Program-made: the position numbers and the translations under genes
Notes under the pieces: model-generated
The model's database searches: none
What the model was told of the DNA's origin: nothing
What the model saw: the letters and a program-made list of their open reading frames with translations, nothing else
NCBI GenBank assembly: GCA_023666945.1
Contig: JAMPAY010000002.1
Span: forward strand, 62,001-126,000
DNA: 64,000 bases
DNA from: Paludibacter sp.
GTDB taxonomy: Bacteria; Bacteroidota; Bacteroidia; Bacteroidales; Paludibacteraceae
Direction of reading: 5' to 3'
Shown: positions 1 through 64,000 of the stretch, in pieces
Numbering within the stretch: position 1 is the first letter of the stretch
Layout: the number at the start of each line of letters is the position of its first letter

Positions 1-503
1 AGACAAGGATATACGCCTGCTTTTACGCCGATATATAAAATATCGAGCAGTCCGCCTTGCTTAAGGATGATACCATAGTTGTGGTAGGCGGGGCTTGTTT
101 CATCTAAAAACGCAGTCCAAAGTTCGTTGTGAAACATTTCTGCACCGGGAAGGTTGGTGAGCAACATACCGAAAGCGATGGGGAGCAGGAGCAACGGTTC
201 GTATTGTTTCTTGATGGCCAAGTAGAGCAAGAAGAAAGCGATTAGCAACATGGCAATCATGCGCCAATCTTCGGCAATACGGGCAAAGCCTGTTTTCGTG
301 AAGAATGCGAGAACATCGTTCCACATGCTATCTTCGTTGACTTCTTGAGAAACGGCACATACGCCCAGTTCTTCCATGGTCTGAATCTCCGTACTTACGC
401 TTAATGCAGAAGCGGCTTCCGCTGTGCAGGAATCCTGTTGTGCGTAGGTGCTGACGTTAAGCGTCAGCACGAGGGTGAGGAGTAGGTATTTGATATAGTT
501 CAT
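1..503 (-). CDS. mmdB: Na+-translocating decarboxylase beta subunit (MmdB/OadB), partial
   Basis: This gene reads leftward off the window edge, so only about 167 codons are present. I translated it by hand from the ATG on the minus strand at 503. After a signal-peptide-like start (MNYIKYLLLTLVLTLNVSTYA) and a polar stretch comes the family hallmark near residues 75-120: GFARIAEDWRM, then LLYLAIKKQYEPLLLLPIAFG and NLPGA. In this family the beta subunit is the multi-pass membrane protein that decarboxylates carboxybiotin and exports Na+. It starts 33 bases after the biotin carrier gene, so it is the last visible cistron of the propionate decarboxylase operon. An alternative start at an internal Met about 55 codons in would leave a long untranslated gap and lose the signal-like segment, so I prefer 503. 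The Na+-binding region lies outside the window. Confidence 0.88.
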   Translation of the reverse strand, partial: MNYIKYLLLTLVLTLNVSTYAQQDSCTAEAASALSVSTEIQTMEELGVCAVSQEVNEDSMWNDVLAFFTKTGFARIAEDWRMIAMLLIAFFLLYLAIKKQYEPLLLLPIAFGMLLTNLPGAEMFHNELWTAFLDETSPAYHNYGIILKQGGLLDILYIGVKAGVYPC

Positions 504-536
504 TGTTTTCTGCCAATTATGAGTGTTCTGTTCGTA

Positions 537-1265
537 TTAGGCGATGACGAGCAAGAGGTCGTCTTGCATAACGTTTTGTCCTGCGCTAACGGAGATGTTG
601 CTTACCGTACCATCGGTTTCTGCCATGATGCTGTTTTCCATTTTCATGGATTCGAGTGTAAGGAGTGTATCTCCTTTTTTAACTTGTTGTCCGTCGGTAA
701 CGAGCACTTTTACGACCGATCCGGGCAATGGGCTGGTTACTTTGAAACCGCCTTTGGGTGCTGCCGGTTTGGGTGTATCTTGTTTGGGGGCAGGTGCAGG
801 TTGCGTAGCGGCAGGTTTAACGGGTTGTGGTTCGGCTTGTGCCGGTGCACCTGCTGTTTCCAACTCGATGAGTTTGTCGTCTTGCATGACATTCTTTCCC
901 GATTCAACGAAAATGGCCTTTACTGTACCATCGGCTTCAGCCACGATGTTGTTTTCCATCTTCATAGATTCCATGGTGAGCAAGGTGTCGCCTTTCTTGA
1001 CGGATGCTCCTACGGTGGTGAGTATTTTTACGATAGACCCCGGAAGCGGTGCACTGACGGTAAGTTTGCCGTTAGCGGTACGCGGTTGTGCAGCAACAGA
1101 AGGTGCGGCAACGGGGCGTACGGGAGAAGTTTCTTTTTTCTCTTTCTTTTCAATGAGCACATTGAAAGGTGTGCCGTTGACGGTAACTTCGGCGTTGTTG
1201 TCTTCTATCTCGTTGACGGAAACTTCGTATTTGTGTCCGTCGATAATGAATTTGAATTCTTTCAT
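537..1265 (-). CDS. Biotin carboxyl carrier protein with two biotinyl domains
   Basis: The product is 242 residues. Residues 1-40 form the short N-terminal segment common to decarboxylase carrier subunits. A Pro/Ala linker follows, then a first biotinyl domain (about 66-137), a second Ala/Pro-rich linker (138-170) and a second biotinyl domain (172-242). Each domain carries an intact ESMKMEN biotinylation motif, with the target lysines at K102 and K208. Carriers of methylmalonyl-CoA or oxaloacetate decarboxylases normally hold one such domain in roughly 130-170 residues, so this one is extended by a duplication. The two domains are clearly diverged at DNA level, so the duplication is not recent. 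The protein shuttles CO2 from MmdA to the membrane beta subunit. It lies between the gamma and beta subunit genes on the same strand. Confidence 0.93.
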   Translation of the reverse strand: MKEFKFIIDGHKYEVSVNEIEDNNAEVTVNGTPFNVLIEKKEKKETSPVRPVAAPSVAAQPRTANGKLTVSAPLPGSIVKILTTVGASVKKGDTLLTMESMKMENNIVAEADGTVKAIFVESGKNVMQDDKLIELETAGAPAQAEPQPVKPAATQPAPAPKQDTPKPAAPKGGFKVTSPLPGSVVKVLVTDGQQVKKGDTLLTLESMKMENSIMAETDGTVSNISVSAGQNVMQDDLLLVIA

Positions 1266-1303
1266 TGTCGTCTGTTGTTAGGTGTTGTTAAGACGTTGGT
1301 TGA

Positions 1304-1684
1304 TTAACGTTGCAGATTGTTCATTCCATAGAGTTTGGAGTTCCAAGGAGAGTATCTGCGGTCTACTTTCTTGATGGTGATTTTGGTTGACTCTTGGTCG
1401 TGCATATCGTTGTAATAGAGATGCAGTGCCATAGCGATGGCGGCAGTAGCATTGGCAGGGAGGTTGACCTCATGCCAATCGTCGTTGTCGGCAGTGCCGA
1501 CATTCTGCTTTACTATTTTTGCGTCCTTAACGGGCGTGCTTTTACTCACTTTGACGCGTGGCTGCATGATGAATCCGAACAGTTTGAGTATGAAGATGAG
1601 CACTACGAGGAGTAAGAACACCATGAGAAAGCCCAAGATCGTAATCATAGTCACGTGTCCCCAATTGGTTGCCAGAATAAGCAT
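1304..1684 (-). CDS. Decarboxylase gamma subunit (OadG family)
   Basis: A 126-residue protein with one strong N-terminal membrane segment (about residues 12-35, rich in L, V, F and I) and a soluble tail. OadG-family subunits have this architecture; they anchor the carboxyltransferase subunit to the membrane pump and help assemble the complex. The tail ends in a segment (ITIKKVDRRYSPWNSKL) typical of Bacteroidales members. The position, between mmdA and the biotin carrier gene, supports the call more strongly than the sequence, since gamma subunits are poorly conserved. The start at 1684 is the first Met; a Met 11 codons later would still leave the membrane segment intact. Confidence 0.8.
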   Translation of the reverse strand: MLILATNWGHVTMITILGFLMVFLLLVVLIFILKLFGFIMQPRVKVSKSTPVKDAKIVKQNVGTADNDDWHEVNLPANATAAIAMALHLYYNDMHDQESTKITIKKVDRRYSPWNSKLYGMNNLQR

Positions 1685-1707
1685 GGTAATTGTGTTTTAG
1701 TGTTAGC

Positions 1708-1742
1708 ATCGGTATGTAGCGAAAATGTCGCTACATACCGAT
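1708..1742 (-). other. Intercistronic hairpin between mmdA and the gamma subunit gene
   Basis: A perfect 15-bp inverted repeat (1708-1722 with 1728-1742, 5-base loop) fills the 66-base gap between two genes of one operon. No T-run follows it in the direction of transcription, so it does not look like a standard intrinsic terminator. A processing or mRNA-stability element, or a partial attenuator that keeps the alpha subunit transcript in excess, would fit. Confidence 0.6.
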
Positions 1743-1750
1743 AATTATGT

Positions 1751-3310
1751 TTACAAAGGAATATTGGAATGCTTTTTCAAGGGGTTGGTAAGCCGCTTTG
1801 TTTGCAGTTTTTCGAAAGCGCGTATGATACGAATACGTGTGTTGCGCGGTTCGATGACATCGTCGATATATCCACGATGTGCAGCCTGATAGGGCGATGC
1901 GAACTTATCGGTGTACTCAGCCTCTTTTTCTGCAATGTATTTGGCTTTTTCGGCGGGGTCTTCGATGGCTTTCAGTTTCTTAGCCTCCAAGACTCCCACT
2001 GCTCCGCTTGCTCCCATAACGGCAATTTCGGCATTTGGCCATGCATAGCACATGTCGCCGCGCAGTTGCTTGCAACTCATAACGATATGACTACCGCCAT
2101 AGGACTTACGGATAGTGATGGTTACTTTAGGAACGGTAGCCTCGCCATAGGCAAACATGAGTTTAGCACCATGGTCGATAATACCGGCATATTCTTGTCC
2201 TGTACCACAAAGGAAACCGGGAACGTCAACGAGTGTGAGAATTTGGATATTGAAGGCATCGCAGAAGCGAACGAAGCGTGCGGCCTTACGAGAGGCATCG
2301 CAGTCTAACACACCTGCCAGCCAGTTGGGTTGGTTGGCAATAATACCGGTGGAACGTCCGTTGAAACGAGCGAAACCACAGATGATATTCTTGGCATAGT
2401 CTTTCTGCACTTCCATGAAATCGCCATTATCGACAATGGTGTAGATAATGTCTTTCATGTTGTAAGGCTTGTTGGGATCTGCCGGAACGATTTCGTTGAG
2501 AGAGTCTTCTACGCGTGCGGTATCGTCGGTGCACTCCAGCAAGGGGGCTTCTTCCATGTTGTTTTGCGGGATGAAACCAACCAAGCGGCGTACCTCTTGA
2601 AGGGCTTCTTCTTCGGTGGAAGCCACAAAGTGCGTTACGCCCGATTTGGTAGCGTGTACGCGTGCTCCTCCCAATTCTTCGACAGAAACATCTTCTCCCG
2701 TAACGCTCTTTACTACTTTCGGCCCCGTGATGAACATGTAAGAGTTTTGTTCGGTCATCATGATGAAGTCGGTGAGTGCAGGGCTATAGACAGCACCTCC
2801 GGCGCAAGGACCAAAAATTACACTGATTTGCGGTACTACACCCGATGCAAGGATGTTGCGTTCGAAAATTTCGGCATATCCTGCGAGTGCGCAAGCACCT
2901 TCTTGAATACGTGCACCACCGGAATCGTTCAGACCGATAACGGGGGCACCCATCTTCATTGCCATATCCATGACATTACAGATTTTCTGCGCCATGGTTT
3001 CGCTGAGCGAGCCACCGATAACGGTAGCATCTTGTGCGAAGACGTAAACCAAACGTCCGTCGATAGTACCGGAACCGACTGCTACACCATCGCCCAAGAA
3101 GACTTTTTTCTCCATGCCGAAATCGGTGCATCGGTGTGTGAGGAACATATTGACTTCTTCGAAACTGCCTTCGTCCAAAAGCAGATTGATGCGTTCGCGT
3201 GCTGTGTATTTTCCTTTGGCGTGATGTGCGTCAATGGCTTTTTGTCCGCCTCCGAGTGCAGCCTCTTGTCGCTGCTCTATCAGTTTTTTCAGTTTTTCCT
3301 GATTGTCCAT
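1751..3310 (-). CDS. mmdA: Methylmalonyl-CoA decarboxylase alpha subunit (carboxyltransferase)
   Basis: A 519-residue acyl-CoA carboxyltransferase, the usual family length. It transfers the carboxyl group of (S)-methylmalonyl-CoA to biotin on the carrier protein, giving propionyl-CoA. The N-terminal half holds [14 protein letters not shown] and the CoA-binding segment [18 protein letters not shown]. The C-terminal half has the [13 protein letters not shown] and [10 protein letters not shown] blocks typical of propionyl/methylmalonyl-CoA carboxyltransferases. Substrate choice cannot be read directly from these motifs; the adjacent epimerase and sodium-pump subunits make methylmalonyl-CoA the obvious substrate. 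It is transcribed with the epimerase gene, with a 142-base gap in which I find no promoter box. Confidence 0.95.
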
Positions 3311-3452
3311 AATTAGTTTGTATTTATAGGATTGAAGTGTAGGAATAACTAACCTTGTTGTGATGTTTCCGATACATTAAATCCCCGGTGTGTGTCAGGA
3401 TAGTATTCTTTGGCTTCAGTTGGGTTAATGCTATGTCGTTACTTTGTCCGTC

Positions 3453-3866
3453 TTATTGGGGTTGTTGGCAAAGTTCGGTAAGTACGCCGCATGTGGATTT
3501 GGGGTGCAAGAAAGCAATCATGAGGTTTTCTGCTCCTTTGCGGGGTGCTTTGTCGATGAGTTGCAAGCCTGCTGCTTCTGCTTCCCGGAGTGCTTCTTCA
3601 ACGTTTTCTACATTGAAAGCCACATGATGAACACCGCCTCTTCCTCCGTTCTTTTCGATAAATTTGGCGATAGTGGATTCGGGACATGTAGGCTCTAACA
3701 ATTCGATTTTTGTGTCGCCCACTTTGAAGAAAGCGGTCTTTACTTTTTGGTCAGCCACTTCTTCGATAGAGTAGCATTTGCTTCCTGTGAGGAACTCAAA
3801 AAACGGGATAGTCGATTCCAAAGAACTGACTGCGATACCCAAATGTTCGATGTGTGTCGGTTTCAT
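3453..3866 (-). CDS. mce: Methylmalonyl-CoA epimerase
   Basis: A 137-residue VOC-fold protein that interconverts the (R) and (S) forms of methylmalonyl-CoA, supplying the decarboxylase encoded next. Two beta-alpha-beta modules are visible. Likely metal ligands are H8 in IEHLGIAV, the His pair in GGVHHVAFNV and the Glu in VLTELCQ near the C-terminus, matching the family pattern. It is the first gene of the operon. A good Bacteroidetes promoter lies about 100 bases upstream (3969-3999), giving a leader of about 95 nt in which I recognise no riboswitch. Confidence 0.95.
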   Translation of the reverse strand: MKPTHIEHLGIAVSSLESTIPFFEFLTGSKCYSIEEVADQKVKTAFFKVGDTKIELLEPTCPESTIAKFIEKNGGRGGVHHVAFNVENVEEALREAEAAGLQLIDKAPRKGAENLMIAFLHPKSTCGVLTELCQQPQ

Positions 3867-3968
3867 AATGTAATGGATTATGTAAGTTTGTTTTTGTTTT
3901 CAGCCTTAATGGCAGGTTGTCCTGTATGATTTAGCGTATAGCAGGTAACCTATTGCCAAAAATTGCCA

Positions 3969-3999
3969 CAAAGATACGGCTTCTTTTTGAATGTCGCAA
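3969..3999 (-). promoter_or_regulatory. Promoter of the mce-mmd operon
   Basis: On the minus strand a TTG at 3999-3997 is separated by 20 bases from TATCTTTG at 3976-3969, the Bacteroidetes -33/-7 pair. It is divergent from the promoter of the histidine kinase gene. Confidence 0.75.
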
Positions 4000-4096
4000 G
4001 CGGGTGAGGAAAGTTTTTTGTCGGCAGGTATTTAAGATGGGTGCAGAGGGGAGATGTTTGTGTGAATGGAGGGATGTGTACAGCAAGAGGAGAGCG

Positions 4097-4127
4097 TTGC
4101 AGAAATGGAAAGAATGTTGTATCTTTG
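4097..4127 (+). promoter_or_regulatory. Promoter of the histidine kinase gene
   Basis: TTG at 4097-4099, a 20-base spacer, then TATCTTTG at 4120-4127. The start codon follows 25 bases after the -7 box. Confidence 0.75.
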
Positions 4128-4152
4128 CAAGCACTAACAGTGTAATGGATGT

Positions 4153-5331
4153 ATGAGATTAGATTATTTTCCCAATAAATTGCGTACGCTTTTTGTATTG
4201 GCGGCATTGCTGATAGTTACGGGTTCGGTGTTATTTACGAATCATTTGGCGGATGAGTTGGCAGAAGAAGAACGTAAGAAAATGGAGTTGTGGGCGGAGG
4301 CTACCCGTCAGTTTATTATGGCGGATGAGACGGCTGATATTGATTTCTTCTCGACGATAATAGAGCAGAATACCACGATTCCGGTTTATATGGTGGGAGA
4401 AGACGGTACGTTCTTATTCTCGCGCAATGTGCGAGAGCCGAAGCAGCATGTAGGAGCGTTTTATGCGCAACGTATAAAAGAGTTGCAAGAGACATCGACT
4501 CCGATAGAGGTGCATGTGGCGGAGGGTTTGACACAATATATTTATTATGAAGAATCGACCTTGTTGCGTAGGTTGTACTATTTCCCGTTTGTGCAGTTTA
4601 CGGTGATTTTTCTATTTGTGCTGATTACGGTATATACGCTATATACCGTGCAGCGGAGTGAACAGGACCGTGTGTGGGCAGGTCTTTCGAAAGAGACAGC
4701 CCATCAGTTGGGTACGCCTATTTCGTCGTTGAATGCGTGGAGTGAACTGTTGGCTGCCAAATATCCGGATGATGCTCTGTTGCCGGAAATGAATAAAGAT
4801 ATTGTACGTTTGCAGTCGGTGGCAGAACGTTTTTCCAAAGTAGGGTCGGAACCTGCGTTGGAAGAGATGAATATAGTGCCGGTGATAGAAGGTGTGTTGG
4901 ACTATATGCGTAAGCGTACATCGGATAAGGTGGTTTATACATTGCTTGTAGAGGGTGCAGAAGTGTCGGCGCATACGGAGCCGATAATGGTGATGCTCAA
5001 TAAGGTATTGTTTGAGTGGGTGGTGGAAAACCTTTGTAAGAACGCGGTGGATGCCATGGAGAACAGAGGGATAGTAACGCTATCGGTAGCCACAAACGAC
5101 AATAAAGTGTGTGTGGACATAGCCGATACGGGAAAGGGTATAGGGAGGAAACACTTTAAGGATGTGTTTAAGCCCGGTTATACAACCAAGCAAAGAGGAT
5201 GGGGATTAGGGCTTTCGCTAGCAGCACGTATTGTGGAGCAATATCATAAGGGGAAGATTTTTGTGAAACACTCGTCACCTACAACGGGTACGGTGTTTCG
5301 TATGGTGCTGGACAGGGTAGTTGCGCAGTAG
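4153..5331 (+). CDS. Membrane sensor histidine kinase
   Basis: A 392-residue transmitter protein. One membrane segment lies at about 10-30 and a second at about 143-164, enclosing a periplasmic sensor region of roughly 110 residues that resembles no domain I can name. The phospho-acceptor is H184 in the KETAHQLGTPIS motif, a form common in Bacteroidetes kinases. The ATPase domain shows an N-box (ENLCKNAVDAME), a G1 box (DTGKGIG) and a G2 box (GWGLGLSLA). There is no HAMP domain. No response regulator gene is adjacent, so the partner is elsewhere. The neighbour downstream is a TonB-dependent receptor with its own promoter. Confidence 0.9.
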   Translation: MRLDYFPNKLRTLFVLAALLIVTGSVLFTNHLADELAEEERKKMELWAEATRQFIMADETADIDFFSTIIEQNTTIPVYMVGEDGTFLFSRNVREPKQHVGAFYAQRIKELQETSTPIEVHVAEGLTQYIYYEESTLLRRLYYFPFVQFTVIFLFVLITVYTLYTVQRSEQDRVWAGLSKETAHQLGTPISSLNAWSELLAAKYPDDALLPEMNKDIVRLQSVAERFSKVGSEPALEEMNIVPVIEGVLDYMRKRTSDKVVYTLLVEGAEVSAHTEPIMVMLNKVLFEWVVENLCKNAVDAMENRGIVTLSVATNDNKVCVDIADTGKGIGRKHFKDVFKPGYTTKQRGWGLGLSLAARIVEQYHKGKIFVKHSSPTTGTVFRMVLDRVVAQ

Positions 5332-5351
5332 TGTTTTTTGTTGTACCTTTG
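5321..5351 (+). promoter_or_regulatory. Promoter of the TonB-dependent receptor gene
   Basis: TTG at 5321-5323, 20 bases, TACCTTTG at 5344-5351. The -33 element lies inside the last codons of the kinase gene. The box overlaps the upstream part of the open frame, which shows that translation starts at 5383 and not further upstream. Confidence 0.75.
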
Positions 5352-5382
5352 CACTCGGTTTGATTGTATAGAAGGTATAATT

Positions 5383-7665
5383 ATGAGAAAAATCACTATG
5401 ATGTTGTGCAGCGTTCTGCTGCTTTGTTCTGTTTGTGTGTGGGCTGATACGGATGCGAATTTGACGGGGCATGTGTTGGATGCCGAAACGGGTGAACATA
5501 TGTCGTATGTGACAGTGCAGGTTCAGGGTACGGCGATAGGCGGTATGACTGACGAATCGGGACACTACTATCTGCATAATCTGCCTGAGGGCAAGCAAGT
5601 GGTGGTGTTTTCTTGTATCGGTTATGAAACACAAGAGAAGGAGGTGGTTGTAACAGCCTCTTGTCTGAAAGAATTGAATGTGGAGTTGCGTGAATACTCG
5701 GCAGAATTGGTCGGTGTGACGGTTATCGCCAATAGGTATGAGAGCAAAAGCAAGGAGGCATCGTCGATAGTGAATGTGTTGTCGCCTTTGGTGTTTGAGA
5801 CCACAACGGCTCATTGTATGGCAGATGTGCTGGATTTTCAGACCGGTCTGCGTGTGGAAACTTCGTGCGCCAACTGCGGTCAGACCCAACTGCGTATGAA
5901 TGGTTTGGGCGGTCAGTATTCGCAGATACTGATGGATTCGCGTCCGATATTTTCTTCGTTGGCATCGGTGTATGGATTGGAGCAAGTGCCTACGGGTATG
6001 GTAGACAAAGTGGAAGTGGTGCGTGGGGGCGGATCTGCCGTGTTTGGTGCGAATGCGATAGCCGGTGTGGTGAATATTGTGACGAAGGAGCCGGTGCGTA
6101 ACTTTATTAATGTGAATCATACATCGTCGTTCTTGGAAAAGGGGGCGTATGACATTAACACATCGATGAATGCTTCGGTGGTGTCGGATAATAGGAAAGC
6201 AGGTTTGTTTCTTTTTGCCGTGCAGCGTAACAGAAAGCAATACGACCGCGATGGTGACGGCTATTCGGATATTCCGAAACTGAACAGTACAACAGCAGGG
6301 TTGCGCAGTTTTTTTAAAACTTCCGCTTACTCGAAGATTACGGTGGAGTATCATCATGTAACGGATTATCGTCGCGGCGGCTGTGATGTGGATTTGCCGC
6401 CTCATGAGACGAACCTTGCCGAGCAATTGCGCCATAATATAGATGCAGGTGCGTTGAAGTTTGATTGGTCAACTCCCGATAACAAGCACTATGTGGCAGT
6501 ATATACGAATGCACAATATATAGGGCGTGACAGTTATTTCGGTACGGACAAGAATCCTGATGCTTACGGACGTTCGACCGATCTTACGGCATTGGCGGGC
6601 GGGCAGTACCGTTTTAACTATATGTGCGGGGCGGTGCCTACGGAGTTGAATGCGGGTGTGGAGTATTCGTATAACGATTTGCATGATAAGATATTGGGGT
6701 ATGGGCGTAATATGCGTCAGCAGGTGCATGTGTATGGCGGTTATGCGCAGAATGAGTGGAAGACCGATAGGTGGGCGGTGTTGTTAGGTTTGCGTCTGGA
6801 TAAACATTCGTTGCTTAAAGCGCCGGTATGTTCGCCGCGTGTGAATATCCGTTATACTCCTTTGAAAGAGATAGTATTGCGTCTTACTTATGCGCGCGGC
6901 TATCGTGCCCCGCAGGCTTATGAAGAAGATCTTCATGTGAATGCCGTGGGCGGTGAGGTAGCGCTCATAACGCTTGACCCGAAGTTGAAACCCGAATACT
7001 CGAATAGCGTTACGGTGAGTGCAGACCTTTATAAGACTTTCGGGCACTGGGAGACCAATCTTACCATAGAGGGATTCTTTACACAATTGGACAATGTGTT
7101 TGCCTTGGTGGAAAACGGGCATGACTCAGACGGTAACTTATTGCTTACAAGAACGAATGCTTCGGGTGCGCGTGTGGCGGGACTGAATGTGGAAGCGGGA
7201 GTGTCGTTTCGTAAGTTAGTGACCTTGCAATGCGGCTATACGTTTCAGCGTAGTTTGTATATCGATCCGTTCAGTTGGAGCGATGAGGCATCGTTGACTC
7301 CGCAGCATCGTATGTTCAGAACGCCGGATAATTACGGCTATTTTCTACTCAACCTGACCCCCGTACATGATTTGACCATTTCGCTGAATGGCAAGTTGAC
7401 GGGCAATATGCTGGTACAACACTATGCGGGCTATGTGGAGCATGATATGGAAACGCTGACCAAGCCTTTTGTTGACTTAGGTGTAAAAATAGCCTACGAA
7501 ATACACCTTTACAAGGAATATACATTGGAGGTGAACTGCGGTGTGAAGAACGTATTGAATCAGTATCAAGACGATTTGGATAAGGGCATGGAACGTGACG
7601 GAGGTTATGTGTACGGACCTTCCTTGCCTCGTACGTATTTCGTGGGGCTGAATTTGAAGATTTAA
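5383..7665 (+). CDS. TonB-dependent outer-membrane receptor
   Basis: A 760-residue receptor. The signal peptide (MRKITMMLCSVLLLCSVCVWA) is followed by a carboxypeptidase-regulatory-like domain (about 22-105, with TDESGHYYLHNLP and CIGYETQEKE). Next come a plug domain (about 115-235, with VDKVEVVRGGGSAVFGANAIAG) and a 22-strand-type barrel ending in a C-terminal aromatic strand (TYFVGLNLKI). It should bring a ligand too large for porins across the outer membrane at the expense of TonB energy. The plug contains a Cys pair (SCANCGQTQ) that could bind metal or form a disulfide. The fold resembles BtuB or siderophore receptors rather than SusC, and no SusD-like gene is nearby. The ligand is unknown. 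Confidence 0.92.
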   Translation: MRKITMMLCSVLLLCSVCVWADTDANLTGHVLDAETGEHMSYVTVQVQGTAIGGMTDESGHYYLHNLPEGKQVVVFSCIGYETQEKEVVVTASCLKELNVELREYSAELVGVTVIANRYESKSKEASSIVNVLSPLVFETTTAHCMADVLDFQTGLRVETSCANCGQTQLRMNGLGGQYSQILMDSRPIFSSLASVYGLEQVPTGMVDKVEVVRGGGSAVFGANAIAGVVNIVTKEPVRNFINVNHTSSFLEKGAYDINTSMNASVVSDNRKAGLFLFAVQRNRKQYDRDGDGYSDIPKLNSTTAGLRSFFKTSAYSKITVEYHHVTDYRRGGCDVDLPPHETNLAEQLRHNIDAGALKFDWSTPDNKHYVAVYTNAQYIGRDSYFGTDKNPDAYGRSTDLTALAGGQYRFNYMCGAVPTELNAGVEYSYNDLHDKILGYGRNMRQQVHVYGGYAQNEWKTDRWAVLLGLRLDKHSLLKAPVCSPRVNIRYTPLKEIVLRLTYARGYRAPQAYEEDLHVNAVGGEVALITLDPKLKPEYSNSVTVSADLYKTFGHWETNLTIEGFFTQLDNVFALVENGHDSDGNLLLTRTNASGARVAGLNVEAGVSFRKLVTLQCGYTFQRSLYIDPFSWSDEASLTPQHRMFRTPDNYGYFLLNLTPVHDLTISLNGKLTGNMLVQHYAGYVEHDMETLTKPFVDLGVKIAYEIHLYKEYTLEVNCGVKNVLNQYQDDLDKGMERDGGYVYGPSLPRTYFVGLNLKI

Positions 7666-7675
7666 GCGTTTTTTA

Positions 7676-8512
7676 TTAAGATATTTTTTCCGTATAGATG
7701 AAGCAGTCGTTGAAAACAGCGGCTGCTTTTTCGTATGCAGGTGCGTTGTCGTCGGTGAAGATTCCGAAGACGCTTGCTCCGCTGCCGGACATGGCTGCAT
7801 AATCGGCTCCCATTTGGTAGAGTTGTTGTTTGATGCCGGCGATGGCGGGAAATTGCGCAAAGACGGTTGTCTCGAAATCGTTGATGACTTTTCCTTTCCA
7901 TTCAGCCACGGGAAGTTGCAGGGCTTCCAGCAGATTGCAGGCGGGTTGCTGCGGTGTGATGCCGCTATAGGCTGCTTTGGTAGATACGTGTATATCGGGT
8001 TTTACGAGAAGGAGGGTATGACCTTTGAGTGACAGAGGGTAGGGGGTGAGTTGTTCTCCTATGCCTGTGGCGTGGCAGGGTGTGTTTTCGATAAAGAACG
8101 CACAATCGGCTCCCAGCGGGCTGACTTCTTGTTTGAGTTGCTCTTTGCTGAGGGAAAGTGAGAATAGAGAGTTGATGGCGATAGCGGTATGTGCGGCATC
8201 GCTACTACCTCCGCCCAAGCCTGCTCCGAAAGGAATATGTTTGCCAAAACCGACACGCAATCCGCCGATTGTGTAACGTGCGGCAAAGCGGCGATAGGTG
8301 CGCACTATGAGATTGTCTTCGCTCGTACAATCAAGCGGAATACCGTCTGTGGTTTGCAGAAGAATGTCGCCAGATGTATCGTCGCGCTCGATGTTGAGCG
8401 TGTCGTGCAGATGAATGGGGAAAAAGAGTGTGTCGATATTGTGATAGCCGTCGGGGCGACGTTCGACGACGTTGAGCCCGAGATTGAGTTTGGCATTGGG
8501 ATGCAGAAGCAT
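7676..8512 (-). CDS. ispE: 4-diphosphocytidyl-2-C-methyl-D-erythritol kinase
   Basis: A GHMP-family kinase of 278 residues that phosphorylates CDP-methylerythritol in the MEP route to isoprenoids. The N-terminal NAKLNLGL block and the glycine-rich ATP loop PFGAGLGGGSSDAA are diagnostic, and a C-terminal GSGASVFGIF block matches the family. The open frame extends 58 codons further upstream, but the start at 8512 fits the family N-terminus and a -7 box sits at 8541-8548, inside that extension. It converges with the TonB receptor gene, with only 10 bases between the stops. ispF, two steps later in the same route, lies 6 kb away on the other strand. Confidence 0.95.
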   Translation of the reverse strand: MLLHPNAKLNLGLNVVERRPDGYHNIDTLFFPIHLHDTLNIERDDTSGDILLQTTDGIPLDCTSEDNLIVRTYRRFAARYTIGGLRVGFGKHIPFGAGLGGGSSDAAHTAIAINSLFSLSLSKEQLKQEVSPLGADCAFFIENTPCHATGIGEQLTPYPLSLKGHTLLLVKPDIHVSTKAAYSGITPQQPACNLLEALQLPVAEWKGKVINDFETTVFAQFPAIAGIKQQLYQMGADYAAMSGSGASVFGIFTDDNAPAYEKAAAVFNDCFIYTEKIS

Positions 8513-8540
8513 AGGCGGGGTGTCAGTTGGTTTGAAAGTG

Positions 8541-8548
8541 CAAAGATA
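8541..8548 (-). promoter_or_regulatory. -7 box of the ispE promoter
   Basis: TATCTTTG on the minus strand, 28 bases upstream of the chosen start. I do not see a clear TTG at the expected -33 position. Confidence 0.55.
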
Positions 8549-8801
8549 ATGCAAAATATTCATACAGAAAGAGGGACGGAGAAAATTTTGTTTCAGGTAG
8601 TGCGGCGGAGGGAATGGGCGGGCTGCAAAAACAGGAGATGAGGTGGCAAATGTGTAGGTTGGTATTGTGTGTGGCGGTAGCGCCAAAAGGGGGAATTGTG
8701 CATGTGTTTCAGGTGTGAGATTTGTAGGGGCGGTGGGTGTGAGCAGGTGATTAGAGGTAAGATGTTCTTTAAGAAAGTATGTTCGTTTTTTAAGGTGTAT
8801 A
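8549..8801. other. Gene-free stretch between ispE and rex
   Basis: Between the divergent ispE and rex promoters I find no credible coding frame, no RNA gene and no strong inverted repeat. I looked for a Rex-type operator and saw no convincing palindrome. Confidence 0.5.
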
Positions 8802-8832
8802 TTGTGTGTTACGGATATTTTGCGTATCTTTG
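8802..8832 (+). promoter_or_regulatory. Promoter of the rex-porU transcription unit
   Basis: TTG at 8802-8804, 20 bases, TATCTTTG at 8825-8832. Transcription would start about 30 bases before the rex ATG at 8869, which rules out the longer frame that opens at 8806. Confidence 0.75.
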
Positions 8833-8868
8833 CACGATTATTTGTTGTGTTTTAGCGGATTATTGCTA

Positions 8869-9507
8869 ATGAATATGAGTAATTACGAGATACCCGAACC
8901 GAGTTTGCGGCGTTTGCCGTGGTATTTGGCGTATGCCAAACTGGAGTTGGGACGCGGAGTGAAGGCTCTTTCGTCGACACAGATTGCGCGTGGCGTGGGT
9001 GTGGAATCGTCGGTGGTGGCGAAAGATTTGTCGTATGTGAATGTGAGCGGCCGTACGCGTGTGGGGTATGATTTGAACGAGTTGATTGCTTATTTGGAGG
9101 AGTTTTTGGGCTTTAGGCGACATCATCGTGCATTCTTGTTCGGAGTGGGTAATTTGGGCGGTGCATTGTTGCACGACCGCGGTTTGGAACAGTTCGGCTT
9201 GGATATAGTGGCCGGTTTTGATGCGAAATATGAATTGTCGGGAACGAGTATCAATCATATACCGATTCATCATATAGACCGTTTTCCGGAAATGCAGAAG
9301 AATCTGCATGTGGAGATAGGCGTGCTGACTGTGCCTGTGGGTTATGCTCAGCAGGTGACGGATATGATGGTGGAGAACGGTGTGCGTGCCGTGTGGAACT
9401 TTACTCCGTTTCGTATTCAGGTACCCGAAAAGGTGGTGGTTCAGAATACGAGTATTTATGCCCATTTGGCAGTGATGTATAATCGTATAGCCATGGTGAA
9501 CGAATGA
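8869..9507 (+). CDS. rex: Redox-sensing transcriptional repressor Rex
   Basis: A 212-residue Rex-family repressor. The N-terminal winged helix occupies about residues 1-80 (PEPSLRRLPWYLAY, LSSTQIARGVGVESSVVAKDLSYV). The Rossmann domain that senses the NADH/NAD+ ratio begins at the loop GVGNLGGALL and ends with a domain-swapped helix (VMYNRIAMVNE). Rex proteins repress fermentation and respiration genes until NADH rises. The start at 8869 gives MNMSNYE; a Met two codons later is equally possible. The stop codon overlaps the next start by ATGA, so the following gene is translationally coupled. This links a redox regulator directly to a type IX secretion operon. Confidence 0.95.
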   Translation: MNMSNYEIPEPSLRRLPWYLAYAKLELGRGVKALSSTQIARGVGVESSVVAKDLSYVNVSGRTRVGYDLNELIAYLEEFLGFRRHHRAFLFGVGNLGGALLHDRGLEQFGLDIVAGFDAKYELSGTSINHIPIHHIDRFPEMQKNLHVEIGVLTVPVGYAQQVTDMMVENGVRAVWNFTPFRIQVPEKVVVQNTSIYAHLAVMYNRIAMVNE

Positions 9508-10070
9508 AGATAGCGGGGTTGACATACGAGGATGGTTTGCAGATGTATTTGAAGCCGGATTCGGCTTTGCTGGTAGGTGGTAAGCCCTTTTTTCTGCCTC
9601 CGTTTTCGGAGCAGGTGGGCATGCGTCCGTGTTTGGTGGCGCGCATTTGCCGCTTAGGGCGAAATATCGGGCAGCGTTTTGCATCGCGTTATTACGATGC
9701 AGTGGCATTAGGAATGAATATGCAGGCATTGGACTTGTTGTCGCAGGCAAAAGAGGAGGGAGCCTCGTGGCTATCGGCGGTATCGTTCGATAACTCGTTG
9801 GCAGTGGGTGAGATGTTGCCAACGGAGCAATGGAAGGAAGACACACGCTTGGAGTATGTGGTTAATGAGAAAGAGACGTTGGCTTTTACTCCGCAGGATG
9901 TGATTTGCTCGTTGGAAGATGCCATATGCCGTTTGAGCGCATATATAACGGTGCGTATGGGGGATATGGTGGTAGTGGATTTGCAGAAGGAAGCCCGCCT
10001 TTTGCAGCAGAATGAAGATATAAGTGGATTGGTGAACGGGGATGAGATGTTGCATTGCAGAATAAAATGA
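9504..10070 (+). CDS. Fumarylacetoacetate-hydrolase-like protein, metal site lost
   Basis: A 188-residue protein whose pattern follows the small FAH-family hydrolases of Bacteroidetes (LKPDSALL, FFLPPFSEQVGMRP, FASRYYDAVALGMNMQALDL, ASWLSAVSFDNSLAVGE). By my alignment to the family pattern yExEL...G.DfTaRDlQ...W..aK.fD, the two metal-binding Glu positions are R41 and C43. The metal-binding Asp is N72 and the usual Lys is V93. The N-terminal His-containing segment is also shortened. It is therefore probably a pseudoenzyme with a structural or regulatory role. It is coupled by ATGA overlaps to rex upstream and porU downstream. An intact, uninterrupted frame and tight coupling argue against simple decay. 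Confidence 0.75.
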   Translation: MKIAGLTYEDGLQMYLKPDSALLVGGKPFFLPPFSEQVGMRPCLVARICRLGRNIGQRFASRYYDAVALGMNMQALDLLSQAKEEGASWLSAVSFDNSLAVGEMLPTEQWKEDTRLEYVVNEKETLAFTPQDVICSLEDAICRLSAYITVRMGDMVVVDLQKEARLLQQNEDISGLVNGDEMLHCRIK

Positions 10071-13000
10071 AACGACTGATTGAGAGTATATTGCTATTGA
10101 TATTGGGATGCGGAACGGCTTTCGCATCGCTGCAGTCGTATACGAATGTTTCCGTATTGTCGAAAGGTAATTTCGTAAAGATACGGACAGCAGAATCGGG
10201 GGTGTACCGACTTACGTATGAGGAAATACGCGACATGGGTTTGCGCCCTGAGCAAGTGCGTATATACGGATATGGCGGGGCGTTGTTGGATATGAGTTTC
10301 TCGACACCGCAAATAGATGACCTGCCACTTGTGCCCTACTATAAGTATACGGGTTCGGACGGAGTGTTCGGTGCAGGAGATTATATATTGTTTTATGCGC
10401 AAGGTGTTGTGAAATGGCAGTATAACGGAGATTCGTTCAGGTGGATACACAGCATGAATACGTATTCGGAATACGGTTACTATTTTCTGACAGACACAGA
10501 GGGGGCGTCGGATGTGTTGGATGTGCGTCGCACCACCTTGAATGTGACAGAGGCTTATGATGTAACCACGTTTTCGGACTGCCGGTTGCATGAGGAAGAG
10601 TTGGTGAATCTGGTGGATGCTTCGGGCTTGAGCGGGGGCGGCAGAGAGTGGTATGGCGAATGCCTGACCTCGACAGAACCGATACTGGACTTGCGTTTTA
10701 CGATGCCCAATATAGTGGAAGGTACGTTGTTGCGTTGCTATGTGGATATGGCTGCCAATTCGTCGGAGAATGTGCAGATGCAGGTGTCGTCGGGGGGAGG
10801 AACACGTTCTTTTATGATTGCATCGATGGAAGGTCAGTCGACCACAACGACAGCCATGAGTGGATTTATGAATGCTCAGTTGACCCCGGCAAACGGCAAT
10901 GTACAGACTATACGGCTGACTTACAGTAATCCGACACCAACTGCGAAAGCGTATTTGAATTATGTGGAGTTGACGGCACAACGTGAACTGATATTGACCG
11001 ATAACCTGATGTTGGTGCGTAATGTGGAGCATTATGGTGACAGTAAGGCGTCGGTATATCATGTGCGAGGTGCTTCTGCCGAGACACAGGTGTGGAATGT
11101 TACACGGTTAGACAGTATTTATTCGGTGCCGACAGAGTGGGATGCTACGGGTGCCGAATTGCGCTTTTTGGCGGAGAACACCGAAGTGCAGGACTTGTTG
11201 GTAATAAATCCGACCCGTTGTGCATGGCATAAGCCGGTGACAGTGGGGCGTGTCGAGCATCAGAACCTGCATGGATTGCGTGATATTGACATGGTGATTA
11301 TTACTCCTGCATCGTTTGTGGGAGAGGCACAACGTTTGGCAGAAGCCCACGAAGAATATGACGGTTTGACAACGGCAGTGGTAGCGGCAGAAGAGGTGTA
11401 TAATGAATTTTCGTCGGGAACTCCGGATGCAACGGCTTATCGCCGTATAATGAAGATGCTGTATGACAGAGCCAACGACTCGGACGGCAGAGAACATGCC
11501 CCGCGCTATTTGTTGCTGATGGGTGACGGATCGTTTGATAACCGCAAACTGCTGCATACTTCGCCCGAGAACATATTGCTGACCTATCAAGCCCGAAATT
11601 CGTTGAGTGAGGTGGAAGGTTATGCCACGGACGATTATTTTACCTATTTGGATGATAATGAGAGTACGAATGATGTGTCGTCGACCATGGATATAAGTGT
11701 AGGACGTTTGCCTGTGAACACGCAGGTTCAGGCAGCCGAGGTGACAGACAAGATAATTCGCTACATACGCAACGAGAGTGTGGGTGCATGGAAACAGCAA
11801 ATATGCTTTTTGGCAGATGACGGCGATTCGGGTACGCATACCCGAGGTGCAGATTTGGCAGCGGAAGCGATTCGTGCGGATAATCCGGATTTTGTGGTGA
11901 ATAAAATATATATAGATGCCTATCAGCAAACGACGGAAGCATCGGGTGAGTCGTATCCGTTGGCCAAAAACAAGTTGGATAATTTGTTGCACAACGGTGT
12001 GTTGTTTTTCGGTTATTCGGGACATGGCGGCTATAATAACATAACGAATGAGGGGTTGCTTGATGCGCAACAGATTCGCCAAATGAGTAACAGCAATTTA
12101 GGTTTCTGGCTATTTGCTACGTGTAGTTTTGCCCATTTTGATTCGTATCTTACATCTGCGGCAGAGGAAGCGGTGCTGAATCCGAACGGTGGTGCATTGG
12201 CTATACTATCGGCTTGTCGGACGGTTTATGCCAATCAGAATGACTATTTGAGCAAAAATATTTGTACCGCTTTGTTTGAGCATGATGCTGAGTATAAGTA
12301 TACGAATACGATAGGTGATGCCATTAGAATAGGAAAGAACCGTTTGAAACAAGAACCGGTATCGCGCGACAAGAATATGTTGGCGTATATTTTGCTGGGT
12401 GACCCGGCTGTAAAACTAAACTATCCGGACAACTATCGCATAGGAATTTCGCTTGCGCAAGATACGTTGAGTGCATTGTCGTCGCCTGTGGTAGAGGGGG
12501 CTATTATGCGGGCAGACGGTGATACGGTGACCGATTTTAACGGATTGGTAACGTTGAACGTATGGGACAAGATGCAAAAACTGACAACGTTGGATAATGA
12601 CCAATCGGATGCGTCGAAAAAGGTGAAATACAGTTATGTGGATTATCCGAACCTGATGTTTAAGGGTGATGCTGAGGTTGAGAACGGCAAATTCTCGATT
12701 CGTTTTATGGTTCCGAAAGACATACGCTATAATTATGGTCAGGGGCGTATAGTTTGCTATGCTTACGACAGTGCGACACAGGAAGAAGCCATAGGGCATG
12801 CTGAAGATTTTGTGGTAGGCGGTAGCAGCGATGTGCTGATTGCTGATAATGAAGGACCTGACTTGCATGTCTATTTGAATAATCCGGCTTTTACGAATGG
12901 TGGCAAAACCAATGAGTTCCCGCATTTTTATGCAGATATAGCCGATGAACATGGTATAAATACGGTGGGCAGCGGTATCGGACATGATTTGACCATGGTG

Positions 13001-13486
13001 GTGGATAATGACTCAAAACAAACTTATATATTGAATGAGTATTTTACAGCGGAGACCAATAGTTGTCAGTCGGGTAGGGTATCGTATAGGTTGGCAGAGA
13101 TGGAGGAAGGGCGACATTCGCTACTGTTCCGTGCGTGGGATTTGCTGAACAACAGCAGTACGGCACAGTTGGATTTTGAGGTGGTGAAGGGTTTGGAGCC
13201 CTCCATATTCTCGGTGATGATGTATCCGAATCCAGTAAGCCGTCAGGGGACCGTTACGTTGGTGGTTCAGCACGACAAACCCGATGCGGTATTGCAAACG
13301 TTGGTGACTCTGTATGATATGTCGGGGCGCATGGTATGGCAGTATGAGCAGACAGGTACGGAAAATATGACATGGAACATGGGAGATATTGCGCTCACAA
13401 CGGGGTTGTATCTTTATCGGGTACAGATACGCACGGAGGATTCGGCGTATACCTCTAAAACAGGAAAACTAATCATTACACAATAA
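10067..13486 (+). CDS. porU: Type IX secretion system sortase PorU
   Basis: A 1139-residue gingipain-like (peptidase C25) surface protein. After a signal peptide (MKRLIESILLLILGCGTAFA) comes a large N-terminal region. The catalytic domain has His653 in GYSGHGGYN and Cys686 in LFATCSFAHFD. The C-terminal 90 residues form a type IX sorting domain (MYPNPVSRQGTVTL at its start, YRVQI and KTGKLIITQ at its end). PorU cleaves the sorting domain of cargo proteins at the cell surface and joins them to A-type LPS. The start at 10067 is chosen because it makes an ATGA overlap with the upstream gene, the same arrangement as at the rex junction. porV follows directly. Confidence 0.95.
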   Translation: MKRLIESILLLILGCGTAFASLQSYTNVSVLSKGNFVKIRTAESGVYRLTYEEIRDMGLRPEQVRIYGYGGALLDMSFSTPQIDDLPLVPYYKYTGSDGVFGAGDYILFYAQGVVKWQYNGDSFRWIHSMNTYSEYGYYFLTDTEGASDVLDVRRTTLNVTEAYDVTTFSDCRLHEEELVNLVDASGLSGGGREWYGECLTSTEPILDLRFTMPNIVEGTLLRCYVDMAANSSENVQMQVSSGGGTRSFMIASMEGQSTTTTAMSGFMNAQLTPANGNVQTIRLTYSNPTPTAKAYLNYVELTAQRELILTDNLMLVRNVEHYGDSKASVYHVRGASAETQVWNVTRLDSIYSVPTEWDATGAELRFLAENTEVQDLLVINPTRCAWHKPVTVGRVEHQNLHGLRDIDMVIITPASFVGEAQRLAEAHEEYDGLTTAVVAAEEVYNEFSSGTPDATAYRRIMKMLYDRANDSDGREHAPRYLLLMGDGSFDNRKLLHTSPENILLTYQARNSLSEVEGYATDDYFTYLDDNESTNDVSSTMDISVGRLPVNTQVQAAEVTDKIIRYIRNESVGAWKQQICFLADDGDSGTHTRGADLAAEAIRADNPDFVVNKIYIDAYQQTTEASGESYPLAKNKLDNLLHNGVLFFGYSGHGGYNNITNEGLLDAQQIRQMSNSNLGFWLFATCSFAHFDSYLTSAAEEAVLNPNGGALAILSACRTVYANQNDYLSKNICTALFEHDAEYKYTNTIGDAIRIGKNRLKQEPVSRDKNMLAYILLGDPAVKLNYPDNYRIGISLAQDTLSALSSPVVEGAIMRADGDTVTDFNGLVTLNVWDKMQKLTTLDNDQSDASKKVKYSYVDYPNLMFKGDAEVENGKFSIRFMVPKDIRYNYGQGRIVCYAYDSATQEEAIGHAEDFVVGGSSDVLIADNEGPDLHVYLNNPAFTNGGKTNEFPHFYADIADEHGINTVGSGIGHDLTMVVDNDSKQTYILNEYFTAETNSCQSGRVSYRLAEMEEGRHSLLFRAWDLLNNSSTAQLDFEVVKGLEPSIFSVMMYPNPVSRQGTVTLVVQHDKPDAVLQTLVTLYDMSGRMVWQYEQTGTENMTWNMGDIALTTGLYLYRVQIRTEDSAYTSKTGKLIITQ

Positions 13487-13589
13487 ACAATTGCTTAAAA
13501 CAGAAAATGCCTATGGTAAATCTTTCTTGATGAGTTGCTTACAAAAGAAATAATACTAACGATAATAATAAAACACTAAATTGATAAAG

Positions 13590-14780
13590 ATGAAAAAAGT
13601 TGTATTCGGCTTTTGTGCCGTAGCCTTGTTGGCAGTATCTACTGCTCGGGCGGAAGAGACGATGAATCCGATTATCACTGCAATGCCTTCGCTGAGCATT
13701 GCTCCGGATGCTCATGCCGGTGGTTTGGGCGATGTGGGGGCTGCTACCACTCCCGATATGAACTCGCAACACTGGAATGCCGCCAAATATGCCTTTATGG
13801 ATAGTCATGGCGGAATTACAGCCAACTACACTCCTTGGTTGCGCAAATTGGTGAAAGACATAGATTTGGCCTACTTGGCGGGCTTTTATAAGTTTGATGA
13901 TTTGCAGGCTATTTCCGCCTCGTTTACCTATTTTTCGTTGGGTAATGTTGCGTTGACCGATATAAAAGGTACATTTTTGCAGGATGCTCATCCGAATGAA
14001 TGGGCGTTGGATGTGGCTTATTCGCGCAAACTGATAGAGCACTTGAGTATGGCAGTAACGTTGCGTTTTATGTATAGCGATATGAACAACGGTGCCAATG
14101 CTTCGACAATGGGAGGTGTTTCGAAAGAGATGTATCCGGGCTGGACAATGGCTGCCGATGTATCGTTGTACTATCGTTTGCCTATTCAAATAGCCATGGG
14201 TGAGAGTTATTTCGCCTTGGGTGTGAATATCTCCAATTTGGGTGGTAAGATTTCGTATGACAAGAAAGAAACACAGAACTTTATTCCTGCGAACTTGCGT
14301 ATAGGTGTAAGTTATGAATTGCCCTTTGACGACTACAACCGTTTGTCGTTTAATGCCGACATCAACAAATATATGGTGCCGACCCGCAATTCGAAATATG
14401 CCGTAGATGCCGAAGGTAACGGACTTACGGGTCAGGCATTGACCGATTGGTATTCCGATTTGTCGTCGGCTCGCGGTTGGTGGCTTTCGTTTGCCGATGC
14501 TCCCGGCGGTTTCAAAGAAGAAATGCAGGAGATTCAGTTCGGTGTAGGTTTGGAGTATTCTTACAACCGTCAGTTTTTTGCACGTGTAGGTTATTCGCAT
14601 GAGAACAAGTGGAAAGGCAACCGCCGCTATTGCACGGTGGGTGCGGGTTTCAAACTGTCGATATTCTCGTTGGATGCTGCCTATGTGATTGCTACCAATG
14701 CGACCAACCCGCTTGACCAGACTTTGCGCTTTACTTTGGCATTTGACCTTGCCGGCATAAAAGACCTGGTGAAGAAATAA
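13590..14780 (+). CDS. porV: Type IX secretion outer-membrane protein PorV (LptO)
   Basis: A 396-residue FadL-like outer-membrane beta barrel with signal peptide MKKVVFGFCAVALLAVSTARA. The conserved N-terminal block (AGGLGDVGAATTPDMNSQHWN) and many alternating aromatic strands identify PorV. PorV carries secreted cargo from the translocon to PorU and forms the attachment complex with it. The frame opens at a TTG at 13581, but the ATG at 13590 gives a clean signal peptide. It lies 103 bases after porU in the same orientation; no promoter box is visible between them, so co-transcription is likely. Confidence 0.95.
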   Translation: MKKVVFGFCAVALLAVSTARAEETMNPIITAMPSLSIAPDAHAGGLGDVGAATTPDMNSQHWNAAKYAFMDSHGGITANYTPWLRKLVKDIDLAYLAGFYKFDDLQAISASFTYFSLGNVALTDIKGTFLQDAHPNEWALDVAYSRKLIEHLSMAVTLRFMYSDMNNGANASTMGGVSKEMYPGWTMAADVSLYYRLPIQIAMGESYFALGVNISNLGGKISYDKKETQNFIPANLRIGVSYELPFDDYNRLSFNADINKYMVPTRNSKYAVDAEGNGLTGQALTDWYSDLSSARGWWLSFADAPGGFKEEMQEIQFGVGLEYSYNRQFFARVGYSHENKWKGNRRYCTVGAGFKLSIFSLDAAYVIATNATNPLDQTLRFTLAFDLAGIKDLVKK

Positions 14781-14812
14781 ACCGGACAGTTGTCTGACAA
14801 ATTGTACTGACT

Positions 14813-15292
14813 ATGTTCAGAACAGGTTTCGGATATGATGTACATCAGTTTTCCCCCAATCGCGCATTGTGGTTGGGGGGAATCTGTATTCCATCGGAGT
14901 TGGGTTTGTTGGGGCATTCGGATGCGGATGTGCTGATACACGCGTTATGCGATGCTCTATTGGGGGCAGCCAATTTGCGGGATATAGGTTATCATTTCCC
15001 CGATACGAAGGGGAATGAGTATGAGGGTATTGACAGCAAGATATTGCTGCGAAAAACCATGCAATTGGTGCGTGAGAAGGGTTATGAGTTGGGTAATTGC
15101 GATTGTACGCTATGTGCCCAAGCCCCCAAACTGAATCCGTATATACCACAGATGCAGCAATGTTTGGCAGAGGTGATGCAAACCGATTCGGACAATGTGT
15201 CGATAAAAGCCACAACGACGGAACATTTGGGATTTGTGGGCAGAAAAGAAGGTATGGCGGCTTATGCCAGTGTGCTTATCTATAAAATATAG
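14813..15292 (+). CDS. ispF: 2-C-methyl-D-erythritol 2,4-cyclodiphosphate synthase
   Basis: A 159-residue protein with the IspF signature: GYDVHQF at the N-terminus supplies two metal ligands, GHSDADVLIHALCDALLGAA forms the active site, and DNVSIKATTTEHLGFVGRKEG closes the fold. It cyclises CDP-methylerythritol phosphate in isoprenoid synthesis, acting after IspE. It begins 32 bases after porV and is followed 6 bases later by a DUF3256-like gene, so it is embedded in a long plus-strand transcription unit. Confidence 0.96.
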   Translation: MFRTGFGYDVHQFSPNRALWLGGICIPSELGLLGHSDADVLIHALCDALLGAANLRDIGYHFPDTKGNEYEGIDSKILLRKTMQLVREKGYELGNCDCTLCAQAPKLNPYIPQMQQCLAEVMQTDSDNVSIKATTTEHLGFVGRKEGMAAYASVLIYKI

Positions 15293-15298
15293 AAAACC

Positions 15299-15853
15299 AT
15301 GAAAACAGGTTCTATGAAAAGAGCGGTGTATCGTTGGGCAGTCGTGCTGCTTTTTTTTAGTATCAGCACTCCGACTCTGTTGTGTGTTCCGAATCCTATA
15401 GAGGAAGCGTTTTACACGATGCCCGATTCGCTATGTCCCTACTTCTCGTATTCGCAAAAGCAAACGTTGATAGGACATCTCCAATTGGCGTTAATAAGCA
15501 GAAAACCAGTAGAACTAAAAACTGTAACGAACAGGTTCGGAACAGAATCGACCGCCTTGGAACTGACGTATAATATGTTGCGTCTGCAAGTGACCGAAGG
15601 TGTAGAATATGTTTGGTGGGTAGGCAAAGACGAGATAGTATTCATACAGACATTGTGTGCTCCCGTGTGTGCTTCGGTGGCAACGTTGTACGATAAGGAA
15701 TGGAATTATATGAAACGTTTGCTACCCGACGAAACGGGCATCTTCATGAAAGCGGAAGTGAAAGACGACACACTGGTGTGGACAGATGAGACTCCGCTTA
15801 TATTGGATGATGAAGAAAAGAAACATTATAAGCAGACAACAGGAGAGGAGTAA
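15299..15853 (+). CDS. DUF3256-like exported protein
   Basis: A 184-residue protein with a signal-like N-terminus (RAVYRWAVVLLFFSISTPTLLC). The mature part has the layout I associate with the DUF3256 family: AFYTMPDSLCPYFS near the start, a central strand-rich region with LTYNMLRLQV, and a region with Cys residues (QTLCAPVCASVATLYDKEW) near the end. No enzymatic motif is visible and the function of the family is unknown to me. It sits between ispF and aroK with spacings of 6 and 2 bases, which implies co-translation but not a shared pathway. The family assignment is from pattern memory and could be wrong. Confidence 0.65.
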   Translation: MKTGSMKRAVYRWAVVLLFFSISTPTLLCVPNPIEEAFYTMPDSLCPYFSYSQKQTLIGHLQLALISRKPVELKTVTNRFGTESTALELTYNMLRLQVTEGVEYVWWVGKDEIVFIQTLCAPVCASVATLYDKEWNYMKRLLPDETGIFMKAEVKDDTLVWTDETPLILDDEEKKHYKQTTGEE

Positions 15854-15855
15854 GC

Positions 15856-16419
15856 ATGGAATTACCGCTTTATCTGATAGGTTATATGGGGGCAGGAAAG
15901 ACCACTGTAGGCAGGATGTTGGCAGAACGGTTGGGTTGGCATTTTGTAGACCTTGACCAAGCATTTGCCGAAATAAACGGTGTGTCGACCGCCGATTATA
16001 TTCGCCGCTATGGTGTGGAAGCATTTCGCAAGAAAGAGAAAGATTGTGTGGAACAACTGTCGGAACTCCCTATAGAGCATGTTGTATATGCAACGGGTGG
16101 TGGATATCCGTGTTGGGAAGACAATATGGAATGTTTGAAAGAATTGGGCACATCGGTTTATTTGCGTTGGAGCAACGAGCATCTGGCACAGCGATTGTGG
16201 CTAACCGACCTGAACGAACGCCCCATTATAGAGGCAAAGACAGAAACCGACTTGCAGCGGTTTGTGGCATGGCAGATGTCGGCACGAGAAGCCTTTTATG
16301 CGCAGGCAGATTATGTGGTGGATGCTTCCGCTTTGGCTGGTGCGATACTTACCGAAGATGATGACCGACGTATAGCCGAACATTTGTATCAATTTATAAG
16401 AAAGGAATTAGCATTATGA
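15856..16419 (+). CDS. aroK: Shikimate kinase
   Basis: A 187-residue P-loop kinase that phosphorylates shikimate in chorismate synthesis. Walker A is IGYMGAGKTTVGRML at residues 8-22. DLDQAF and FRKKEKD supply shikimate-binding residues, ATGGG is the conserved loop and ERPII is the adenine/lid region. The length is close to the usual 170-180 residues. The next gene (sufE) begins inside its stop codon (ATGA), so the two are coupled. Confidence 0.95.
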   Translation: MELPLYLIGYMGAGKTTVGRMLAERLGWHFVDLDQAFAEINGVSTADYIRRYGVEAFRKKEKDCVEQLSELPIEHVVYATGGGYPCWEDNMECLKELGTSVYLRWSNEHLAQRLWLTDLNERPIIEAKTETDLQRFVAWQMSAREAFYAQADYVVDASALAGAILTEDDDRRIAEHLYQFIRKELAL

Positions 16420-16835
16420 CAATTAACGAAATACAAGATGAGATAGTAGACGAGTTCTCCGGATTGGAGGATTGGATGGATCGTTATGCATTGCTTATTG
16501 ATTTAGGCAACGAGTTGGTGCCGCTATCGGATGCCGATAAGAACGACCGTAACCTGATAGACGGTTGCCAGAGTAAGGTATGGTTTACGGCAAAAATGGA
16601 AGATGGTAATGTGGTGTATCAAGGCGATAGCGATGCATTGTTGGTGAAAGGGATTGTGGCATTGCTCATTAAAGTATTGTCGGGACATACGCCTCAAGAG
16701 ATATTGGATGCCGATTTGTATTTTATCGACCGGATAGGTCTGCGTGAGCATCTGTCGCCCACCCGCAGCAACGGCTTGTTGGCGATGCTGAAGCAGATGC
16801 GTCTGTATGCGTTGGCTTTTAATGCCAAGGCTTGA
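16416..16835 (+). CDS. sufE: SufE-family sulfur acceptor protein
   Basis: A 139-residue SufE protein. It accepts persulfide sulfur from cysteine desulfurase SufS on the conserved Cys51 in the motif LIDGCQSKVW and passes it on for Fe-S cluster assembly. The C-terminal block GLREHLSPTRSNGL is also typical. It is the last gene before a strong hairpin terminator. No other suf gene is nearby. Confidence 0.94.
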   Translation: MTINEIQDEIVDEFSGLEDWMDRYALLIDLGNELVPLSDADKNDRNLIDGCQSKVWFTAKMEDGNVVYQGDSDALLVKGIVALLIKVLSGHTPQEILDADLYFIDRIGLREHLSPTRSNGLLAMLKQMRLYALAFNAKA

Positions 16836-16881
16836 TGCGGAATCGGTTGATGCCGTTGTTGTCTTGACAAACACTAAAGAG

Positions 16882-16920
16882 ATGCTCCCTCTGTTCTGTT
16901 TATCAGAGCGGAGGGAGCAT
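16882..16920 (+). terminator. Hairpin terminator after sufE
   Basis: A 10-bp perfect stem (16882-16891 with 16911-16920) with a 19-base loop, followed by a T-rich stretch (ctatttattta). It separates the sufE end from the convergent lipoprotein gene and may act in both directions. Confidence 0.65.
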
Positions 16921-16950
16921 GCTATTTATTTATAGATGATAATGTGTACT

Positions 16951-17421
16951 TTATTCCACTATTTTGCGCAGTATGAGTGTCATGGGTTCGCCATCGGTGG
17001 TGGTAAGGCGCAAGTAGTCGTAGTTGTTTCCTAAACGACGGAGCGTTCCCATTGATTTGTAGTCGCCATTGTCGAAACGGGTGTACAATACGGAGTCGTT
17101 CTTTATCTTATAGTCAACCGAAATAGGCATCGTTATAGAGTCGTTGTCTAATAGGTTGAAAAGTGTGCGTGTAGCACCGGCGGCATCGATGATCAGGCGG
17201 TTTTCGTCAAACTGCATGGTCATCTGCATTGAAGATATGAACCATGCAGCCAAAGAAGTGGCAAAGTCGTCGGTTTCGTTGGTTATGTGCTTGATCAATT
17301 CGGAAAAATCGACTTCATATTTGCCTTGCAGTTGTTTCGACCGAATGGTCTGTTTGTTGCTGCTACATGCTGCCAAGAGTATACCGGCGCATATGATGCA
17401 AAAGACTGATTTCAGTTTCAT
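16951..17421 (-). CDS. Small lipoprotein of unknown function
   Basis: A 156-residue protein with a lipoprotein signal (CIICAGILLAACSS; lipid Cys near residue 20). The mature part contains an Asp/Asn-rich strand pattern and the phrase GKYEVDFSELIKH, without a domain I recognise. It lies about 100 bases downstream of ftsE on the same strand, and I see no promoter box in the gap, so it may share the ftsE/DUF349 transcript. An envelope location is likely. Confidence 0.75.
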   Translation of the reverse strand: MKLKSVFCIICAGILLAACSSNKQTIRSKQLQGKYEVDFSELIKHITNETDDFATSLAAWFISSMQMTMQFDENRLIIDAAGATRTLFNLLDNDSITMPISVDYKIKNDSVLYTRFDNGDYKSMGTLRRLGNNYDYLRLTTTDGEPMTLILRKIVE

Positions 17422-17520
17422 ATGGTAGTGTTTTTTGTTATGCCGTTGTATAGTTATTTTGTGCCGAACTTTGCCGAATAGATGTAATGCAAACGAGTTG
17501 GAGAAAGAATAGTATTGTGT

Positions 17521-18186
17521 TTACTCTTGCTCCGTAATATGCCCGTCTTTGAAGTACAATCGTCGTCCCGGATATTTGTCGACCCAACTTCTGTTGTGTG
17601 TAGACATGATGATGGTAGTCCCCGATGTGCGAATGCTGTAGAGCAGTTGCATTATTTCTTCTCCTGTTTCGGGATCGAGATTGCCGGTAGGTTCGTCTGC
17701 CAAAATTATCTCGGGCGAGTTGAGCAATGCGCGGGCTATCACGACGCGTTGTTGTTCTCCCCCTGACAGTTGGTGCGGCATTTTGTAGCACTTGTTTTCC
17801 ATGCCTACCTGGCTGAGCACCTCATGGATATGCGTCTTCATGACGACTTTGTCTTTCCAACCGGTAGCTTTCAGTACGAAGCGCAGATTTTCTTCTACAC
17901 TGCGGTCGGTGAGCAGTTGGAAATCTTGAAATACAATACCTATTTTCCGCCTTAGGTAGGGAATGTCTTTCCTGCGTATGCGTGTGAGATCGTAGTCGAG
18001 CATCGTGGCATTGCCTGCCGCTATGGGAATTTCGGCATAGAAAGTTTTCATGAGTGTGGATTTACCACATCCCACTTTTCCCAGCAGATAGACGTATTCG
18101 CCGGTTCCTATGTTCAGATTTACGTCATGCAGCACTACCTGTTCTTGCTGACGTATCTCTACGTTGGTATAGTCAATAAGCGCCAT
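17521..18186 (-). CDS. ftsE: Cell-division ABC ATPase FtsE
   Basis: A 221-residue ATP-binding subunit. Walker A is GKVGCGKST, the Q-loop is FQDFQLL, the signature is LSGGEQQR, Walker B is IILADEP and the H-loop is STHN. The sequence resembles FtsE/LolD-type ATPases, in particular FtsE. FtsE pairs with the permease FtsX to control peptidoglycan hydrolases at the septum. No ftsX is adjacent; in Bacteroidetes the two genes are often apart. It starts 4 bases after the DUF349 gene and should be co-transcribed with it. Confidence 0.85.
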
Positions 18187-18190
18187 GTGC

Positions 18191-19987
18191 TTAGTCTAAC
18201 TTGCTGTCGATTAGGTTTATTCGGGTTTCAATATCTTTCAGTTGCGTTTTCAGTTGGTCTATTTTCTTCTCCATGTCTTCTATCAGTCGGTTTGATTTGG
18301 AAGATGCTACGGTGAAGAATAAGATATTGTTTTCCGCTGTTTTAATTTCCTGCTGTAAATTGTCGTATTGGCGCAACAGACGTCGGCGATCTGACAACAG
18401 AGCATTTTCGTCTTTACCTTCCACTTCTTTGCTGAAAGCGTCCAAACGTCGGTTTTGTGCATCAATGTGCAGTTGGTCGAAGATGCGGTCGGTAGCGGTG
18501 CGGAAACGTTTGTATAGTTTGTCTTTGTCGCGGAACGGAACAAAACCGATGGCATTGTATTTTGCCGTCAGTTCTTTCAGTTTGCCCAACGTTTCGTCTT
18601 TTGTGGTTATGGCAAGTTCTTCCATCTCTTTGAGCAATGCGGTCTTTTGCTCTAAGTTCTCTTTTTCCCGGGCGTGTTGACCTTGTGTTTGTGTTTTCTT
18701 TTGTTCAAAGAAATGGTCGCATGCGTTGCTGAAGCGTTGCCATATCTCATCGGAGTATTTGCGTGCTACAGGACCTGTCTCTTTCCACTCTTTTTGCAAG
18801 CGGACGAAAGTATCGGTAGCGTTTTTCCAATCGGTACTGTTTTGCAGTTCTTCCGCCTGACGAAGCAGGTCGCGTTTCTTTTGCAGGTTGTTGCCGAGCA
18901 GGTCTTTCAGTTGTTTGTAGAAAGCCGTTTTGGCAGCAAAAAAGGCATCGCAGAGTGCTCTGTATTCTTCGTATATTTGCTGATTCACTTTTTTCGGAGC
19001 GAAACCTATGCTGCGCCATTCCGTTTGCAGTTCGCTAATGGTGGCAGTGGCTTCATCCCAAAGTTTGTTGGTGGAAAGCGTGTCGAGATCGATGCTTTTG
19101 ATTTTCTCGATGATGCCTTGCTTTTTGGCGAGGTTCTCTTCCTCTTTTTTGTGCAGGGCTTCAAAATAGTCTTGATGACGCTTGTTGATAATGGTGGAAG
19201 CGGTTTTGAAACGCGTCCATAGTTCTTCGCGCAACTCGCGTGCAACCGGACCGATGTTTGCCCATTCTTCGTGCAGTTGTTGGAGGCTTCGGAAGGCTTC
19301 GACCACCTCTGCTTTTTGGGTTAATGCTTCTGCCTGTTCGCATAGTTGCGTCTTCAATTCCAGGTTTTTGCGGAAATCGTATTCGCGCAGTTCGTTGTTG
19401 ATTTTTACCAAATCGTAGAACTGTTCCTGGTACATATTATACTGTTTGGTCAATGCAGCGGAATCGGTGGGCGGAACCTGACCTATTGATTTCCATTCTT
19501 GTTGCAGGTCTTTGACTTTTTGCATGTTGCCGCTAACGTCTGCCGTTTCGCTTTCTGCCAAAGTCTTCATCTGCGCGATGATATTTTCTTTGCGCAGTTT
19601 GTTTTGCTGCAGTTCGGCTTCTTTGCGTGCATTGCTTTCGGCACGTTGTTGCTTATAGATGTTAAGCAATTGGCGGAAATTCTGCTCTATCTCGTCAACA
19701 ACGGGAACGTATTCTTCCAACTGATCGGCAGTCTCTTGTGCTTTTTTGCGCAGAGCGTCTTGCTCTTGCTGACAGAGACGATAGAACTGCATCTTTAGTT
19801 GTTCCGCTTGCTCCTTGATGTCTTCTACGGGACGTTCGAGCAGGGCTTTGAATTGGTTGGCGATGCTTTCTTTGCTGACCACGACCCGGCTTTCCAGGGT
19901 TGTTTGTGTGGTGTCGGCTGTCGGTTGTGTTGCGGTGGAAGCCTCTGCTGATTGAGGCACCGTGTTTTCGAGTGAATCCATATACAT
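18191..19987 (-). CDS. DUF349 repeat coiled-coil protein
   Basis: A 598-residue, highly charged, largely helical protein. I count five DUF349 repeats, each with the core W/Y..IG.V/A.P..: EWKSIGQVPP, EWANIGPVAR, EWRSIGFAPK, EWKETGPVAR and KYNAIGFVPF, spanning about residues 165-520. A Thr/Gln-rich N-terminal tail precedes them and a coiled-coil C-terminus with heptads (MEKKIDQLKTQLKDIETRI) follows. There is no signal peptide, so it is cytoplasmic. The molecular function of DUF349 is unknown to me. It is the first gene of a unit with ftsE. A Met two codons into the frame is an equally good start. Confidence 0.88.
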   Translation of the reverse strand: MYMDSLENTVPQSAEASTATQPTADTTQTTLESRVVVSKESIANQFKALLERPVEDIKEQAEQLKMQFYRLCQQEQDALRKKAQETADQLEEYVPVVDEIEQNFRQLLNIYKQQRAESNARKEAELQQNKLRKENIIAQMKTLAESETADVSGNMQKVKDLQQEWKSIGQVPPTDSAALTKQYNMYQEQFYDLVKINNELREYDFRKNLELKTQLCEQAEALTQKAEVVEAFRSLQQLHEEWANIGPVARELREELWTRFKTASTIINKRHQDYFEALHKKEEENLAKKQGIIEKIKSIDLDTLSTNKLWDEATATISELQTEWRSIGFAPKKVNQQIYEEYRALCDAFFAAKTAFYKQLKDLLGNNLQKKRDLLRQAEELQNSTDWKNATDTFVRLQKEWKETGPVARKYSDEIWQRFSNACDHFFEQKKTQTQGQHAREKENLEQKTALLKEMEELAITTKDETLGKLKELTAKYNAIGFVPFRDKDKLYKRFRTATDRIFDQLHIDAQNRRLDAFSKEVEGKDENALLSDRRRLLRQYDNLQQEIKTAENNILFFTVASSKSNRLIEDMEKKIDQLKTQLKDIETRINLIDSKLD

Positions 19988-20024
19988 GTAAACCTTGTAG
20001 TTCGTTTTCCTATGTTTTGTAAAA

Positions 20025-20042
20025 GTATCTATGTATAGATAC
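20025..20042. promoter_or_regulatory. 18-bp dyad in the leader of the DUF349 gene
   Basis: GTATCTAT, two bases, ATAGATAC: a perfect 8-bp inverted repeat just downstream of the DUF349 promoter. It could be an operator or a small leader hairpin. Confidence 0.45.
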
Positions 20043-20055
20043 GCATTTTACGTGG

Positions 20056-20085
20056 CAAAGGTACGAAAATAATTCGGATTGGCAA
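20056..20085 (-). promoter_or_regulatory. Promoter of the DUF349-ftsE unit
   Basis: On the minus strand TTG (20085-20083), 19 bases, TACCTTTG (20063-20056). Divergent from the permease promoter. Confidence 0.7.
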
Positions 20086-20115
20086 TGCAAGTGCTTGAAA
20101 ATCGTTTTTTTTTAC

Positions 20116-20123
20116 TATCTTTG
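20116..20123 (+). promoter_or_regulatory. -7 box directly before the permease start codon
   Basis: TATCTTTG ends only 8 bases before the ATG at 20132. With transcription starting a few bases after the box, the mRNA would be nearly leaderless. Confidence 0.65.
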
Positions 20124-20131
20124 CCGCCGAT

Positions 20132-20977
20132 ATGGAAAATTGGACAACCGAAATTCGACCTAAAAATCGGCTGCTTGCCATCGATTTTAAGGAATTGTGG
20201 TCTTACCGCGATTTGTGTTCGTTGTTTATCAAACGCAACATTATTACCCAATATAAGCAGACCGTACTCGGCCCCTTGTGGTATGTGATTCAGCCTTTGC
20301 TGACGACTGTGATGTATATGGTGGTATTTGGTGGAATTGCCAAAATATCTACCGACGGATTGCCCCAGCCGCTGTTCTATTTGGCAGGTATCTGTTTTTG
20401 GCAGTATTTTGCCGATTGTCTGACCAAAACAAGTAATACTTTTGTCGATAACGCCTCTATCTTCGGAAAAGTCTATTTTCCTCGCTTGGTTGTGCCTATG
20501 GCTAATGTGGTGAGCAACCTGATGCGTTTCGGCATTCAGTTGTGCTTGTTTTTAGCGGTTTATATCTACTATCAGGTCTTTACTCCGATTACTATTCACA
20601 CCAATTGGTATGTTTTGTTGGTGCCGTTGTTGGTGCTGCTTGAAGCAGGCTTGGCATTGGGGTTTGGTGTACTCTTTTCGTCGATGACCACTAAATATCG
20701 CGATTTGCAGTTGCTGCTCACTTTTTTTGTCAGCCTGTGGATGTATGCCACGCCTGTTATTTATCCGTTATCTACCATAACGAATGACAAATTGCGGCTT
20801 GTTATGTCGCTCAATCCGCTTACGGGTATTGTTGAGGCCTTCAAGTATGGGGTGTTGGGTGTCGGGCAGTTCTCGTGGGGGATGTTGGGCTATAGTTTTG
20901 CCTTTATGGTAGTGTTGCTTACCGTGGGGATTGTGGTGTTCAATAAAGTGCAACGCAGTTTTATGGATACGGTTTGA
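20132..20977 (+). CDS. ABC-2 permease for polysaccharide export (Wzm/TagG family)
   Basis: A 281-residue membrane permease. The amphipathic N-terminus (WSYRDLCSLFIKRNIITQYKQTVLGPLW) and six hydrophobic segments between about 50 and 275 match the Wzm/TagG permeases that export O-antigen or related glycans across the inner membrane. The partner ATPase (Wzt) is not adjacent on either side, since the next gene is a convergent RND pump 5 bases away. The start at 20132 is well supported: the family N-terminus begins here and the next Met is 54 residues further on. Confidence 0.88.
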   Translation: MENWTTEIRPKNRLLAIDFKELWSYRDLCSLFIKRNIITQYKQTVLGPLWYVIQPLLTTVMYMVVFGGIAKISTDGLPQPLFYLAGICFWQYFADCLTKTSNTFVDNASIFGKVYFPRLVVPMANVVSNLMRFGIQLCLFLAVYIYYQVFTPITIHTNWYVLLVPLLVLLEAGLALGFGVLFSSMTTKYRDLQLLLTFFVSLWMYATPVIYPLSTITNDKLRLVMSLNPLTGIVEAFKYGVLGVGQFSWGMLGYSFAFMVVLLTVGIVVFNKVQRSFMDTV

Positions 20978-20982
20978 TTTGA

Positions 20983-23900
20983 TCAGACATGCCGCTTTTT
21001 TATCTTTTGTTTTAGGTTGTCTTCGATATATTGCAGCAGGCAGTATAATGCGGGTACGAATATGAGTATGGCTATCGTGCCGATGAGCATTCCGCCTATA
21101 ACGCCCGTTCCGAGCGAACGACTGCTATTGCAGCCTACACCTTGTGCAAACAACAGTGGCAATAAGCCGAATAGCATGGTTATGGAAGTCATTAGTATGG
21201 GGCGTAGGCGTATTGATGCTGCCTTTAGGGCTGCGGTGGGGATGTTCAGCCCTTCTTTGTGCAGCGTGGAAGCATATTCGGTGAGCAGAATGGCGGTCTT
21301 GGCAAGCAATCCGATGAGCATGATAGCTCCCATTTGCATATAGATGTTATTTTCAATGCCGCTCAAACGTGCAAAACCGTAGCAGCCGGCAAGTCCCAAG
21401 GGCAAAATCCCGATGATGGCAAGCGGAATGAGCATACTCTCGTAAAGGGCGCACAAAATGAGGTAAACAAACAGAATGCACAGTCCGAATACGATGTGGT
21501 TGTTGCCCTTACTGTGAACTTCTTCGCGGGTCATGCCGCCAAAGTCGTAACCATAGCCGGATGGCAATACCTGTTCGGCAGTTTCTCTGATGGCTGTTAT
21601 CACTTGTCCGGAACTGTAACCGTCGGCAGGCATGCCGTTGACGGCTATAGAGGGAAAGAGATTGAAGTTGCCGAGGCTCTCGCAGCCTTCTGTGCGTTGC
21701 AGATGTACAAGGTCGTACAGAGGAAGCATGGCCCCATTTGCGGCACGTACATACATTTGCCGAAGCGATGTCTCATCGGATCGGCTGTGGGCGGCGGCTT
21801 GCACAATGATGCGGTACACTTTGGTGTATAGATTGAGATTTGATACATACTGTCCACCGGTATATACCGATAGCGTGTTTTCTACATCTGACGGACTTAC
21901 ACCATAGCGTTTACAACGGTCGAAGTCCACCGATACTGTATATTGCGGATAACGGTTGTTGGCATTGCTTTGGGCGCGGGCTATTTCAGGGCGGGCGGTA
22001 AGGGTTTGTATAAAATTGTCGGTAACTTGCTGTAAACGACCATTGTTATTGCCGCTGCGGTCTTGTATATTTACTTCAAAACCATTGGTTACACCATATC
22101 CGGCTATGATGGGTTGGGCGAACACCATAATGCGGGCACCCTCTATATCGGTCAAACGTTGGTATATTTGCGCAATGACGGCTTTGTTTGTATTATCTTT
22201 TCCCTTTCGATCGTCCCAATGCTTCAGTCGGATAATGAAAGTACCGTTGCAAGAGGCTTGTCCGGCAAGCATCCCCAAACCGGTTGATTTAGAATAGGCA
22301 TTGATTTGCGGTACTTCTTGCAGCCGTTGTTCGATGCATTGCATAATCCTGTCGGTAGTGGCAAGGCTGCTGCCCGGAGCAGTTTGTACGTCTACCACCA
22401 CCGTCCCCGTATCTTCTTCAGGAACAAATCCGGTTTTGCTGCTTTGCAGAAGCCATGCGCTCAAGATAGCGGCAGTGGAGATGCTTAGCAATGTAACTGA
22501 GGGATGATGTAACAACCATGCCAATATGGTTTTGTATTTATTGCCTATCTGTCGGAAAGAGGCACTGTATGCCTGTTCGATACGTTGTTTAAGATGACTT
22601 TTGTTTGTTGTGCGGCGAGGTGTCTTGGGGTGCATCAATAGAGCGCACATGGCCGGGCTCAAGGTGAGTGCATTGAGTGTGGAAATAACAACGCTCGCAG
22701 CAATTGTAAGGGAAAACTGACGATAAAAAATACCTGTCGTTCCTTGTATGAAACAAATAGGAATGAATACTGCTATAAAGACCAATGTGGTGGCAATAAG
22801 TGCATTGCTTACGTTGTGCATGGCGATGTAGGTGGCTTGTTTGGCAGAATTGTCGCCATTGTCAATCCGTGCTTGTACGGCTTCGACTACCACAATGCTG
22901 TCGTCTACGACCGTACCGATTGCCAGCACCAAAGCAAACAGAGTCAGCATGTTGAGTGAGAAGCCTGAAGCCCACAGAAAACCAAATGTACCCATCACGG
23001 ATACGCCTATGCTTACAATCGGAATCAAACCGGCACGACCGTCGCGCAAGAAAAAGAGGATAACAATAATCACCAACAATATGGATTCTGCCAATGTTCG
23101 TGTTACGTTTCTGATTGATACATCCATAAAATGCTTTACGTTCATCAGGTCAATTATTTCCATACCCTCCGGCAAATTCCGTCGTATATCTTCCAGTGCT
23201 TTGTCGGTGGCTGCCACTATCTCGTTGGCGTTGGCACCGGGGGCTTGGGCTATCATGCAGTTGGCCCCCGGATGTCCGTTCAGTTGGTTGCGGGTGGCAT
23301 AAGTCAGACTGCCGAGTTCGATCTCGGCAACATCTTTCAGGCGTATAATTTCACCATTGTCCTGAGAACGTATAATCAGATTACCGAAGTCCGCTATATC
23401 TGTTTGCCGCCCCGCATAATTGAGGGTGTATTGAAATGTATTATCCGCATCGGAGCCCAAATTACCCAGCGATAGTTCTCTGTTTTGTTCGTTCAGTAGT
23501 GTGCCGATGTCGTCGGGCATGAGGTGATAATGCCCCATTTTTACAGGGTCGAGCCAAATGCGGAGGGCATAGTCGCTGCCAAAGACGGTAATATCTCCCA
23601 CTCCCTTCAAACGCGATAGTTGAGGTTCGATTTGAATACGCAGATAGTTGTAAAGAAAGGCTTGATCGTATTGGTCAGTCGGACTGTAAAGTGCGATAAT
23701 CCGAGCGGTGTTGTTTTGGCTTTTCTGCACAAGAATGCCACTTGTAATTACCTCCGGAGGCAGACTCCCTTGGGCTGTGGATATCCGATTCTGTACGTTC
23801 ACAGCGGCCATGTCGGCCGATATGCCATGGCGGAAATGAATGGTAATGACGGCATCTCCCTGACTGTTCGTGTTCGATGTTATGTAGTCGATACCTTCTA

Positions 23901-24117
23901 TTCCGTTTATGGCTTGTTCCAAGGGAGCGATGACGGCTTTCTGCAAAGTGGCGGCATTGGCACCTGTATAAGTTGTGCTGACGCGAATAGTCGGAGGGGC
24001 TATCTCGGGAAACTGCTCTATGGGAAGCATATATAAACCTACTAAACCGAATAGGACAATCAAGGCAGAAATGACGAACGATAGTATCGGACGATTGGTA
24101 AATGTCTGTAAATTCAT
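20983..24117 (-). CDS. RND efflux pump inner-membrane subunit (AcrB/HAE1 family)
   Basis: A 1044-residue resistance-nodulation-division transporter with the standard two repeats of one plus five membrane helices and two large periplasmic loops. The N-terminus (FTNRPILSFVISALIVLFG...LPIEQFPEIAPP) is diagnostic. The proton-relay Asp pair is in GTVVDDSIVVVEA and the relay Lys is in GLLAKTAILLTEYA. It should export hydrophobic compounds or drugs using the proton gradient, with the adaptor encoded upstream. There is a 113-base gap after the adaptor gene. No outer-membrane channel gene follows, so a TolC-type partner must be supplied from elsewhere. Confidence 0.95.
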   Translation of the reverse strand: MNLQTFTNRPILSFVISALIVLFGLVGLYMLPIEQFPEIAPPTIRVSTTYTGANAATLQKAVIAPLEQAINGIEGIDYITSNTNSQGDAVITIHFRHGISADMAAVNVQNRISTAQGSLPPEVITSGILVQKSQNNTARIIALYSPTDQYDQAFLYNYLRIQIEPQLSRLKGVGDITVFGSDYALRIWLDPVKMGHYHLMPDDIGTLLNEQNRELSLGNLGSDADNTFQYTLNYAGRQTDIADFGNLIIRSQDNGEIIRLKDVAEIELGSLTYATRNQLNGHPGANCMIAQAPGANANEIVAATDKALEDIRRNLPEGMEIIDLMNVKHFMDVSIRNVTRTLAESILLVIIVILFFLRDGRAGLIPIVSIGVSVMGTFGFLWASGFSLNMLTLFALVLAIGTVVDDSIVVVEAVQARIDNGDNSAKQATYIAMHNVSNALIATTLVFIAVFIPICFIQGTTGIFYRQFSLTIAASVVISTLNALTLSPAMCALLMHPKTPRRTTNKSHLKQRIEQAYSASFRQIGNKYKTILAWLLHHPSVTLLSISTAAILSAWLLQSSKTGFVPEEDTGTVVVDVQTAPGSSLATTDRIMQCIEQRLQEVPQINAYSKSTGLGMLAGQASCNGTFIIRLKHWDDRKGKDNTNKAVIAQIYQRLTDIEGARIMVFAQPIIAGYGVTNGFEVNIQDRSGNNNGRLQQVTDNFIQTLTARPEIARAQSNANNRYPQYTVSVDFDRCKRYGVSPSDVENTLSVYTGGQYVSNLNLYTKVYRIIVQAAAHSRSDETSLRQMYVRAANGAMLPLYDLVHLQRTEGCESLGNFNLFPSIAVNGMPADGYSSGQVITAIRETAEQVLPSGYGYDFGGMTREEVHSKGNNHIVFGLCILFVYLILCALYESMLIPLAIIGILPLGLAGCYGFARLSGIENNIYMQMGAIMLIGLLAKTAILLTEYASTLHKEGLNIPTAALKAASIRLRPILMTSITMLFGLLPLLFAQGVGCNSSRSLGTGVIGGMLIGTIAILIFVPALYCLLQYIEDNLKQKIKKRHV

Positions 24118-24230
24118 GATAAGAAGCAGTAGGGAGTTGTTAGTTGATTATTGTTGACTCGTGATATATCAAGCATATCGTTACCCGATAACAGGTGATG
24201 CTCGTTATTCAATTTTCGTCAGTGTGTTGT

Positions 24231-25301
24231 TTAGGGAAACACATGTATCAGTATGCTATCGCCAATGTTCAAACCGGTTGTAACGATATAGTCTTTTCCG
24301 TTGTGCGCATCTTCGATGTCAATTTCGGTGTCGATAGGTTGTCCGTTACAGATCTTTTTTACAAAGGTTTTGTCTTGCAATCGCCATGTGGTGTGTTGAG
24401 GAATTACAATACAATTGTTGTGTTTCTCCTCCATTACTATTTCGCAGGTACCGCCGTCCATGAGCAAATGTTGGGGATTGGCAAATACGGCTCGCAGTTG
24501 CAAACTGCCGCTTTGTGGGTGTAAGAGTCCGCCGGCGGCATCGATTCTGCCGCTTAATGAATACATGTTGCCGTTGCACATCCGAAGGCGCAGACTATTT
24601 ACCCTTTCTATAAAGCGGGCTATGGAACCGTATGTTTGTTGTAAAGTGGTGGCTTCGTATTCGCTCATGCCGAAATAGGCATGTATCTCACTATTGTCGC
24701 TGATGGTTACCAATGCAGAGGGCATTCCGATTTCTATAAGTGCCCCCTCACGGACATCTATCATACCGGCAGTGCCGTCAACGGGACTGCATATAAGTGT
24801 ATATCCGAGTTCAGTCTCTGCGCAGAGTAGGGCTGCTTGGGCACTTTGCAAGGCGGCTTCCGCTTCTGCTACAGCGGTGGCTGATTGTTGAACGTAGTAG
24901 TCTGATAAGACATTGCTTTCTTGCAATTGTTCTTTGGCGGTATGCGTAAGACGTACGCTTTGCAAGTGTGCCGTTGCTTGGGCTATCCCGGCTTGGGCAG
25001 TGGCTACCTTGGCGCGGTAAGGGGTAGGATCTATGATGAACAATACCTCGCCTTTTTTTACACTACCGCCCTCTTCAATACGAATCTCTTTGAGAATGCC
25101 GCTCACTTGGGGGCGAATTTCCACGGTTCGGCTACCTCTCAAATGAGCAGGGTAGGAACGAGTGGTTGTAATATTGTTGGCGGACACCACCAATAGGTCG
25201 GGAGTATTTACTATAGGCGTTGAAGCAGGAGCGTTCCGGCAACTGTGCAGACCGATTGATAAACAGAGGCATATCGCACTCATATAAAATGGGATTTTCA
25301 T
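24231..25301 (-). CDS. RND periplasmic adaptor (membrane fusion protein)
   Basis: A 356-residue adaptor lipoprotein: the signal ends in IGLHSCRNA with the lipid Cys near residue 21. The beta-barrel/lipoyl/hairpin order of AcrA-type adaptors follows: RTVEIRPQVSGILKEIRIEEGGSVKKGEVLF is the first lipoyl half, a helical hairpin rich in Ala, Gln and Glu runs from about 90 to 150, and the second lipoyl half is TLICSPVDGTAGMIDVREGAL. (The first motif is one continuous stretch, residues about 60-90.) It bridges the RND pump to an outer-membrane channel. It is the first gene of the unit and has a good promoter at 25325-25356. Confidence 0.93.
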   Translation of the reverse strand: MKIPFYMSAICLCLSIGLHSCRNAPASTPIVNTPDLLVVSANNITTTRSYPAHLRGSRTVEIRPQVSGILKEIRIEEGGSVKKGEVLFIIDPTPYRAKVATAQAGIAQATAHLQSVRLTHTAKEQLQESNVLSDYYVQQSATAVAEAEAALQSAQAALLCAETELGYTLICSPVDGTAGMIDVREGALIEIGMPSALVTISDNSEIHAYFGMSEYEATTLQQTYGSIARFIERVNSLRLRMCNGNMYSLSGRIDAAGGLLHPQSGSLQLRAVFANPQHLLMDGGTCEIVMEEKHNNCIVIPQHTTWRLQDKTFVKKICNGQPIDTEIDIEDAHNGKDYIVTTGLNIGDSILIHVFP

Positions 25302-25324
25302 ACGGTTTATTGTTGTTTCGGCGG

Positions 25325-25356
25325 CAAAGATAGACCGTACGGACGATTACGGCAAA
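25325..25356 (-). promoter_or_regulatory. Promoter of the RND operon
   Basis: Minus strand TTTG (25356-25353), 20 bases, TATCTTTG (25332-25325): a full match to the Bacteroidetes consensus. It is divergent from the promoter of the LytS-like kinase. Confidence 0.8.
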
Positions 25357-25407
25357 CATCTTGTGACCAACGACGCGAATCCGCTGACAAACAACCTGTA
25401 CCCGCTA

Positions 25408-25437
25408 TTGTGGTATGCTGTATTTTTAGTACCTTTG
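25408..25437 (+). promoter_or_regulatory. Promoter of the LytS/LytTR pair
   Basis: TTG (25408-25410), 19 bases, TACCTTTG (25430-25437), 25 bases before the start codon. Confidence 0.7.
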
Positions 25438-25462
25438 CACCGCAAGTTTTGTTAAACAACCG

Positions 25463-26461
25463 ATGAAAGATAAACGATTGGCCAATATTTGGGATGCAGT
25501 ATGCTGTCTGTTGCTTTTACCTATTATGGCAGGTTTTTTGCCTGTGGAATATTGGTGGAGTGATAACCCCTTTTTTGTAGTGGGAGTAGTAGTGTGGATG
25601 TGGTTGGTATGGTTGTTCAATAGTCGTGTGGCTGCACCGCGGCTGCTTAGGAAAGAGAAGTGGTGGATTGCATTGTCGGGCTTTATAGTGACGCTCGTAG
25701 GTACCTACGTGTTGGTTTGCTATTCGCGTAATGTGGCACCTATTGACGACTATTTCGATTATAAAACCATCGGGCGGGTACGACGGCTGAGCCTGTGGTT
25801 TGTTTTTGGTATTACATTCTGTTTCTCACTTCTGATTGGCAGTCTGCTGGAATGGCAACAACGCTTACTGCAACAACAACGTATTGAACACGAACGCGAC
25901 AAGGCGGAATTGGCACTCTATAAAGCGCAAATAAATCCGCATTTTCTGTTTAATACGCTTAATACGTTGTGGTCTTTGGTGCTTATGCAATCGGAACATA
26001 CAGAAGAGGCTTTCATGCGATTTGCCGATATGCTTCGTTTTACGGGAGAGAGTGCCACGCGCGACAAAATAGCAGTGGATGAAGAAATAGTATGGCTTAC
26101 CGATTATATCGATTTACAGCGTCTGCGCCTCAACGAACATACACGAGTGCAGTTCTGTGTGGAGGCGGAAGAACAAGCGGAGATAGCACCGATGTTGCTC
26201 ATTACCTTTGTTGAGAATGCTTTTAAGTATGGAGTGTCGGCCCATGAAGACGGAGTAATTGATATTGCGTTGCGCTTGCAAAACGGGCAATTGCTTTTTT
26301 CGGCGTCAAATCCGGTGCGCACCCAACGATCGGTAGGGACCGGCATCGGTATTGCCAATTGTAGAAAACGGCTGCAGTTACTCTATCCCGATAAACATAA
26401 ATTGACGATACAAAATGAAGAGGGTAACTATACCGTATTGTTGTTTATTGATTTGAAGTAG
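25463..26461 (+). CDS. LytS-type sensor histidine kinase
   Basis: A 332-residue kinase of the His_kinase (PF06580) type. Four hydrophobic segments occupy about residues 10-130, with no large extracytoplasmic domain. A short coiled coil leads to the phospho-acceptor H160 in QINPHFLFNTLNTLW. The ATPase domain has an N-box (FVENAFKYG) and a G-box (GTGIGIANCRKRL). Such kinases usually sense membrane or envelope conditions and signal to a LytTR regulator, which is encoded next, 7 bases downstream. Divergence from the RND pump genes suggests, but does not show, that the pump is a target. Confidence 0.92.
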   Translation: MKDKRLANIWDAVCCLLLLPIMAGFLPVEYWWSDNPFFVVGVVVWMWLVWLFNSRVAAPRLLRKEKWWIALSGFIVTLVGTYVLVCYSRNVAPIDDYFDYKTIGRVRRLSLWFVFGITFCFSLLIGSLLEWQQRLLQQQRIEHERDKAELALYKAQINPHFLFNTLNTLWSLVLMQSEHTEEAFMRFADMLRFTGESATRDKIAVDEEIVWLTDYIDLQRLRLNEHTRVQFCVEAEEQAEIAPMLLITFVENAFKYGVSAHEDGVIDIALRLQNGQLLFSASNPVRTQRSVGTGIGIANCRKRLQLLYPDKHKLTIQNEEGNYTVLLFIDLK

Positions 26462-26468
26462 AAAAAGG

Positions 26469-27197
26469 ATGATGTATGCTATAGCGATAGACGACGAACC
26501 TTTGGCACTGGAGATTATACGCACTTATTGCAAGCGTATGGGGAATGTGCGGTTGGAAACTTTCAGCAATCCTTTGGAGGGAATGCGAACTTTACTTTCC
26601 ACTCCGCCCGATGTTTTGTTTTTGGATATAGAGATGAATGGGATTTCCGGTTTGGATTTGGCACGCCGCCTTCCTCCTTCTGTTTGCTTGGTACTCACAA
26701 CAGCGTATGCACAGTTTGCTTTGGAGGGTTTTGAACTGAATGCGGTGGACTACCTGCATAAACCGTTTTCGTTTGCCCGTTTCTCTACGGCAATGCAAAA
26801 GGTGAGTGACAGATTGATGTTGCAACGCCAAAAACGTGATGAGACTGAGGATGTTCTGACCGTTAAAGTGGAGTATCGGAATGTGCCGATTAGAGTGGCG
26901 AATATAGGATACGTAGAGGCAATGGAAAATTATGTACGCATTCATATGCTTGATGGCGCTGTGGTGACTACACAAATGAATATGAAGAAGTTGCTGGAAT
27001 CGTTGCCGGGGGGATTTTTGCGGGTGCATAAATCCTATGTGGTGGCATTGCGCCATATTATCGGTTTTTCGCGAAAGACTGTCAATGTAGGAGGCTGCAA
27101 TACTGTATTTCGGTCGGTAACTTTGCCGATAGGACGAGCCTATGCCGATACGTTCTTGAAGATAATGCTTTCGGCTGAAAATACCGCTGTGGACTGA
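26469..27197 (+). CDS. LytTR-family response regulator
   Basis: A 242-residue regulator. The receiver domain (1-120) has the acidic pocket IDDE, the phospho-acceptor D53 in LFLDIEM, and the conserved KPF near 100 (YLHKPFSF). A short linker leads to a LytTR DNA-binding domain (about 140-238: VEAMENYVRIH, FLRVHKSYVVAL, LPIGRAYAD). It is the partner of the LytS-like kinase encoded 7 bases upstream. LytTR proteins bind direct repeats near promoters; I did not find an obvious repeat pair in the 161 bases between the kinase gene and the RND adaptor gene. Confidence 0.94.
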   Translation: MMYAIAIDDEPLALEIIRTYCKRMGNVRLETFSNPLEGMRTLLSTPPDVLFLDIEMNGISGLDLARRLPPSVCLVLTTAYAQFALEGFELNAVDYLHKPFSFARFSTAMQKVSDRLMLQRQKRDETEDVLTVKVEYRNVPIRVANIGYVEAMENYVRIHMLDGAVVTTQMNMKKLLESLPGGFLRVHKSYVVALRHIIGFSRKTVNVGGCNTVFRSVTLPIGRAYADTFLKIMLSAENTAVD

Positions 27198-27232
27198 TAA
27201 TGTAAATCTTTTTACGGAAAAATGTGCAAATG

Positions 27233-27264
27233 TTTGCAAGTACGGAATAAATGTTGTATCTTTG
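27233..27264 (+). promoter_or_regulatory. Promoter of the rimP-nusA-infB operon
   Basis: TTTG (27233-27236), 20 bases, TATCTTTG (27257-27264): a full consensus match, as expected for a highly expressed operon. Confidence 0.8.
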
Positions 27265-27277
27265 CAAACGAATTGAA

Positions 27278-27302
27278 CAAGGGGGCCTGATGGGTTCCCT
27301 TG
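27278..27302 (+). promoter_or_regulatory. Small hairpin in the rimP leader
   Basis: CAAGGG (27278-27283) can pair with CCCTTG (27297-27302) around a 13-base loop, within an approximately 75-nt leader. No T-run follows, so it is not a terminator. A role in translation control of rimP is possible but unproven. Confidence 0.4.
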
Positions 27303-27343
27303 ATTTGTGATAAATAGACAATGTGTTTCTGAATTAGTTATCT

Positions 27344-27820
27344 ATGATAGAGAAGCAACAAATAGAAGGTGTAGTGAACGCTTTTCTTGCCGAGCAGGAA
27401 AAGCCTACCGACTTTTATCTGACCGATGTGAACATCAGTGCGGATAATTGTATTTCGGTTGAGGTGGATGCATTGCATCCGCTTGATTTGGATTTTTGTG
27501 CGGCTTTGAGTCGTTTCATAGAATCGAAACTCGACCGGGAAGCGGAGGACTTTGCGCTGGAGGTAGGGTCGGTGGGATTGACCGATCCGTTTAAGTCGAT
27601 TTTTCAATATCGCAAGCATTTGGGTGAAGAGGTGGAAGTGTTGGCACGCGATGGAAAAAAATACAAGGGTGTGTTGGTGGATGTTACCGACGATGCTTTC
27701 TCGGTGGAGGCCGAGGTGAAGGTGGTTGTGGAAGGCAAAAAACGCAAACAGACCGAACTGCGTACGCTTACGTGGCAGTACGCCGATGTTAAATATACAC
27801 GTTATGACCTGAAAGTCTGA
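27344..27820 (+). CDS. rimP: Ribosome maturation factor RimP
   Basis: A 158-residue protein needed for 30S subunit maturation. The N-terminal alpha/beta domain carries DLDFCAALSRFIESKLD and the family sequence EVGSVGLTDPFKS, corresponding to the EVSSPG.DRPL motif elsewhere. The C-terminal beta-barrel follows (YRKHLGEEVEVLARDGKKYKG is one stretch, about 88-109). It is the first gene of the conserved rimP-nusA-infB operon, which links transcription termination and translation initiation factors. Confidence 0.93.
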   Translation: MIEKQQIEGVVNAFLAEQEKPTDFYLTDVNISADNCISVEVDALHPLDLDFCAALSRFIESKLDREAEDFALEVGSVGLTDPFKSIFQYRKHLGEEVEVLARDGKKYKGVLVDVTDDAFSVEAEVKVVVEGKKRKQTELRTLTWQYADVKYTRYDLKV

Positions 27821-27863
27821 CGTCTTTGGTGAACAAGAATATAATTAAACATTTACAAACATA

Positions 27864-29123
27864 ATGGCAACTAAAAAACAGGGATCAGTTAATCTGATTG
27901 AAATCTTTTCGGAGTTTAAAGAACTTAAGAATATCGATCGTCAGACGTTTATCAATGTAATGGAAGATAGTTTCCGCAATGTCATTTCTAAAATGTACGG
28001 AACGGATGCTAACTACGATGTTATTATCAACCCCGACAAGGGAGACCTCGAAATTTATCGTAATCGTACTATTGTGGCGGATGGGGACGTGAAGAATCCG
28101 AATACGGAGATAGCCTTTGCCGATGCACGTGTTATGGATGATGAGTGCGAAATAGGGGAGGAAATAACCGATAAGGTCGATTTTATGAGTTTCGGACGAC
28201 GCATGATACTGAACTTGCGTCAGACGCTTGCCAGCAAGATACTTGATTTGCAGAAGGAAAATCTCTACTTGAAGTATTCGGAAATGTTGGGACATATTGT
28301 TTCTGCCGAGTTGTATCAGGTGTGGAAAAAAGAGATGCTCTTGTTGGATGAAGACGGCAATGAACTCTATTTGCCCAAACAGAATCAGATTCCTACCGAT
28401 TTCTACCGCAAGGGCGATATGGTGCGTGCCGTAGTCGTTTCGGTGGAGAATAGGAACCAAAATCCTAAGATTATATTGTCACGTACATCGCCTTTGTTCC
28501 TCCAACGTCTGTTTGAACAAGAGGTGCCCGAAGTACACGACGGACTTATTGCTATAAAGAACATAGCGCGCATTCCCGGTGAGAGAGCAAAAGTGGCTGT
28601 AGAGTCGTTCGACGATCGCATCGATCCCGTAGGCGCATGTGTGGGTATCAAAGGAACACGTATTCATGGTATTGTGCGCGAACTGCGTAATGAGAATATC
28701 GATGTGATCAGTTATACCTCCAATATCAACCTCTATATACAACGTGCATTGGCTCCTGCAAAAATATCCTCGATGGAGATACTTGAAGAAGATAAGGTGG
28801 CTAATGTTTATCTGAAACCCGAAGAGGTTTCGCTGGCAATCGGTAAGGGCGGTTTTAATATAAAACTTGCTTCAATGCTTACGGGTTATCAGATAGAGGT
28901 ATTCCGTGAAATGGCGGAAGAGAATTCGGAAGATATCTATTTGGATGAGTTTAATGATGAAATCGATCAATGGGTATTGGATGTTCTCAAAGGTATCGGA
29001 CTGGATACGGCTAAAGCCGTTTTGGGAACTCCTCGCGAAGATTTGCTCAGTCGCACCGACTTGGAAGATGAGACGGTGGATGATGTATTGCGCATCTTGG
29101 CAGCCGAATTTGCGGAAGAATAA
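27864..29123 (+). CDS. nusA: Transcription termination/antitermination factor NusA
   Basis: A 419-residue NusA. The N-terminal RNA polymerase-binding domain (about 1-125) begins VNLIEIFSEFKELKNID. An S1 domain (about 130-200) and two KH domains (about 230-350) follow, with DRIDPVGACVGIKGTRI and LAIGKGGFNIKLAS as the KH GxxG loops. A short acidic C-terminal region remains, without the two acidic repeats of the E. coli protein. It modulates pausing and termination and takes part in rRNA antitermination. It starts 43 bases after rimP. Confidence 0.96.
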   Translation: MATKKQGSVNLIEIFSEFKELKNIDRQTFINVMEDSFRNVISKMYGTDANYDVIINPDKGDLEIYRNRTIVADGDVKNPNTEIAFADARVMDDECEIGEEITDKVDFMSFGRRMILNLRQTLASKILDLQKENLYLKYSEMLGHIVSAELYQVWKKEMLLLDEDGNELYLPKQNQIPTDFYRKGDMVRAVVVSVENRNQNPKIILSRTSPLFLQRLFEQEVPEVHDGLIAIKNIARIPGERAKVAVESFDDRIDPVGACVGIKGTRIHGIVRELRNENIDVISYTSNINLYIQRALAPAKISSMEILEEDKVANVYLKPEEVSLAIGKGGFNIKLASMLTGYQIEVFREMAEENSEDIYLDEFNDEIDQWVLDVLKGIGLDTAKAVLGTPREDLLSRTDLEDETVDDVLRILAAEFAEE

Positions 29124-29224
29124 TCGGTAATCTTCGGTTCGGCAGACCATAGGAGGGTGTGCCGAACTATTGCTCTTGACCTCCGTTTTTATAATTAATA
29201 TAGTAACATTTAACTCATTAACGC

Positions 29225-32149
29225 ATGGCAATAAAACTAATCAAAGCTTGTAAGGAACTCAATATCGGTATGTCGACCGCTGTCGAGTTTGCCCAAAAGC
29301 AGGGGAAAGATATCGTTCTCGATCCTAATGCACGGATTGACGACGAAACTTATCTGTTGCTCGCAAAGGCATTCAATAAAGACATGGCACTCAAAATGGA
29401 GGCGGAACGTCTGCAGCAGGAGCGTCAAGAGCGGGAGAAGCCGCAGACGGTCACACTCGAACCCGAAAAGAAACAGGAACCCATACTCGTGGTACAGAAA
29501 CCCAAGGTAGTGGGCAAAATCAATTTGGATCCTATCAAGCACGAAGCCAAAACGGAAGTGTCGAAGCCAGAGGTAGTGGAAGTTGAGCCTGTACAAGAAG
29601 AAATAATTGTAGAGGTACAAGAAGAAGTTGCCAAGACAGAAGAGCAGGTAGTACCACAGATTGAGGATGTGAAACAACAACCCGTAGCAGAAGAAAAAGC
29701 GGAAGAACCTATAATTGTTGCAGAAGAACCGGTAGCCCAAGATGAGGTTGAGAATGAGTCTGCTGCGGAAGTGCCTGCTGTGGAAGTGATAGAGCAGCCG
29801 CAGCCGAGTGCCGTGAAAGAAGAGAAAGAACCTGTCGTTATGGAGGAAAAAGAAGAACAACAACAACCTGTTGCCAAGGAAGTTGCTGCAGAAACGACTG
29901 CTAAAGCCGAACCGGAAGTGTTCCGTTTGAATAAACCTGTTCTGCAAAAGAAACCGGTAGTGGTAGGAACGATAGACTTGGATAAAATAAATCAGTCAAC
30001 TCATCCGAAACAGAAGACCAAGGAGCAGAAAAAGAAAGAACGCGAGGAACGTCGTCAACAACAACGAGGTGGCAATACTACTGCCAATGCATCGACTACC
30101 AATGGAGGCAATACTGCCAATGCTGCCGATGGAAAACGGAAACGTGAGCGTATTAAGCAAGGTAAGGTTGATGTGAATAATCCGGATTTCCGCAAGGGAG
30201 GTAAGGGACAGAAAGCCCAAAAACGCCCAGTAAAAGTGGAGGTGGATGATGAAGAAGTACAGAAGCAGATAAAAGAAACGATTGCTCGTCTGCAATCGGG
30301 CAAGGGCAAGAATACAGGTGCAAAGTATCGTAAGGAGAAGCGTGAGCATGTACGTATGCATCAAGAAGAGATGTTGGAGCAGGAACAGGCACAATCGAAG
30401 ATTCTTAAACTTACGGAGTTCGTTACAGCCAACGAATTGGCTACAATGATGAATATTTCCGTGAACCAGGTTATTGCCACTTGTATGAGTTTGGGACTGA
30501 TGGTAAGTATCAACCAACGGTTGGATGCTGAAACCATCAATATTGTGGCAGAAGAGTTTGGTTTTTCTACGGAGTATGTTTCCGCCAAAGTAATAGAAGA
30601 CATAGGGGAAGATGATGAATATTCGAATGACGATTTGGAACCGCGTTGCCCGATTGTTACTGTAATGGGACACGTTGACCATGGTAAGACTTCGCTACTC
30701 GACCATATCCGCAATACGAATGTAATTGCCGGTGAGGCGGGAGGTATTACCCAGCATATCGGTGCTTATAATGTACAACTGAAAAACGGACAGCGTATCA
30801 CATTTTTGGATACACCGGGACACGAGGCGTTTACCGCCATGCGTGCACGTGGTGCCAAGGTGACGGATATTGCTATTATCATAGTGGCTGCCGACGATGC
30901 CGTCATGCCGCAAACCATAGAGGCTATCAACCATGCTCAGGCAGCAGGCGTACCCATGATATTTGCTATCAATAAGTGCGATAAGCCCGGTGCTAATCCT
31001 GATAAGATAAAGGAGCAACTGTCGGGAATGAATATATTGGTGGAAGAGTGGGGCGGTAAGTATCAGTCGCAAGATATATCTGCCAAGAAAGGTGAAGGTG
31101 TATTCGAACTTTTGGAGAAAGTGTTGTTGGAAGCAGAATTGCTTGATTTGAAGGCAAATCCGAAACGTCGTGCCAAAGGTTCTGTAATTGAGTCGTCATT
31201 GGATAAAGGACGCGGTTATATTGCTACCATTCTTGTGCAAGACGGTACGCTCCACATGGGAGATGTTGTTTTGGCGGGTACGGCTCATGGTAAGATAAAG
31301 GCTATGTTCAATGAGCGTAACCAACGTATCAAGGAAGTGCATCCCGGTGAACCTGTACTGATTCTCGGTTTGAATGGTGCTCCGCAGGCGGGCGATGATA
31401 TTGTTGTAATGCCTACCGAGCAAGAGGCTCGTGAGATTGCCAATAAGCGAGAACAACTGCAGCGTGAACAATCGATACGTACAAAGAAGCATGTAGGTTT
31501 GGAAGAAATAGGACGGCGCCTTGCTATCGGCGACTTCAAAGAACTGAACATTATCGTTAAAGGTGATGTGGACGGTTCGGTAGAAGCCTTGTCGGATTCA
31601 CTTATCAAACTCTCGACCGAGAATATACAAGTGAATGTAATCCACAAAGCGGTAGGTGCAATCTCCGATTCCGATATATTGTTGGCGGAAGCATCCGATG
31701 CTATTGTGGTAGGTTTCCAAGTTCGTCCTACTGCTACAGCCCGCAAATTGGCAGAGAAAGAAGAAATAGATATTCGTTTGTATAGTATTATCTATGACGC
31801 TATCGAAGAAATTAAGGCGGCTATGGCAGGTATGTTGGCTCCCGAATTGAAAGAGGAAGTTACTGCCACATTGGAAGTTCGCCAAACTTTCCGTATTACC
31901 AAAGTGGGTACGGTTGCAGGTTGTATTGTACGTGAGGGTAAAATCAAACGTGGTAATAAGGTGCGCGTAATTCGCGATGGAATTGTTATTCATACCGGTG
32001 ATTTGGCTTCATTGAAACGCGAGAAGGAAGATGTACGTGAGGTCGGTTTAAATACGGAGTGCGGTTTGAATGTACGCTCTTACAACGATATTCAGATTGG
32101 CGATGTTATTGAGTCTTTCGAACAAGTAGAAGTGAAGAAAGAATTGTAA
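29225..32149 (+). CDS. infB: Translation initiation factor IF-2
   Basis: A 974-residue IF-2. The N-terminal region starts with the IF2_N-like helix-turn ([17 protein letters not shown]). A long low-complexity stretch rich in Glu, Val, Pro and Gln (about 60-235) and then a Lys/Arg-rich part (about 255-375) follow. The second IF2_N motif is [18 protein letters not shown]. The G domain has G1 [11 protein letters not shown]3 DTPGHEAF and G4 NKCDKP, and domains II to IV complete the protein. It places initiator tRNA on the 30S subunit and drives subunit joining. It is the last gene of its operon and is followed by two hairpins. Confidence 0.97.
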
Positions 32150-32160
32150 TAAATACTAAA

Positions 32161-32190
32161 GATGCTTGTCGGATTGGACTGACAAGCATC
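32161..32190 (+). terminator. First hairpin after infB
   Basis: A 10-bp perfect stem (32161-32170 with 32181-32190) 12 bases after the infB stop, with no T-run. Probably a 3' end stabiliser or an accessory to the terminator that follows. Confidence 0.5.
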
Positions 32191-32193
32191 GTG

Positions 32194-32253
32194 TACACAA
32201 AAAAGGCTTTCGTTAAGGGAATGATACTCCCGGACGAAAGCCTTTTTTGTGTA
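32194..32253. terminator. Strong bidirectional terminator after infB
   Basis: A perfect stem of about 20 bp (32194-32213 with 32234-32253) that includes an A6 run on the left arm and a T6 run on the right arm, so it can terminate in both directions. The 20-base loop contains a further GGGA/TCCC pairing. It lies between infB and the convergent beta-barrel gene. Confidence 0.85.
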
Positions 32254-32329
32254 TGATGCGTATGAATTACGGGATTGCCGTGTTATGCAAAATGGAGTGT
32301 AGGAAATCTGTCTTGGATGAAGCCAATGG

Positions 32330-33055
32330 TTAGTTGAAAAAGAGTGATAAGCCGACAGAGAGTGTAATAGGACCGGAGGGGTTGGTGATGCGTCCTTGGT
32401 TGATAGCGGCTTGTTCGACTAATGTAGGCATCAGGTGTTGAGTGTAAGCGGCTTCGGCAAACACACCGAACTGTGGGAATATGAACCATTCCACTCCTGC
32501 GGAAAAACGCAAGGTGGGAATGGGGAGGGAGTAATCGGTCATGATGTAAGCATCCTCGGTAGTGTTATTATCATCGCTGATAGGTTGTATATCTTTTACG
32601 ACGGTAATCTTTACCCCGGGTTCTATGGATACAAAGAAATCCAAAGGGTGGAAATACGGATTTTGGTAAAACTCTCGGATGTTTTTAACGAGTGGGATAC
32701 GATAGCCTGCTCCCATGCCGATTTCGTGATACCATACTTCACCTGAACGTACGGGTGTGCCTTCTATTGTGAGTGATTCGTAGGTATTGCTATGCGCATC
32801 GTAAGATAGGAATGCGAAAGCACCGTAATTTTTATGATGCCGCCATCCTAAGCGCATTGCTGAATTGAATGTGGCACTCTCTATGCCGTTAGGAGTAATA
32901 CCAACACCCAATACAGTAGGCAGATCGAGGGCGTCGAAGAAATCGCCAAAGGTATAGCGGTGATTATTTGTAGAGGATATGGAATCGGTATTGTTAGCAA
33001 AGATGCCATAACAAGAAATTTGCAAAAGTAAGAAAATAAGTAGCGTTTTTTTCAT
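32330..33055 (-). CDS. Outer-membrane beta-barrel protein of unknown function
   Basis: A 241-residue protein with signal peptide MKKTLLIFLLLQISCYGIFA. The mature part alternates hydrophobic and polar residues (HKNYGAFAFLSYDAHS, LDFFVSIEPGVKIT, LRFSAGVEWFIFPQFGVFAE) and ends in an aromatic strand (LSVGLSLFFN). This is the pattern of a small 8- to 10-strand outer-membrane barrel. No substrate motif is visible. It stands alone with its own promoter at 33089-33119. Confidence 0.8.
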   Translation of the reverse strand: MKKTLLIFLLLQISCYGIFANNTDSISSTNNHRYTFGDFFDALDLPTVLGVGITPNGIESATFNSAMRLGWRHHKNYGAFAFLSYDAHSNTYESLTIEGTPVRSGEVWYHEIGMGAGYRIPLVKNIREFYQNPYFHPLDFFVSIEPGVKITVVKDIQPISDDNNTTEDAYIMTDYSLPIPTLRFSAGVEWFIFPQFGVFAEAAYTQHLMPTLVEQAAINQGRITNPSGPITLSVGLSLFFN

Positions 33056-33088
33056 AGGTCAGATGTTGCTCCGTTAGATATTTTGGCG

Positions 33089-33119
33089 CAAAATTACGGC
33101 TTTTTTGTGGTATGTGCAA
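33089..33119 (-). promoter_or_regulatory. Promoter of the beta-barrel gene
   Basis: Minus strand TTG (33119-33117), 20 bases, TAATTTTG (33096-33089); 33 bases before the start codon. Confidence 0.7.
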
Positions 33120-33432
33120 GCCTTACGACGGAGTTGCGCGGATGGACAAAATGAAGGCAGACAATTTTGCTATCGTGATTTTGCAATGGGGTGTTGCAAA
33201 AATGTTTTCTATGGAGGATATGTTGTGTAAGGGATCTGTTATGGTAAGTGTTAGAATGTGATGGAAAGGTAAAAGATAGTGACATAATTATATTGTTTGT
33301 GTATAGTACTATATGTATGTGTTGGTGTGTTTTTGCTATGAATATGCGTATAATTGAGCGCATTGTTGTGTTTTTTGGGATTATTTGCGCAAAAATATGC
33401 GTGTAGATTCCGTTGTATTCGTAAAAAAGCAG
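33120..33432. other. Gene-free stretch with an inverted repeat, upstream of tdh
   Basis: No credible coding frame or RNA gene. The one clear structure is TTTTGCAA (33179-33186) and TTGCAAAA (33194-33201), a perfect 8-bp inverted repeat with a 7-base spacer. It might be an operator acting on either flanking gene. Confidence 0.5.
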
Positions 33433-33440
33433 TATCTTTG
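33433..33440 (+). promoter_or_regulatory. -7 box of the tdh promoter
   Basis: TATCTTTG, 25 bases before the tdh start. A TTG at 33413-33415 lies at a shorter spacing (17) than usual. Confidence 0.6.
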
Positions 33441-33465
33441 CAGAATAAATAAATTATAAATAGCA

Positions 33466-34491
33466 ATGAAAGCACTTGTAAAACGTTATCCCGAACGCGG
33501 TATTTGGTTGGAAGATGTTCCTATGCCGGAGGTAGGGGTGAACGATGTACTTATCAAAGTAACGAAAGCCGCAATATGCGGTACTGATTTACATATGTAT
33601 AAGTGGGATAAATGGTCGCAGACGCATTGTAAACCTCCTTATACACAAGGGCATGAATTTGTAGGTGTGGTAGTTGAAGTAGGACAAGGAGTTCGCACCG
33701 TTAAGGTAGGCGAGCGTGTAACAGCCGAAGGCCATATAGTGTGTGGTTGCTGCCGTAATTGCCGCCGTGGCATGGGGCATGTGTGCGAAAACAGTTTGTC
33801 GGTGGGGATATTTGGTAAGGATGGTGCTTTTGCGGAGTATGTTACGATTCCGGAATCGAACATAGTACATTTGCGTGATGAGATATCCGACGATTTCGCC
33901 GCTATTATGGATCCGTTCGGCAATGCTACCCATACGGCGTTGGCTTTTCCGTTGTTGGGCGAAGATGTGCTGATTACGGGAGCAGGCTTGATAGGAACAA
34001 TGGCTGCAGGTATATGTCGTTATGCGGGTGCCAAGCATATTGTGGTAACGGATATCAATCCGCTGCGTTTGGATATAGCCAAGCGCATGGGGGCTACTCT
34101 CACGGTTGACGGTTCGAAAGGCGAAACAGTGGAGGATGCGATGAAACAGTTGGGAATTCGCGGTTTTGACGTCGGTTTGGAGATGTCAGGTGCTCCTTCT
34201 GCTTTCAACGATATGATTGCCCACATGTATAAGGGGGCTAATATTGCTCAATTGGGTATTTTGCCGGATGACACGAAAGTGAATTGGTCGGATGTTATTT
34301 TTAATGCGCTCACCATAAAAGGTATTACGGGCAGACGTATGTGGGAAACGTGGTATCAGATGGAACAGATGTTGTTGGGCGGATTGGATTTGAGTCCTGT
34401 AATTACGCATCGGTTCAAATTTGAAGATTTCCAAAAGGGTTTCGATATAATGGAGTCGGGACAATGTGGTAAGGTGCTATTGGAGTGGTAA
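33466..34491 (+). CDS. tdh: L-threonine 3-dehydrogenase
   Basis: A 341-residue zinc-dependent medium-chain dehydrogenase that oxidises L-threonine to 2-amino-3-ketobutyrate with NAD+. Catalytic zinc ligands are Cys in AAICGTDLHMY and His-Glu in GHEFVG. The structural zinc site is the four-Cys cluster CGCCRNCRRGMGHVC. The Rossmann loop is ITGAGLIGTMAAG, and WSDVIFNALTIKGITGRRMW matches threonine dehydrogenase rather than other polyol dehydrogenases. No kbl (the next enzyme) is adjacent. Confidence 0.93.
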   Translation: MKALVKRYPERGIWLEDVPMPEVGVNDVLIKVTKAAICGTDLHMYKWDKWSQTHCKPPYTQGHEFVGVVVEVGQGVRTVKVGERVTAEGHIVCGCCRNCRRGMGHVCENSLSVGIFGKDGAFAEYVTIPESNIVHLRDEISDDFAAIMDPFGNATHTALAFPLLGEDVLITGAGLIGTMAAGICRYAGAKHIVVTDINPLRLDIAKRMGATLTVDGSKGETVEDAMKQLGIRGFDVGLEMSGAPSAFNDMIAHMYKGANIAQLGILPDDTKVNWSDVIFNALTIKGITGRRMWETWYQMEQMLLGGLDLSPVITHRFKFEDFQKGFDIMESGQCGKVLLEW

Positions 34492-34580
34492 TACGGTTAT
34501 AAATAACTATGTTGGCATGCTTTTTGAACAATTGCCGGGTAAAAACGAATAAAATATACAATTTAATAATATAATAAGAT

Positions 34581-37472
34581 ATGAAGAAGACATTGTTTGT
34601 AGGTATACTGCTTTCGATAGGGGTTCTTTCTTTGCATGCTCAGTTGCAGGAAGGACTTACGCAGTATAAGTTGGAAAACGGACTGACGGTCTACTTATGG
34701 GAAGACCAAGATGCTCCGGATGTTACCGGATATGTGGTAACACGCGCAGGTTCTATCGATGAGCCGGCCGAATACACAGGTTTGGCGCACTATTTGGAAC
34801 ACATGCTTTTTAAGGGTACAGAGGAAATAGGTGCACTTGATTGGGAGAAAGAAAAACCTCTTTATGAGGAAATTATTAAACTTTATGATGAGTTTTCTGA
34901 TTCGACCGATCCTGCAGTACGTGAAGAATTAACAAAGAAAATCAATGAAGTATCTCGTGAGGCGGCAAAGTACACAGCCACCGACGATTTCTCGAACTTG
35001 ATTGCCGGTATGGGTGGCGAAGGTTTGAATGCCTTTACCAGTTACGATTTGACGGCCTATTTCAATAGTTTCCCCGCTTATCAGATGGAGAAGTGGCTGA
35101 CTATTTATGCCGATCGTTTGGTAAATCCGGTATTCCGTTCTTTCCAAGCCGAGTTGGAGAATGTCTTTGAAGAGTATAATATGTATCAAGACTATCCTTC
35201 CGAACACGTTACAAACTTTTTGTATTCGCATCTTTATGAGGGACATCCTTATGAGCGTGATGTCATTGGTACGCCCGAACACTTGAAGAATCCGCGTCTT
35301 TCGCGTTTGATAGCCTTTTATAACACTTGGTATGTGCCTAACAATATGGCATTGTTGCTGGTAGGTAATTTTAATGCGGAAGAAACAAAACCGTTGATAG
35401 AAAAAACGTTTGGTAAGTTGGAGAGCAAACCTTTACCGGAACGTACAGTTTATCCAGAAGTAAGTTTTGCGGGCAATCCGAAATACAATACGAAGGCCGG
35501 TTATTATCCTCAAATAGTATGGGGTTTCAAGGGAGTTAAACGTGGGCATGAAGATGAAATTGCCTTGGATTTTGTTGTACATTTGTTAACGAACTCTATG
35601 AGTACCGGTTTGTTGGATAAACTGACAATGGACGGTATTGTTTCGTATGCGGGTGCCAATATGGACGCACGCCGTGACCAAGGTCGTATTTTAGTTATGG
35701 CTGTTCCTTATTTTGATATTAACCAACGCCAATACGAATCGAATAAGGCTACAGAAAAGATTATTGCTGCAGAGATAGAGAAACTGAAGAACGGAAACAT
35801 CGAAGATTGGTTAATTGAGTCGGTAAAAGAAAACTACAATCAGTCGTATGCACTGATGTTGGAATCGTCGTCTGCCAAAACCAATATCTTGATGGATGCA
35901 TTTGTATATCAATTACCTTTGGAAGACCAATTTACCGACATCGATAAAATCAATGCACTAACCAAAGAGGATATTATTCGCATTGCCAAGAAGTATTTCG
36001 ATGCCGATTATATTACGCTTGCCATAGAGGAAGGTACTCCGAAAAAGAACAAACTGAAGAAACCGAATATCCAACCTCTTGAACCACCTACCAATGTGGA
36101 AACCGACTATGCGAAGATGTTTAAGCAACTGCCTACGGGGACAGTAAAGGAAACCTATAACAATTTTGCAGATGTACAGAAAGTGCAGTTGGATGAGCAG
36201 GTAAATCTCTACTATACCCCGAACCCCAAGAACGATATCTTTACATTGACTATGCGCTATGGCGTAGGTGCCGAACAGATGCCTATGTTGCCTTATGCAG
36301 TGTCGTTGTTGGAAAATGCAGGTATTATGCCAAACATCGATGCTCAGCAGTTCCGCCGCCAATTGTCGGAATTGGGCGGTCGTTGTGGCTATGCTTGCAA
36401 TGAAAACTACTTGTATGTACAAATTGTTGGTAAGGATGCGAATTTGGAGAAGATTTGCGAGTTGGTAAATCGTCAGATGTTGATGCCGAAATTGGATAAG
36501 CAGCAGTTGGATAATATCAAAGGTTCTGAGTTCTCTTCACGTCTTAACGAGTCGAAACAATCTTCTGCACAAGCAAATGCTTTGTTGGCGTATGCTTTGT
36601 ATGGCAATAAGTCTCCTTATTTGGATCGTGTATCGTTCATGGATGTGTATAATCTGAGTATTCCTCAGTTGCATGGATATTTCTCTGAAGCGAAACAATA
36701 TGCGTTGGATGCTCACTATGTAGGAACACGTTCGTTGGACGATGTGAAGTCTGTATTGGCTCTCACGGAAGGCATGAAACCCACAAAATCGCCTTTTGTG
36801 CGCGAACGCGTAACTTACAGCAAGGGGACTATTTATTTCTTGCCTAACACTGAAATGCAGCAGGCAAAGGTATATTTCTATATCAATGGAAAGCCCTACG
36901 ATATTAAACAAGATGTAAGCAGAGAGGCATTCAATCAGTATTTCTCCGGTGGTTTCTCCGGATTGGTGATGAACGAGATTCGTGAAAAACGTTCAATGGC
37001 ATATACGGCTTATGGAGCCGATGTAACTCCTGATTTGCAGGGTAAAGATGCCTATTTTATCGGTTATGTGGGAACCCAGTCTGACAAAGTTGCCGATGCG
37101 ATAGATGTGTATATGGATTTGCTTACGAATATGCCTGAATATGCAGATCGCGTGGATGATATAAAGACATATCTCAAGCAATCTTCTTTGACTTCTAAAC
37201 CTTCGTTTAGAAGTAAGAGCCAAGTATTTGCCGAATGGCAACGTATCGGGTATACGGATGATCCTGCTCGCTTGAATATGCCCGGTATAGAAAACTTGAG
37301 TTTCGAACAGATTCTTGATTTCTATAAAGAGAATATACAAGGTAAGCCTATCACGATAGTTATTATGGGTGACCCGAAACTGATTAACCTGAAACAAATT
37401 CAGGCAAATCATGGAAAGGTGACAAAACTATCGAAGAGTAAGTTGTTCAGTCCGTTGGATTTGGATTTTTAA
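34581..37472 (+). CDS. M16-family zinc protease, exported
   Basis: A 963-residue insulinase/pitrilysin-type peptidase with signal peptide MKKTLFVGILLSIGVLSLHA, so it acts in the periplasm. The inverted zinc motif HxxEH is at H70-E73-H74 (LAHYLEHMLFKG), and the third ligand is probably in LENVFEEYNMY. An extra acidic insert lies between residues 85 and 130, directly after the motif. The C-terminal half (from about 540) repeats the fold without a zinc motif, as usual for this family. It probably degrades peptides. It lies 89 bases after tdh, without a TAnnTTTG box between them. Confidence 0.93.
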   Translation: MKKTLFVGILLSIGVLSLHAQLQEGLTQYKLENGLTVYLWEDQDAPDVTGYVVTRAGSIDEPAEYTGLAHYLEHMLFKGTEEIGALDWEKEKPLYEEIIKLYDEFSDSTDPAVREELTKKINEVSREAAKYTATDDFSNLIAGMGGEGLNAFTSYDLTAYFNSFPAYQMEKWLTIYADRLVNPVFRSFQAELENVFEEYNMYQDYPSEHVTNFLYSHLYEGHPYERDVIGTPEHLKNPRLSRLIAFYNTWYVPNNMALLLVGNFNAEETKPLIEKTFGKLESKPLPERTVYPEVSFAGNPKYNTKAGYYPQIVWGFKGVKRGHEDEIALDFVVHLLTNSMSTGLLDKLTMDGIVSYAGANMDARRDQGRILVMAVPYFDINQRQYESNKATEKIIAAEIEKLKNGNIEDWLIESVKENYNQSYALMLESSSAKTNILMDAFVYQLPLEDQFTDIDKINALTKEDIIRIAKKYFDADYITLAIEEGTPKKNKLKKPNIQPLEPPTNVETDYAKMFKQLPTGTVKETYNNFADVQKVQLDEQVNLYYTPNPKNDIFTLTMRYGVGAEQMPMLPYAVSLLENAGIMPNIDAQQFRRQLSELGGRCGYACNENYLYVQIVGKDANLEKICELVNRQMLMPKLDKQQLDNIKGSEFSSRLNESKQSSAQANALLAYALYGNKSPYLDRVSFMDVYNLSIPQLHGYFSEAKQYALDAHYVGTRSLDDVKSVLALTEGMKPTKSPFVRERVTYSKGTIYFLPNTEMQQAKVYFYINGKPYDIKQDVSREAFNQYFSGGFSGLVMNEIREKRSMAYTAYGADVTPDLQGKDAYFIGYVGTQSDKVADAIDVYMDLLTNMPEYADRVDDIKTYLKQSSLTSKPSFRSKSQVFAEWQRIGYTDDPARLNMPGIENLSFEQILDFYKENIQGKPITIVIMGDPKLINLKQIQANHGKVTKLSKSKLFSPLDLDF

Positions 37473-37496
37473 TAGATTGATATTTAATTATTTATT

Positions 37497-37534
37497 GGGT
37501 GATATTCCGTTGAGGAATGTCACCCGATTTTTTT
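37497..37534 (+). terminator. Terminator after the M16 protease gene
   Basis: A 12-bp stem with one G-U pair (37497-37508 with 37514-37525), a 5-base loop and a T7 run (37528-37534). Confidence 0.85.
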
Positions 37535-37570
37535 ATGATATATACTATGTATTTTTTTTTACTATGCCTA

Positions 37571-37601
37571 TTGTGGTATTAGTAAAAGTGTCGTATATTT
37601 G
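37571..37601 (+). promoter_or_regulatory. Promoter of the leader RNA at 37606-37830
   Basis: TTG (37571-37573), 20 bases, TATATTTG (37594-37601), about 310 bases upstream of the lipoprotein start codon. Confidence 0.65.
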
Positions 37602-37605
37602 CATC

Positions 37606-37830
37606 GTTATTTCAAAAACGGATATAACCTGTTTACAAGCCAAAGTATGAGCCGATTGATGTGTTTGTTTACTATAATTCCGGTTTTCTTTAGCACCTCA
37701 TGGTTTATGAGAGGTGTTCTTAAGAAAAGATTTTTTGGCAACATAAAGATACCGTTCTTCGTAAGTAATATCATCTCTTGGTACTATAAATATAAAAATC
37801 GACAGATAATTCTATCTGTCGATTTTTTTG
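37606..37830 (+). ncRNA. Candidate small RNA or attenuated leader
   Basis: A promoter at 37571-37601 is followed about 190 bases later by a textbook terminator, before the lipoprotein gene at 37908. Inside the segment a stem-loop can form: 684-690 with 722-728 and 692-699 with 711-718 (add 37000), separated by a small bulge. So the transcript is about 220 nt and either ends as a small RNA or reads through into the lipoprotein gene. The whole segment is also open in the frame of the lipoprotein, which is unexpected for AT-rich DNA, but the encoded sequence shows no protein-like pattern. I do not recognise a known riboswitch. The exact 5' end is estimated. Confidence 0.5.
37794..37829 (+). terminator. 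Intrinsic terminator within the lipoprotein leader
   Basis: A perfect 15-bp stem (37794-37808 with 37813-37827), a 4-base loop and a T7 run. It lies 78 bases before the start codon of the downstream gene, the position of an attenuator. Confidence 0.85.
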
Positions 37831-37907
37831 TAATGTTTGTGCAACTGTATTTCTCGGAAAAAGGGCGTTTGCCTTATATAATACAAACTAATAAATCATT
37901 TCAATTT

Positions 37908-39365
37908 ATGAAGATGAACAAATTCTTTGCGGTATCTCTGCTCTGTTTGTCAGTAGGATTTACTGCCTGTGATGAACCGGAAATTGGTGGTGGTGATAAT
38001 ACCACAAATCCGTCAGACACAACTGAGGTGTCGAACATTGTGACAATTCCGTCAACACCTACATTGAACATTCCCGAAGGGACTCTGACTGTCAGCGAAG
38101 CGAGGGATTTGTGTGCAACGCTTAGTGATAAAGGTGTTACATCTGACCAATACTATGTAAAGGGATGGGTGAAACGTCTTGATCAAGGTAACACTACGGC
38201 TATTGAGAATTATGGTAATGCTTTGTTCTATTTGGCAGAGGAACAATATACCGATGGTACTTTTAGTGAAGATGAGTTCTATGCTTTTCAAGTTTTTAAT
38301 TTAGACCAGAAGAAGTTCTTTTCGGCAGAACAAATTCAGGTGGGCGACTATGTGGTCATTCGTGGTAACCTCACCAATTATAATGGTATTTATGAAACTA
38401 CAGGAAAGGGTGCTGCGTATGTCTATTCCAACTCACGTGATATCTCAACAATTCTTCCTCCCGAAAAACCTGAACTCGGTCCGAATGATACGGCTACAGT
38501 AGCACAGGCACGTCTGTTGCAAGATAATAGTGTGCATTGGGTAAAAGGATATATTGTAGGATATATACTGACTTCAAGTAGTGGAAACGTACCTTTCTTC
38601 CGCGCTCCGGAAGGCAGCGATGGTGCCACAACATACAATGTTATCATTGCAGATGATGTCAATGAAACCAGTTCGTCTAAAATCTTGTGTATACAAGTAT
38701 CCGACGGTAAGATGCGACAAGCCATCAATCTGCGTGATAATCCGGATAATATCGGCAAGATGATGGCTGTGAAAGGTAATTTGACAAAGTATAGCGGATT
38801 CCCCGGTTTGAAGAACCCTATCGGAGTGATGTTGGATGGTTTTGACGTATTGCATCCTTTTGATGCAGAACCGGAAGGTGCATTGTATTATTGGACGTTC
38901 GATGGCGACTACGAAAGCGATAAGTATGGCGAGTTTACTTTGGATGTACTGAATGCCGGTTCGTATCCCGGTGAACTTTGGCATGGTGACGGCACGTTCG
39001 GGTGTGTACAAGGGGCTGCGTATGACTTTAATAGTAAAAACAGTTATACGGGGTCTGCACGTCTGGTGTCACCGGTGTTGGATATTACCGCATCAGCAAA
39101 ACCTGTTATGTCGTTCTTGCATGCAGTAGGAAATGGAGTTCCCGACAAGAACTTGGAAGTGCTTGTTTCTACCGATGGCGAAACATGGACCAATATCAAT
39201 AGCCTTGTAACATGGCCCGAAGGTAATGCCAACAGTACGTACGTGTCGTCGGGCGAAATAGACCTGACATCCTATAAGAGCAGTACATTCCAAGTTGCTT
39301 TCTCTTATACGGCGAAGTCTTCTCCTGCACTGATATGGAACTTGCGCACATTGCTGATTAAATAA
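37908..39365 (+). CDS. Surface lipoprotein with OB-like, DUF6359-like and choice-of-anchor J domains
   Basis: A 485-residue lipoprotein. The signal ends in LSVGFTACDEPE; the acidic residues after the lipid Cys and the following Gly/Asp/Thr-rich spacer suggest surface export. Domain 1 (about 50-175) is an OB-like strand domain (QYYVKGWVKRLD, FYLAEEQ, QVGDYVVIRGNLTNYNG). Domain 2 (about 185-310) resembles DUF6359 (ATVAQARLLQDNSVHWVKGYIVGY begins it). Domain 3 (about 320-485) is a choice-of-anchor J beta-sandwich (WTFDGDYESDKYG, SARLVSPVLDI, LVSTDGETW). These domains are frequent in Bacteroidetes surface proteins, but their ligands are unknown. The open frame extends 103 codons upstream through a terminator; 37908 gives the proper lipoprotein signal. 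Confidence 0.85.
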   Translation: MKMNKFFAVSLLCLSVGFTACDEPEIGGGDNTTNPSDTTEVSNIVTIPSTPTLNIPEGTLTVSEARDLCATLSDKGVTSDQYYVKGWVKRLDQGNTTAIENYGNALFYLAEEQYTDGTFSEDEFYAFQVFNLDQKKFFSAEQIQVGDYVVIRGNLTNYNGIYETTGKGAAYVYSNSRDISTILPPEKPELGPNDTATVAQARLLQDNSVHWVKGYIVGYILTSSSGNVPFFRAPEGSDGATTYNVIIADDVNETSSSKILCIQVSDGKMRQAINLRDNPDNIGKMMAVKGNLTKYSGFPGLKNPIGVMLDGFDVLHPFDAEPEGALYYWTFDGDYESDKYGEFTLDVLNAGSYPGELWHGDGTFGCVQGAAYDFNSKNSYTGSARLVSPVLDITASAKPVMSFLHAVGNGVPDKNLEVLVSTDGETWTNINSLVTWPEGNANSTYVSSGEIDLTSYKSSTFQVAFSYTAKSSPALIWNLRTLLIK

Positions 39366-39388
39366 GCGTTAGCCAATAGTAAAAATAG

Positions 39389-39428
39389 AGTAAGGTATCT
39401 TTTGTTTTATAAGGTGCCTTACTTTTTT
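39389..39428 (+). terminator. Terminator after the 37908 lipoprotein gene
   Basis: An 11-bp stem with two G-U pairs (39389-39399 with 39413-39423), a 13-base loop and a T6 run. Confidence 0.8.
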
Positions 39429-39639
39429 GTTTGAAAACATACATAATGTTATGGTCGGCATATTGCCTTTTCTTTCGAGACCGTTATGAGGTCTCGACGA
39501 TATCTTGCCTTGTTTTTAATTCTGTCAAAAAACAATACTTGCGTAATCTTACTTGAAAATGTACACGAGCATCCGGTGGTATTCCAAACAATGTCGCATG
39601 AAAACGTTGATGCCGGTGTGAGGTGAAACATTGGCATGA
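39429..39639. other. Gene-free stretch with a small hairpin, upstream of nadE
   Basis: No coding frame is supported. A perfect 8-bp inverted repeat, TCGAGACC (39475-39482) and GGTCTCGA (39490-39497), is the only structure seen; no T-run follows directly. Confidence 0.45.
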
Positions 39640-39671
39640 TTTGCAGAAGTGAGGCTAAAGTAGTATCTTTG
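39640..39671 (+). promoter_or_regulatory. Promoter of nadE
   Basis: TTTG (39640-39643), 20 bases, TATCTTTG (39664-39671), 28 bases before the ATG at 39700. Confidence 0.75.
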
Positions 39672-39699
39672 CAAAGTGAAAATATGAAATGGATTGTCT

Positions 39700-41598
39700 A
39701 TGGCACAAGATAATTTTGGCTTTGTTCGTGTGGCGGCAGCCGTACCGAAACTCAGACTTGCCGATTGCAAGTACAATGTACAGGAAATAAAGCAACAAAT
39801 AGACGAGGCTGTTGTTCAGGGAGTTCAGGTTATTTGTTTTCCTGAGTTGAGCATAACGGGTTATACGTGCGCCGATTTGTTCTTCCTGCAACAATTGCAG
39901 AGCAATGCTTTGTCAGCATTGGAAGATGTGTGTGAATATACGCGCGGAAAGTCGCTGATTGTAATAGTGGGCGCACCGTTGAAAGTGGATAACAACTTGT
40001 ATAATTGTGCCTTTGTGATGACCGATGGGGGAGTTAGTGGTGTCGTTCCGAAAATCAATCTGCCCAACACGGGAGAGTTCTATGAAAAACGTTGGTTTAC
40101 GTCAGGGCGTACCAATTTGCCTATGATTGAGTTGTGGTGTGGTGAGGTTCCTTTTGGAGCGGATTTGTTATTCATGACGCGTAATTATTGTTTTGGTATT
40201 GAGTTGTGTGAGGACTTGTGGTCACCATTACCTCCTTCTACGCAGTTGGCAATACAAGGTGCCGAGATTATATTTAACTTGTCTTCTTCTAATTGCATTG
40301 TGGGGAAACATGCTTTCCGACGTCAGATGATTACGCAGCAGTCTTGTCGTGTGCATTGTGGATATGTATATACATCATCCGGCATAGGAGAAAGCACTAC
40401 GGATGTAGTATTTTCCGGAAGTACATACATTGCAGAGAATGGCGAAATGCTGATAGAGGGAGAACGCTTTCTCTGCGATTCTTCTATGGTAATATCGGAG
40501 ATTGACGTAGAACGTTTGCGTACCGACCGTCAGCGTAATACCAATTTTACGGATGATAAGCGTGGGCAGTATCGAAAAATATATGTGGCTCCTTTGGAAG
40601 AAGAAGACTATCGAATAGAACCTATACATCGGTCGTTTCGTCAACATCCGTTTTTGCCGGATGCTGCCAATACTAACGATTATTGTGAGGATGTGCTGCG
40701 TATTCAATCATCGGCATTGGGGCAACGTTGGCAGCATACACATGCGCAGACACTGATTGTAGGAGTATCGGGAGGGTTGGATTCTACTTTGGCTTTGTTG
40801 GTATGTACACTTACGGCAGAGCGGTTGGGATACAATCCGAAGCAGATAATAGGAGTAACAATGCCCGGTTTTGGCACTACGGGGCGCACCTACGACAATG
40901 CCGTTCGACTCATGGAAAGATTAGGTGTTTCTATGCACGAAATACCCATAAGAAACGCTGTGATGCAGCATTTTGAAGATATAGAGCACAATCCCGATAA
41001 TCATGACATTACCTACGAGAATGCACAGGCGCGCGAACGGACGCAGATTCTTATGGACTTGGCTAATAAATACAACGGCTTGGTGGTAGGTACGGGCGAT
41101 TTGTCGGAGTTGGCATTGGGATGGGCTACTTATAATGCCGACCAAATGTCTATGTATGCGGTAAATGCAGGAATACCCAAAACATTGGTGCGGTGTTTGG
41201 TGGAATATGTTGCCACAGAAAGGAGAGACGAAATAGGATATATTTTGGATGATATATTGGATACACCGGTTTCTCCGGAATTGTTACCTGCAGATTCCGA
41301 AGGTAATATAGCCCAAAAAACGGAGGATAAGGTTGGCCCTTATGAATTGCACGATTTCTTTATCTACTATTTCTTGCGGTTTGGTTTTTCTCGTGAAAAG
41401 ATAGCCTATATGGCTCGTTTGGCATTTGAGGATATTTATACGGCAGAAGAAATACAGCATTGGTTGGATGTGTTTATGCATCGTTTCTTTATGCAGCAAT
41501 ATAAACGTTCGTGCATGCCGGATGCTCCCAAGGTGGTGTCGGTGTCATTGTCACCACGCGGTGATTGGCGCATGCCATCGGATGCTCATGAATTTTAA
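39700..41598 (+). CDS. nadE: Glutamine-dependent NAD+ synthetase
   Basis: A 632-residue two-domain enzyme. The N-terminal nitrilase-type glutaminase (about 1-290) has the catalytic Glu in FPELSITGY, the Lys in VPKINLPNTGEFYEKR and the Cys in YCFGIELCEDLW. The C-terminal synthetase (about 320-632) has the PP-loop VGVSGGLDSTLAL. It converts nicotinic acid adenine dinucleotide to NAD+ with ammonia channelled from glutamine. The frame opens two codons earlier at a TTG; the ATG at 39700 fits the family N-terminus. It has its own promoter and is followed 6 bases later by a DsbD-like gene. Confidence 0.96.
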   Translation: MAQDNFGFVRVAAAVPKLRLADCKYNVQEIKQQIDEAVVQGVQVICFPELSITGYTCADLFFLQQLQSNALSALEDVCEYTRGKSLIVIVGAPLKVDNNLYNCAFVMTDGGVSGVVPKINLPNTGEFYEKRWFTSGRTNLPMIELWCGEVPFGADLLFMTRNYCFGIELCEDLWSPLPPSTQLAIQGAEIIFNLSSSNCIVGKHAFRRQMITQQSCRVHCGYVYTSSGIGESTTDVVFSGSTYIAENGEMLIEGERFLCDSSMVISEIDVERLRTDRQRNTNFTDDKRGQYRKIYVAPLEEEDYRIEPIHRSFRQHPFLPDAANTNDYCEDVLRIQSSALGQRWQHTHAQTLIVGVSGGLDSTLALLVCTLTAERLGYNPKQIIGVTMPGFGTTGRTYDNAVRLMERLGVSMHEIPIRNAVMQHFEDIEHNPDNHDITYENAQARERTQILMDLANKYNGLVVGTGDLSELALGWATYNADQMSMYAVNAGIPKTLVRCLVEYVATERRDEIGYILDDILDTPVSPELLPADSEGNIAQKTEDKVGPYELHDFFIYYFLRFGFSREKIAYMARLAFEDIYTAEEIQHWLDVFMHRFFMQQYKRSCMPDAPKVVSVSLSPRGDWRMPSDAHEF

Positions 41599-41604
41599 AA
41601 GTCT

Positions 41605-43425
41605 ATGAAACGGAAATATAGTCTGATACTTCTACTCTGTCTGTCGGCATCATGGATGCAGGCACAGTTGGTCGAACCGGTGCGTTGGACGTCAGATCGT
41701 GTACAAGAAACCGATACAACTGCCGTTGTAACACTTAGGGCACAAATAGAGGACGGGTGGCATCTGTATGGAATGGATATAGCAGAAGGAGGCCCTAAAG
41801 CAACCACTATTCGTTTAGCCAATGCAGAACTGATCGAATCACCGGTGGCCTCTGTTATGCCGAAGTTATCGTACGATGAGAACTTTGGTATGCTATTGTC
41901 TTTCTTCGATGAGGAAGTGGTGTTTGCAGTGCAGTGTAGAGCAACTCCCGACGAAACGATAGTAGGGAGTGTGGAGTATATGGCATGCAATGATGAACAG
42001 TGCCTGCCTCCTACTGTATATGAGTTCAATTTGACGAACGCCGTCCTGTCTTCGCCAAGCGTATTGGCAACCTCCGACAGAGGCTTGCTATGGATATTTC
42101 TGATGGGGTTGTTAGCGGGATTCCTTGCTATTTTTACTCCTTGTGTGTGGCCCATTATACCGATGACGGTTTCTTTCTTTATGAAACGCTCCACGGGGCG
42201 CAATGGGTTGCGCGATGCTTTGTTATATGGGGTGGCAATTGTGATTATTTATGTCGGACTGGGATTGCTTGTCACCTTGTTGTTTGGAGCGAGTGCGCTC
42301 AATAGTTTCTCTACCAATGCAGTAGTTAATCTGTTCTTTTTTGCTTTGCTGATTGTGTTTGCAGTCTCATTTATGGGAGCATTCGAACTGACTTTACCCT
42401 CATCGTGGACAACAAAGATTGATGCCAAGGCTACGGCAACTACAGGTTTTCTGAGTATATTGCTGATGGCATTTACGTTGGTATTGGTATCGTTTTCTTG
42501 TACGGGTCCAATCATAGGGACATTGTTGGTAGAGGCGGCAGGCAGGTCGATATTGGCTCCAACGGTAGGAATGTTGGGGTTTGCCTTGGCGTTGGCATTG
42601 CCTTTTACATTGTTTGCGTTATTCCCTAAATGGCTGAAGAGTGTTCCTAAATCGGGAGGGTGGATGAATACGTTTAAGGTGACACTTGCTTTTTTGGAAT
42701 TGGCATTGTCGCTCAAATTCTTCTCGGTGGCGGACCTGGCGTATGGTTGGCATTTGCTTGATAGAGAAGTGTTCTTGTCGATATGGATAGTGCTGTTCTT
42801 CTTGTTGGGACTCTATTTGTTGGGCTTGATACGTTTTCGTAATGATGAGGCGGTTTCTTCTATTTCTGTTTTTCGTTTTGCGTGTGCAGTGCTATCATTG
42901 GCATTTGCCGTCTATTTATTGCCGGGATTGTGGGGAGCACCTTTGAAAGCGGTTTCGGCATTTGCTCCTCCGTTGTCTACGCAAGACTATGTTCTGACAC
43001 AAAGAGGTGCTGCATCATCAACGACCATCGAAACAGGGGCATTTGAAGACGGTCTGGCATTAGCCGCAGAAAATGGTCGTCCGCTATTGGTGGATTTTTC
43101 GGGATATGGTTGTGTTAACTGCCGTAAGATGGGAGCAAAAGTATTAGCGGATGAGCGTGTGCAACAACGTTTGCAGCATTATGTGGTGGTAACGCTTATG
43201 GTAGACGACAAAACTCGTTTGCCGCAACCTTTAACGGTGGTGGAGAATGGTAAATCAATAAAACTTACGACAGTGGGTGACCGTTGGAGTTATCTGCAGC
43301 GTTCTCGTTTTGGTGCTAATGCTCAGCCGTTCCTCGTGCAATTGAATGCACAAGGGGAGATGATTGCAGAGCCTTGCGCCTATACCGATGATGTGGAAAA
43401 CTTTTTGCAATGGTTGAAATACTAA
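41605..43425 (+). CDS. DsbD-like thiol:disulfide interchange protein
   Basis: A 606-residue membrane reductase. After the signal peptide (RKYSLILLLCLSASWMQAQ), the periplasmic alpha domain (about 20-140) has a Cys pair in MACNDEQCLPP. The central part (about 155-430) has eight hydrophobic helices, with the membrane Cys residues in FTPCVWPIIPM and VSFSCTGPIIG. The C-terminal thioredoxin-like domain (about 465-606) has the CxxC motif GYGCVNCRKMG. It passes electrons from cytoplasmic thioredoxin to periplasmic thiol proteins. It is tightly spaced after nadE. Confidence 0.94.
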   Translation: MKRKYSLILLLCLSASWMQAQLVEPVRWTSDRVQETDTTAVVTLRAQIEDGWHLYGMDIAEGGPKATTIRLANAELIESPVASVMPKLSYDENFGMLLSFFDEEVVFAVQCRATPDETIVGSVEYMACNDEQCLPPTVYEFNLTNAVLSSPSVLATSDRGLLWIFLMGLLAGFLAIFTPCVWPIIPMTVSFFMKRSTGRNGLRDALLYGVAIVIIYVGLGLLVTLLFGASALNSFSTNAVVNLFFFALLIVFAVSFMGAFELTLPSSWTTKIDAKATATTGFLSILLMAFTLVLVSFSCTGPIIGTLLVEAAGRSILAPTVGMLGFALALALPFTLFALFPKWLKSVPKSGGWMNTFKVTLAFLELALSLKFFSVADLAYGWHLLDREVFLSIWIVLFFLLGLYLLGLIRFRNDEAVSSISVFRFACAVLSLAFAVYLLPGLWGAPLKAVSAFAPPLSTQDYVLTQRGAASSTTIETGAFEDGLALAAENGRPLLVDFSGYGCVNCRKMGAKVLADERVQQRLQHYVVVTLMVDDKTRLPQPLTVVENGKSIKLTTVGDRWSYLQRSRFGANAQPFLVQLNAQGEMIAEPCAYTDDVENFLQWLKY

Positions 43426-43441
43426 CAATAACCTGAAATAT

Positions 43442-44257
43442 ATGTTCTATAAAACTAATAATAATCGTCCTGCGCAACGCAGAGAAAATAGGTCGGCAAC
43501 CTCCGAGTATAAAACACGTCGTCCGAAAGAGAAAGAGATGATATTTGGCATTCGTGCCGTGATGGAAGCCATAGATGCCGGTAAGACGTTAGATAAGATA
43601 TTATTACGTCGTGATATGTCTTCTTCGTTGGGCAAGGAATTGCTGACACGTCTGCAGGGAACATTGGTACCCGTACAACGTGTGCCTGTCGAGAAATTGA
43701 ATCAGTATACCGATAAGAATCATCAGGGAGTGATAGCGTTTCTGTCGCCTATAGAGTTTCATCGTTTGGAAGATATTGTACCGGCTCTTTATGAAGACGG
43801 AAAGGTGCCGTTCTTTGTAGCGTTGGATGGTATAACCGATATGCGTAATTTTGGTGCTATTGCTCGTACATGTGCTTGTGCAGGTGTTGATGCTTTGATT
43901 ATTCCTGCACGCGGTGCGGTATCGGTAAATGGGGATGCTATAAAAACTTCTGCGGGAGCCTTACATTCGTTGCCTTTGTGTAAGGTCGAAAGTTTGCCGC
44001 AAGCCCTTGGCTTTTTACGTGATTCGGGATGTAGTGTAGTGGCGGCAACCGAACACGCCGACAGCGTGTATACATCGGCTCCATTGGCTGATCCTTTGGT
44101 ATTGGTGATGGGTGCGGAAGATGTGGGGATAAGTGAAGATGTGTTGCGACTATGCAATTGCCGTGTGCGTATTCCGATGTCAGGAGTGATAGAATCGCTG
44201 AACGTATCTGTGGCAGCGGGGATAATGATGTATGAAGTTGTCAGACAACGCGCATGA
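43442..44257 (+). CDS. SpoU-family RNA 2'-O-methyltransferase (TrmH/RlmB type)
   Basis: A 271-residue SPOUT methyltransferase. A basic Asn/Arg-rich extension (1-32) precedes the substrate-binding domain (about 34-110: IFGIRAVMEAIDAG). The SPOUT domain follows, with the knot motifs DGITDMRNFGAIARTCACAG, LVMGAEDVGIS and IPMSGVIESLNVSVAAGIMMYE (each within about 115-265). Family members such as RlmB methylate a specific ribose in 23S rRNA; the exact target cannot be decided here. The last codons overlap the next gene by ATGA. Confidence 0.92.
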   Translation: MFYKTNNNRPAQRRENRSATSEYKTRRPKEKEMIFGIRAVMEAIDAGKTLDKILLRRDMSSSLGKELLTRLQGTLVPVQRVPVEKLNQYTDKNHQGVIAFLSPIEFHRLEDIVPALYEDGKVPFFVALDGITDMRNFGAIARTCACAGVDALIIPARGAVSVNGDAIKTSAGALHSLPLCKVESLPQALGFLRDSGCSVVAATEHADSVYTSAPLADPLVLVMGAEDVGISEDVLRLCNCRVRIPMSGVIESLNVSVAAGIMMYEVVRQRA

Positions 44258-44934
44258 CCGTTCTATACGAAGATAATCATATTATAGCCGTCAATAAGGC
44301 TGCGGGCGAAATAGTGCAAGGTGACAAAACCGGTGATACACCGCTTTTAGACCTTGTTAAGGCTTATATCAAAGAGAAGTATAACAAGCCGGGCGAAGTC
44401 TTTTTAGGGTTGCCGCATCGCTTGGATCGTCCTACCTCGGGAGTGGTAGTGTTTGCGCGCACCTCAAAGGCATTGGTTCGGCTGAATGCTATGTTTCAGC
44501 AACACGAGGCTATCAAGAAAACCTATTGGGCAATAACGCAACATGTGCCGAATCCGCCTATCGGTAGAATGGAAGACTGGTTGGTGCGCAGAGAGGCACA
44601 AAATAAATCCTTTGTTGTTGCTCCGGGTACGAAAGACGCGAAGTATGCTGTGTTGGAATATGCACGTATTACTCAGTCTGAGAGGTATAATTTGTTGGAG
44701 ATACGTTTGCTGACGGGGCGTCATCATCAAATTCGTTGTCAACTGTCGGCGCGTGGTTGTCCTATTCGGGGTGACTTGAAATATGGTGCTCCGCGTAGTA
44801 ATCCGGACGGCAGTATTTCGTTGCATGCACGTAGTATTCAATTTATTCATCCGGTTAGTAAGTTGCTGCTGACAATAGTGGCTCCCGTTCCGCAGGATAC
44901 GTTGTGGCAAGCCTTGGAGCGCAATATGCAATAA
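44254..44934 (+). CDS. RluA-family pseudouridine synthase
   Basis: A 226-residue synthase that isomerises uridine in rRNA or tRNA. The catalytic Asp is in PHRLDRPTSGVVVFART. LLTGRHHQIRCQLSARGCPIRGD is split across residues 153-176 and is typical of the RluA/RluC/RluD group. There is no S4 domain, so it is the short form. It is coupled by an ATGA overlap to the upstream RNA methyltransferase gene, so the two RNA-modification enzymes are made together. Confidence 0.93.
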   Translation: MTVLYEDNHIIAVNKAAGEIVQGDKTGDTPLLDLVKAYIKEKYNKPGEVFLGLPHRLDRPTSGVVVFARTSKALVRLNAMFQQHEAIKKTYWAITQHVPNPPIGRMEDWLVRREAQNKSFVVAPGTKDAKYAVLEYARITQSERYNLLEIRLLTGRHHQIRCQLSARGCPIRGDLKYGAPRSNPDGSISLHARSIQFIHPVSKLLLTIVAPVPQDTLWQALERNMQ

Positions 44935-44938
44935 AAAT

Positions 44939-44984
44939 CATCCGGCAAATACTATTGCAACAAATGCGATGTATTTGCCGGATG
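44939..44984. terminator. Terminator between the convergent pseudouridine synthase and slyD genes
   Basis: A perfect 14-bp stem (44939-44952 with 44971-44984) with an 18-base loop. The A-run to its left (44934-44938) makes a T-run for minus-strand transcripts arriving from slyD; it may stop plus-strand transcripts too. Confidence 0.75.
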
Positions 44985-45031
44985 GTGTGTTGACGTAAAT
45001 AGTACTGCTCTGCCAGATGTAGTAAGGATCG

Positions 45032-45592
45032 TTATTCGCAGTTTCCGCTACATCCTCCTCCACAATCCTCACAATGGTCATGGTGGCAACCGCAGTGACA
45101 TCCTTCGCCACGTATGGCTTTTAGTTCTTGTTCGCTTGCGTCGCGAACTTCCAATATCGTACCAATGAAATGCAAGTTTTCACCTGCCAACGGATGGTTG
45201 AGGTCGATAGTAACTTCTTTATCGGTTATTTCTACAATTTGTGCGTTTACTATTTGTCCGTCGCTTGTAGTCATCGGAACGACATTGCCAACGAATACGC
45301 GTTCTTCATCTAACTTACCGTCAATTTCGAACATTTCTTTTCCTAATGTGATAACACCATCGGTATCATACTCGCCATAGGCGTCGTTACATGCAATGCG
45401 GAAGTCAAATTGTTCTCCTTCGTTTTTACCTGCCAGATTGGCTTCAAACATCGGCAACATCATGTTTTCTCCATGACAATATACCAACGGATGCTCAGTC
45501 GTGGCTCGCTCCATGAGTTCTTCTTTACCGGCTTCTTCGCCGTCTACATACAAGTCATAAATGACTTTTACTACTTTTTGATTTTCAATCAT
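45032..45592 (-). CDS. slyD: SlyD-type FKBP peptidyl-prolyl isomerase
   Basis: A 186-residue FKBP-type isomerase and chaperone. The FKBP core is split by an insert-in-flap domain (about 70-125), as in SlyD. The opening block VVKVIYDLYVDGEE and LNHPLAGENLHF (the NHPLAG motif) are diagnostic. The C-terminus (from about 162) is a Cys/His cluster with seven Cys and four His (CHCGCHHDHCEDC, CSGNC), a metal-binding tail that in SlyD proteins binds nickel. It lies 42 bases downstream of lptD on the same strand, so co-transcription is possible. Confidence 0.94.
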   Translation of the reverse strand: MIENQKVVKVIYDLYVDGEEAGKEELMERATTEHPLVYCHGENMMLPMFEANLAGKNEGEQFDFRIACNDAYGEYDTDGVITLGKEMFEIDGKLDEERVFVGNVVPMTTSDGQIVNAQIVEITDKEVTIDLNHPLAGENLHFIGTILEVRDASEQELKAIRGEGCHCGCHHDHCEDCGGGCSGNCE

Positions 45593-45634
45593 ACTGTTAT
45601 TGTGTTAGATTATTTTTTTTAGGATGTGTATTGT

Positions 45635-48460
45635 TTACCACCAACTTACACGTTGATTGGTGCTTTCGGCACTCGACTTGTCGTATTTCAAGTCAGCGAG
45701 CATACTGGCATTTACACCGATGTGGAAGGTATAACTTTTATAGGGACCAAAGGGAACGAAACTGGCTGACATACTCCAGCAGTGGAGGTCGCGGGTGACG
45801 TTGAAGTTGGTGTAGGTGAATTGTTTTGCCTTAAAGTCATATGATGTCGTTGCACTTACTTTCCAACCGTTACCAAATCCTATGGAACCGGAGAAAGACA
45901 GATTGTGAGTCCATACCATTTTATAGTACATTTTCTTGTAGTCAAACTCATTTCCCTCACCGTATCTGACTGTATAATTGATGCTCAGGCTCCACGGTAT
46001 TTCGGTTTTAATATATCCGTCTTCCACCTCATCGTTTTTGTTTTTTGTTGGTCGTCGGTTCTCCTCTTCTGTTGGTCGGGTGGGGTCGAAATCGGTATCT
46101 GGATTGTCCGGGTCGGTTTCTTCTTTAGTCTTTTTGCCAAACCATTTTCTGAATGTATCGTTGTTAAAGGTATAACTGAAAGAGGTGCTTGTGCCTTTGA
46201 AATGCGGAAATCTGCCATTGCTCCAATAGAATTTGTTGATGCGTTTAGGCGTGCCTGATGCGGTGAGTCCGTACATGTAAGGATCAAATTCACCGGAGAG
46301 ATTGAGCGTATAGTTCAGTGGTAATTTCAGACGTAGTTGCACGCGGAAGTTACTTAGTTGCATAGAGTCTGCCAGGAAATTGTAACTGCCGGAAATGGAT
46401 AGGTTGTCAATGAGTGATATTACTTTGTAGGGTTCTTTTCCGGTGGTATCTTTGTCGTTTCGTATCTTCATCTCTATGTTGTTACCCAATGAAAAGCCTA
46501 AACTTCCGTTGCTCCCCTGACTTGGCGTGCCATAAAGTGCGTTTTGGAAACGGGAATAATTTACCGTTTCCATAATCGTATCACCGGTGCTGCGGTCAAC
46601 TACGGGGCGTTGATAACTACCGTAGTAATTGTGGTTGAGTTTTGCACGTATGTCTTCGCAGTCGGGTGTGTAAGTGAAACTGATACTGGGAGTGATTACA
46701 TGACGAAAACGGTCTACTTTGTCACCGAACAGTTTGCGTATAGGCGTATAGAAAGCGTATAGTTTGGTCGACATGCTGAGTGATGTACTCAAATCCCATA
46801 CACGATAGAATCCGTTGGTGGTGTCACGATGAACCTGATTCTCTTTTTCGTCCCAACTTTGGTCGGTTCTTTGGAAATACCATCGCTCGTTGTAGGTTAT
46901 AGACGGACTGATGGTCAGATATTTGAAGGCCACAAACGAGGCGGAAACAGGAATGTTGTGTTTAACACCGTTTTGCCAGTCGCGCACGAAGTTCGAGTGC
47001 AGGAAATCTTTTTCTTTGCAACTGATGCTGTTTTTTATGTTGCCGGAATAGCGGATCGAAATCTTCTCGTACCATTTCTCTTTGCCGATAGGGTTTTTCC
47101 GCTTGAAAGGATATATCGTGCTCATATTAACGGCAATGTCCGGCAACGTAAGGCTTAACGTGGAGTCTTTGGTGCGTTGGCTCACCAGCGCACTCATAGA
47201 GATGCTCCAAGGCGAATTGGGAAAACGTTGTGTGTAACTGATAGAAGACGATTTCGTATTTTCTGAGTTGGCTGCTGCGTTATAGTAACTATTGATATTG
47301 CTTCTGTTATAACCGGAGGTCGAGAAATTGACGCTTGCAGAGAAATTGCTGTAAGGGTTGGCTTTCGTATCTTGTGTATGTGTCCAACGGATACTCATGT
47401 TGGTGGCTTTGGTGTAATCTGGCATCCCTTTCTCACCGGTGACATCGTTGCGGTAACTGAATGAGAAATTACCGTTGAATTTGTAACGTTTCACATATTT
47501 CGATTGGGCCGTTACTGCCCATGTACCTTTTGTGTAAATATCACCCGTTACTTCCAAATCCACATAGTCGTTTATGGCAAAGTAGTAGCCTAATCCACGC
47601 AGATAGAGTCCGCGTGTGTAATCATCACCGAAACTGGGCATTATCAGACCCGATGAATAAGTATTTGTGAATGGAAAGAAGCCGAAAGGAATTGCCAACG
47701 GAAGCGGAACATCGCCTACTACCAAATAGGCAGGACCGGTGGCTATATAGTCACCCGGTTTGGCTTTCGCTTTGGTTAGTGCCAAATAGAAGTGGGGGTG
47801 TTCATGGTCATCGCAAGTAGTGTATTTGGCATCTGCCATCATCAGAATATCTCCTTCGCCCTTCTTCGTTTTTTCAGAGATGACGTATCCTTCTCCTTGT
47901 TCGGTTACTACGTGCCGTATGTAGCCTTTTTGGGTGCGAAGGTTGTAGGTCATTTCTTTCGATTCGTAGCGATCGTTGCCATCGGCAAAAACGGGCAAGC
48001 CTTTCCATTCACCCGTAGTAGTATCCAATACGCCTTGGGCATATATCAACGAACTATCCATCTTTACACGAATATATTCGCTGGTCAGATTCATTGTTTT
48101 GTATTTTACATCGCCCGAACCATGCAAAAAAGCCGTACCGTTGCCCAATAGAACAATGGAGTCGTTGGCTTGATAGTTGATAACGGCATCAATCATACTT
48201 GTCTTTTTGGGGAGAGTGTCGGGTGTCTGTATAAGGCTGTCCTCTGAAACCGACATATGTGTTAAAGAGTCAAAGTATTGTGTGGTGTCGGGGATAGTAG
48301 GAAATATAGGGGCGGAAATGGGCGGTACAGAGTCTTCTATGATTGTTTGTGCAGCAGCGGTTAGGGCAAAAAAACAAAAAATACACACACTTACGAGACT
48401 TTTTAGATAGTCCCGAAAAGAACGTGGTGAGTTGATATGTAGAGTGTTGTGTTTGCTCAC
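45635..48460 (-). CDS. lptD: LPS-assembly outer-membrane protein LptD, Bacteroidetes type
   Basis: About 941 residues from a GTG start at 48460. A signal segment (LVSVCIFCFFALTAAAQ) is followed by an OstA/LptA-like strand domain (about 100-230: VLLGNGTAFLHGSGDVKYKT, GVLDTTTGEWKG). A large beta barrel with many aromatic strands then runs to the C-terminus (VNASMLADLKY near the end). LptD inserts LPS into the outer leaflet. The open frame extends to 48589, but a strong promoter at 48494-48525 lies inside that extension, so translation must begin further on. GTG codons at 48484 and 48460 are the candidates; the second leaves a better leader. The partner LptE is not seen here. Confidence 0.85.
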   Translation of the reverse strand: MSKHNTLHINSPRSFRDYLKSLVSVCIFCFFALTAAAQTIIEDSVPPISAPIFPTIPDTTQYFDSLTHMSVSEDSLIQTPDTLPKKTSMIDAVINYQANDSIVLLGNGTAFLHGSGDVKYKTMNLTSEYIRVKMDSSLIYAQGVLDTTTGEWKGLPVFADGNDRYESKEMTYNLRTQKGYIRHVVTEQGEGYVISEKTKKGEGDILMMADAKYTTCDDHEHPHFYLALTKAKAKPGDYIATGPAYLVVGDVPLPLAIPFGFFPFTNTYSSGLIMPSFGDDYTRGLYLRGLGYYFAINDYVDLEVTGDIYTKGTWAVTAQSKYVKRYKFNGNFSFSYRNDVTGEKGMPDYTKATNMSIRWTHTQDTKANPYSNFSASVNFSTSGYNRSNINSYYNAAANSENTKSSSISYTQRFPNSPWSISMSALVSQRTKDSTLSLTLPDIAVNMSTIYPFKRKNPIGKEKWYEKISIRYSGNIKNSISCKEKDFLHSNFVRDWQNGVKHNIPVSASFVAFKYLTISPSITYNERWYFQRTDQSWDEKENQVHRDTTNGFYRVWDLSTSLSMSTKLYAFYTPIRKLFGDKVDRFRHVITPSISFTYTPDCEDIRAKLNHNYYGSYQRPVVDRSTGDTIMETVNYSRFQNALYGTPSQGSNGSLGFSLGNNIEMKIRNDKDTTGKEPYKVISLIDNLSISGSYNFLADSMQLSNFRVQLRLKLPLNYTLNLSGEFDPYMYGLTASGTPKRINKFYWSNGRFPHFKGTSTSFSYTFNNDTFRKWFGKKTKEETDPDNPDTDFDPTRPTEEENRRPTKNKNDEVEDGYIKTEIPWSLSINYTVRYGEGNEFDYKKMYYKMVWTHNLSFSGSIGFGNGWKVSATTSYDFKAKQFTYTNFNVTRDLHCWSMSASFVPFGPYKSYTFHIGVNASMLADLKYDKSSAESTNQRVSWW

Positions 48461-48493
48461 TTGTGCTATGCGTATGGTACGCACAATATCTGG

Positions 48494-48525
48494 CAAAGAT
48501 ACGAATAATCTGTTGTATATCCAAA
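48494..48525 (-). promoter_or_regulatory. Promoter of lptD
   Basis: Minus strand TTTG (48525-48522), 20 bases, TATCTTTG (48501-48494): a full consensus match located within the longer lptD frame. Confidence 0.78.
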
Positions 48526-48562
48526 TAAAAAAATCCCATGGTTTCAAGCCTGCGGTTAAATA

Positions 48563-48599
48563 ATAGAGGACACTGAAAATATCTTCCAATGTCCTCTAT
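48563..48599 (-). terminator. Hairpin after clpB
   Basis: A 10-bp perfect stem (48563-48572 with 48590-48599) with a 17-base loop, 23 bases after the clpB stop, followed on the minus strand by a short T/A-rich stretch. A moderate terminator. Confidence 0.55.
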
Positions 48600-48621
48600 G
48601 TGGATGGTTATGCAGACTTGT

Positions 48622-50733
48622 TTAGTTACGGAATGATAACTTCCCTTCACTGACGTCTACAATAACGGGTTTGCTATGTTCTACTTTTCCTGCAATGATT
48701 TGCTTGCTCAATTCGTTGAGTACCAATGTTTGCAGGGCACGTTTCACGGGGCGTGCACCAAATTGCGGGTCGTATCCTTCGTGGGCAATGAACCGTATGG
48801 CATCATCGGTTATACGCAGGTCTATGCCATTGGTTGCTAACATGTTGCGTATCGATGCAATTTGCAAACCTACAACCTCCTGAATCTCGTTCTCAGACAA
48901 GGGAGTAAATACAATGGTCTCATCAATACGGTTCAGAAATTCCGGACGTATGGTTTGTCGCAAGAGTTCCAACACTTGTTGGGTAGTCTGTTCGCGTGAT
49001 ACTTTGTTTTCTTCATTCTCTCGTATGAGTGACGATCCCAGGTTGGAAGTCATTATGATGACGGTGTTCTTGAAGTTTACGGTACGCCCTTTGTTGTCGG
49101 TAAGCCGACCATCGTCCAATACCTGCAAAAGTACGTTGAACACATCAGGATGCGCTTTTTCTATCTCATCAAATAAGACGACAGAGTAGGGTTTGCGGCG
49201 TATGGCTTCGGTAAGTTGACCGCCCTCATCGTATCCTACATATCCGGGAGGCGCTCCGATGAGTCGGGTAGCGGAGAATTTCTCTTGATACTCCGACATG
49301 TCAATACGTGTCATCATGTTCTCATCGTCAAATAGATAGTCTGCCAAGGCTTTTGCAAGTTCGGTTTTTCCTACACCTGTTGTGCCTAAGAATATGAACG
49401 AGCCGATAGGACGTTTGGGGTCTTGCAGACCGGCACGGCTGCGGCGTATAGCATCACTGACGGCACGAATGGCTTCCTCCTGACCGATAACGCGCTTGTG
49501 CAGTTCTTCTTCCAAATGGAGCAACTTGTCGCGTTCCGATTGCATCATTTTTGTAACAGGAATACCTGTCCAACGGCTTACTACCTCGGCAATGTCGTCT
49601 TCATCCACTTCCTCTTTGATGAGTGCGTTTCCGCCTTGCAATTGATGCAACTGTTCTTTGGCATGTTCTATGTTGGCTTCTGCTTCTTGTAGTTTGCTGT
49701 AGCGTATTTCTGCCACTTTTCCGTAGTCGCCTTCGCGTTCCGCCACTTCTGCCTTGTGTTTCAGTTGCTCGATGTTTATTTTCTCTTGCTGTATAGTGTC
49801 AATATAGTTTTTCTCTTCTTTCCAGCGTGCACGCATTTGCTCTGCCTCTTGCTTCATCTTGCCTATTTCTTCTTTAAGGCGTGCTAATTTGTCGGTGTCG
49901 TTTTCACGTTTGATGGCTTCGCGCTCGATTTCTAACTGCTTGATATTTCGTTCCAAAGTGTCGAGTTCTTCAGGTACGGAGTCCATCTCCAAGCGTAGTT
50001 TCGATGCCGCTTCGTCCACAAGGTCGATGGCTTTGTCGGGCAGGAAACGGTCGGATATGTAGCGGGTGGAAAGTTGTACGGCTGCAATGATGGCATCATC
50101 TTTAATGCGCACTTTGTGGTGGTTTTCATACCGTTCTTTCAGTCCGCGTAAGATGGATATTGTGGCTGCCTCATCGGGTTCTTCAATGCTGACAATTTGG
50201 AAACGCCGTTCCAAGGCTTTGTCTTTTTCGAAATATTTCTGATACTCGTTCAGTGTGGTAGCACCTATGCAACGCAGTTCACCTCGGGCCAATGCCGGTT
50301 TTAGTATGTTGGCGGCATCCATGGCGCCTGCCGACTGACCGGCTCCTACCAAAGTGTGAATCTCATCGATAAACAGAATGATTTCTCCTTCCGACTTCAC
50401 CACCTCGTTAATTACCCCTTTCAGTCGTTCTTCAAATTCGCCTTGGTATTTGGCACCGGCAATGAGGGCTCCCATGTCAAGCGAAAAGAGTTGTTTCTTT
50501 TTAAGGTTTTCAGGAACGTCGCCACGAACGATGCGATGTGCAAGTCCCTCGGCAATAGCTGTCTTACCCACACCGGGTTCTCCTATTAAAATAGGGTTGT
50601 TTTTTGTACGTCTGCTCAATATCTGCAACACACGACGGATTTCGTCATCCCGGCCTATCACCGGGTCCAATTTACCCGAACGTGCACGTTCGTTGAGGTC
50701 GATGGCGTACTTGTTAAGATTTTCGTTGTTCAT
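48622..50733 (-). CDS. clpB: ClpB disaggregase lacking the N-terminal domain
   Basis: A 703-residue AAA+ disaggregase. It begins at the linker before the first ATPase domain ([25 protein letters not shown]). NBD1 has Walker [10 protein letters not shown] and LFIDEIHTL. The coiled-coil middle domain (about 255-375, [15 protein letters not shown] onward) is complete, so this is ClpB and not ClpA or ClpC. NBD2 has GTTGVGKTE, and the C-terminal domain ([15 protein letters not shown]) is present. Full-length ClpB has about 860 residues; the missing 150 are the Clp_N domain, which helps select substrates. No Clp_N-coding sequence exists in the 217 bases upstream. The protein rescues aggregated proteins with DnaK. 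Its promoter region carries a sigma-54-type match and a perfect dyad. Confidence 0.93.
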
Positions 50734-50810
50734 AGTTGTTATGGTTTTGTTGGTTTGTTATTTTCATAGTTATCGGTCAGCCTAATGGCAACCGGGTTTT
50801 GCAACTAATC

Positions 50811-50828
50811 ATGCAAGTGTTGTGCCAA
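50811..50828 (-). promoter_or_regulatory. Sigma-54-type promoter match upstream of clpB
   Basis: On the minus strand TTGGCAC, 5 bases, TTGCAT: GG and GC are separated by exactly 10 bases, matching the -24/-12 consensus. It lies 78 bases before the clpB start. A TAGGTTTG at 50833-50826 overlaps the -24 part and could instead be a standard -7 box, though no TTG lies at the -33 position. Confidence 0.5.
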
Positions 50829-50834
50829 ACCTAT

Positions 50835-50857
50835 ATCTCTGCCAAAATGGCAGAGAT
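50835..50857. promoter_or_regulatory. Perfect 10-bp dyad upstream of clpB
   Basis: ATCTCTGCCA and TGGCAGAGAT flank three bases. It lies just upstream of the -24 element, or within the spacer of the alternative standard promoter, so it is a good operator candidate. It does not resemble CIRCE, the HrcA operator. Confidence 0.6.
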
Positions 50858-50890
50858 GAATGTGTAGGCTGCGATAGTGTGCCGATTCAC

Positions 50891-50932
50891 ACCAAATGTC
50901 CCGTAAACATTTGTGTTTACGGGACATTTGGT
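50891..50932. terminator. Perfect 19-bp hairpin between the hdeD-like gene and clpB
   Basis: Arms 50891-50909 and 50914-50932 with a 4-base loop, 19 bases after the hdeD-like stop. A T5 run follows it on the plus strand only, so for minus-strand transcripts it is not a classical intrinsic terminator, though such a stable stem probably defines the 3' end. Confidence 0.65.
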
Positions 50933-50951
50933 AACTTTTTAAGGATTGGGG

Positions 50952-51569
50952 TTAAACTTCTATAGCCGTGACGTCTTCAACAATGTTTTTCTTAACAAAG
51001 GTATGAATATTTTTCAGGCGGAAAGCGATGAAGCAAAGTGCAACGCCTGCAATAAGCAAACCGCAACCCGATAAAACGATAACGAGAGATGCACCTAATT
51101 TCAGAGGATTCAACAATATCGCCAACGATAAAACGAGTAACAATAATCCGAAGAATACTTGCCAACCTGCTCCTGAAATACCGAATGTACGCATACGACT
51201 CCAGAAATCTATCATCTGTATGCTGCGGAACAATATCCAAATACCTAACATAAGAGGTAATAGGGCTGCCGATAAAGCGATATTGCTGCATAAGAAGATT
51301 CCTAAAATAATGTCAAGAATACCACCCAATAAGTTGAGCCCTGATGCTACAAAATAACTGTGAGAGGTGCAATAGAGTACTATTTCCACAATACCGCTCA
51401 ATAACATGATAACGCCAAATACAATGCTGAGGGTAAGATAAAATTCAGCGGGACAACAGAATGCTGCAATGCCTGTGGCGATTCCGAGAATACCGCAAAT
51501 GAGTACTAACCACCAATGCTTAACGGTTTGTGTGGCTTTGCGTGCCAACGTTTGTAAACTATTTTCCAT
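50952..51569 (-). CDS. HdeD-like membrane protein (DUF308)
   Basis: A 205-residue inner-membrane protein with six hydrophobic segments (about 18-38, 42-62, 75-95, 98-116, 128-148, 155-178). It has the glycine-rich helix pattern of the HdeD family (LNLLGGILDIILGIFL, LVIVLSGCGLLIAGVAL). E. coli HdeD is linked to acid resistance at high cell density; the biochemical activity is unknown. Short charged tails lie on the cytoplasmic side. It stands alone with a sigma-54-like promoter and is followed by clpB, another stress gene, on the same strand. Confidence 0.85.
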   Translation of the reverse strand: MENSLQTLARKATQTVKHWWLVLICGILGIATGIAAFCCPAEFYLTLSIVFGVIMLLSGIVEIVLYCTSHSYFVASGLNLLGGILDIILGIFLCSNIALSAALLPLMLGIWILFRSIQMIDFWSRMRTFGISGAGWQVFFGLLLLVLSLAILLNPLKLGASLVIVLSGCGLLIAGVALCFIAFRLKNIHTFVKKNIVEDVTAIEV

Positions 51570-51612
51570 AATTGTTTTAATTTAGGGTTACGAATGTTTG
51601 TTAGATAAAATT

Positions 51613-51630
51613 GTACAAATGGTGTGCCAA
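51613..51630 (-). promoter_or_regulatory. Sigma-54-like promoter match upstream of the hdeD-like gene
   Basis: Minus strand TTGGCAC, 5 bases, TTGTAC: the -24 element is identical to that of clpB and the spacing is the same, but the -12 GC is GT. No TAnnTTTG box is present nearby. It lies 44 bases before the start codon. Confidence 0.45.
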
Positions 51631-51742
51631 AATGAAATCAGGGAGAAAAATATGATCCGGGGCTGCTCTAATATGACGTATGTAGGGGAAAGGCGGATAT
51701 GTGTGGCAATGTTTCTTTATAGTGTAGTGGGGTTTCTTAAAA

Positions 51743-51758
51743 AATAGTACAAACTATT
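51743..51758. promoter_or_regulatory. Small inverted repeat before the SGNH-operon promoter
   Basis: AATAGT and ACTATT with a 4-base spacer, ending one base before the -33 TTG. A possible operator; the repeat is short. Confidence 0.3.
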
Positions 51759-51759
51759 G

Positions 51760-51790
51760 TTGTGCGGGTCAAAATAATGTCGTACCTTTG
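51760..51790 (+). promoter_or_regulatory. Promoter of the SGNH-TonB receptor-lipoprotein operon
   Basis: TTG (51760-51762), 20 bases, TACCTTTG (51783-51790). Only 8 bases separate the box from the ATG, so the transcript is nearly leaderless. Confidence 0.72.
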
Positions 51791-51798
51791 CAGCGGAT

Positions 51799-52902
51799 AT
51801 GAAGTACCGCTTGTGCCTTGCTCTTACCCTTCTTCTGTCATATGCAACTCTGCTATGGTCTCAAGAAACAGAACTCCGCTACGTCAATGCATTGGAGTTC
51901 CGCATTATCAACAAAGGATTTGACGATTCGCTTACTCCCTTTACCCGTATTCCTGCCTATCTGAAAGATAGTGTACGTACCGATCTTTGGGAACGTGCCA
52001 AATGTTCAACGGGTATGGCAGTACGTTTTGCTACCGACTCCAAATGTATAGGTGCCCGCTATAATCTGCTGACCAATATGCACATGGCACACATGGCAGA
52101 TACAGGTATCAAAGGAACCGACCTCTATCGCTTGGGAGAAGACGGTAAGTGGCATTACGTAAATACTGCACGCCCTACTAAAGACAGCATACAACACAAA
52201 GTGTATGTAAGCAATATGGAGGGTGAGATGCACGAGTATATGATATATTTGCCGCTCTATGATGGTATCAATTGGTTGGAAATTGGTGTCGATAGTACTG
52301 CATGTATCACACAGCCGCAAGTGGATAATCCGCGCACAAGCGGGCGAATAGTGTTTTATGGTACGAGTGTGATGCAAGGTGGGTGTGCTACACGTACGGG
52401 AATGGCGGCAACATGTATGATTCAGCGTGATCTGAATGTGGAATGTGTTAATATAGGTATTTCCGGTGAGGGGAAAATGGACTATTGCATGGCACGTGCT
52501 ATGGCACAAATGGAGGATGTACTTTGCTATGTAATTGACCCTGTACCCAATTGCACAAAAGATATGTGCGACACGCTTACCTATAACTTTGTAAACATTA
52601 TTCGGCAAGCCAAGCCCGATGTGCCTATTGTAATGGTAGAGGGATTAACCTATCCCTATGCCAAATACGATGCGTTCTTCCGAGAGTATCTGCCGGCAAA
52701 GAACGAGGCTTTCTATCGTAACTATCAACTGCTCTTACAAGACAATCCTGACAACCTTTACTATATGACTACCGACGGACAAACGGGACTGAACGAAGAA
52801 GGAACGGTGGATGGTATCCATCTGACGGACATAGGATTCAGAGCCTATGCCGACCGTCTGGAAAAGATACTCGAACGGTTAATCAATCAACCACTTAAAT
52901 AA
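51799..52902 (+). CDS. Exported SGNH/GDSL hydrolase (probable carbohydrate esterase)
   Basis: A 367-residue two-domain protein with signal peptide MKYRLCLALTLLLSYATLLWS. The N-terminal beta-sandwich (about 30-175) contains GTDLY at 106-110, the marker of the SGNH N-terminal GxDLY domain. The C-terminal SGNH domain has the nucleophile S190 in FYGTSVMQGG, the oxyanion Gly in ISGEG, Asn251 in DPVPN, and the catalytic pair D338/H341 in DGIHLTDIG. Enzymes of this arrangement often remove acetyl or other ester groups from glycans, but the substrate is not determined here. It heads an operon with a TonB receptor and a lipoprotein, which suggests processing of an imported substrate. Confidence 0.9.
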   Translation: MKYRLCLALTLLLSYATLLWSQETELRYVNALEFRIINKGFDDSLTPFTRIPAYLKDSVRTDLWERAKCSTGMAVRFATDSKCIGARYNLLTNMHMAHMADTGIKGTDLYRLGEDGKWHYVNTARPTKDSIQHKVYVSNMEGEMHEYMIYLPLYDGINWLEIGVDSTACITQPQVDNPRTSGRIVFYGTSVMQGGCATRTGMAATCMIQRDLNVECVNIGISGEGKMDYCMARAMAQMEDVLCYVIDPVPNCTKDMCDTLTYNFVNIIRQAKPDVPIVMVEGLTYPYAKYDAFFREYLPAKNEAFYRNYQLLLQDNPDNLYYMTTDGQTGLNEEGTVDGIHLTDIGFRAYADRLEKILERLINQPLK

Positions 52903-52912
52903 TTAACTTTTT

Positions 52913-55681
52913 ATGAAAAAAACTTTCTATCTGTTCCTCCTCGCAATGCTGTCAAGCAGTCTGTTTGCGCAGGGGAAGAAAGTCATGGGTACGGTTGTCG
53001 ATGCCGACAATCGCGAACCTTTGATTGGTGTCAGTGTTGTAGAAAAAGGTACGACCAATGGTATTGTAACCGACTTGGATGGTAATTTCTCTCTACAGGT
53101 AAAAAGCGACGATGCAGTGTTGTCGTTATCTTATGTAGGATACGCCACACAAGATGTAAAAGTGAAGAAGAATGCCACCAATTTGGGAACTTTAGAATTG
53201 AAAGCAGAAGCCGTTTCCCTTACCGACGTTACCATTACGGGGCAGATTGCCGTACAACGGAAGACACCGGTGGCAGTCAGTCAGGTTACGGCACTCGAAA
53301 TAGAGGAGCGTATCGGTGGCGGTGAGTTTGTTGAGGTGCTGAAAAATACGCCCGGTGTACACGCCAACAACAATGGCGGTAGTTGGGGCGATAGCGAAAT
53401 ATGGATGCGTGGGTTTGACAATACGAATGTGGCAATGCTTATCAATGGTGTTCCCATGAACGGTATGGAAGACGGCCGTGTCTATTGGTCGAACTGGCAA
53501 GGATTGGCAGATGTTACTTCTGTCATGCAGACGCAACGTGGTTTGGGTGCATCCAAAATGTCCGCTCCCTCTGTAGGCGGTACTATCAATATCGTAACCA
53601 AAGGTATCGACGCTAAGCGTGGAGGTTCGTTCTCCTATTCTATGGGTAACGACGGATACAATAAAGTATCTTTCTCCGTATCTACGGGCTTGATGTCAAA
53701 TGGTTGGGCGGTAACTGTATTAGGGTCGCGCACATGGGGAGATGGATATGTACAAGGTACCGATTTTGTCGGATATAACTATTTTGCCAATATAGCCAAG
53801 CGTATTAACGAGAACCATCAACTCTCTCTCACGGCTTTCGGTGCTCCGCAAGAGCACTACCAACGCTCTGGTTCCGGAGGGGCACTCACCATGTCAGAAT
53901 GGAACAAAGTACGTCAATACATGAAAAACGGCATGCATTTCTCACGTTATAACCCCACCTATGGCTACGATGACTTTGGCAACCGTAACTCTGCCAACTA
54001 CAATGTATATCACAAGCCGCAGATTTCGTTGAACCATGTATGGCAAATCGACTATAAGTCATCGCTCTCTACCACTCTTTATACTTCTATCGGACGTGGC
54101 TACGGACGTACTGCCGAACCAGGAAAGGATTCGCAATATAAGTATACCGACCTTACTTATGGTGCCAACTATGGTGTTCTTTCCACCACTTTCCGCCGCG
54201 AAGATGGCACGTTCGACTATGGTGCTATCTACGAAATCAACGATAAGAACAATCCTATTTACGATGAGTCATCCGAGTTGTACGAGCGTCCGTACTATGG
54301 TTCGCAATTGGTAATTTGTGAGAACCGTAATTATCACAACTGGTACGGAGTGGTTTCTACCTATCAGAATAAGTTTGCCGATGTAATCGATTTCTCTGCC
54401 GGACTTGATGTACGCTACTATAAAGGTATGCACACTGCCGTCATCTCCGATATGCTGGGAGGTGATTACTATATCGATGCTACACGTTCATCGGTTAATG
54501 CTGCCAACAATAGTGCGGCACTTAATCCTGAATGGGTAAATGAAAAATTGGGTATTGGCGAAGTGTGCTATCGTAATTACGATGGCTATGTAGTGCAAGA
54601 GGGTGTGTTTGCACAAGCCGAATACAATAAGAATAAGTGGTCGGCATTCCTCAACGGATCAATCAACTACAACCACTATTGGAAAGTAGACCACTACTAC
54701 TACGATGCCGAACATGGTCGTTCTGAAACATTGGGATTCTTGGGAGGAACCGTTAAAGCAGGTGCCAACTATGCCTTCAACCGCTATAACAATGTCTTCG
54801 TGAATGTCGGTTATATATCGCGCGCTCCTAACTTGGATAAAGGTGCGTTTATGTCGGCAAGTACAAGCAATGCTGTCAACAGAGAGGCTAAGAATGAACA
54901 AGTAGCCAGTGCCGAAATCGGTTATGGATTCCACAATGAGTATGTCAACATTGCAGTTAATGCTTATTTCACAGAGTGGATGGACAAGACGATGACAAAG
55001 ACCAATACGCTCAACGACCCTGCACAAACACGCTACAACCTTAATATGACGGGTGTGAATGCACGTCACATGGGTGTTGAAATAGAGTTGCGTGCTAAAC
55101 CTACCAAGTGGTTGGAGATTAGCGCCATGCTATCACTCGGTGATTGGCGTTGGGATAGCGATTCTGTTAAAGGATATATCTACGATGAACAAGGACGTGC
55201 ACTCACTGTCGATGGTAATCTTACCGAAGCAGGTGCTGCCGATCATGCATGGGCAATGGTCAATATGAAAGGTATTCAAGTAGGTGGTGCTGCACAGACA
55301 ACGGCAAACTTGGGTATTACTTTCAAACCTTTCAAAGGTTTCCGCATTGGAGCGGAATATACCTTGTATGACCGCAACTATGCTTACTATTCTTTCTCCG
55401 GTAACGATCTTCAAATCGGCAAGACCATGAACTTGCTCAAACCTTGGCGTATTCCTACCGGCGGTTCGTTGGACTTGAGAGCATCTTACCATTTCCAAAT
55501 CGGCAAATTGGATGCTGTGTTGTCGGGTAATGTAAACAATTTGCTCAATCAATACTATATAGAGAAAGCATGGAACCCCACAGTACTCTCACAAACCATT
55601 ACAGAAGTGAATAAAGACAATGTCTATTTCTATTTCTCACAAGGCAGAACTTATAACCTGCGTCTGAAAATCAATTTCTAA
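52913..55681 (+). CDS. TonB-dependent outer-membrane receptor
   Basis: A 922-residue receptor. Signal peptide MKKTFYLFLLAMLSSSLFA, a carboxypeptidase-regulatory-like domain (about 24-105, with PLIGVSVVEKGTTNGIVTD), and a plug (about 115-230, with DSEIWMRGFDNTNVAMLINGV and APSVGGTINIVTKG) precede the barrel. The barrel ends in the strand YNLRLKINF. It lacks the classical SusC partner SusD; the following lipoprotein may serve as the surface-exposed partner. It starts 10 bases after the SGNH gene and should share its transcript. The ligand is unknown; the neighbouring esterase suggests an esterified glycan or a lipid-like compound. Confidence 0.92.
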   Translation: MKKTFYLFLLAMLSSSLFAQGKKVMGTVVDADNREPLIGVSVVEKGTTNGIVTDLDGNFSLQVKSDDAVLSLSYVGYATQDVKVKKNATNLGTLELKAEAVSLTDVTITGQIAVQRKTPVAVSQVTALEIEERIGGGEFVEVLKNTPGVHANNNGGSWGDSEIWMRGFDNTNVAMLINGVPMNGMEDGRVYWSNWQGLADVTSVMQTQRGLGASKMSAPSVGGTINIVTKGIDAKRGGSFSYSMGNDGYNKVSFSVSTGLMSNGWAVTVLGSRTWGDGYVQGTDFVGYNYFANIAKRINENHQLSLTAFGAPQEHYQRSGSGGALTMSEWNKVRQYMKNGMHFSRYNPTYGYDDFGNRNSANYNVYHKPQISLNHVWQIDYKSSLSTTLYTSIGRGYGRTAEPGKDSQYKYTDLTYGANYGVLSTTFRREDGTFDYGAIYEINDKNNPIYDESSELYERPYYGSQLVICENRNYHNWYGVVSTYQNKFADVIDFSAGLDVRYYKGMHTAVISDMLGGDYYIDATRSSVNAANNSAALNPEWVNEKLGIGEVCYRNYDGYVVQEGVFAQAEYNKNKWSAFLNGSINYNHYWKVDHYYYDAEHGRSETLGFLGGTVKAGANYAFNRYNNVFVNVGYISRAPNLDKGAFMSASTSNAVNREAKNEQVASAEIGYGFHNEYVNIAVNAYFTEWMDKTMTKTNTLNDPAQTRYNLNMTGVNARHMGVEIELRAKPTKWLEISAMLSLGDWRWDSDSVKGYIYDEQGRALTVDGNLTEAGAADHAWAMVNMKGIQVGGAAQTTANLGITFKPFKGFRIGAEYTLYDRNYAYYSFSGNDLQIGKTMNLLKPWRIPTGGSLDLRASYHFQIGKLDAVLSGNVNNLLNQYYIEKAWNPTVLSQTITEVNKDNVYFYFSQGRTYNLRLKINF

Positions 55682-55725
55682 AACAGGGGACTAATAACAT
55701 GTATAACTCATAAATTACAGACACA

Positions 55726-57093
55726 ATGAAAAAGATTATATATATCGTATTGGCTGCTTTATGCTTGGTGTCGTGCGAGAACTTCTTCTTGGAACACCAA
55801 CTTAATTACGAGCCTTCTATTACTGTAGTGCGTAATTTCACCTATACGCTCTCTGAAGCCGATTACGCTACCATCGCTGCCAACAAAACAAATATACAAA
55901 CGGCTTTGGCTATGGGAAGTTTCGACGGCGATTCATCAGTCTACAATCGTTTGCAAAATCTGGCTACCGACAAATACTTTGCCGATACACTCATCGCGCC
56001 GGAAGTGTTTATTCCCGCTTTCATGGCTGATAGATATCCGCAATATTCCGAAGGAACAATGTGTGAAGTTACCTATCGTATCACGGCAGATGCGCCTATC
56101 TACTATGCCGATTTCAAGGTAGTACGCGATTTCAATCCGGCAACTCCACTCACATCCATTGGTGAAATCATTCCTGCACTCGATGAACAAGTAAACGCAC
56201 TGATGAAACGTAATGGCTATAAGTTTGTAGTCAATTTCTCGGATGATATTACCTATGTCTATCAGTATCAGAACGATGCCTTTTCGCTCTATGAGTCTGA
56301 AATGATTACTCCTTTGGCACTCACCAACAACGATTATGCTGAGATTGGAACAAAACGTATTGCTACACCGGCAACCACATTGAATATCTACCTCTCACGC
56401 CGTTTCCCCTATGCAACTGCAGATACCAAATATCTGGTTATCTATAAGAATGAATTGGGTTCTAATTCGATCAAAGAGTTTTCCTACGATGGTACACAAT
56501 GGAATATGTTGGAAGATGTAACCGAAGAATCTATGTCATTCGAGATGAAGGATGTGTGGAAAGCCAATATCTCAACATATCTCTCCGAACCTTTTATCGG
56601 ACATGGTCAGGGCAACTTTGTCATACAAAATGTCTATCTGCAATCACCGCTTACCTATGTATGGTACTATTCTTCCACCTATGGAATGTGTGTATCTGCT
56701 TATAAAGATGGCGAAAGTTGGGATAGTGAGGCTTGGCTTGTTTCACCCGTCATCAAACTGAAGAAAGCACACAATCCGCAACTCATCTTCGACCATGCTT
56801 TCAATAAAGCCACCAATTTTACGGAAGAAGCTGCAGTATTGGTTTCTACCGATTATAAAGGCGATGTAACTACTGCGACATGGACGGCTTTGGAATGGGC
56901 AAAGAACGAAGACGGAACGCTTAACGTTCCTGCCGGTAGTTCATGGGTATTCCAAACATCCGACAACTTGGATATGTCTGCTTTTGCAGGTCAGTCGGTC
57001 TATTTGGCATTCCGCTATACTACATCTGGAAAAGTTTCCGGTACTTGGGAACTGAAGAACGTATTGGTGTACGAACCCGAAACGGCAGAATAA
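55726..57093 (+). CDS. Lipoprotein with a choice-of-anchor J-like domain
   Basis: A 455-residue lipoprotein with signal YIVLAALCLVSCENFF (lipid Cys near residue 17). The middle part has an unrecognised strand-rich domain (about 35-290). The C-terminal half (about 300-455) has the choice-of-anchor J pattern: SWDSEAWLVSPVIKLKK, ILFDHAF-like LIFDHAFNKATNF, AAVLVSTDYKGD, and SVYLAFRYTTSG with a terminal WELKNVLVYE. It lies 44 bases after the TonB receptor. A plausible role is ligand capture at the cell surface for that receptor, as SusD does for SusC, but this is inference. Confidence 0.85.
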   Translation: MKKIIYIVLAALCLVSCENFFLEHQLNYEPSITVVRNFTYTLSEADYATIAANKTNIQTALAMGSFDGDSSVYNRLQNLATDKYFADTLIAPEVFIPAFMADRYPQYSEGTMCEVTYRITADAPIYYADFKVVRDFNPATPLTSIGEIIPALDEQVNALMKRNGYKFVVNFSDDITYVYQYQNDAFSLYESEMITPLALTNNDYAEIGTKRIATPATTLNIYLSRRFPYATADTKYLVIYKNELGSNSIKEFSYDGTQWNMLEDVTEESMSFEMKDVWKANISTYLSEPFIGHGQGNFVIQNVYLQSPLTYVWYYSSTYGMCVSAYKDGESWDSEAWLVSPVIKLKKAHNPQLIFDHAFNKATNFTEEAAVLVSTDYKGDVTTATWTALEWAKNEDGTLNVPAGSSWVFQTSDNLDMSAFAGQSVYLAFRYTTSGKVSGTWELKNVLVYEPETAE

Positions 57094-57120
57094 GCAGATA
57101 GAAAGCAACTCTTAACTCAA

Positions 57121-57158
57121 CAAATGGGCTGTCTAAAACTTGTTAGACAGCCCATTTG
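57121..57158 (+). terminator. Terminator after the SGNH operon
   Basis: A perfect 16-bp stem (57121-57136 with 57143-57158) and a 6-base loop. Only a short T-run lies at the end of the right arm. Confidence 0.7.
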
Positions 57159-57686
57159 TATGAATATCCCTATGCTCTTTCTGTATTTCTTCAAAAGGTG
57201 CGCTTATATGTTGTGCTAAGATATAACAAATACAATGTTGCTGCGCTAATGTTTTAATGTTACTGTATTTTGTGTAAATAGGGCATTTTGCTTTTGTTGT
57301 ATACGATTGTTGGCTGACAAATTGAATCACTCAAATGTGTATTCATTCTATGAGATTGTTACAACATCTCGTCCTGTTTTCGTTCTATCAATACCTACTG
57401 CTTGTCCAAATCACTATAAAATACACCTGGTTTCATTAATATGTAGTTTGGCTAAGGATGAATGAATTTGCAGATAATAGTAGTGTGTGTAATATAATAA
57501 AGAGGGCATTAGCAGGATATGTTTACTTGCAGATCTTCCTTTTGTATTTGCAGCATATGTGTGTTGCATTAACAAAGAAATAGATGAAACAAAAAGGGAT
57601 ATCCATCAAATAGCCACATTTATTATTTTAATATCAGATGGTTGTCGTGCTGCTCTTTTTGTTGTTCTTGAAGTTGTTGAAATAGG
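57159..57686. other. Gene-free, AT-rich stretch of about 530 bases
   Basis: No frame here has a protein-like pattern, and no promoter box, tRNA or repeat family is visible. Short open frames on both strands look like chance. It may be decayed sequence between two transcription units. Confidence 0.5.
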
Positions 57687-57746
57687 TATATACGACTATG
57701 CAGCAGGATTGAATTTCCTGCTGCATAGTCGTATATATGGTTTTTT
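57687..57746. terminator. Perfect 22-bp hairpin downstream of the M23 peptidase gene
   Basis: Arms 57687-57708 and 57716-57737 with a 7-base loop. A T6 run follows on the plus strand (57741-57746). The hairpin also lies directly after the stop of the minus-strand M23 gene, where it can define the 3' end of that transcript. Confidence 0.7.
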
Positions 57747-58971
57747 AGTACAGATGTTGTTTGAGTGCGTTGGCAACGCTGTCGAACTCTTGTTTGTATT
57801 TGTCGGGAATAGGTTCTACAGGAGGAGCCTCCATGGTGAGGGGATTAATGGGAGTTCCGTTTTTCCATACCCGGAAATCTAAATGCGGTCCTGTGCTGCT
57901 TCCCGTGCTGCCTACATAGCCGATAATTTGCCCTTGCTGTACGCGTTTGCCCACTTGTATGTCTTTGCCGTATTTTGAAAGGTGTAGGTAAGCGGTAGTG
58001 TAAGTAGAGTTGTGACGTATCTTCACGGTGTTGCCTCCACCGCCTTTATAACCTTTTTCTGTTACAACCCCATCGCCAATGGCAACTACAGGTGTACCCA
58101 TCGGTGCGGCATAATCAACGCCCGTGTGTGGGCGAACTGTTTTGTAAATAGGATGTACACGGTTGTAGGTGAATGTCGACGATATACGTTTGTAGTTGAG
58201 AGGGGCTTTCAAGAAGGCTTTCTTAAGGCTTTTTCCTTCGCAGTCGAAATACCCGTGAATATCGTTGTTGTCGTAGTAGAAAGCATACAATGTGTCGTTG
58301 TTATGTACATAAGCGGCAGCATGTATGCGTGATATTCCAATGGAAAGAGTATCTGCATAGGCTTGGTCGTAGTAAACCACAAAGCAATCACCCTTTTGTA
58401 ATCCGAAGAAATCAACGGTCCAAGCATATATGTCCGATAGTTCAATGGCAAGTTGAGGCGATGTGCCCGCATTGACAAAGGCATTCCATAAAGACGATTC
58501 TATGGTAACACGGCAAGTGTCTGAGCAGTAAGTTATATCTTTCTGCTGACGTTCTATGTGCAGCGTGTCGGCCAGGTGGAAGACGATGCTTTGTACGGCA
58601 TCTTGTCGGTAAACAAAGTAATGCAACAGTGAATCCTTATCGTAGAAGGCCAACCAATTTTTGCCGGGGCGAATAGAACGAACATCAAAGATGTTTCGGT
58701 CAACTAAAGTCAGTTCTTTTATGTTTTGTGCAGAGGCACCTATCTTACTGAAAATACCGCCTAAGGTTTCTCCTTGTTGCACTGTACCATTGACGCAAGA
58801 GAACGAATCAATGGGGATTCCGTATTCGTAACGTATCTCCTGTATTTTAGTTTCCGTATTTTCGGTATCTTCGTTGTATTGTTTATTTGGTTGACATGCA
58901 TTGCTTATCAGCATGAGCAACATCACTGCCAATAGGATACCGATAGGTGAGAGAAAACGAGGACTATTCAT
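57745..58971 (-). CDS. M23-family murein endopeptidase lipoprotein
   Basis: A 408-residue protein with lipoprotein signal LMLISNACQPN. The N-terminal region (about 45-250) resembles the OapA/LysM-like domains of MepM-type hydrolases (VQQGETLGGIFSKIG). The C-terminal peptidase domain (about 270-385) has the zinc motif HTGVDYAAPMGTPVVA (HxxxD), the second His in YLHLSKYG and GPHLDFRV (HxD). It cleaves peptidoglycan cross-links to allow wall growth. It is the last gene of a six-gene minus-strand envelope operon, 25 bases after the glycosyltransferase gene. Confidence 0.92.
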   Translation of the reverse strand: MNSPRFLSPIGILLAVMLLMLISNACQPNKQYNEDTENTETKIQEIRYEYGIPIDSFSCVNGTVQQGETLGGIFSKIGASAQNIKELTLVDRNIFDVRSIRPGKNWLAFYDKDSLLHYFVYRQDAVQSIVFHLADTLHIERQQKDITYCSDTCRVTIESSLWNAFVNAGTSPQLAIELSDIYAWTVDFFGLQKGDCFVVYYDQAYADTLSIGISRIHAAAYVHNNDTLYAFYYDNNDIHGYFDCEGKSLKKAFLKAPLNYKRISSTFTYNRVHPIYKTVRPHTGVDYAAPMGTPVVAIGDGVVTEKGYKGGGGNTVKIRHNSTYTTAYLHLSKYGKDIQVGKRVQQGQIIGYVGSTGSSTGPHLDFRVWKNGTPINPLTMEAPPVEPIPDKYKQEFDSVANALKQHLY

Positions 58972-58996
58972 AAGGGCTGCACTGTAGAGGATTGTA

Positions 58997-59728
58997 TTAT
59001 TTTTGCGGATATTTTCTAAAGAGCGATTCTAAACGCAGCCTTATTACCCCCAAGAGTGCTTCGGAGAAGATGCCCCCCGACATTTTGGATGTACCTAATA
59101 CACGGTTAATAAATATGATAGGTTTCTCTTTTATTTTGAAACCGCATTTGTAGGCGGTAAATTTCATTTCTATCTGGAAAGCGTAGCCTTTGAAGCGAAT
59201 TTTGTCGAGTTCGATGGTTTCCAATACCCGACGACTGTAGCACATGAAACCGGCAGTGGTGTCGTGAATATCCATGCCCAAGATAAAGCGGACATACTTG
59301 CTGGCAAAGTACGACATCAGAACACGTCCCATAGGCCAGTTTACTACATTAACGCCCGATACATAACGACTTCCTATGGCAACGTCCGCCCCTTCGTTGG
59401 CGCAAGCATCGTAGAGCGATAAGAGGTCTTGCGGGTTGTGCGAGAAATCGGCATCCATTTCGAAGATGTAGTCATACTGATGTTCTATTGCCCACTTGAA
59501 ACCTGTTATGTAGGCAGTACCTAAACCAAGTTTGCCTTCGCGTTCCACCAAAAAGAGTTGGTCGGTATATTGCTGTTGCAAACGTTTTACAATATCGGCA
59601 GTTCCGTCGGGTGAGTTGTCGTCAATAATCAGAATATGAAAATCAATGGGCAAGGTGAATACTGCTTGTATGATGTTTTCTATATTTTCTTTTTCGTTAT
59701 AGGTGGGGATAATTACCAAACGTTCCAT
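58997..59728 (-). CDS. Polyprenyl-phosphate mannose synthase-like glycosyltransferase
   Basis: A 243-residue family-2 glycosyltransferase. PTYNEKENIENII opens the GT-A fold, DDNSPDGTADIV binds the nucleotide, and EMDADFSHNP contains the DxD-type metal site. The C-terminal part (KPIIFINRVLGTSKMSGGIF) is typical of the dolichyl-phosphate mannose synthase branch. No C-terminal membrane helix is present, so it is the soluble single-domain type. It would load a sugar onto polyprenyl phosphate for later transfer outside the cell. The sugar donor is uncertain. Confidence 0.88.
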   Translation of the reverse strand: MERLVIIPTYNEKENIENIIQAVFTLPIDFHILIIDDNSPDGTADIVKRLQQQYTDQLFLVEREGKLGLGTAYITGFKWAIEHQYDYIFEMDADFSHNPQDLLSLYDACANEGADVAIGSRYVSGVNVVNWPMGRVLMSYFASKYVRFILGMDIHDTTAGFMCYSRRVLETIELDKIRFKGYAFQIEMKFTAYKCGFKIKEKPIIFINRVLGTSKMSGGIFSEALLGVIRLRLESLFRKYPQK

Positions 59729-59741
59729 AATATAATGATGG

Positions 59742-60569
59742 TTATAGGTGTTTCTGATTATTGGATAATAAATCGTATATAGGGGAGGGAGTCAGGCGTT
59801 CTAAGGTAACCAAGTTGAGTTCTTTATCAATTTCTATACCTGCACCTTCCAGATAATTACGTACGGTGTTGTAGGCTGTTTCCGGTGTGTTATTCTCGTG
59901 ACTTAGGTGACAAAGGAACACATTGCGCAAACCTGTGTGATAATGCTCTGCCAATGTTCTGCCACAGGTATGATTACTCATATGGCCGGTATCTGATAAG
60001 ATGCGCGATTTTAGGTAAGATGGATAAGGACCATTCAGTAGCATTTGCTCATCGTGGTTTGCCTCTATTACCAAATGATTGGCAGTCTCAATATAACGAC
60101 AGAAGATGTCATCTACTTTGCCTACATCGGTTGCCATAACAAAACGTTGTCCGTTGGCATCTATTACATAGGCTACACAGTCGGTCGAATCATGTGAAAT
60201 GGTAAAAGTATTGATAGTCATATCTGCTAACAGAAATGGCACACCTTTTTCAAAATACTTACGGCAGGTGCGTAGTTTCTCTTTTACACCATAGTTCCTG
60301 TCAATACCGGCATGTATTTCTTTAGTTCCGTATATGGGTATATGAAAGCGTTCCCCCAATGTTCCAACGGCACGAATATGGTCGGCATGATCGTGTGTAA
60401 CCAATACTCCGGCTATGTTATGGAAATCCAATCCCATTTCGCGTAGGTTGGTTCTGATAGTGCGTGCTGAGATACCAGCATCGATAAGTACGCCTTTTCG
60501 ATGCGTTCCCAAATAGTAACTGTTCCCGCTACTACCCGAAGCAAAACACCTAAAGATAAGTTCAGACAT
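59742..60569 (-). CDS. Metallo-beta-lactamase-fold hydrolase (WalJ/YycJ-like)
   Basis: A 275-residue MBL-fold protein. It opens with FRCFASGSSGNSYYLG, the start pattern of the WalJ/YycJ group. The metal motif is THDHADH, and later ligands are Asp in MATDVGK and His in LCHLSHEN. WalJ-type proteins are probable nucleases linked to cell-wall control in Firmicutes; their role in Bacteroidetes is unclear. The frame extends 16 codons further to a Met at 60617, but 60569 matches the family N-terminus. It lies between coaE and the glycosyltransferase gene. Confidence 0.86.
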   Translation of the reverse strand: MSELIFRCFASGSSGNSYYLGTHRKGVLIDAGISARTIRTNLREMGLDFHNIAGVLVTHDHADHIRAVGTLGERFHIPIYGTKEIHAGIDRNYGVKEKLRTCRKYFEKGVPFLLADMTINTFTISHDSTDCVAYVIDANGQRFVMATDVGKVDDIFCRYIETANHLVIEANHDEQMLLNGPYPSYLKSRILSDTGHMSNHTCGRTLAEHYHTGLRNVFLCHLSHENNTPETAYNTVRNYLEGAGIEIDKELNLVTLERLTPSPIYDLLSNNQKHL

Positions 60570-60617
60570 GATTAACCGCAGTTCGTGTTTGTTGGTTGTG
60601 ATGCCATGGTTGAGCAT

Positions 60618-61214
60618 TCAATCTACAAAAGTACAACAAAACTTTTGAATCTGCAAACAGAGTTGGTCAATATCTTGTGTTCCGTCGTTGTTGAGTACCA
60701 AATCGGCTTTGGCTGCAGTCTGCAGCGTTGCAGACTGATTATGTATGCGGGCTAAGATCTGTTCTTGTGTGAGATTGTCGCGTTGCATCACTCGTTCAAT
60801 ACGCACACTTTCGGGGGCACTTATACATATAACTGCGTTGCACAACTTGTCAAATCCGCTTTCGTAGAGTATGGCAGATTCAACGAAGAAGATCTGTGAA
60901 TTGGTGTTACTTACACGGGTATGTATATCAAACGCAACAGCAGGATGTACTATATGGTTGAGTTTATCCAATAATACAGGGTCGGAAAATACCAAAGAAG
61001 CAACTTTTTTCTTGTTGTAGTGGTCGTTTACGAATATGTCGCTTCCGAACAAGAGTTCTATTTGACTCCTGACGCATAGATTGTCGTGTATGATGCGTTG
61101 TGCTTCACGGTCGGAGTCGTATACAGGGTATCCTTTCGCTCTAAGTGCGTTGGCTATATACGATTTGCCCGAACCGATTCCTCCGGTAAGTCCTATGATG
61201 CAGGTCTTTTTCAT
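60618..61214 (-). CDS. coaE: Dephospho-CoA kinase
   Basis: A 198-residue P-loop kinase catalysing the last step of coenzyme A synthesis. Walker A is LTGGIGSGKSYIANAL, followed by VYDSDREAQ and the C-terminal motif RIHNQ. The start at 61214 (MKKTCIIGLTGG) is the family N-terminus; the frame continues 24 codons upstream into the end of the MBOAT gene, which is not needed. It lies 7 bases after the MBOAT stop. CoA is the likely source of the acyl groups used by the acyltransferase encoded before it. Confidence 0.95.
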   Translation of the reverse strand: MKKTCIIGLTGGIGSGKSYIANALRAKGYPVYDSDREAQRIIHDNLCVRSQIELLFGSDIFVNDHYNKKKVASLVFSDPVLLDKLNHIVHPAVAFDIHTRVSNTNSQIFFVESAILYESGFDKLCNAVICISAPESVRIERVMQRDNLTQEQILARIHNQSATLQTAAKADLVLNNDGTQDIDQLCLQIQKFCCTFVD

Positions 61215-61221
61215 GTGCAAA

Positions 61222-63099
61222 TTAGAATTGAAAATAGATAAAGGCTTGCAAATCGGCTGTGACAAACTGATATACGAAGAAAACAACGCATACCACCAAC
61301 AGTGCTATACACCAAGTCGGCAATAACGCAAAATTGATACGATACCACCGTTTGAATTTGTCAGGCAACCAATGTATTAACATGCCTATCGTAAAGAGTA
61401 CGAATATATTGGCATAGTCAATAACTATCTGTGGAATGGGCGATAGATTCCACGCTGAACCGATTTGGGTAACCATGTTTTGTGCTGTTTGCCATGCTAC
61501 CTGATTAGCGGTTGCAGGGTCAAGGTTAGAGCCGGAACGGAAAAACAGACGCGTGAAAGTGATAAAAGTAAATGTTTGCAGCACAGCCCAACCCGTTGCT
61601 ATGGATTGTTGCCAACCATTGATGGGAGCATCTTTATGCCGTAAGCGATAGTAGAGAAAATTCAGATAGCGGACAAGTGTCCCTATTAGTATACAGAGCA
61701 TCCAAACACTGAGCAGGTTGAGAAGTGGTATCGGATAGAAGTGGCGAATAGTGCATAATAACATTGTAAGTAGTATGACGAGGATTATTCTGCAATGCCA
61801 ATTCATGTCTTTCCACCATTTGTAAGCAATCATTCCAACACCGTTCAAACCGCCCCATATCATAAAGTTCCAACTGGCTCCATGCCATAGTCCGCCTAAT
61901 AGCATGGTGATGAACGAGTTCAAGTTGGCATAAATCTTCTTACGACGCTCGGGGCAAAGCCATGCTACTATACTTACACCAAATGCAACTGCAATGATAA
62001 TGATACACGCATAGATGCTGCCTGTAAGAATGAGTGCTATCAGGGCTATCACTGTAATCCAAAACCAGGTACCGAAAGAGGCGCTGCGGTTACCTCCCAA
62101 AGGAATATATAGATAGGTCTGCAACCAACGCGATAACGATATGTGCCAACGTTTCCAGAAATTTTGCGGGTTGGGTGCTTTATAGGGTGAATTGAAATTT
62201 TGCGGTAGATAGAACCCCATGAGCATGGCTATACCAATGGCAATATCCGTGTAGCCGGAAAAGTCGGCATAAACTTGCAACGAATAGGCAAATAGAGCAA
62301 ACAAGTTCTCAAAGCCGGTGAAGAGTAGCGGATTATCAAATACACGGTCAATGAAGTTGACGGCTAAATAATCGGATAATACGATTTTCTTTACAAGTCC
62401 GTTAAGAATCCAAAAAACGGCAATACCGAATTGTCGGCGCGATAGAAAAAAAGGTTTGTAGAGTTGTGGGATAAATTCGGATGCGCGTACGATAGGTCCT
62501 GCTACCAACTGTGGAAAAAAAGATACATAGAAACCAAAATCCAACAAGTTGCTTACAGGTTTTATTCTCCGATAATAGACATCCGCCGTATAGGAAATAA
62601 CTTGGAATATATAGAATGATATGCCCACCGGTAGTATTATCTTGTCTACACTGAAACGTCCTTCTGCCGAAAAACCATTGCCTATCCACGAAAATACATC
62701 AAATACGTGTAGTTGCCAACCGAATAAATCGTTTATCATGTTGGTTAAAAAATAGGCGTATTTGAAATAGCAGAGCAGACCTAAGTCAATGATGATGCTA
62801 CTGATAAGCCATATTTTGGCACGTATCGGTTTGGCGTGTTGTTGGGCCGATGCTATACGTTTGGCTATTAAAAAGTCGGAACAAGTCACAAACAACAGAA
62901 TCAGTACAAACAATCCGCTGGTTTTATAGTAGAAGAACAGACTGACAAAAAATAAGAATGTATTACGCAGCAAGCGTTTTGAATGTACTAAACTGAAAAC
63001 GGCATATACCAATGCAAAGAAAGCCCAAAAGTAAAATTGGGTAAAGAGTAGTGGAGTATCCGGATTGAAAGCGAATATATGTCGAAATAAATCAGTCAC
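61222..63099 (-). CDS. MBOAT-family membrane O-acyltransferase
   Basis: A 625-residue multi-pass membrane enzyme. The family signature includes LPVGISFYIFQVISYTADVYY at about residues 150-170, the block FWKRWHISLSRWL, and the catalytic His in LLGGLWHGASWNF near residue 402. These are the motifs of AlgI/PatA/DltB-type acyltransferases, which move an acyl group across the inner membrane onto a glycan. The gene overlaps an SGNH-family gene by 8 bases. Such MBOAT-SGNH pairs acetylate secreted polysaccharide or peptidoglycan; which one applies here is not visible. Confidence 0.93.
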   Translation of the reverse strand: MTDLFRHIFAFNPDTPLLFTQFYFWAFFALVYAVFSLVHSKRLLRNTFLFFVSLFFYYKTSGLFVLILLFVTCSDFLIAKRIASAQQHAKPIRAKIWLISSIIIDLGLLCYFKYAYFLTNMINDLFGWQLHVFDVFSWIGNGFSAEGRFSVDKIILPVGISFYIFQVISYTADVYYRRIKPVSNLLDFGFYVSFFPQLVAGPIVRASEFIPQLYKPFFLSRRQFGIAVFWILNGLVKKIVLSDYLAVNFIDRVFDNPLLFTGFENLFALFAYSLQVYADFSGYTDIAIGIAMLMGFYLPQNFNSPYKAPNPQNFWKRWHISLSRWLQTYLYIPLGGNRSASFGTWFWITVIALIALILTGSIYACIIIIAVAFGVSIVAWLCPERRKKIYANLNSFITMLLGGLWHGASWNFMIWGGLNGVGMIAYKWWKDMNWHCRIILVILLTMLLCTIRHFYPIPLLNLLSVWMLCILIGTLVRYLNFLYYRLRHKDAPINGWQQSIATGWAVLQTFTFITFTRLFFRSGSNLDPATANQVAWQTAQNMVTQIGSAWNLSPIPQIVIDYANIFVLFTIGMLIHWLPDKFKRWYRINFALLPTWCIALLVVCVVFFVYQFVTADLQAFIYFQF

Positions 63100-64000
63100 G
63101 GTGGTTAGAGGTTATATTCAACGTGTTAGTTGACGATTGCAGTGGTGCTGAGGGTGCTTGTTGTTGCTTGCGCCAACTATAGTAATGATAGCCGGTAAAC
63201 AAGGCATTACTCAGCATATCGCCTATTTCGTTGGCTCCTTTGCGGCTGAAGTGTATGTAGTCGCTGCCTGCCAATCCTGAGCGAACCCATTGTAACATGG
63301 CATTCCTGCCTCCCATCGCATCATACATACTCCAGTAGGCGACACCTTGCTGGGTAACGGCATTGGCCAAACGTTGGTCAAATTCAGGGAGAATAGGATA
63401 GGTTTGCATCTGACCTTGTATACGTGTACTCATATCGCTCGGACCGACAAACAGAATGGCAGTATTGGGCGCTATGTGCTGTAAGTAAGCAATTTGCGCA
63501 ATAAGGCTGGCAATGTATTTGTCGGCACTTTCTGTTGTCTTCATATAGGGCATGTTGTTCCCTCCGTATTGCAGTATTATGAGTCGGGTGGCTGTTTGTT
63601 GAAAATAACTACGGAGTTGTGTTGCGTTTATACCGGTAAAGATAGTGCCGGAGCATCCGCGCATGGGTATGTTGTCTACATTAACTCCCGTAACATTGTC
63701 AAGCATTACGCCGTATATATCACCCTCTCCTTTTAATGTAAGATTCAGTAGGGTGGTGCTGTCGCTTAAGTTAAAGGTGGTTAAGCGTAGTTTGTCTTTC
63801 CCCGGTTGAAGGTTAATGGTTTGCCCTTTGCAGACGACCGTTAGTGGATGGTCTGACGATGTTAGTATTTTTACTTGATTGAAATAGTGGGCACTATACA
63901 TACCTGTCTGTTTGCTGCGAGGACGTATAGACATACTGATAGTGCTATCTATCTGTGCAACTTGCCCCATCGGACCATATAGGTTGCTATCCGAACGGCG
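63092..64000 (-). CDS. SGNH-family protein paired with the MBOAT acyltransferase, partial
   Basis: The frame is open to the window edge, so the N-terminus is missing; about 303 codons are visible. An N-terminal beta-sandwich part (up to about position 63600) leads to an SGNH fold. The conserved Asn block appears as IILQYGGNNMPYM and the catalytic Asp/His pair as SDYIHFSRKGANEIGD. The nucleophile Ser block may be in the RGCSGTIFTG region (as seen in GMRG-type relatives) or outside the window. It probably transfers or removes acyl groups together with the MBOAT enzyme. The two genes overlap by 8 bases. Confidence 0.82.
   Translation of the reverse strand, partial: RRSDSNLYGPMGQVAQIDSTISMSIRPRSKQTGMYSAHYFNQVKILTSSDHPLTVVCKGQTINLQPGKDKLRLTTFNLSDSTTLLNLTLKGEGDIYGVMLDNVTGVNVDNIPMRGCSGTIFTGINATQLRSYFQQTATRLIILQYGGNNMPYMKTTESADKYIASLIAQIAYLQHIAPNTAILFVGPSDMSTRIQGQMQTYPILPEFDQRLANAVTQQGVAYWSMYDAMGGRNAMLQWVRSGLAGSDYIHFSRKGANEIGDMLSNALFTGYHYYSWRKQQQAPSAPLQSSTNTLNITSNHRD

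Follow-up and report, generated by a model that had tools for sequence, protein, structure and literature searches.

A helically phased palindrome accompanies sigma-54-type promoters of clpB and other heat-shock genes in Paludibacteraceae and other Bacteroidia

The clpB gene in our window (the whole 64-kb stretch of Paludibacter DNA that was analysed) is preceded by a sigma-54 -24/-12 element and, 12 bp upstream of the -24 element, by a palindrome, TGCCATTTTGGCA, that is shared with the dnaK, groES, htpG and rsfS promoters. This palindrome is the main feature missed by the initial annotation, which had proposed an RpoN-controlled stress pair of clpB and the adjacent hdeD-like gene. We consider it very likely that sigma-54 RNA polymerase and an activator acting at the palindrome drive clpB as part of a heat-shock promoter class, and that hdeD falls into a second set of sigma-54 promoters. 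The surrounding genome, that of a gut bacterium, is a 2.08 Mb draft in 28 contigs (98.9% complete), and the closest named relatives of its clpB are from Paludibacteraceae bacteria (Bacteroidales) of rumen, colon and faeces.

The -24/-12 elements of clpB and hdeD

The clpB element, TTGGCAC-N5-TTGCA (TTGGCACAACACTTGCA; positions 50828-50812, minus strand), is an exact match, with GG at -25/-24 and GC at -13/-12 lying 10 bp apart. The hdeD element, TTGGCAC-N5-TTGTA (TTGGCACACCATTTGTA; 51630-51614, minus strand), retains the GG doublet, and GT replaces GC at -13/-12, as had been annotated. The sites end 78 bp before the ATG of clpB (50733) and 44 bp before that of hdeD (51569), so that both stand exactly where they were first reported. 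Under the -12 convention, transcripts are predicted to begin at about 50801 for clpB (50802 in the initial annotation) and about 51603 for hdeD. With both strands of the window scanned, the pattern TTGGCACN5TTGYA has only these two matches. Dinucleotide shuffles gave a mean of 0.01 matches and never two; the initial annotation had quoted a chance expectation of about 0.01 for the full clpB match.

Across the genome, TGGCACN5TTGYA is matched exactly 16 times and with at most one mismatch 142 times, versus 45 for a reversed control pattern, so that the clpB and hdeD sites are two among many and do not form an isolated pair. About 11 of the 16 exact sites are correctly oriented and lie 15-98 bp 5' of an open frame or beside an evident start codon. 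Genes behind exact sites, besides clpB and hdeD, encode a bcp-like peroxidase, a MoxR-type ATPase and an OmpR-type response regulator. The last of these (L021:1579-2274) has its exact sigma-54 promoter 62 bp upstream, thus raising the possibility that RpoN feeds a two-component system in this genome.

The -24/-12 site upstream of clpB is kept by most Paludibacteraceae and by some Bacteroidales outside the family; 81 of the 106 orthologue upstream regions contain a -24/-12 score of at least 8. Judged by its sequence and conservation, the clpB promoter is a genuine sigma-54 promoter. The initial annotation had also offered TAGGTTTG as an alternative promoter for this gene, and the overlap is real, on the same strand as the clpB -24 element. 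Transcription of clpB mainly from a housekeeping sigma-A promoter, with the -24/-12 match secondary, is nevertheless very improbable. Only 2 of 47 sigma-54 promoters that bear the palindrome have an overlapping TAnnTTTG, but TGG-N9-TTG and the palindrome are retained, and the transcription starts mapped in Flavobacterium psychrophilum assign clpB, dnaK, groES, grpE and htpG to sigma-54 promoters (PMC9723704).

The hdeD-like gene (50952-51569, minus strand) encodes a 205-residue membrane protein of the DUF308/HdeD type (PF03729, E = 1e-15). Its site is kept in three of the closest orthologues, reading TTGGCACAGGATTTGCA in a genome of the same genus (G101) and TGGTACN5TTGC in two others (L070 and L072); several distant orthologues have no site. 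On this comparison hdeD probably has a true sigma-54 site, conserved in part of its orthologues. No activator palindrome lies upstream of it, and among the palindrome-less, hdeD-type sigma-54 promoters no shared upstream dyad rose above shuffles. What can be said for co-regulation with clpB is that the genes are adjacent, on the same strand and both preceded by TTGGCACN5TTGYA. However, only 14 of 120 family genomes have hdeD at all, and wherever a listed relative has both genes they lie far apart or on separate contigs. A perfect 19-pair, terminator-like hairpin (50891-50932; z = -7.5) also separates them here. Given the hairpin, the missing palindrome and the separation in relatives, clpB and hdeD are best read as neighbours and not as a regulatory pair. 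A co-regulated stress pair is thus improbable, and of that proposal it is the sigma-54-type promoters before both genes, borne out by conservation, rpoN and activators in the genome, that stand. The hdeD promoter would belong to a different sigma-54 branch from that of clpB, and this second, palindrome-less set would include the genes for the bcp-like peroxidase, the MoxR ATPase and the response regulator, among others.

A phased palindrome at heat-shock promoters

The clpB palindrome (50840-50852; consensus CTGNCAWWWTGNCAG), a candidate upstream activator site, is centred at about -45 and is the sole occurrence of TGNCAN3TGNCA in the window. In relatives, TGNCA-WWW-TGNCA likewise precedes the sigma-54 site upstream of clpB. 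At least seven of the eight palindrome positions are present in 71 of 106 clpB upstream regions (1.5 expected), and all eight in 50 (0.2 expected). Named cultured carriers include Dysgonomonas, Parabacteroides faecalis, Hallella colorans and Prevotella multiformis; in the one Porphyromonas sampled, the clpB upstream region has neither the palindrome nor a sigma-54 site. The repeat reaches 23 bp in this species (ATCTCTGCCATTTTGGCAGAGAT; 50835-50857), and such a length could suit an RNA hairpin or terminator with no promoter role. This is extremely unlikely, because the repeat lies upstream of the predicted start, the actual terminator-like hairpin is the separate element described above, and relatives do not keep the 23-bp extension but retain only a sequence-specific core of 13-15 bp at phased spacing.

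The genome contains 19 palindromes of the WWW form, compared with 3 for the control. A sigma-54 site follows the palindrome before clpB (gap of 12 bp), dnaK (53 bp), htpG (22 bp), rsfS-ftsH (12 bp) and groES-groEL (34 bp), where about 0.5 such pairings would be expected from the background rate of sites in the window. Fourteen of the 19 TGNCAWWWTGNCA palindromes have no adjoining heat-shock sigma-54 promoter, and grpE was not located in the stretches of this genome that were examined. As their promoter sequences indicate, the real sigma-54 partners of clpB are dnaK, groESL, htpG and rsfS-ftsH.

The promoter class consists of the palindrome CTGNCAWWWTGNCAG, a helically phased gap and TGGCAN6TTG. 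Among 120 family genomes, 68 carry the strict combination of palindrome and sigma-54 site, at roughly 118 places in all, against about 3 for the reversed-pattern control. In a phylum sample the combination has 37 matches in 36 of 296 genomes, nearly all of them in the class Bacteroidia, and none for the control; in the flavobacteria of that sample it marks grpE. Heat-shock or protein-quality genes lie downstream in 87 of 100 palindrome promoters examined, and include htpG, grpE, dnaK, clpB, groES, clpC, hsp20, rsfS(-ftsH) and a gene for a YugP-type peptidase. The latter, a zinc peptidase named by sequence resemblance alone, has the heat-shock palindrome promoter in three genomes (L157, L161 and L163) and is possibly an uncharacterised member of the regulon. 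Another recurrent match, TGTCAATTTGACA with a gap of 22 and TGGCAGA, is found in several genomes of g24 and g28 (L152, L174 and similar sites) with no heat-shock gene close downstream; it probably lies inside a conserved gene or serves another target.

Most palindromes stand 11-13 bp from the TGG; the remaining gaps are mostly 22-24, 33-34, 43-45 or 53-55 bp, and the best period is 10.5 bp. Such phasing fits an activator, a protein that has to keep to one side of the helix with respect to the polymerase. The palindrome is, moreover, a dyad-symmetric upstream element common to promoters that would be co-regulated. Classical sigma-54 enhancer sites lie at about -80 to -150, and a centre at -45 is therefore unusual for an enhancer-binding protein. 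Because the palindrome is not at the usual distal position, being centred at about -45 in most cases and strongly phased, we do not claim it as a typical enhancer and retain it as an element that, by its sequence features, would work like an activator site. A phased activator site this near a sigma-54 promoter is mechanistically unusual.

Sigma-54 machinery and the candidate activator

The initial annotation had pointed to rpoN and enhancer-binding proteins, and the genome has both: one copy of rpoN and two canonical sigma-54 activators. The activator model matches other proteins only weakly, and the ones examined were Clp-type AAA+ proteins. The first activator (C28) combines an AAA+ domain (PF00158) carrying an intact GAFTGA loop with an HTH_8 domain (PF02954), has no sensor domain, and is encoded in an operon with lptE, a TPR-type protein and secG. 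The second (C4; L101:4452-5666, minus strand) consists of a receiver and an AAA+ domain, with no HTH and with GAFTSA in place of GAFTGA. Similar protein lengths are seen in relatives, among which the sequences suggest that the DNA-binding domain is generally missing. Since only one of the two has an HTH, the lptE-linked protein is the only recognised activator able to bind DNA by a domain of its own. Almost every family genome encodes it. The recognition helix of the protein is near-invariant, with the preceding linker averaging 30% identity. The CA-WWW-TG core of the palindrome matches, at the same positions, the centre of what we take to be the NtrC consensus. These features make the lptE-linked AAA+/Fis-HTH protein the likeliest activator of the palindrome promoters, and probably the right one.

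The palindrome might instead bind some other kind of regulator than an enhancer-binding protein, such as a repressor or a conventional activator, with the sigma-54 activator acting from solution or from elsewhere. The centre at -45, nearer than is usual for an enhancer-binding protein, would agree with this. So would the few genomes that have palindrome promoters and no close orthologue of the lptE-linked activator. About 8 of the 120 draft family genomes lack such an orthologue, and the promoters persist in some of them, G013 (94% complete) and G063 (90% complete). However, phasing over five helical turns suits an activator that touches polymerase better than a simple repressor, and both the NtrC-like placement of the CA-WWW-TG core and the almost invariant recognition helix of the lptE-linked protein, which alone among the sigma-54 activators here has a DNA-binding domain, speak for an enhancer-binding protein. 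We consider a regulator of another type rather unlikely.

Correlating presence and absence of the lptE-linked activator with the palindrome was uninformative, as the activator is nearly universal. Linkage to heat-shock genes was likewise weak as evidence, seen in 2 of 40 neighbourhoods (grpE in G101 and groES in G002). In G101, which is of the same genus, the activator gene (L318, G101:C27) is divergent from grpE, and the grpE palindrome promoter lies about 150 bp from the activator start. The activator operon of G002 continues to groES. The published start of the activator-lptE unit lies about 3.3 kb from that of groES-groEL in F. psychrophilum (PMC9723704). We take these observations as leads on the identity of the activator and not as proof.

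Neither of the standard heat-shock regulators was recognised. HrcA is absent from all 61 sampled genomes of the family, and the best RpoH match in this genome scores 160.8 bits, below the cut-off of 323.1 for a model that is proteobacterial and may miss a divergent factor.

Taken together, we propose that clpB would be transcribed by sigma-54 RNA polymerase from the element at 50828-50812, and that a dimer of the activator would bind the palindrome at 50840-50852, on the same helix face and unusually near the promoter, and switch the polymerase on. We infer this binding and activation, and a response to heat, from the arrangement of the sites and the genes behind them. The activator would be the sensor-less AAA+/Fis-HTH enhancer-binding protein encoded with lptE, whose HTH domain is predicted to bind CTGCCATTTTGGCAG and not the hdeD promoter. 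The promoter class would drive a cytoplasmic heat-shock regulon (dnaK, grpE, groESL, htpG, clpB, clpC, ftsH and Hsp20) in the family and part of it in other Bacteroidia, with sigma-54 taking over the job done by RpoH or HrcA elsewhere. That the receiver-AAA+ protein without an HTH serves the hdeD-type promoters is a guess. More tentatively, the lptE-linked, PspF-like protein could be the master heat-shock activator of the class Bacteroidia, acting from a proximal phased palindrome in a sigma-54 circuit that replaces sigma-32 and HrcA. As it has no input domain, it might in that case be restrained in trans by the chaperones that it induces.

Related systems and the form of ClpB

PspF responds to envelope stress, acts from distal sites and is held by PspA. 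Like PspF-type activators, the lptE-linked protein joins a sensor-less AAA+ domain to a Fis-type HTH and would serve a stress regulon. It scores below the NCBIfam PspF cut-off, however, and in contrast to PspF its proposed targets are cytoplasmic chaperones and its site is promoter-proximal. RpoH (sigma-32) and HrcA/CIRCE control the same genes, but the mechanism proposed here is positive and based on sigma-54, not on a heat-shock sigma factor or a repressor.

That sigma-54 promoters precede chaperone genes is already known in Bacteroidota, from mapped starts in F. psychrophilum and from prediction across the phylum. In F. psychrophilum such promoters lie before groES-EL, dnaK, grpE-dnaJ, htpG, clpB and lon (PMC9723704). 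These SM4 promoters resemble ours in the chaperone genes concerned, in the -24/-12 elements and in coming from the class Bacteroidia. The main text of that study names no activator and no activator site, whereas the present analysis adds both, in another order: a 15-bp palindrome at phased spacing and a candidate for the activator. A promoter-matrix-based study finds heat-shock chaperones, HSP90 and COG0542 (Clp ATPases) enriched among predicted sigma-54 targets of Bacteroidota, and its examined passages give no upstream element, spacing or activator for the chaperone set (PMC12316311). The main text of the B. thetaiotaomicron regulatory network paper does not include rpoN, clpB or chaperones (PMC12596196). 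In the main texts of the open literature, we found no earlier description of the palindrome, of its phasing or of the activator. Judged by those texts, the novelty lies in the palindrome with its proximal, phased placement, in its occurrence across Bacteroidia and in the candidate activator.

We found no settled answer to how heat shock is controlled in Bacteroidota, dominant gut bacteria among them, without the standard regulators. A conserved 15-bp element that accompanies the sigma-54 promoters of almost every major chaperone and disaggregase gene, together with one candidate activator, makes this question tractable, and the palindrome-bearing promoters point to how bacteria lacking the usual heat-shock regulators may turn on the response.

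The ClpB encoded in the window (48622-50733, minus strand) is itself a short form. It is a 703-residue disaggregase that aligns to positions 153-852 of the 853 in TIGR03346; both AAA+ modules are present, and no Clp_N domain is detected by Pfam. Its score of 1191.7 bits against the full-length ClpB model falls below the cut-off of 1232.1, in keeping with a ClpB devoid of the N-domain. The short form occurs in all eight sampled genomes of the genus and, beside full-length forms, in other genera of the family (g15, g8, g21, g2 and g16), suggesting that the N-domain of ClpB has been lost repeatedly.
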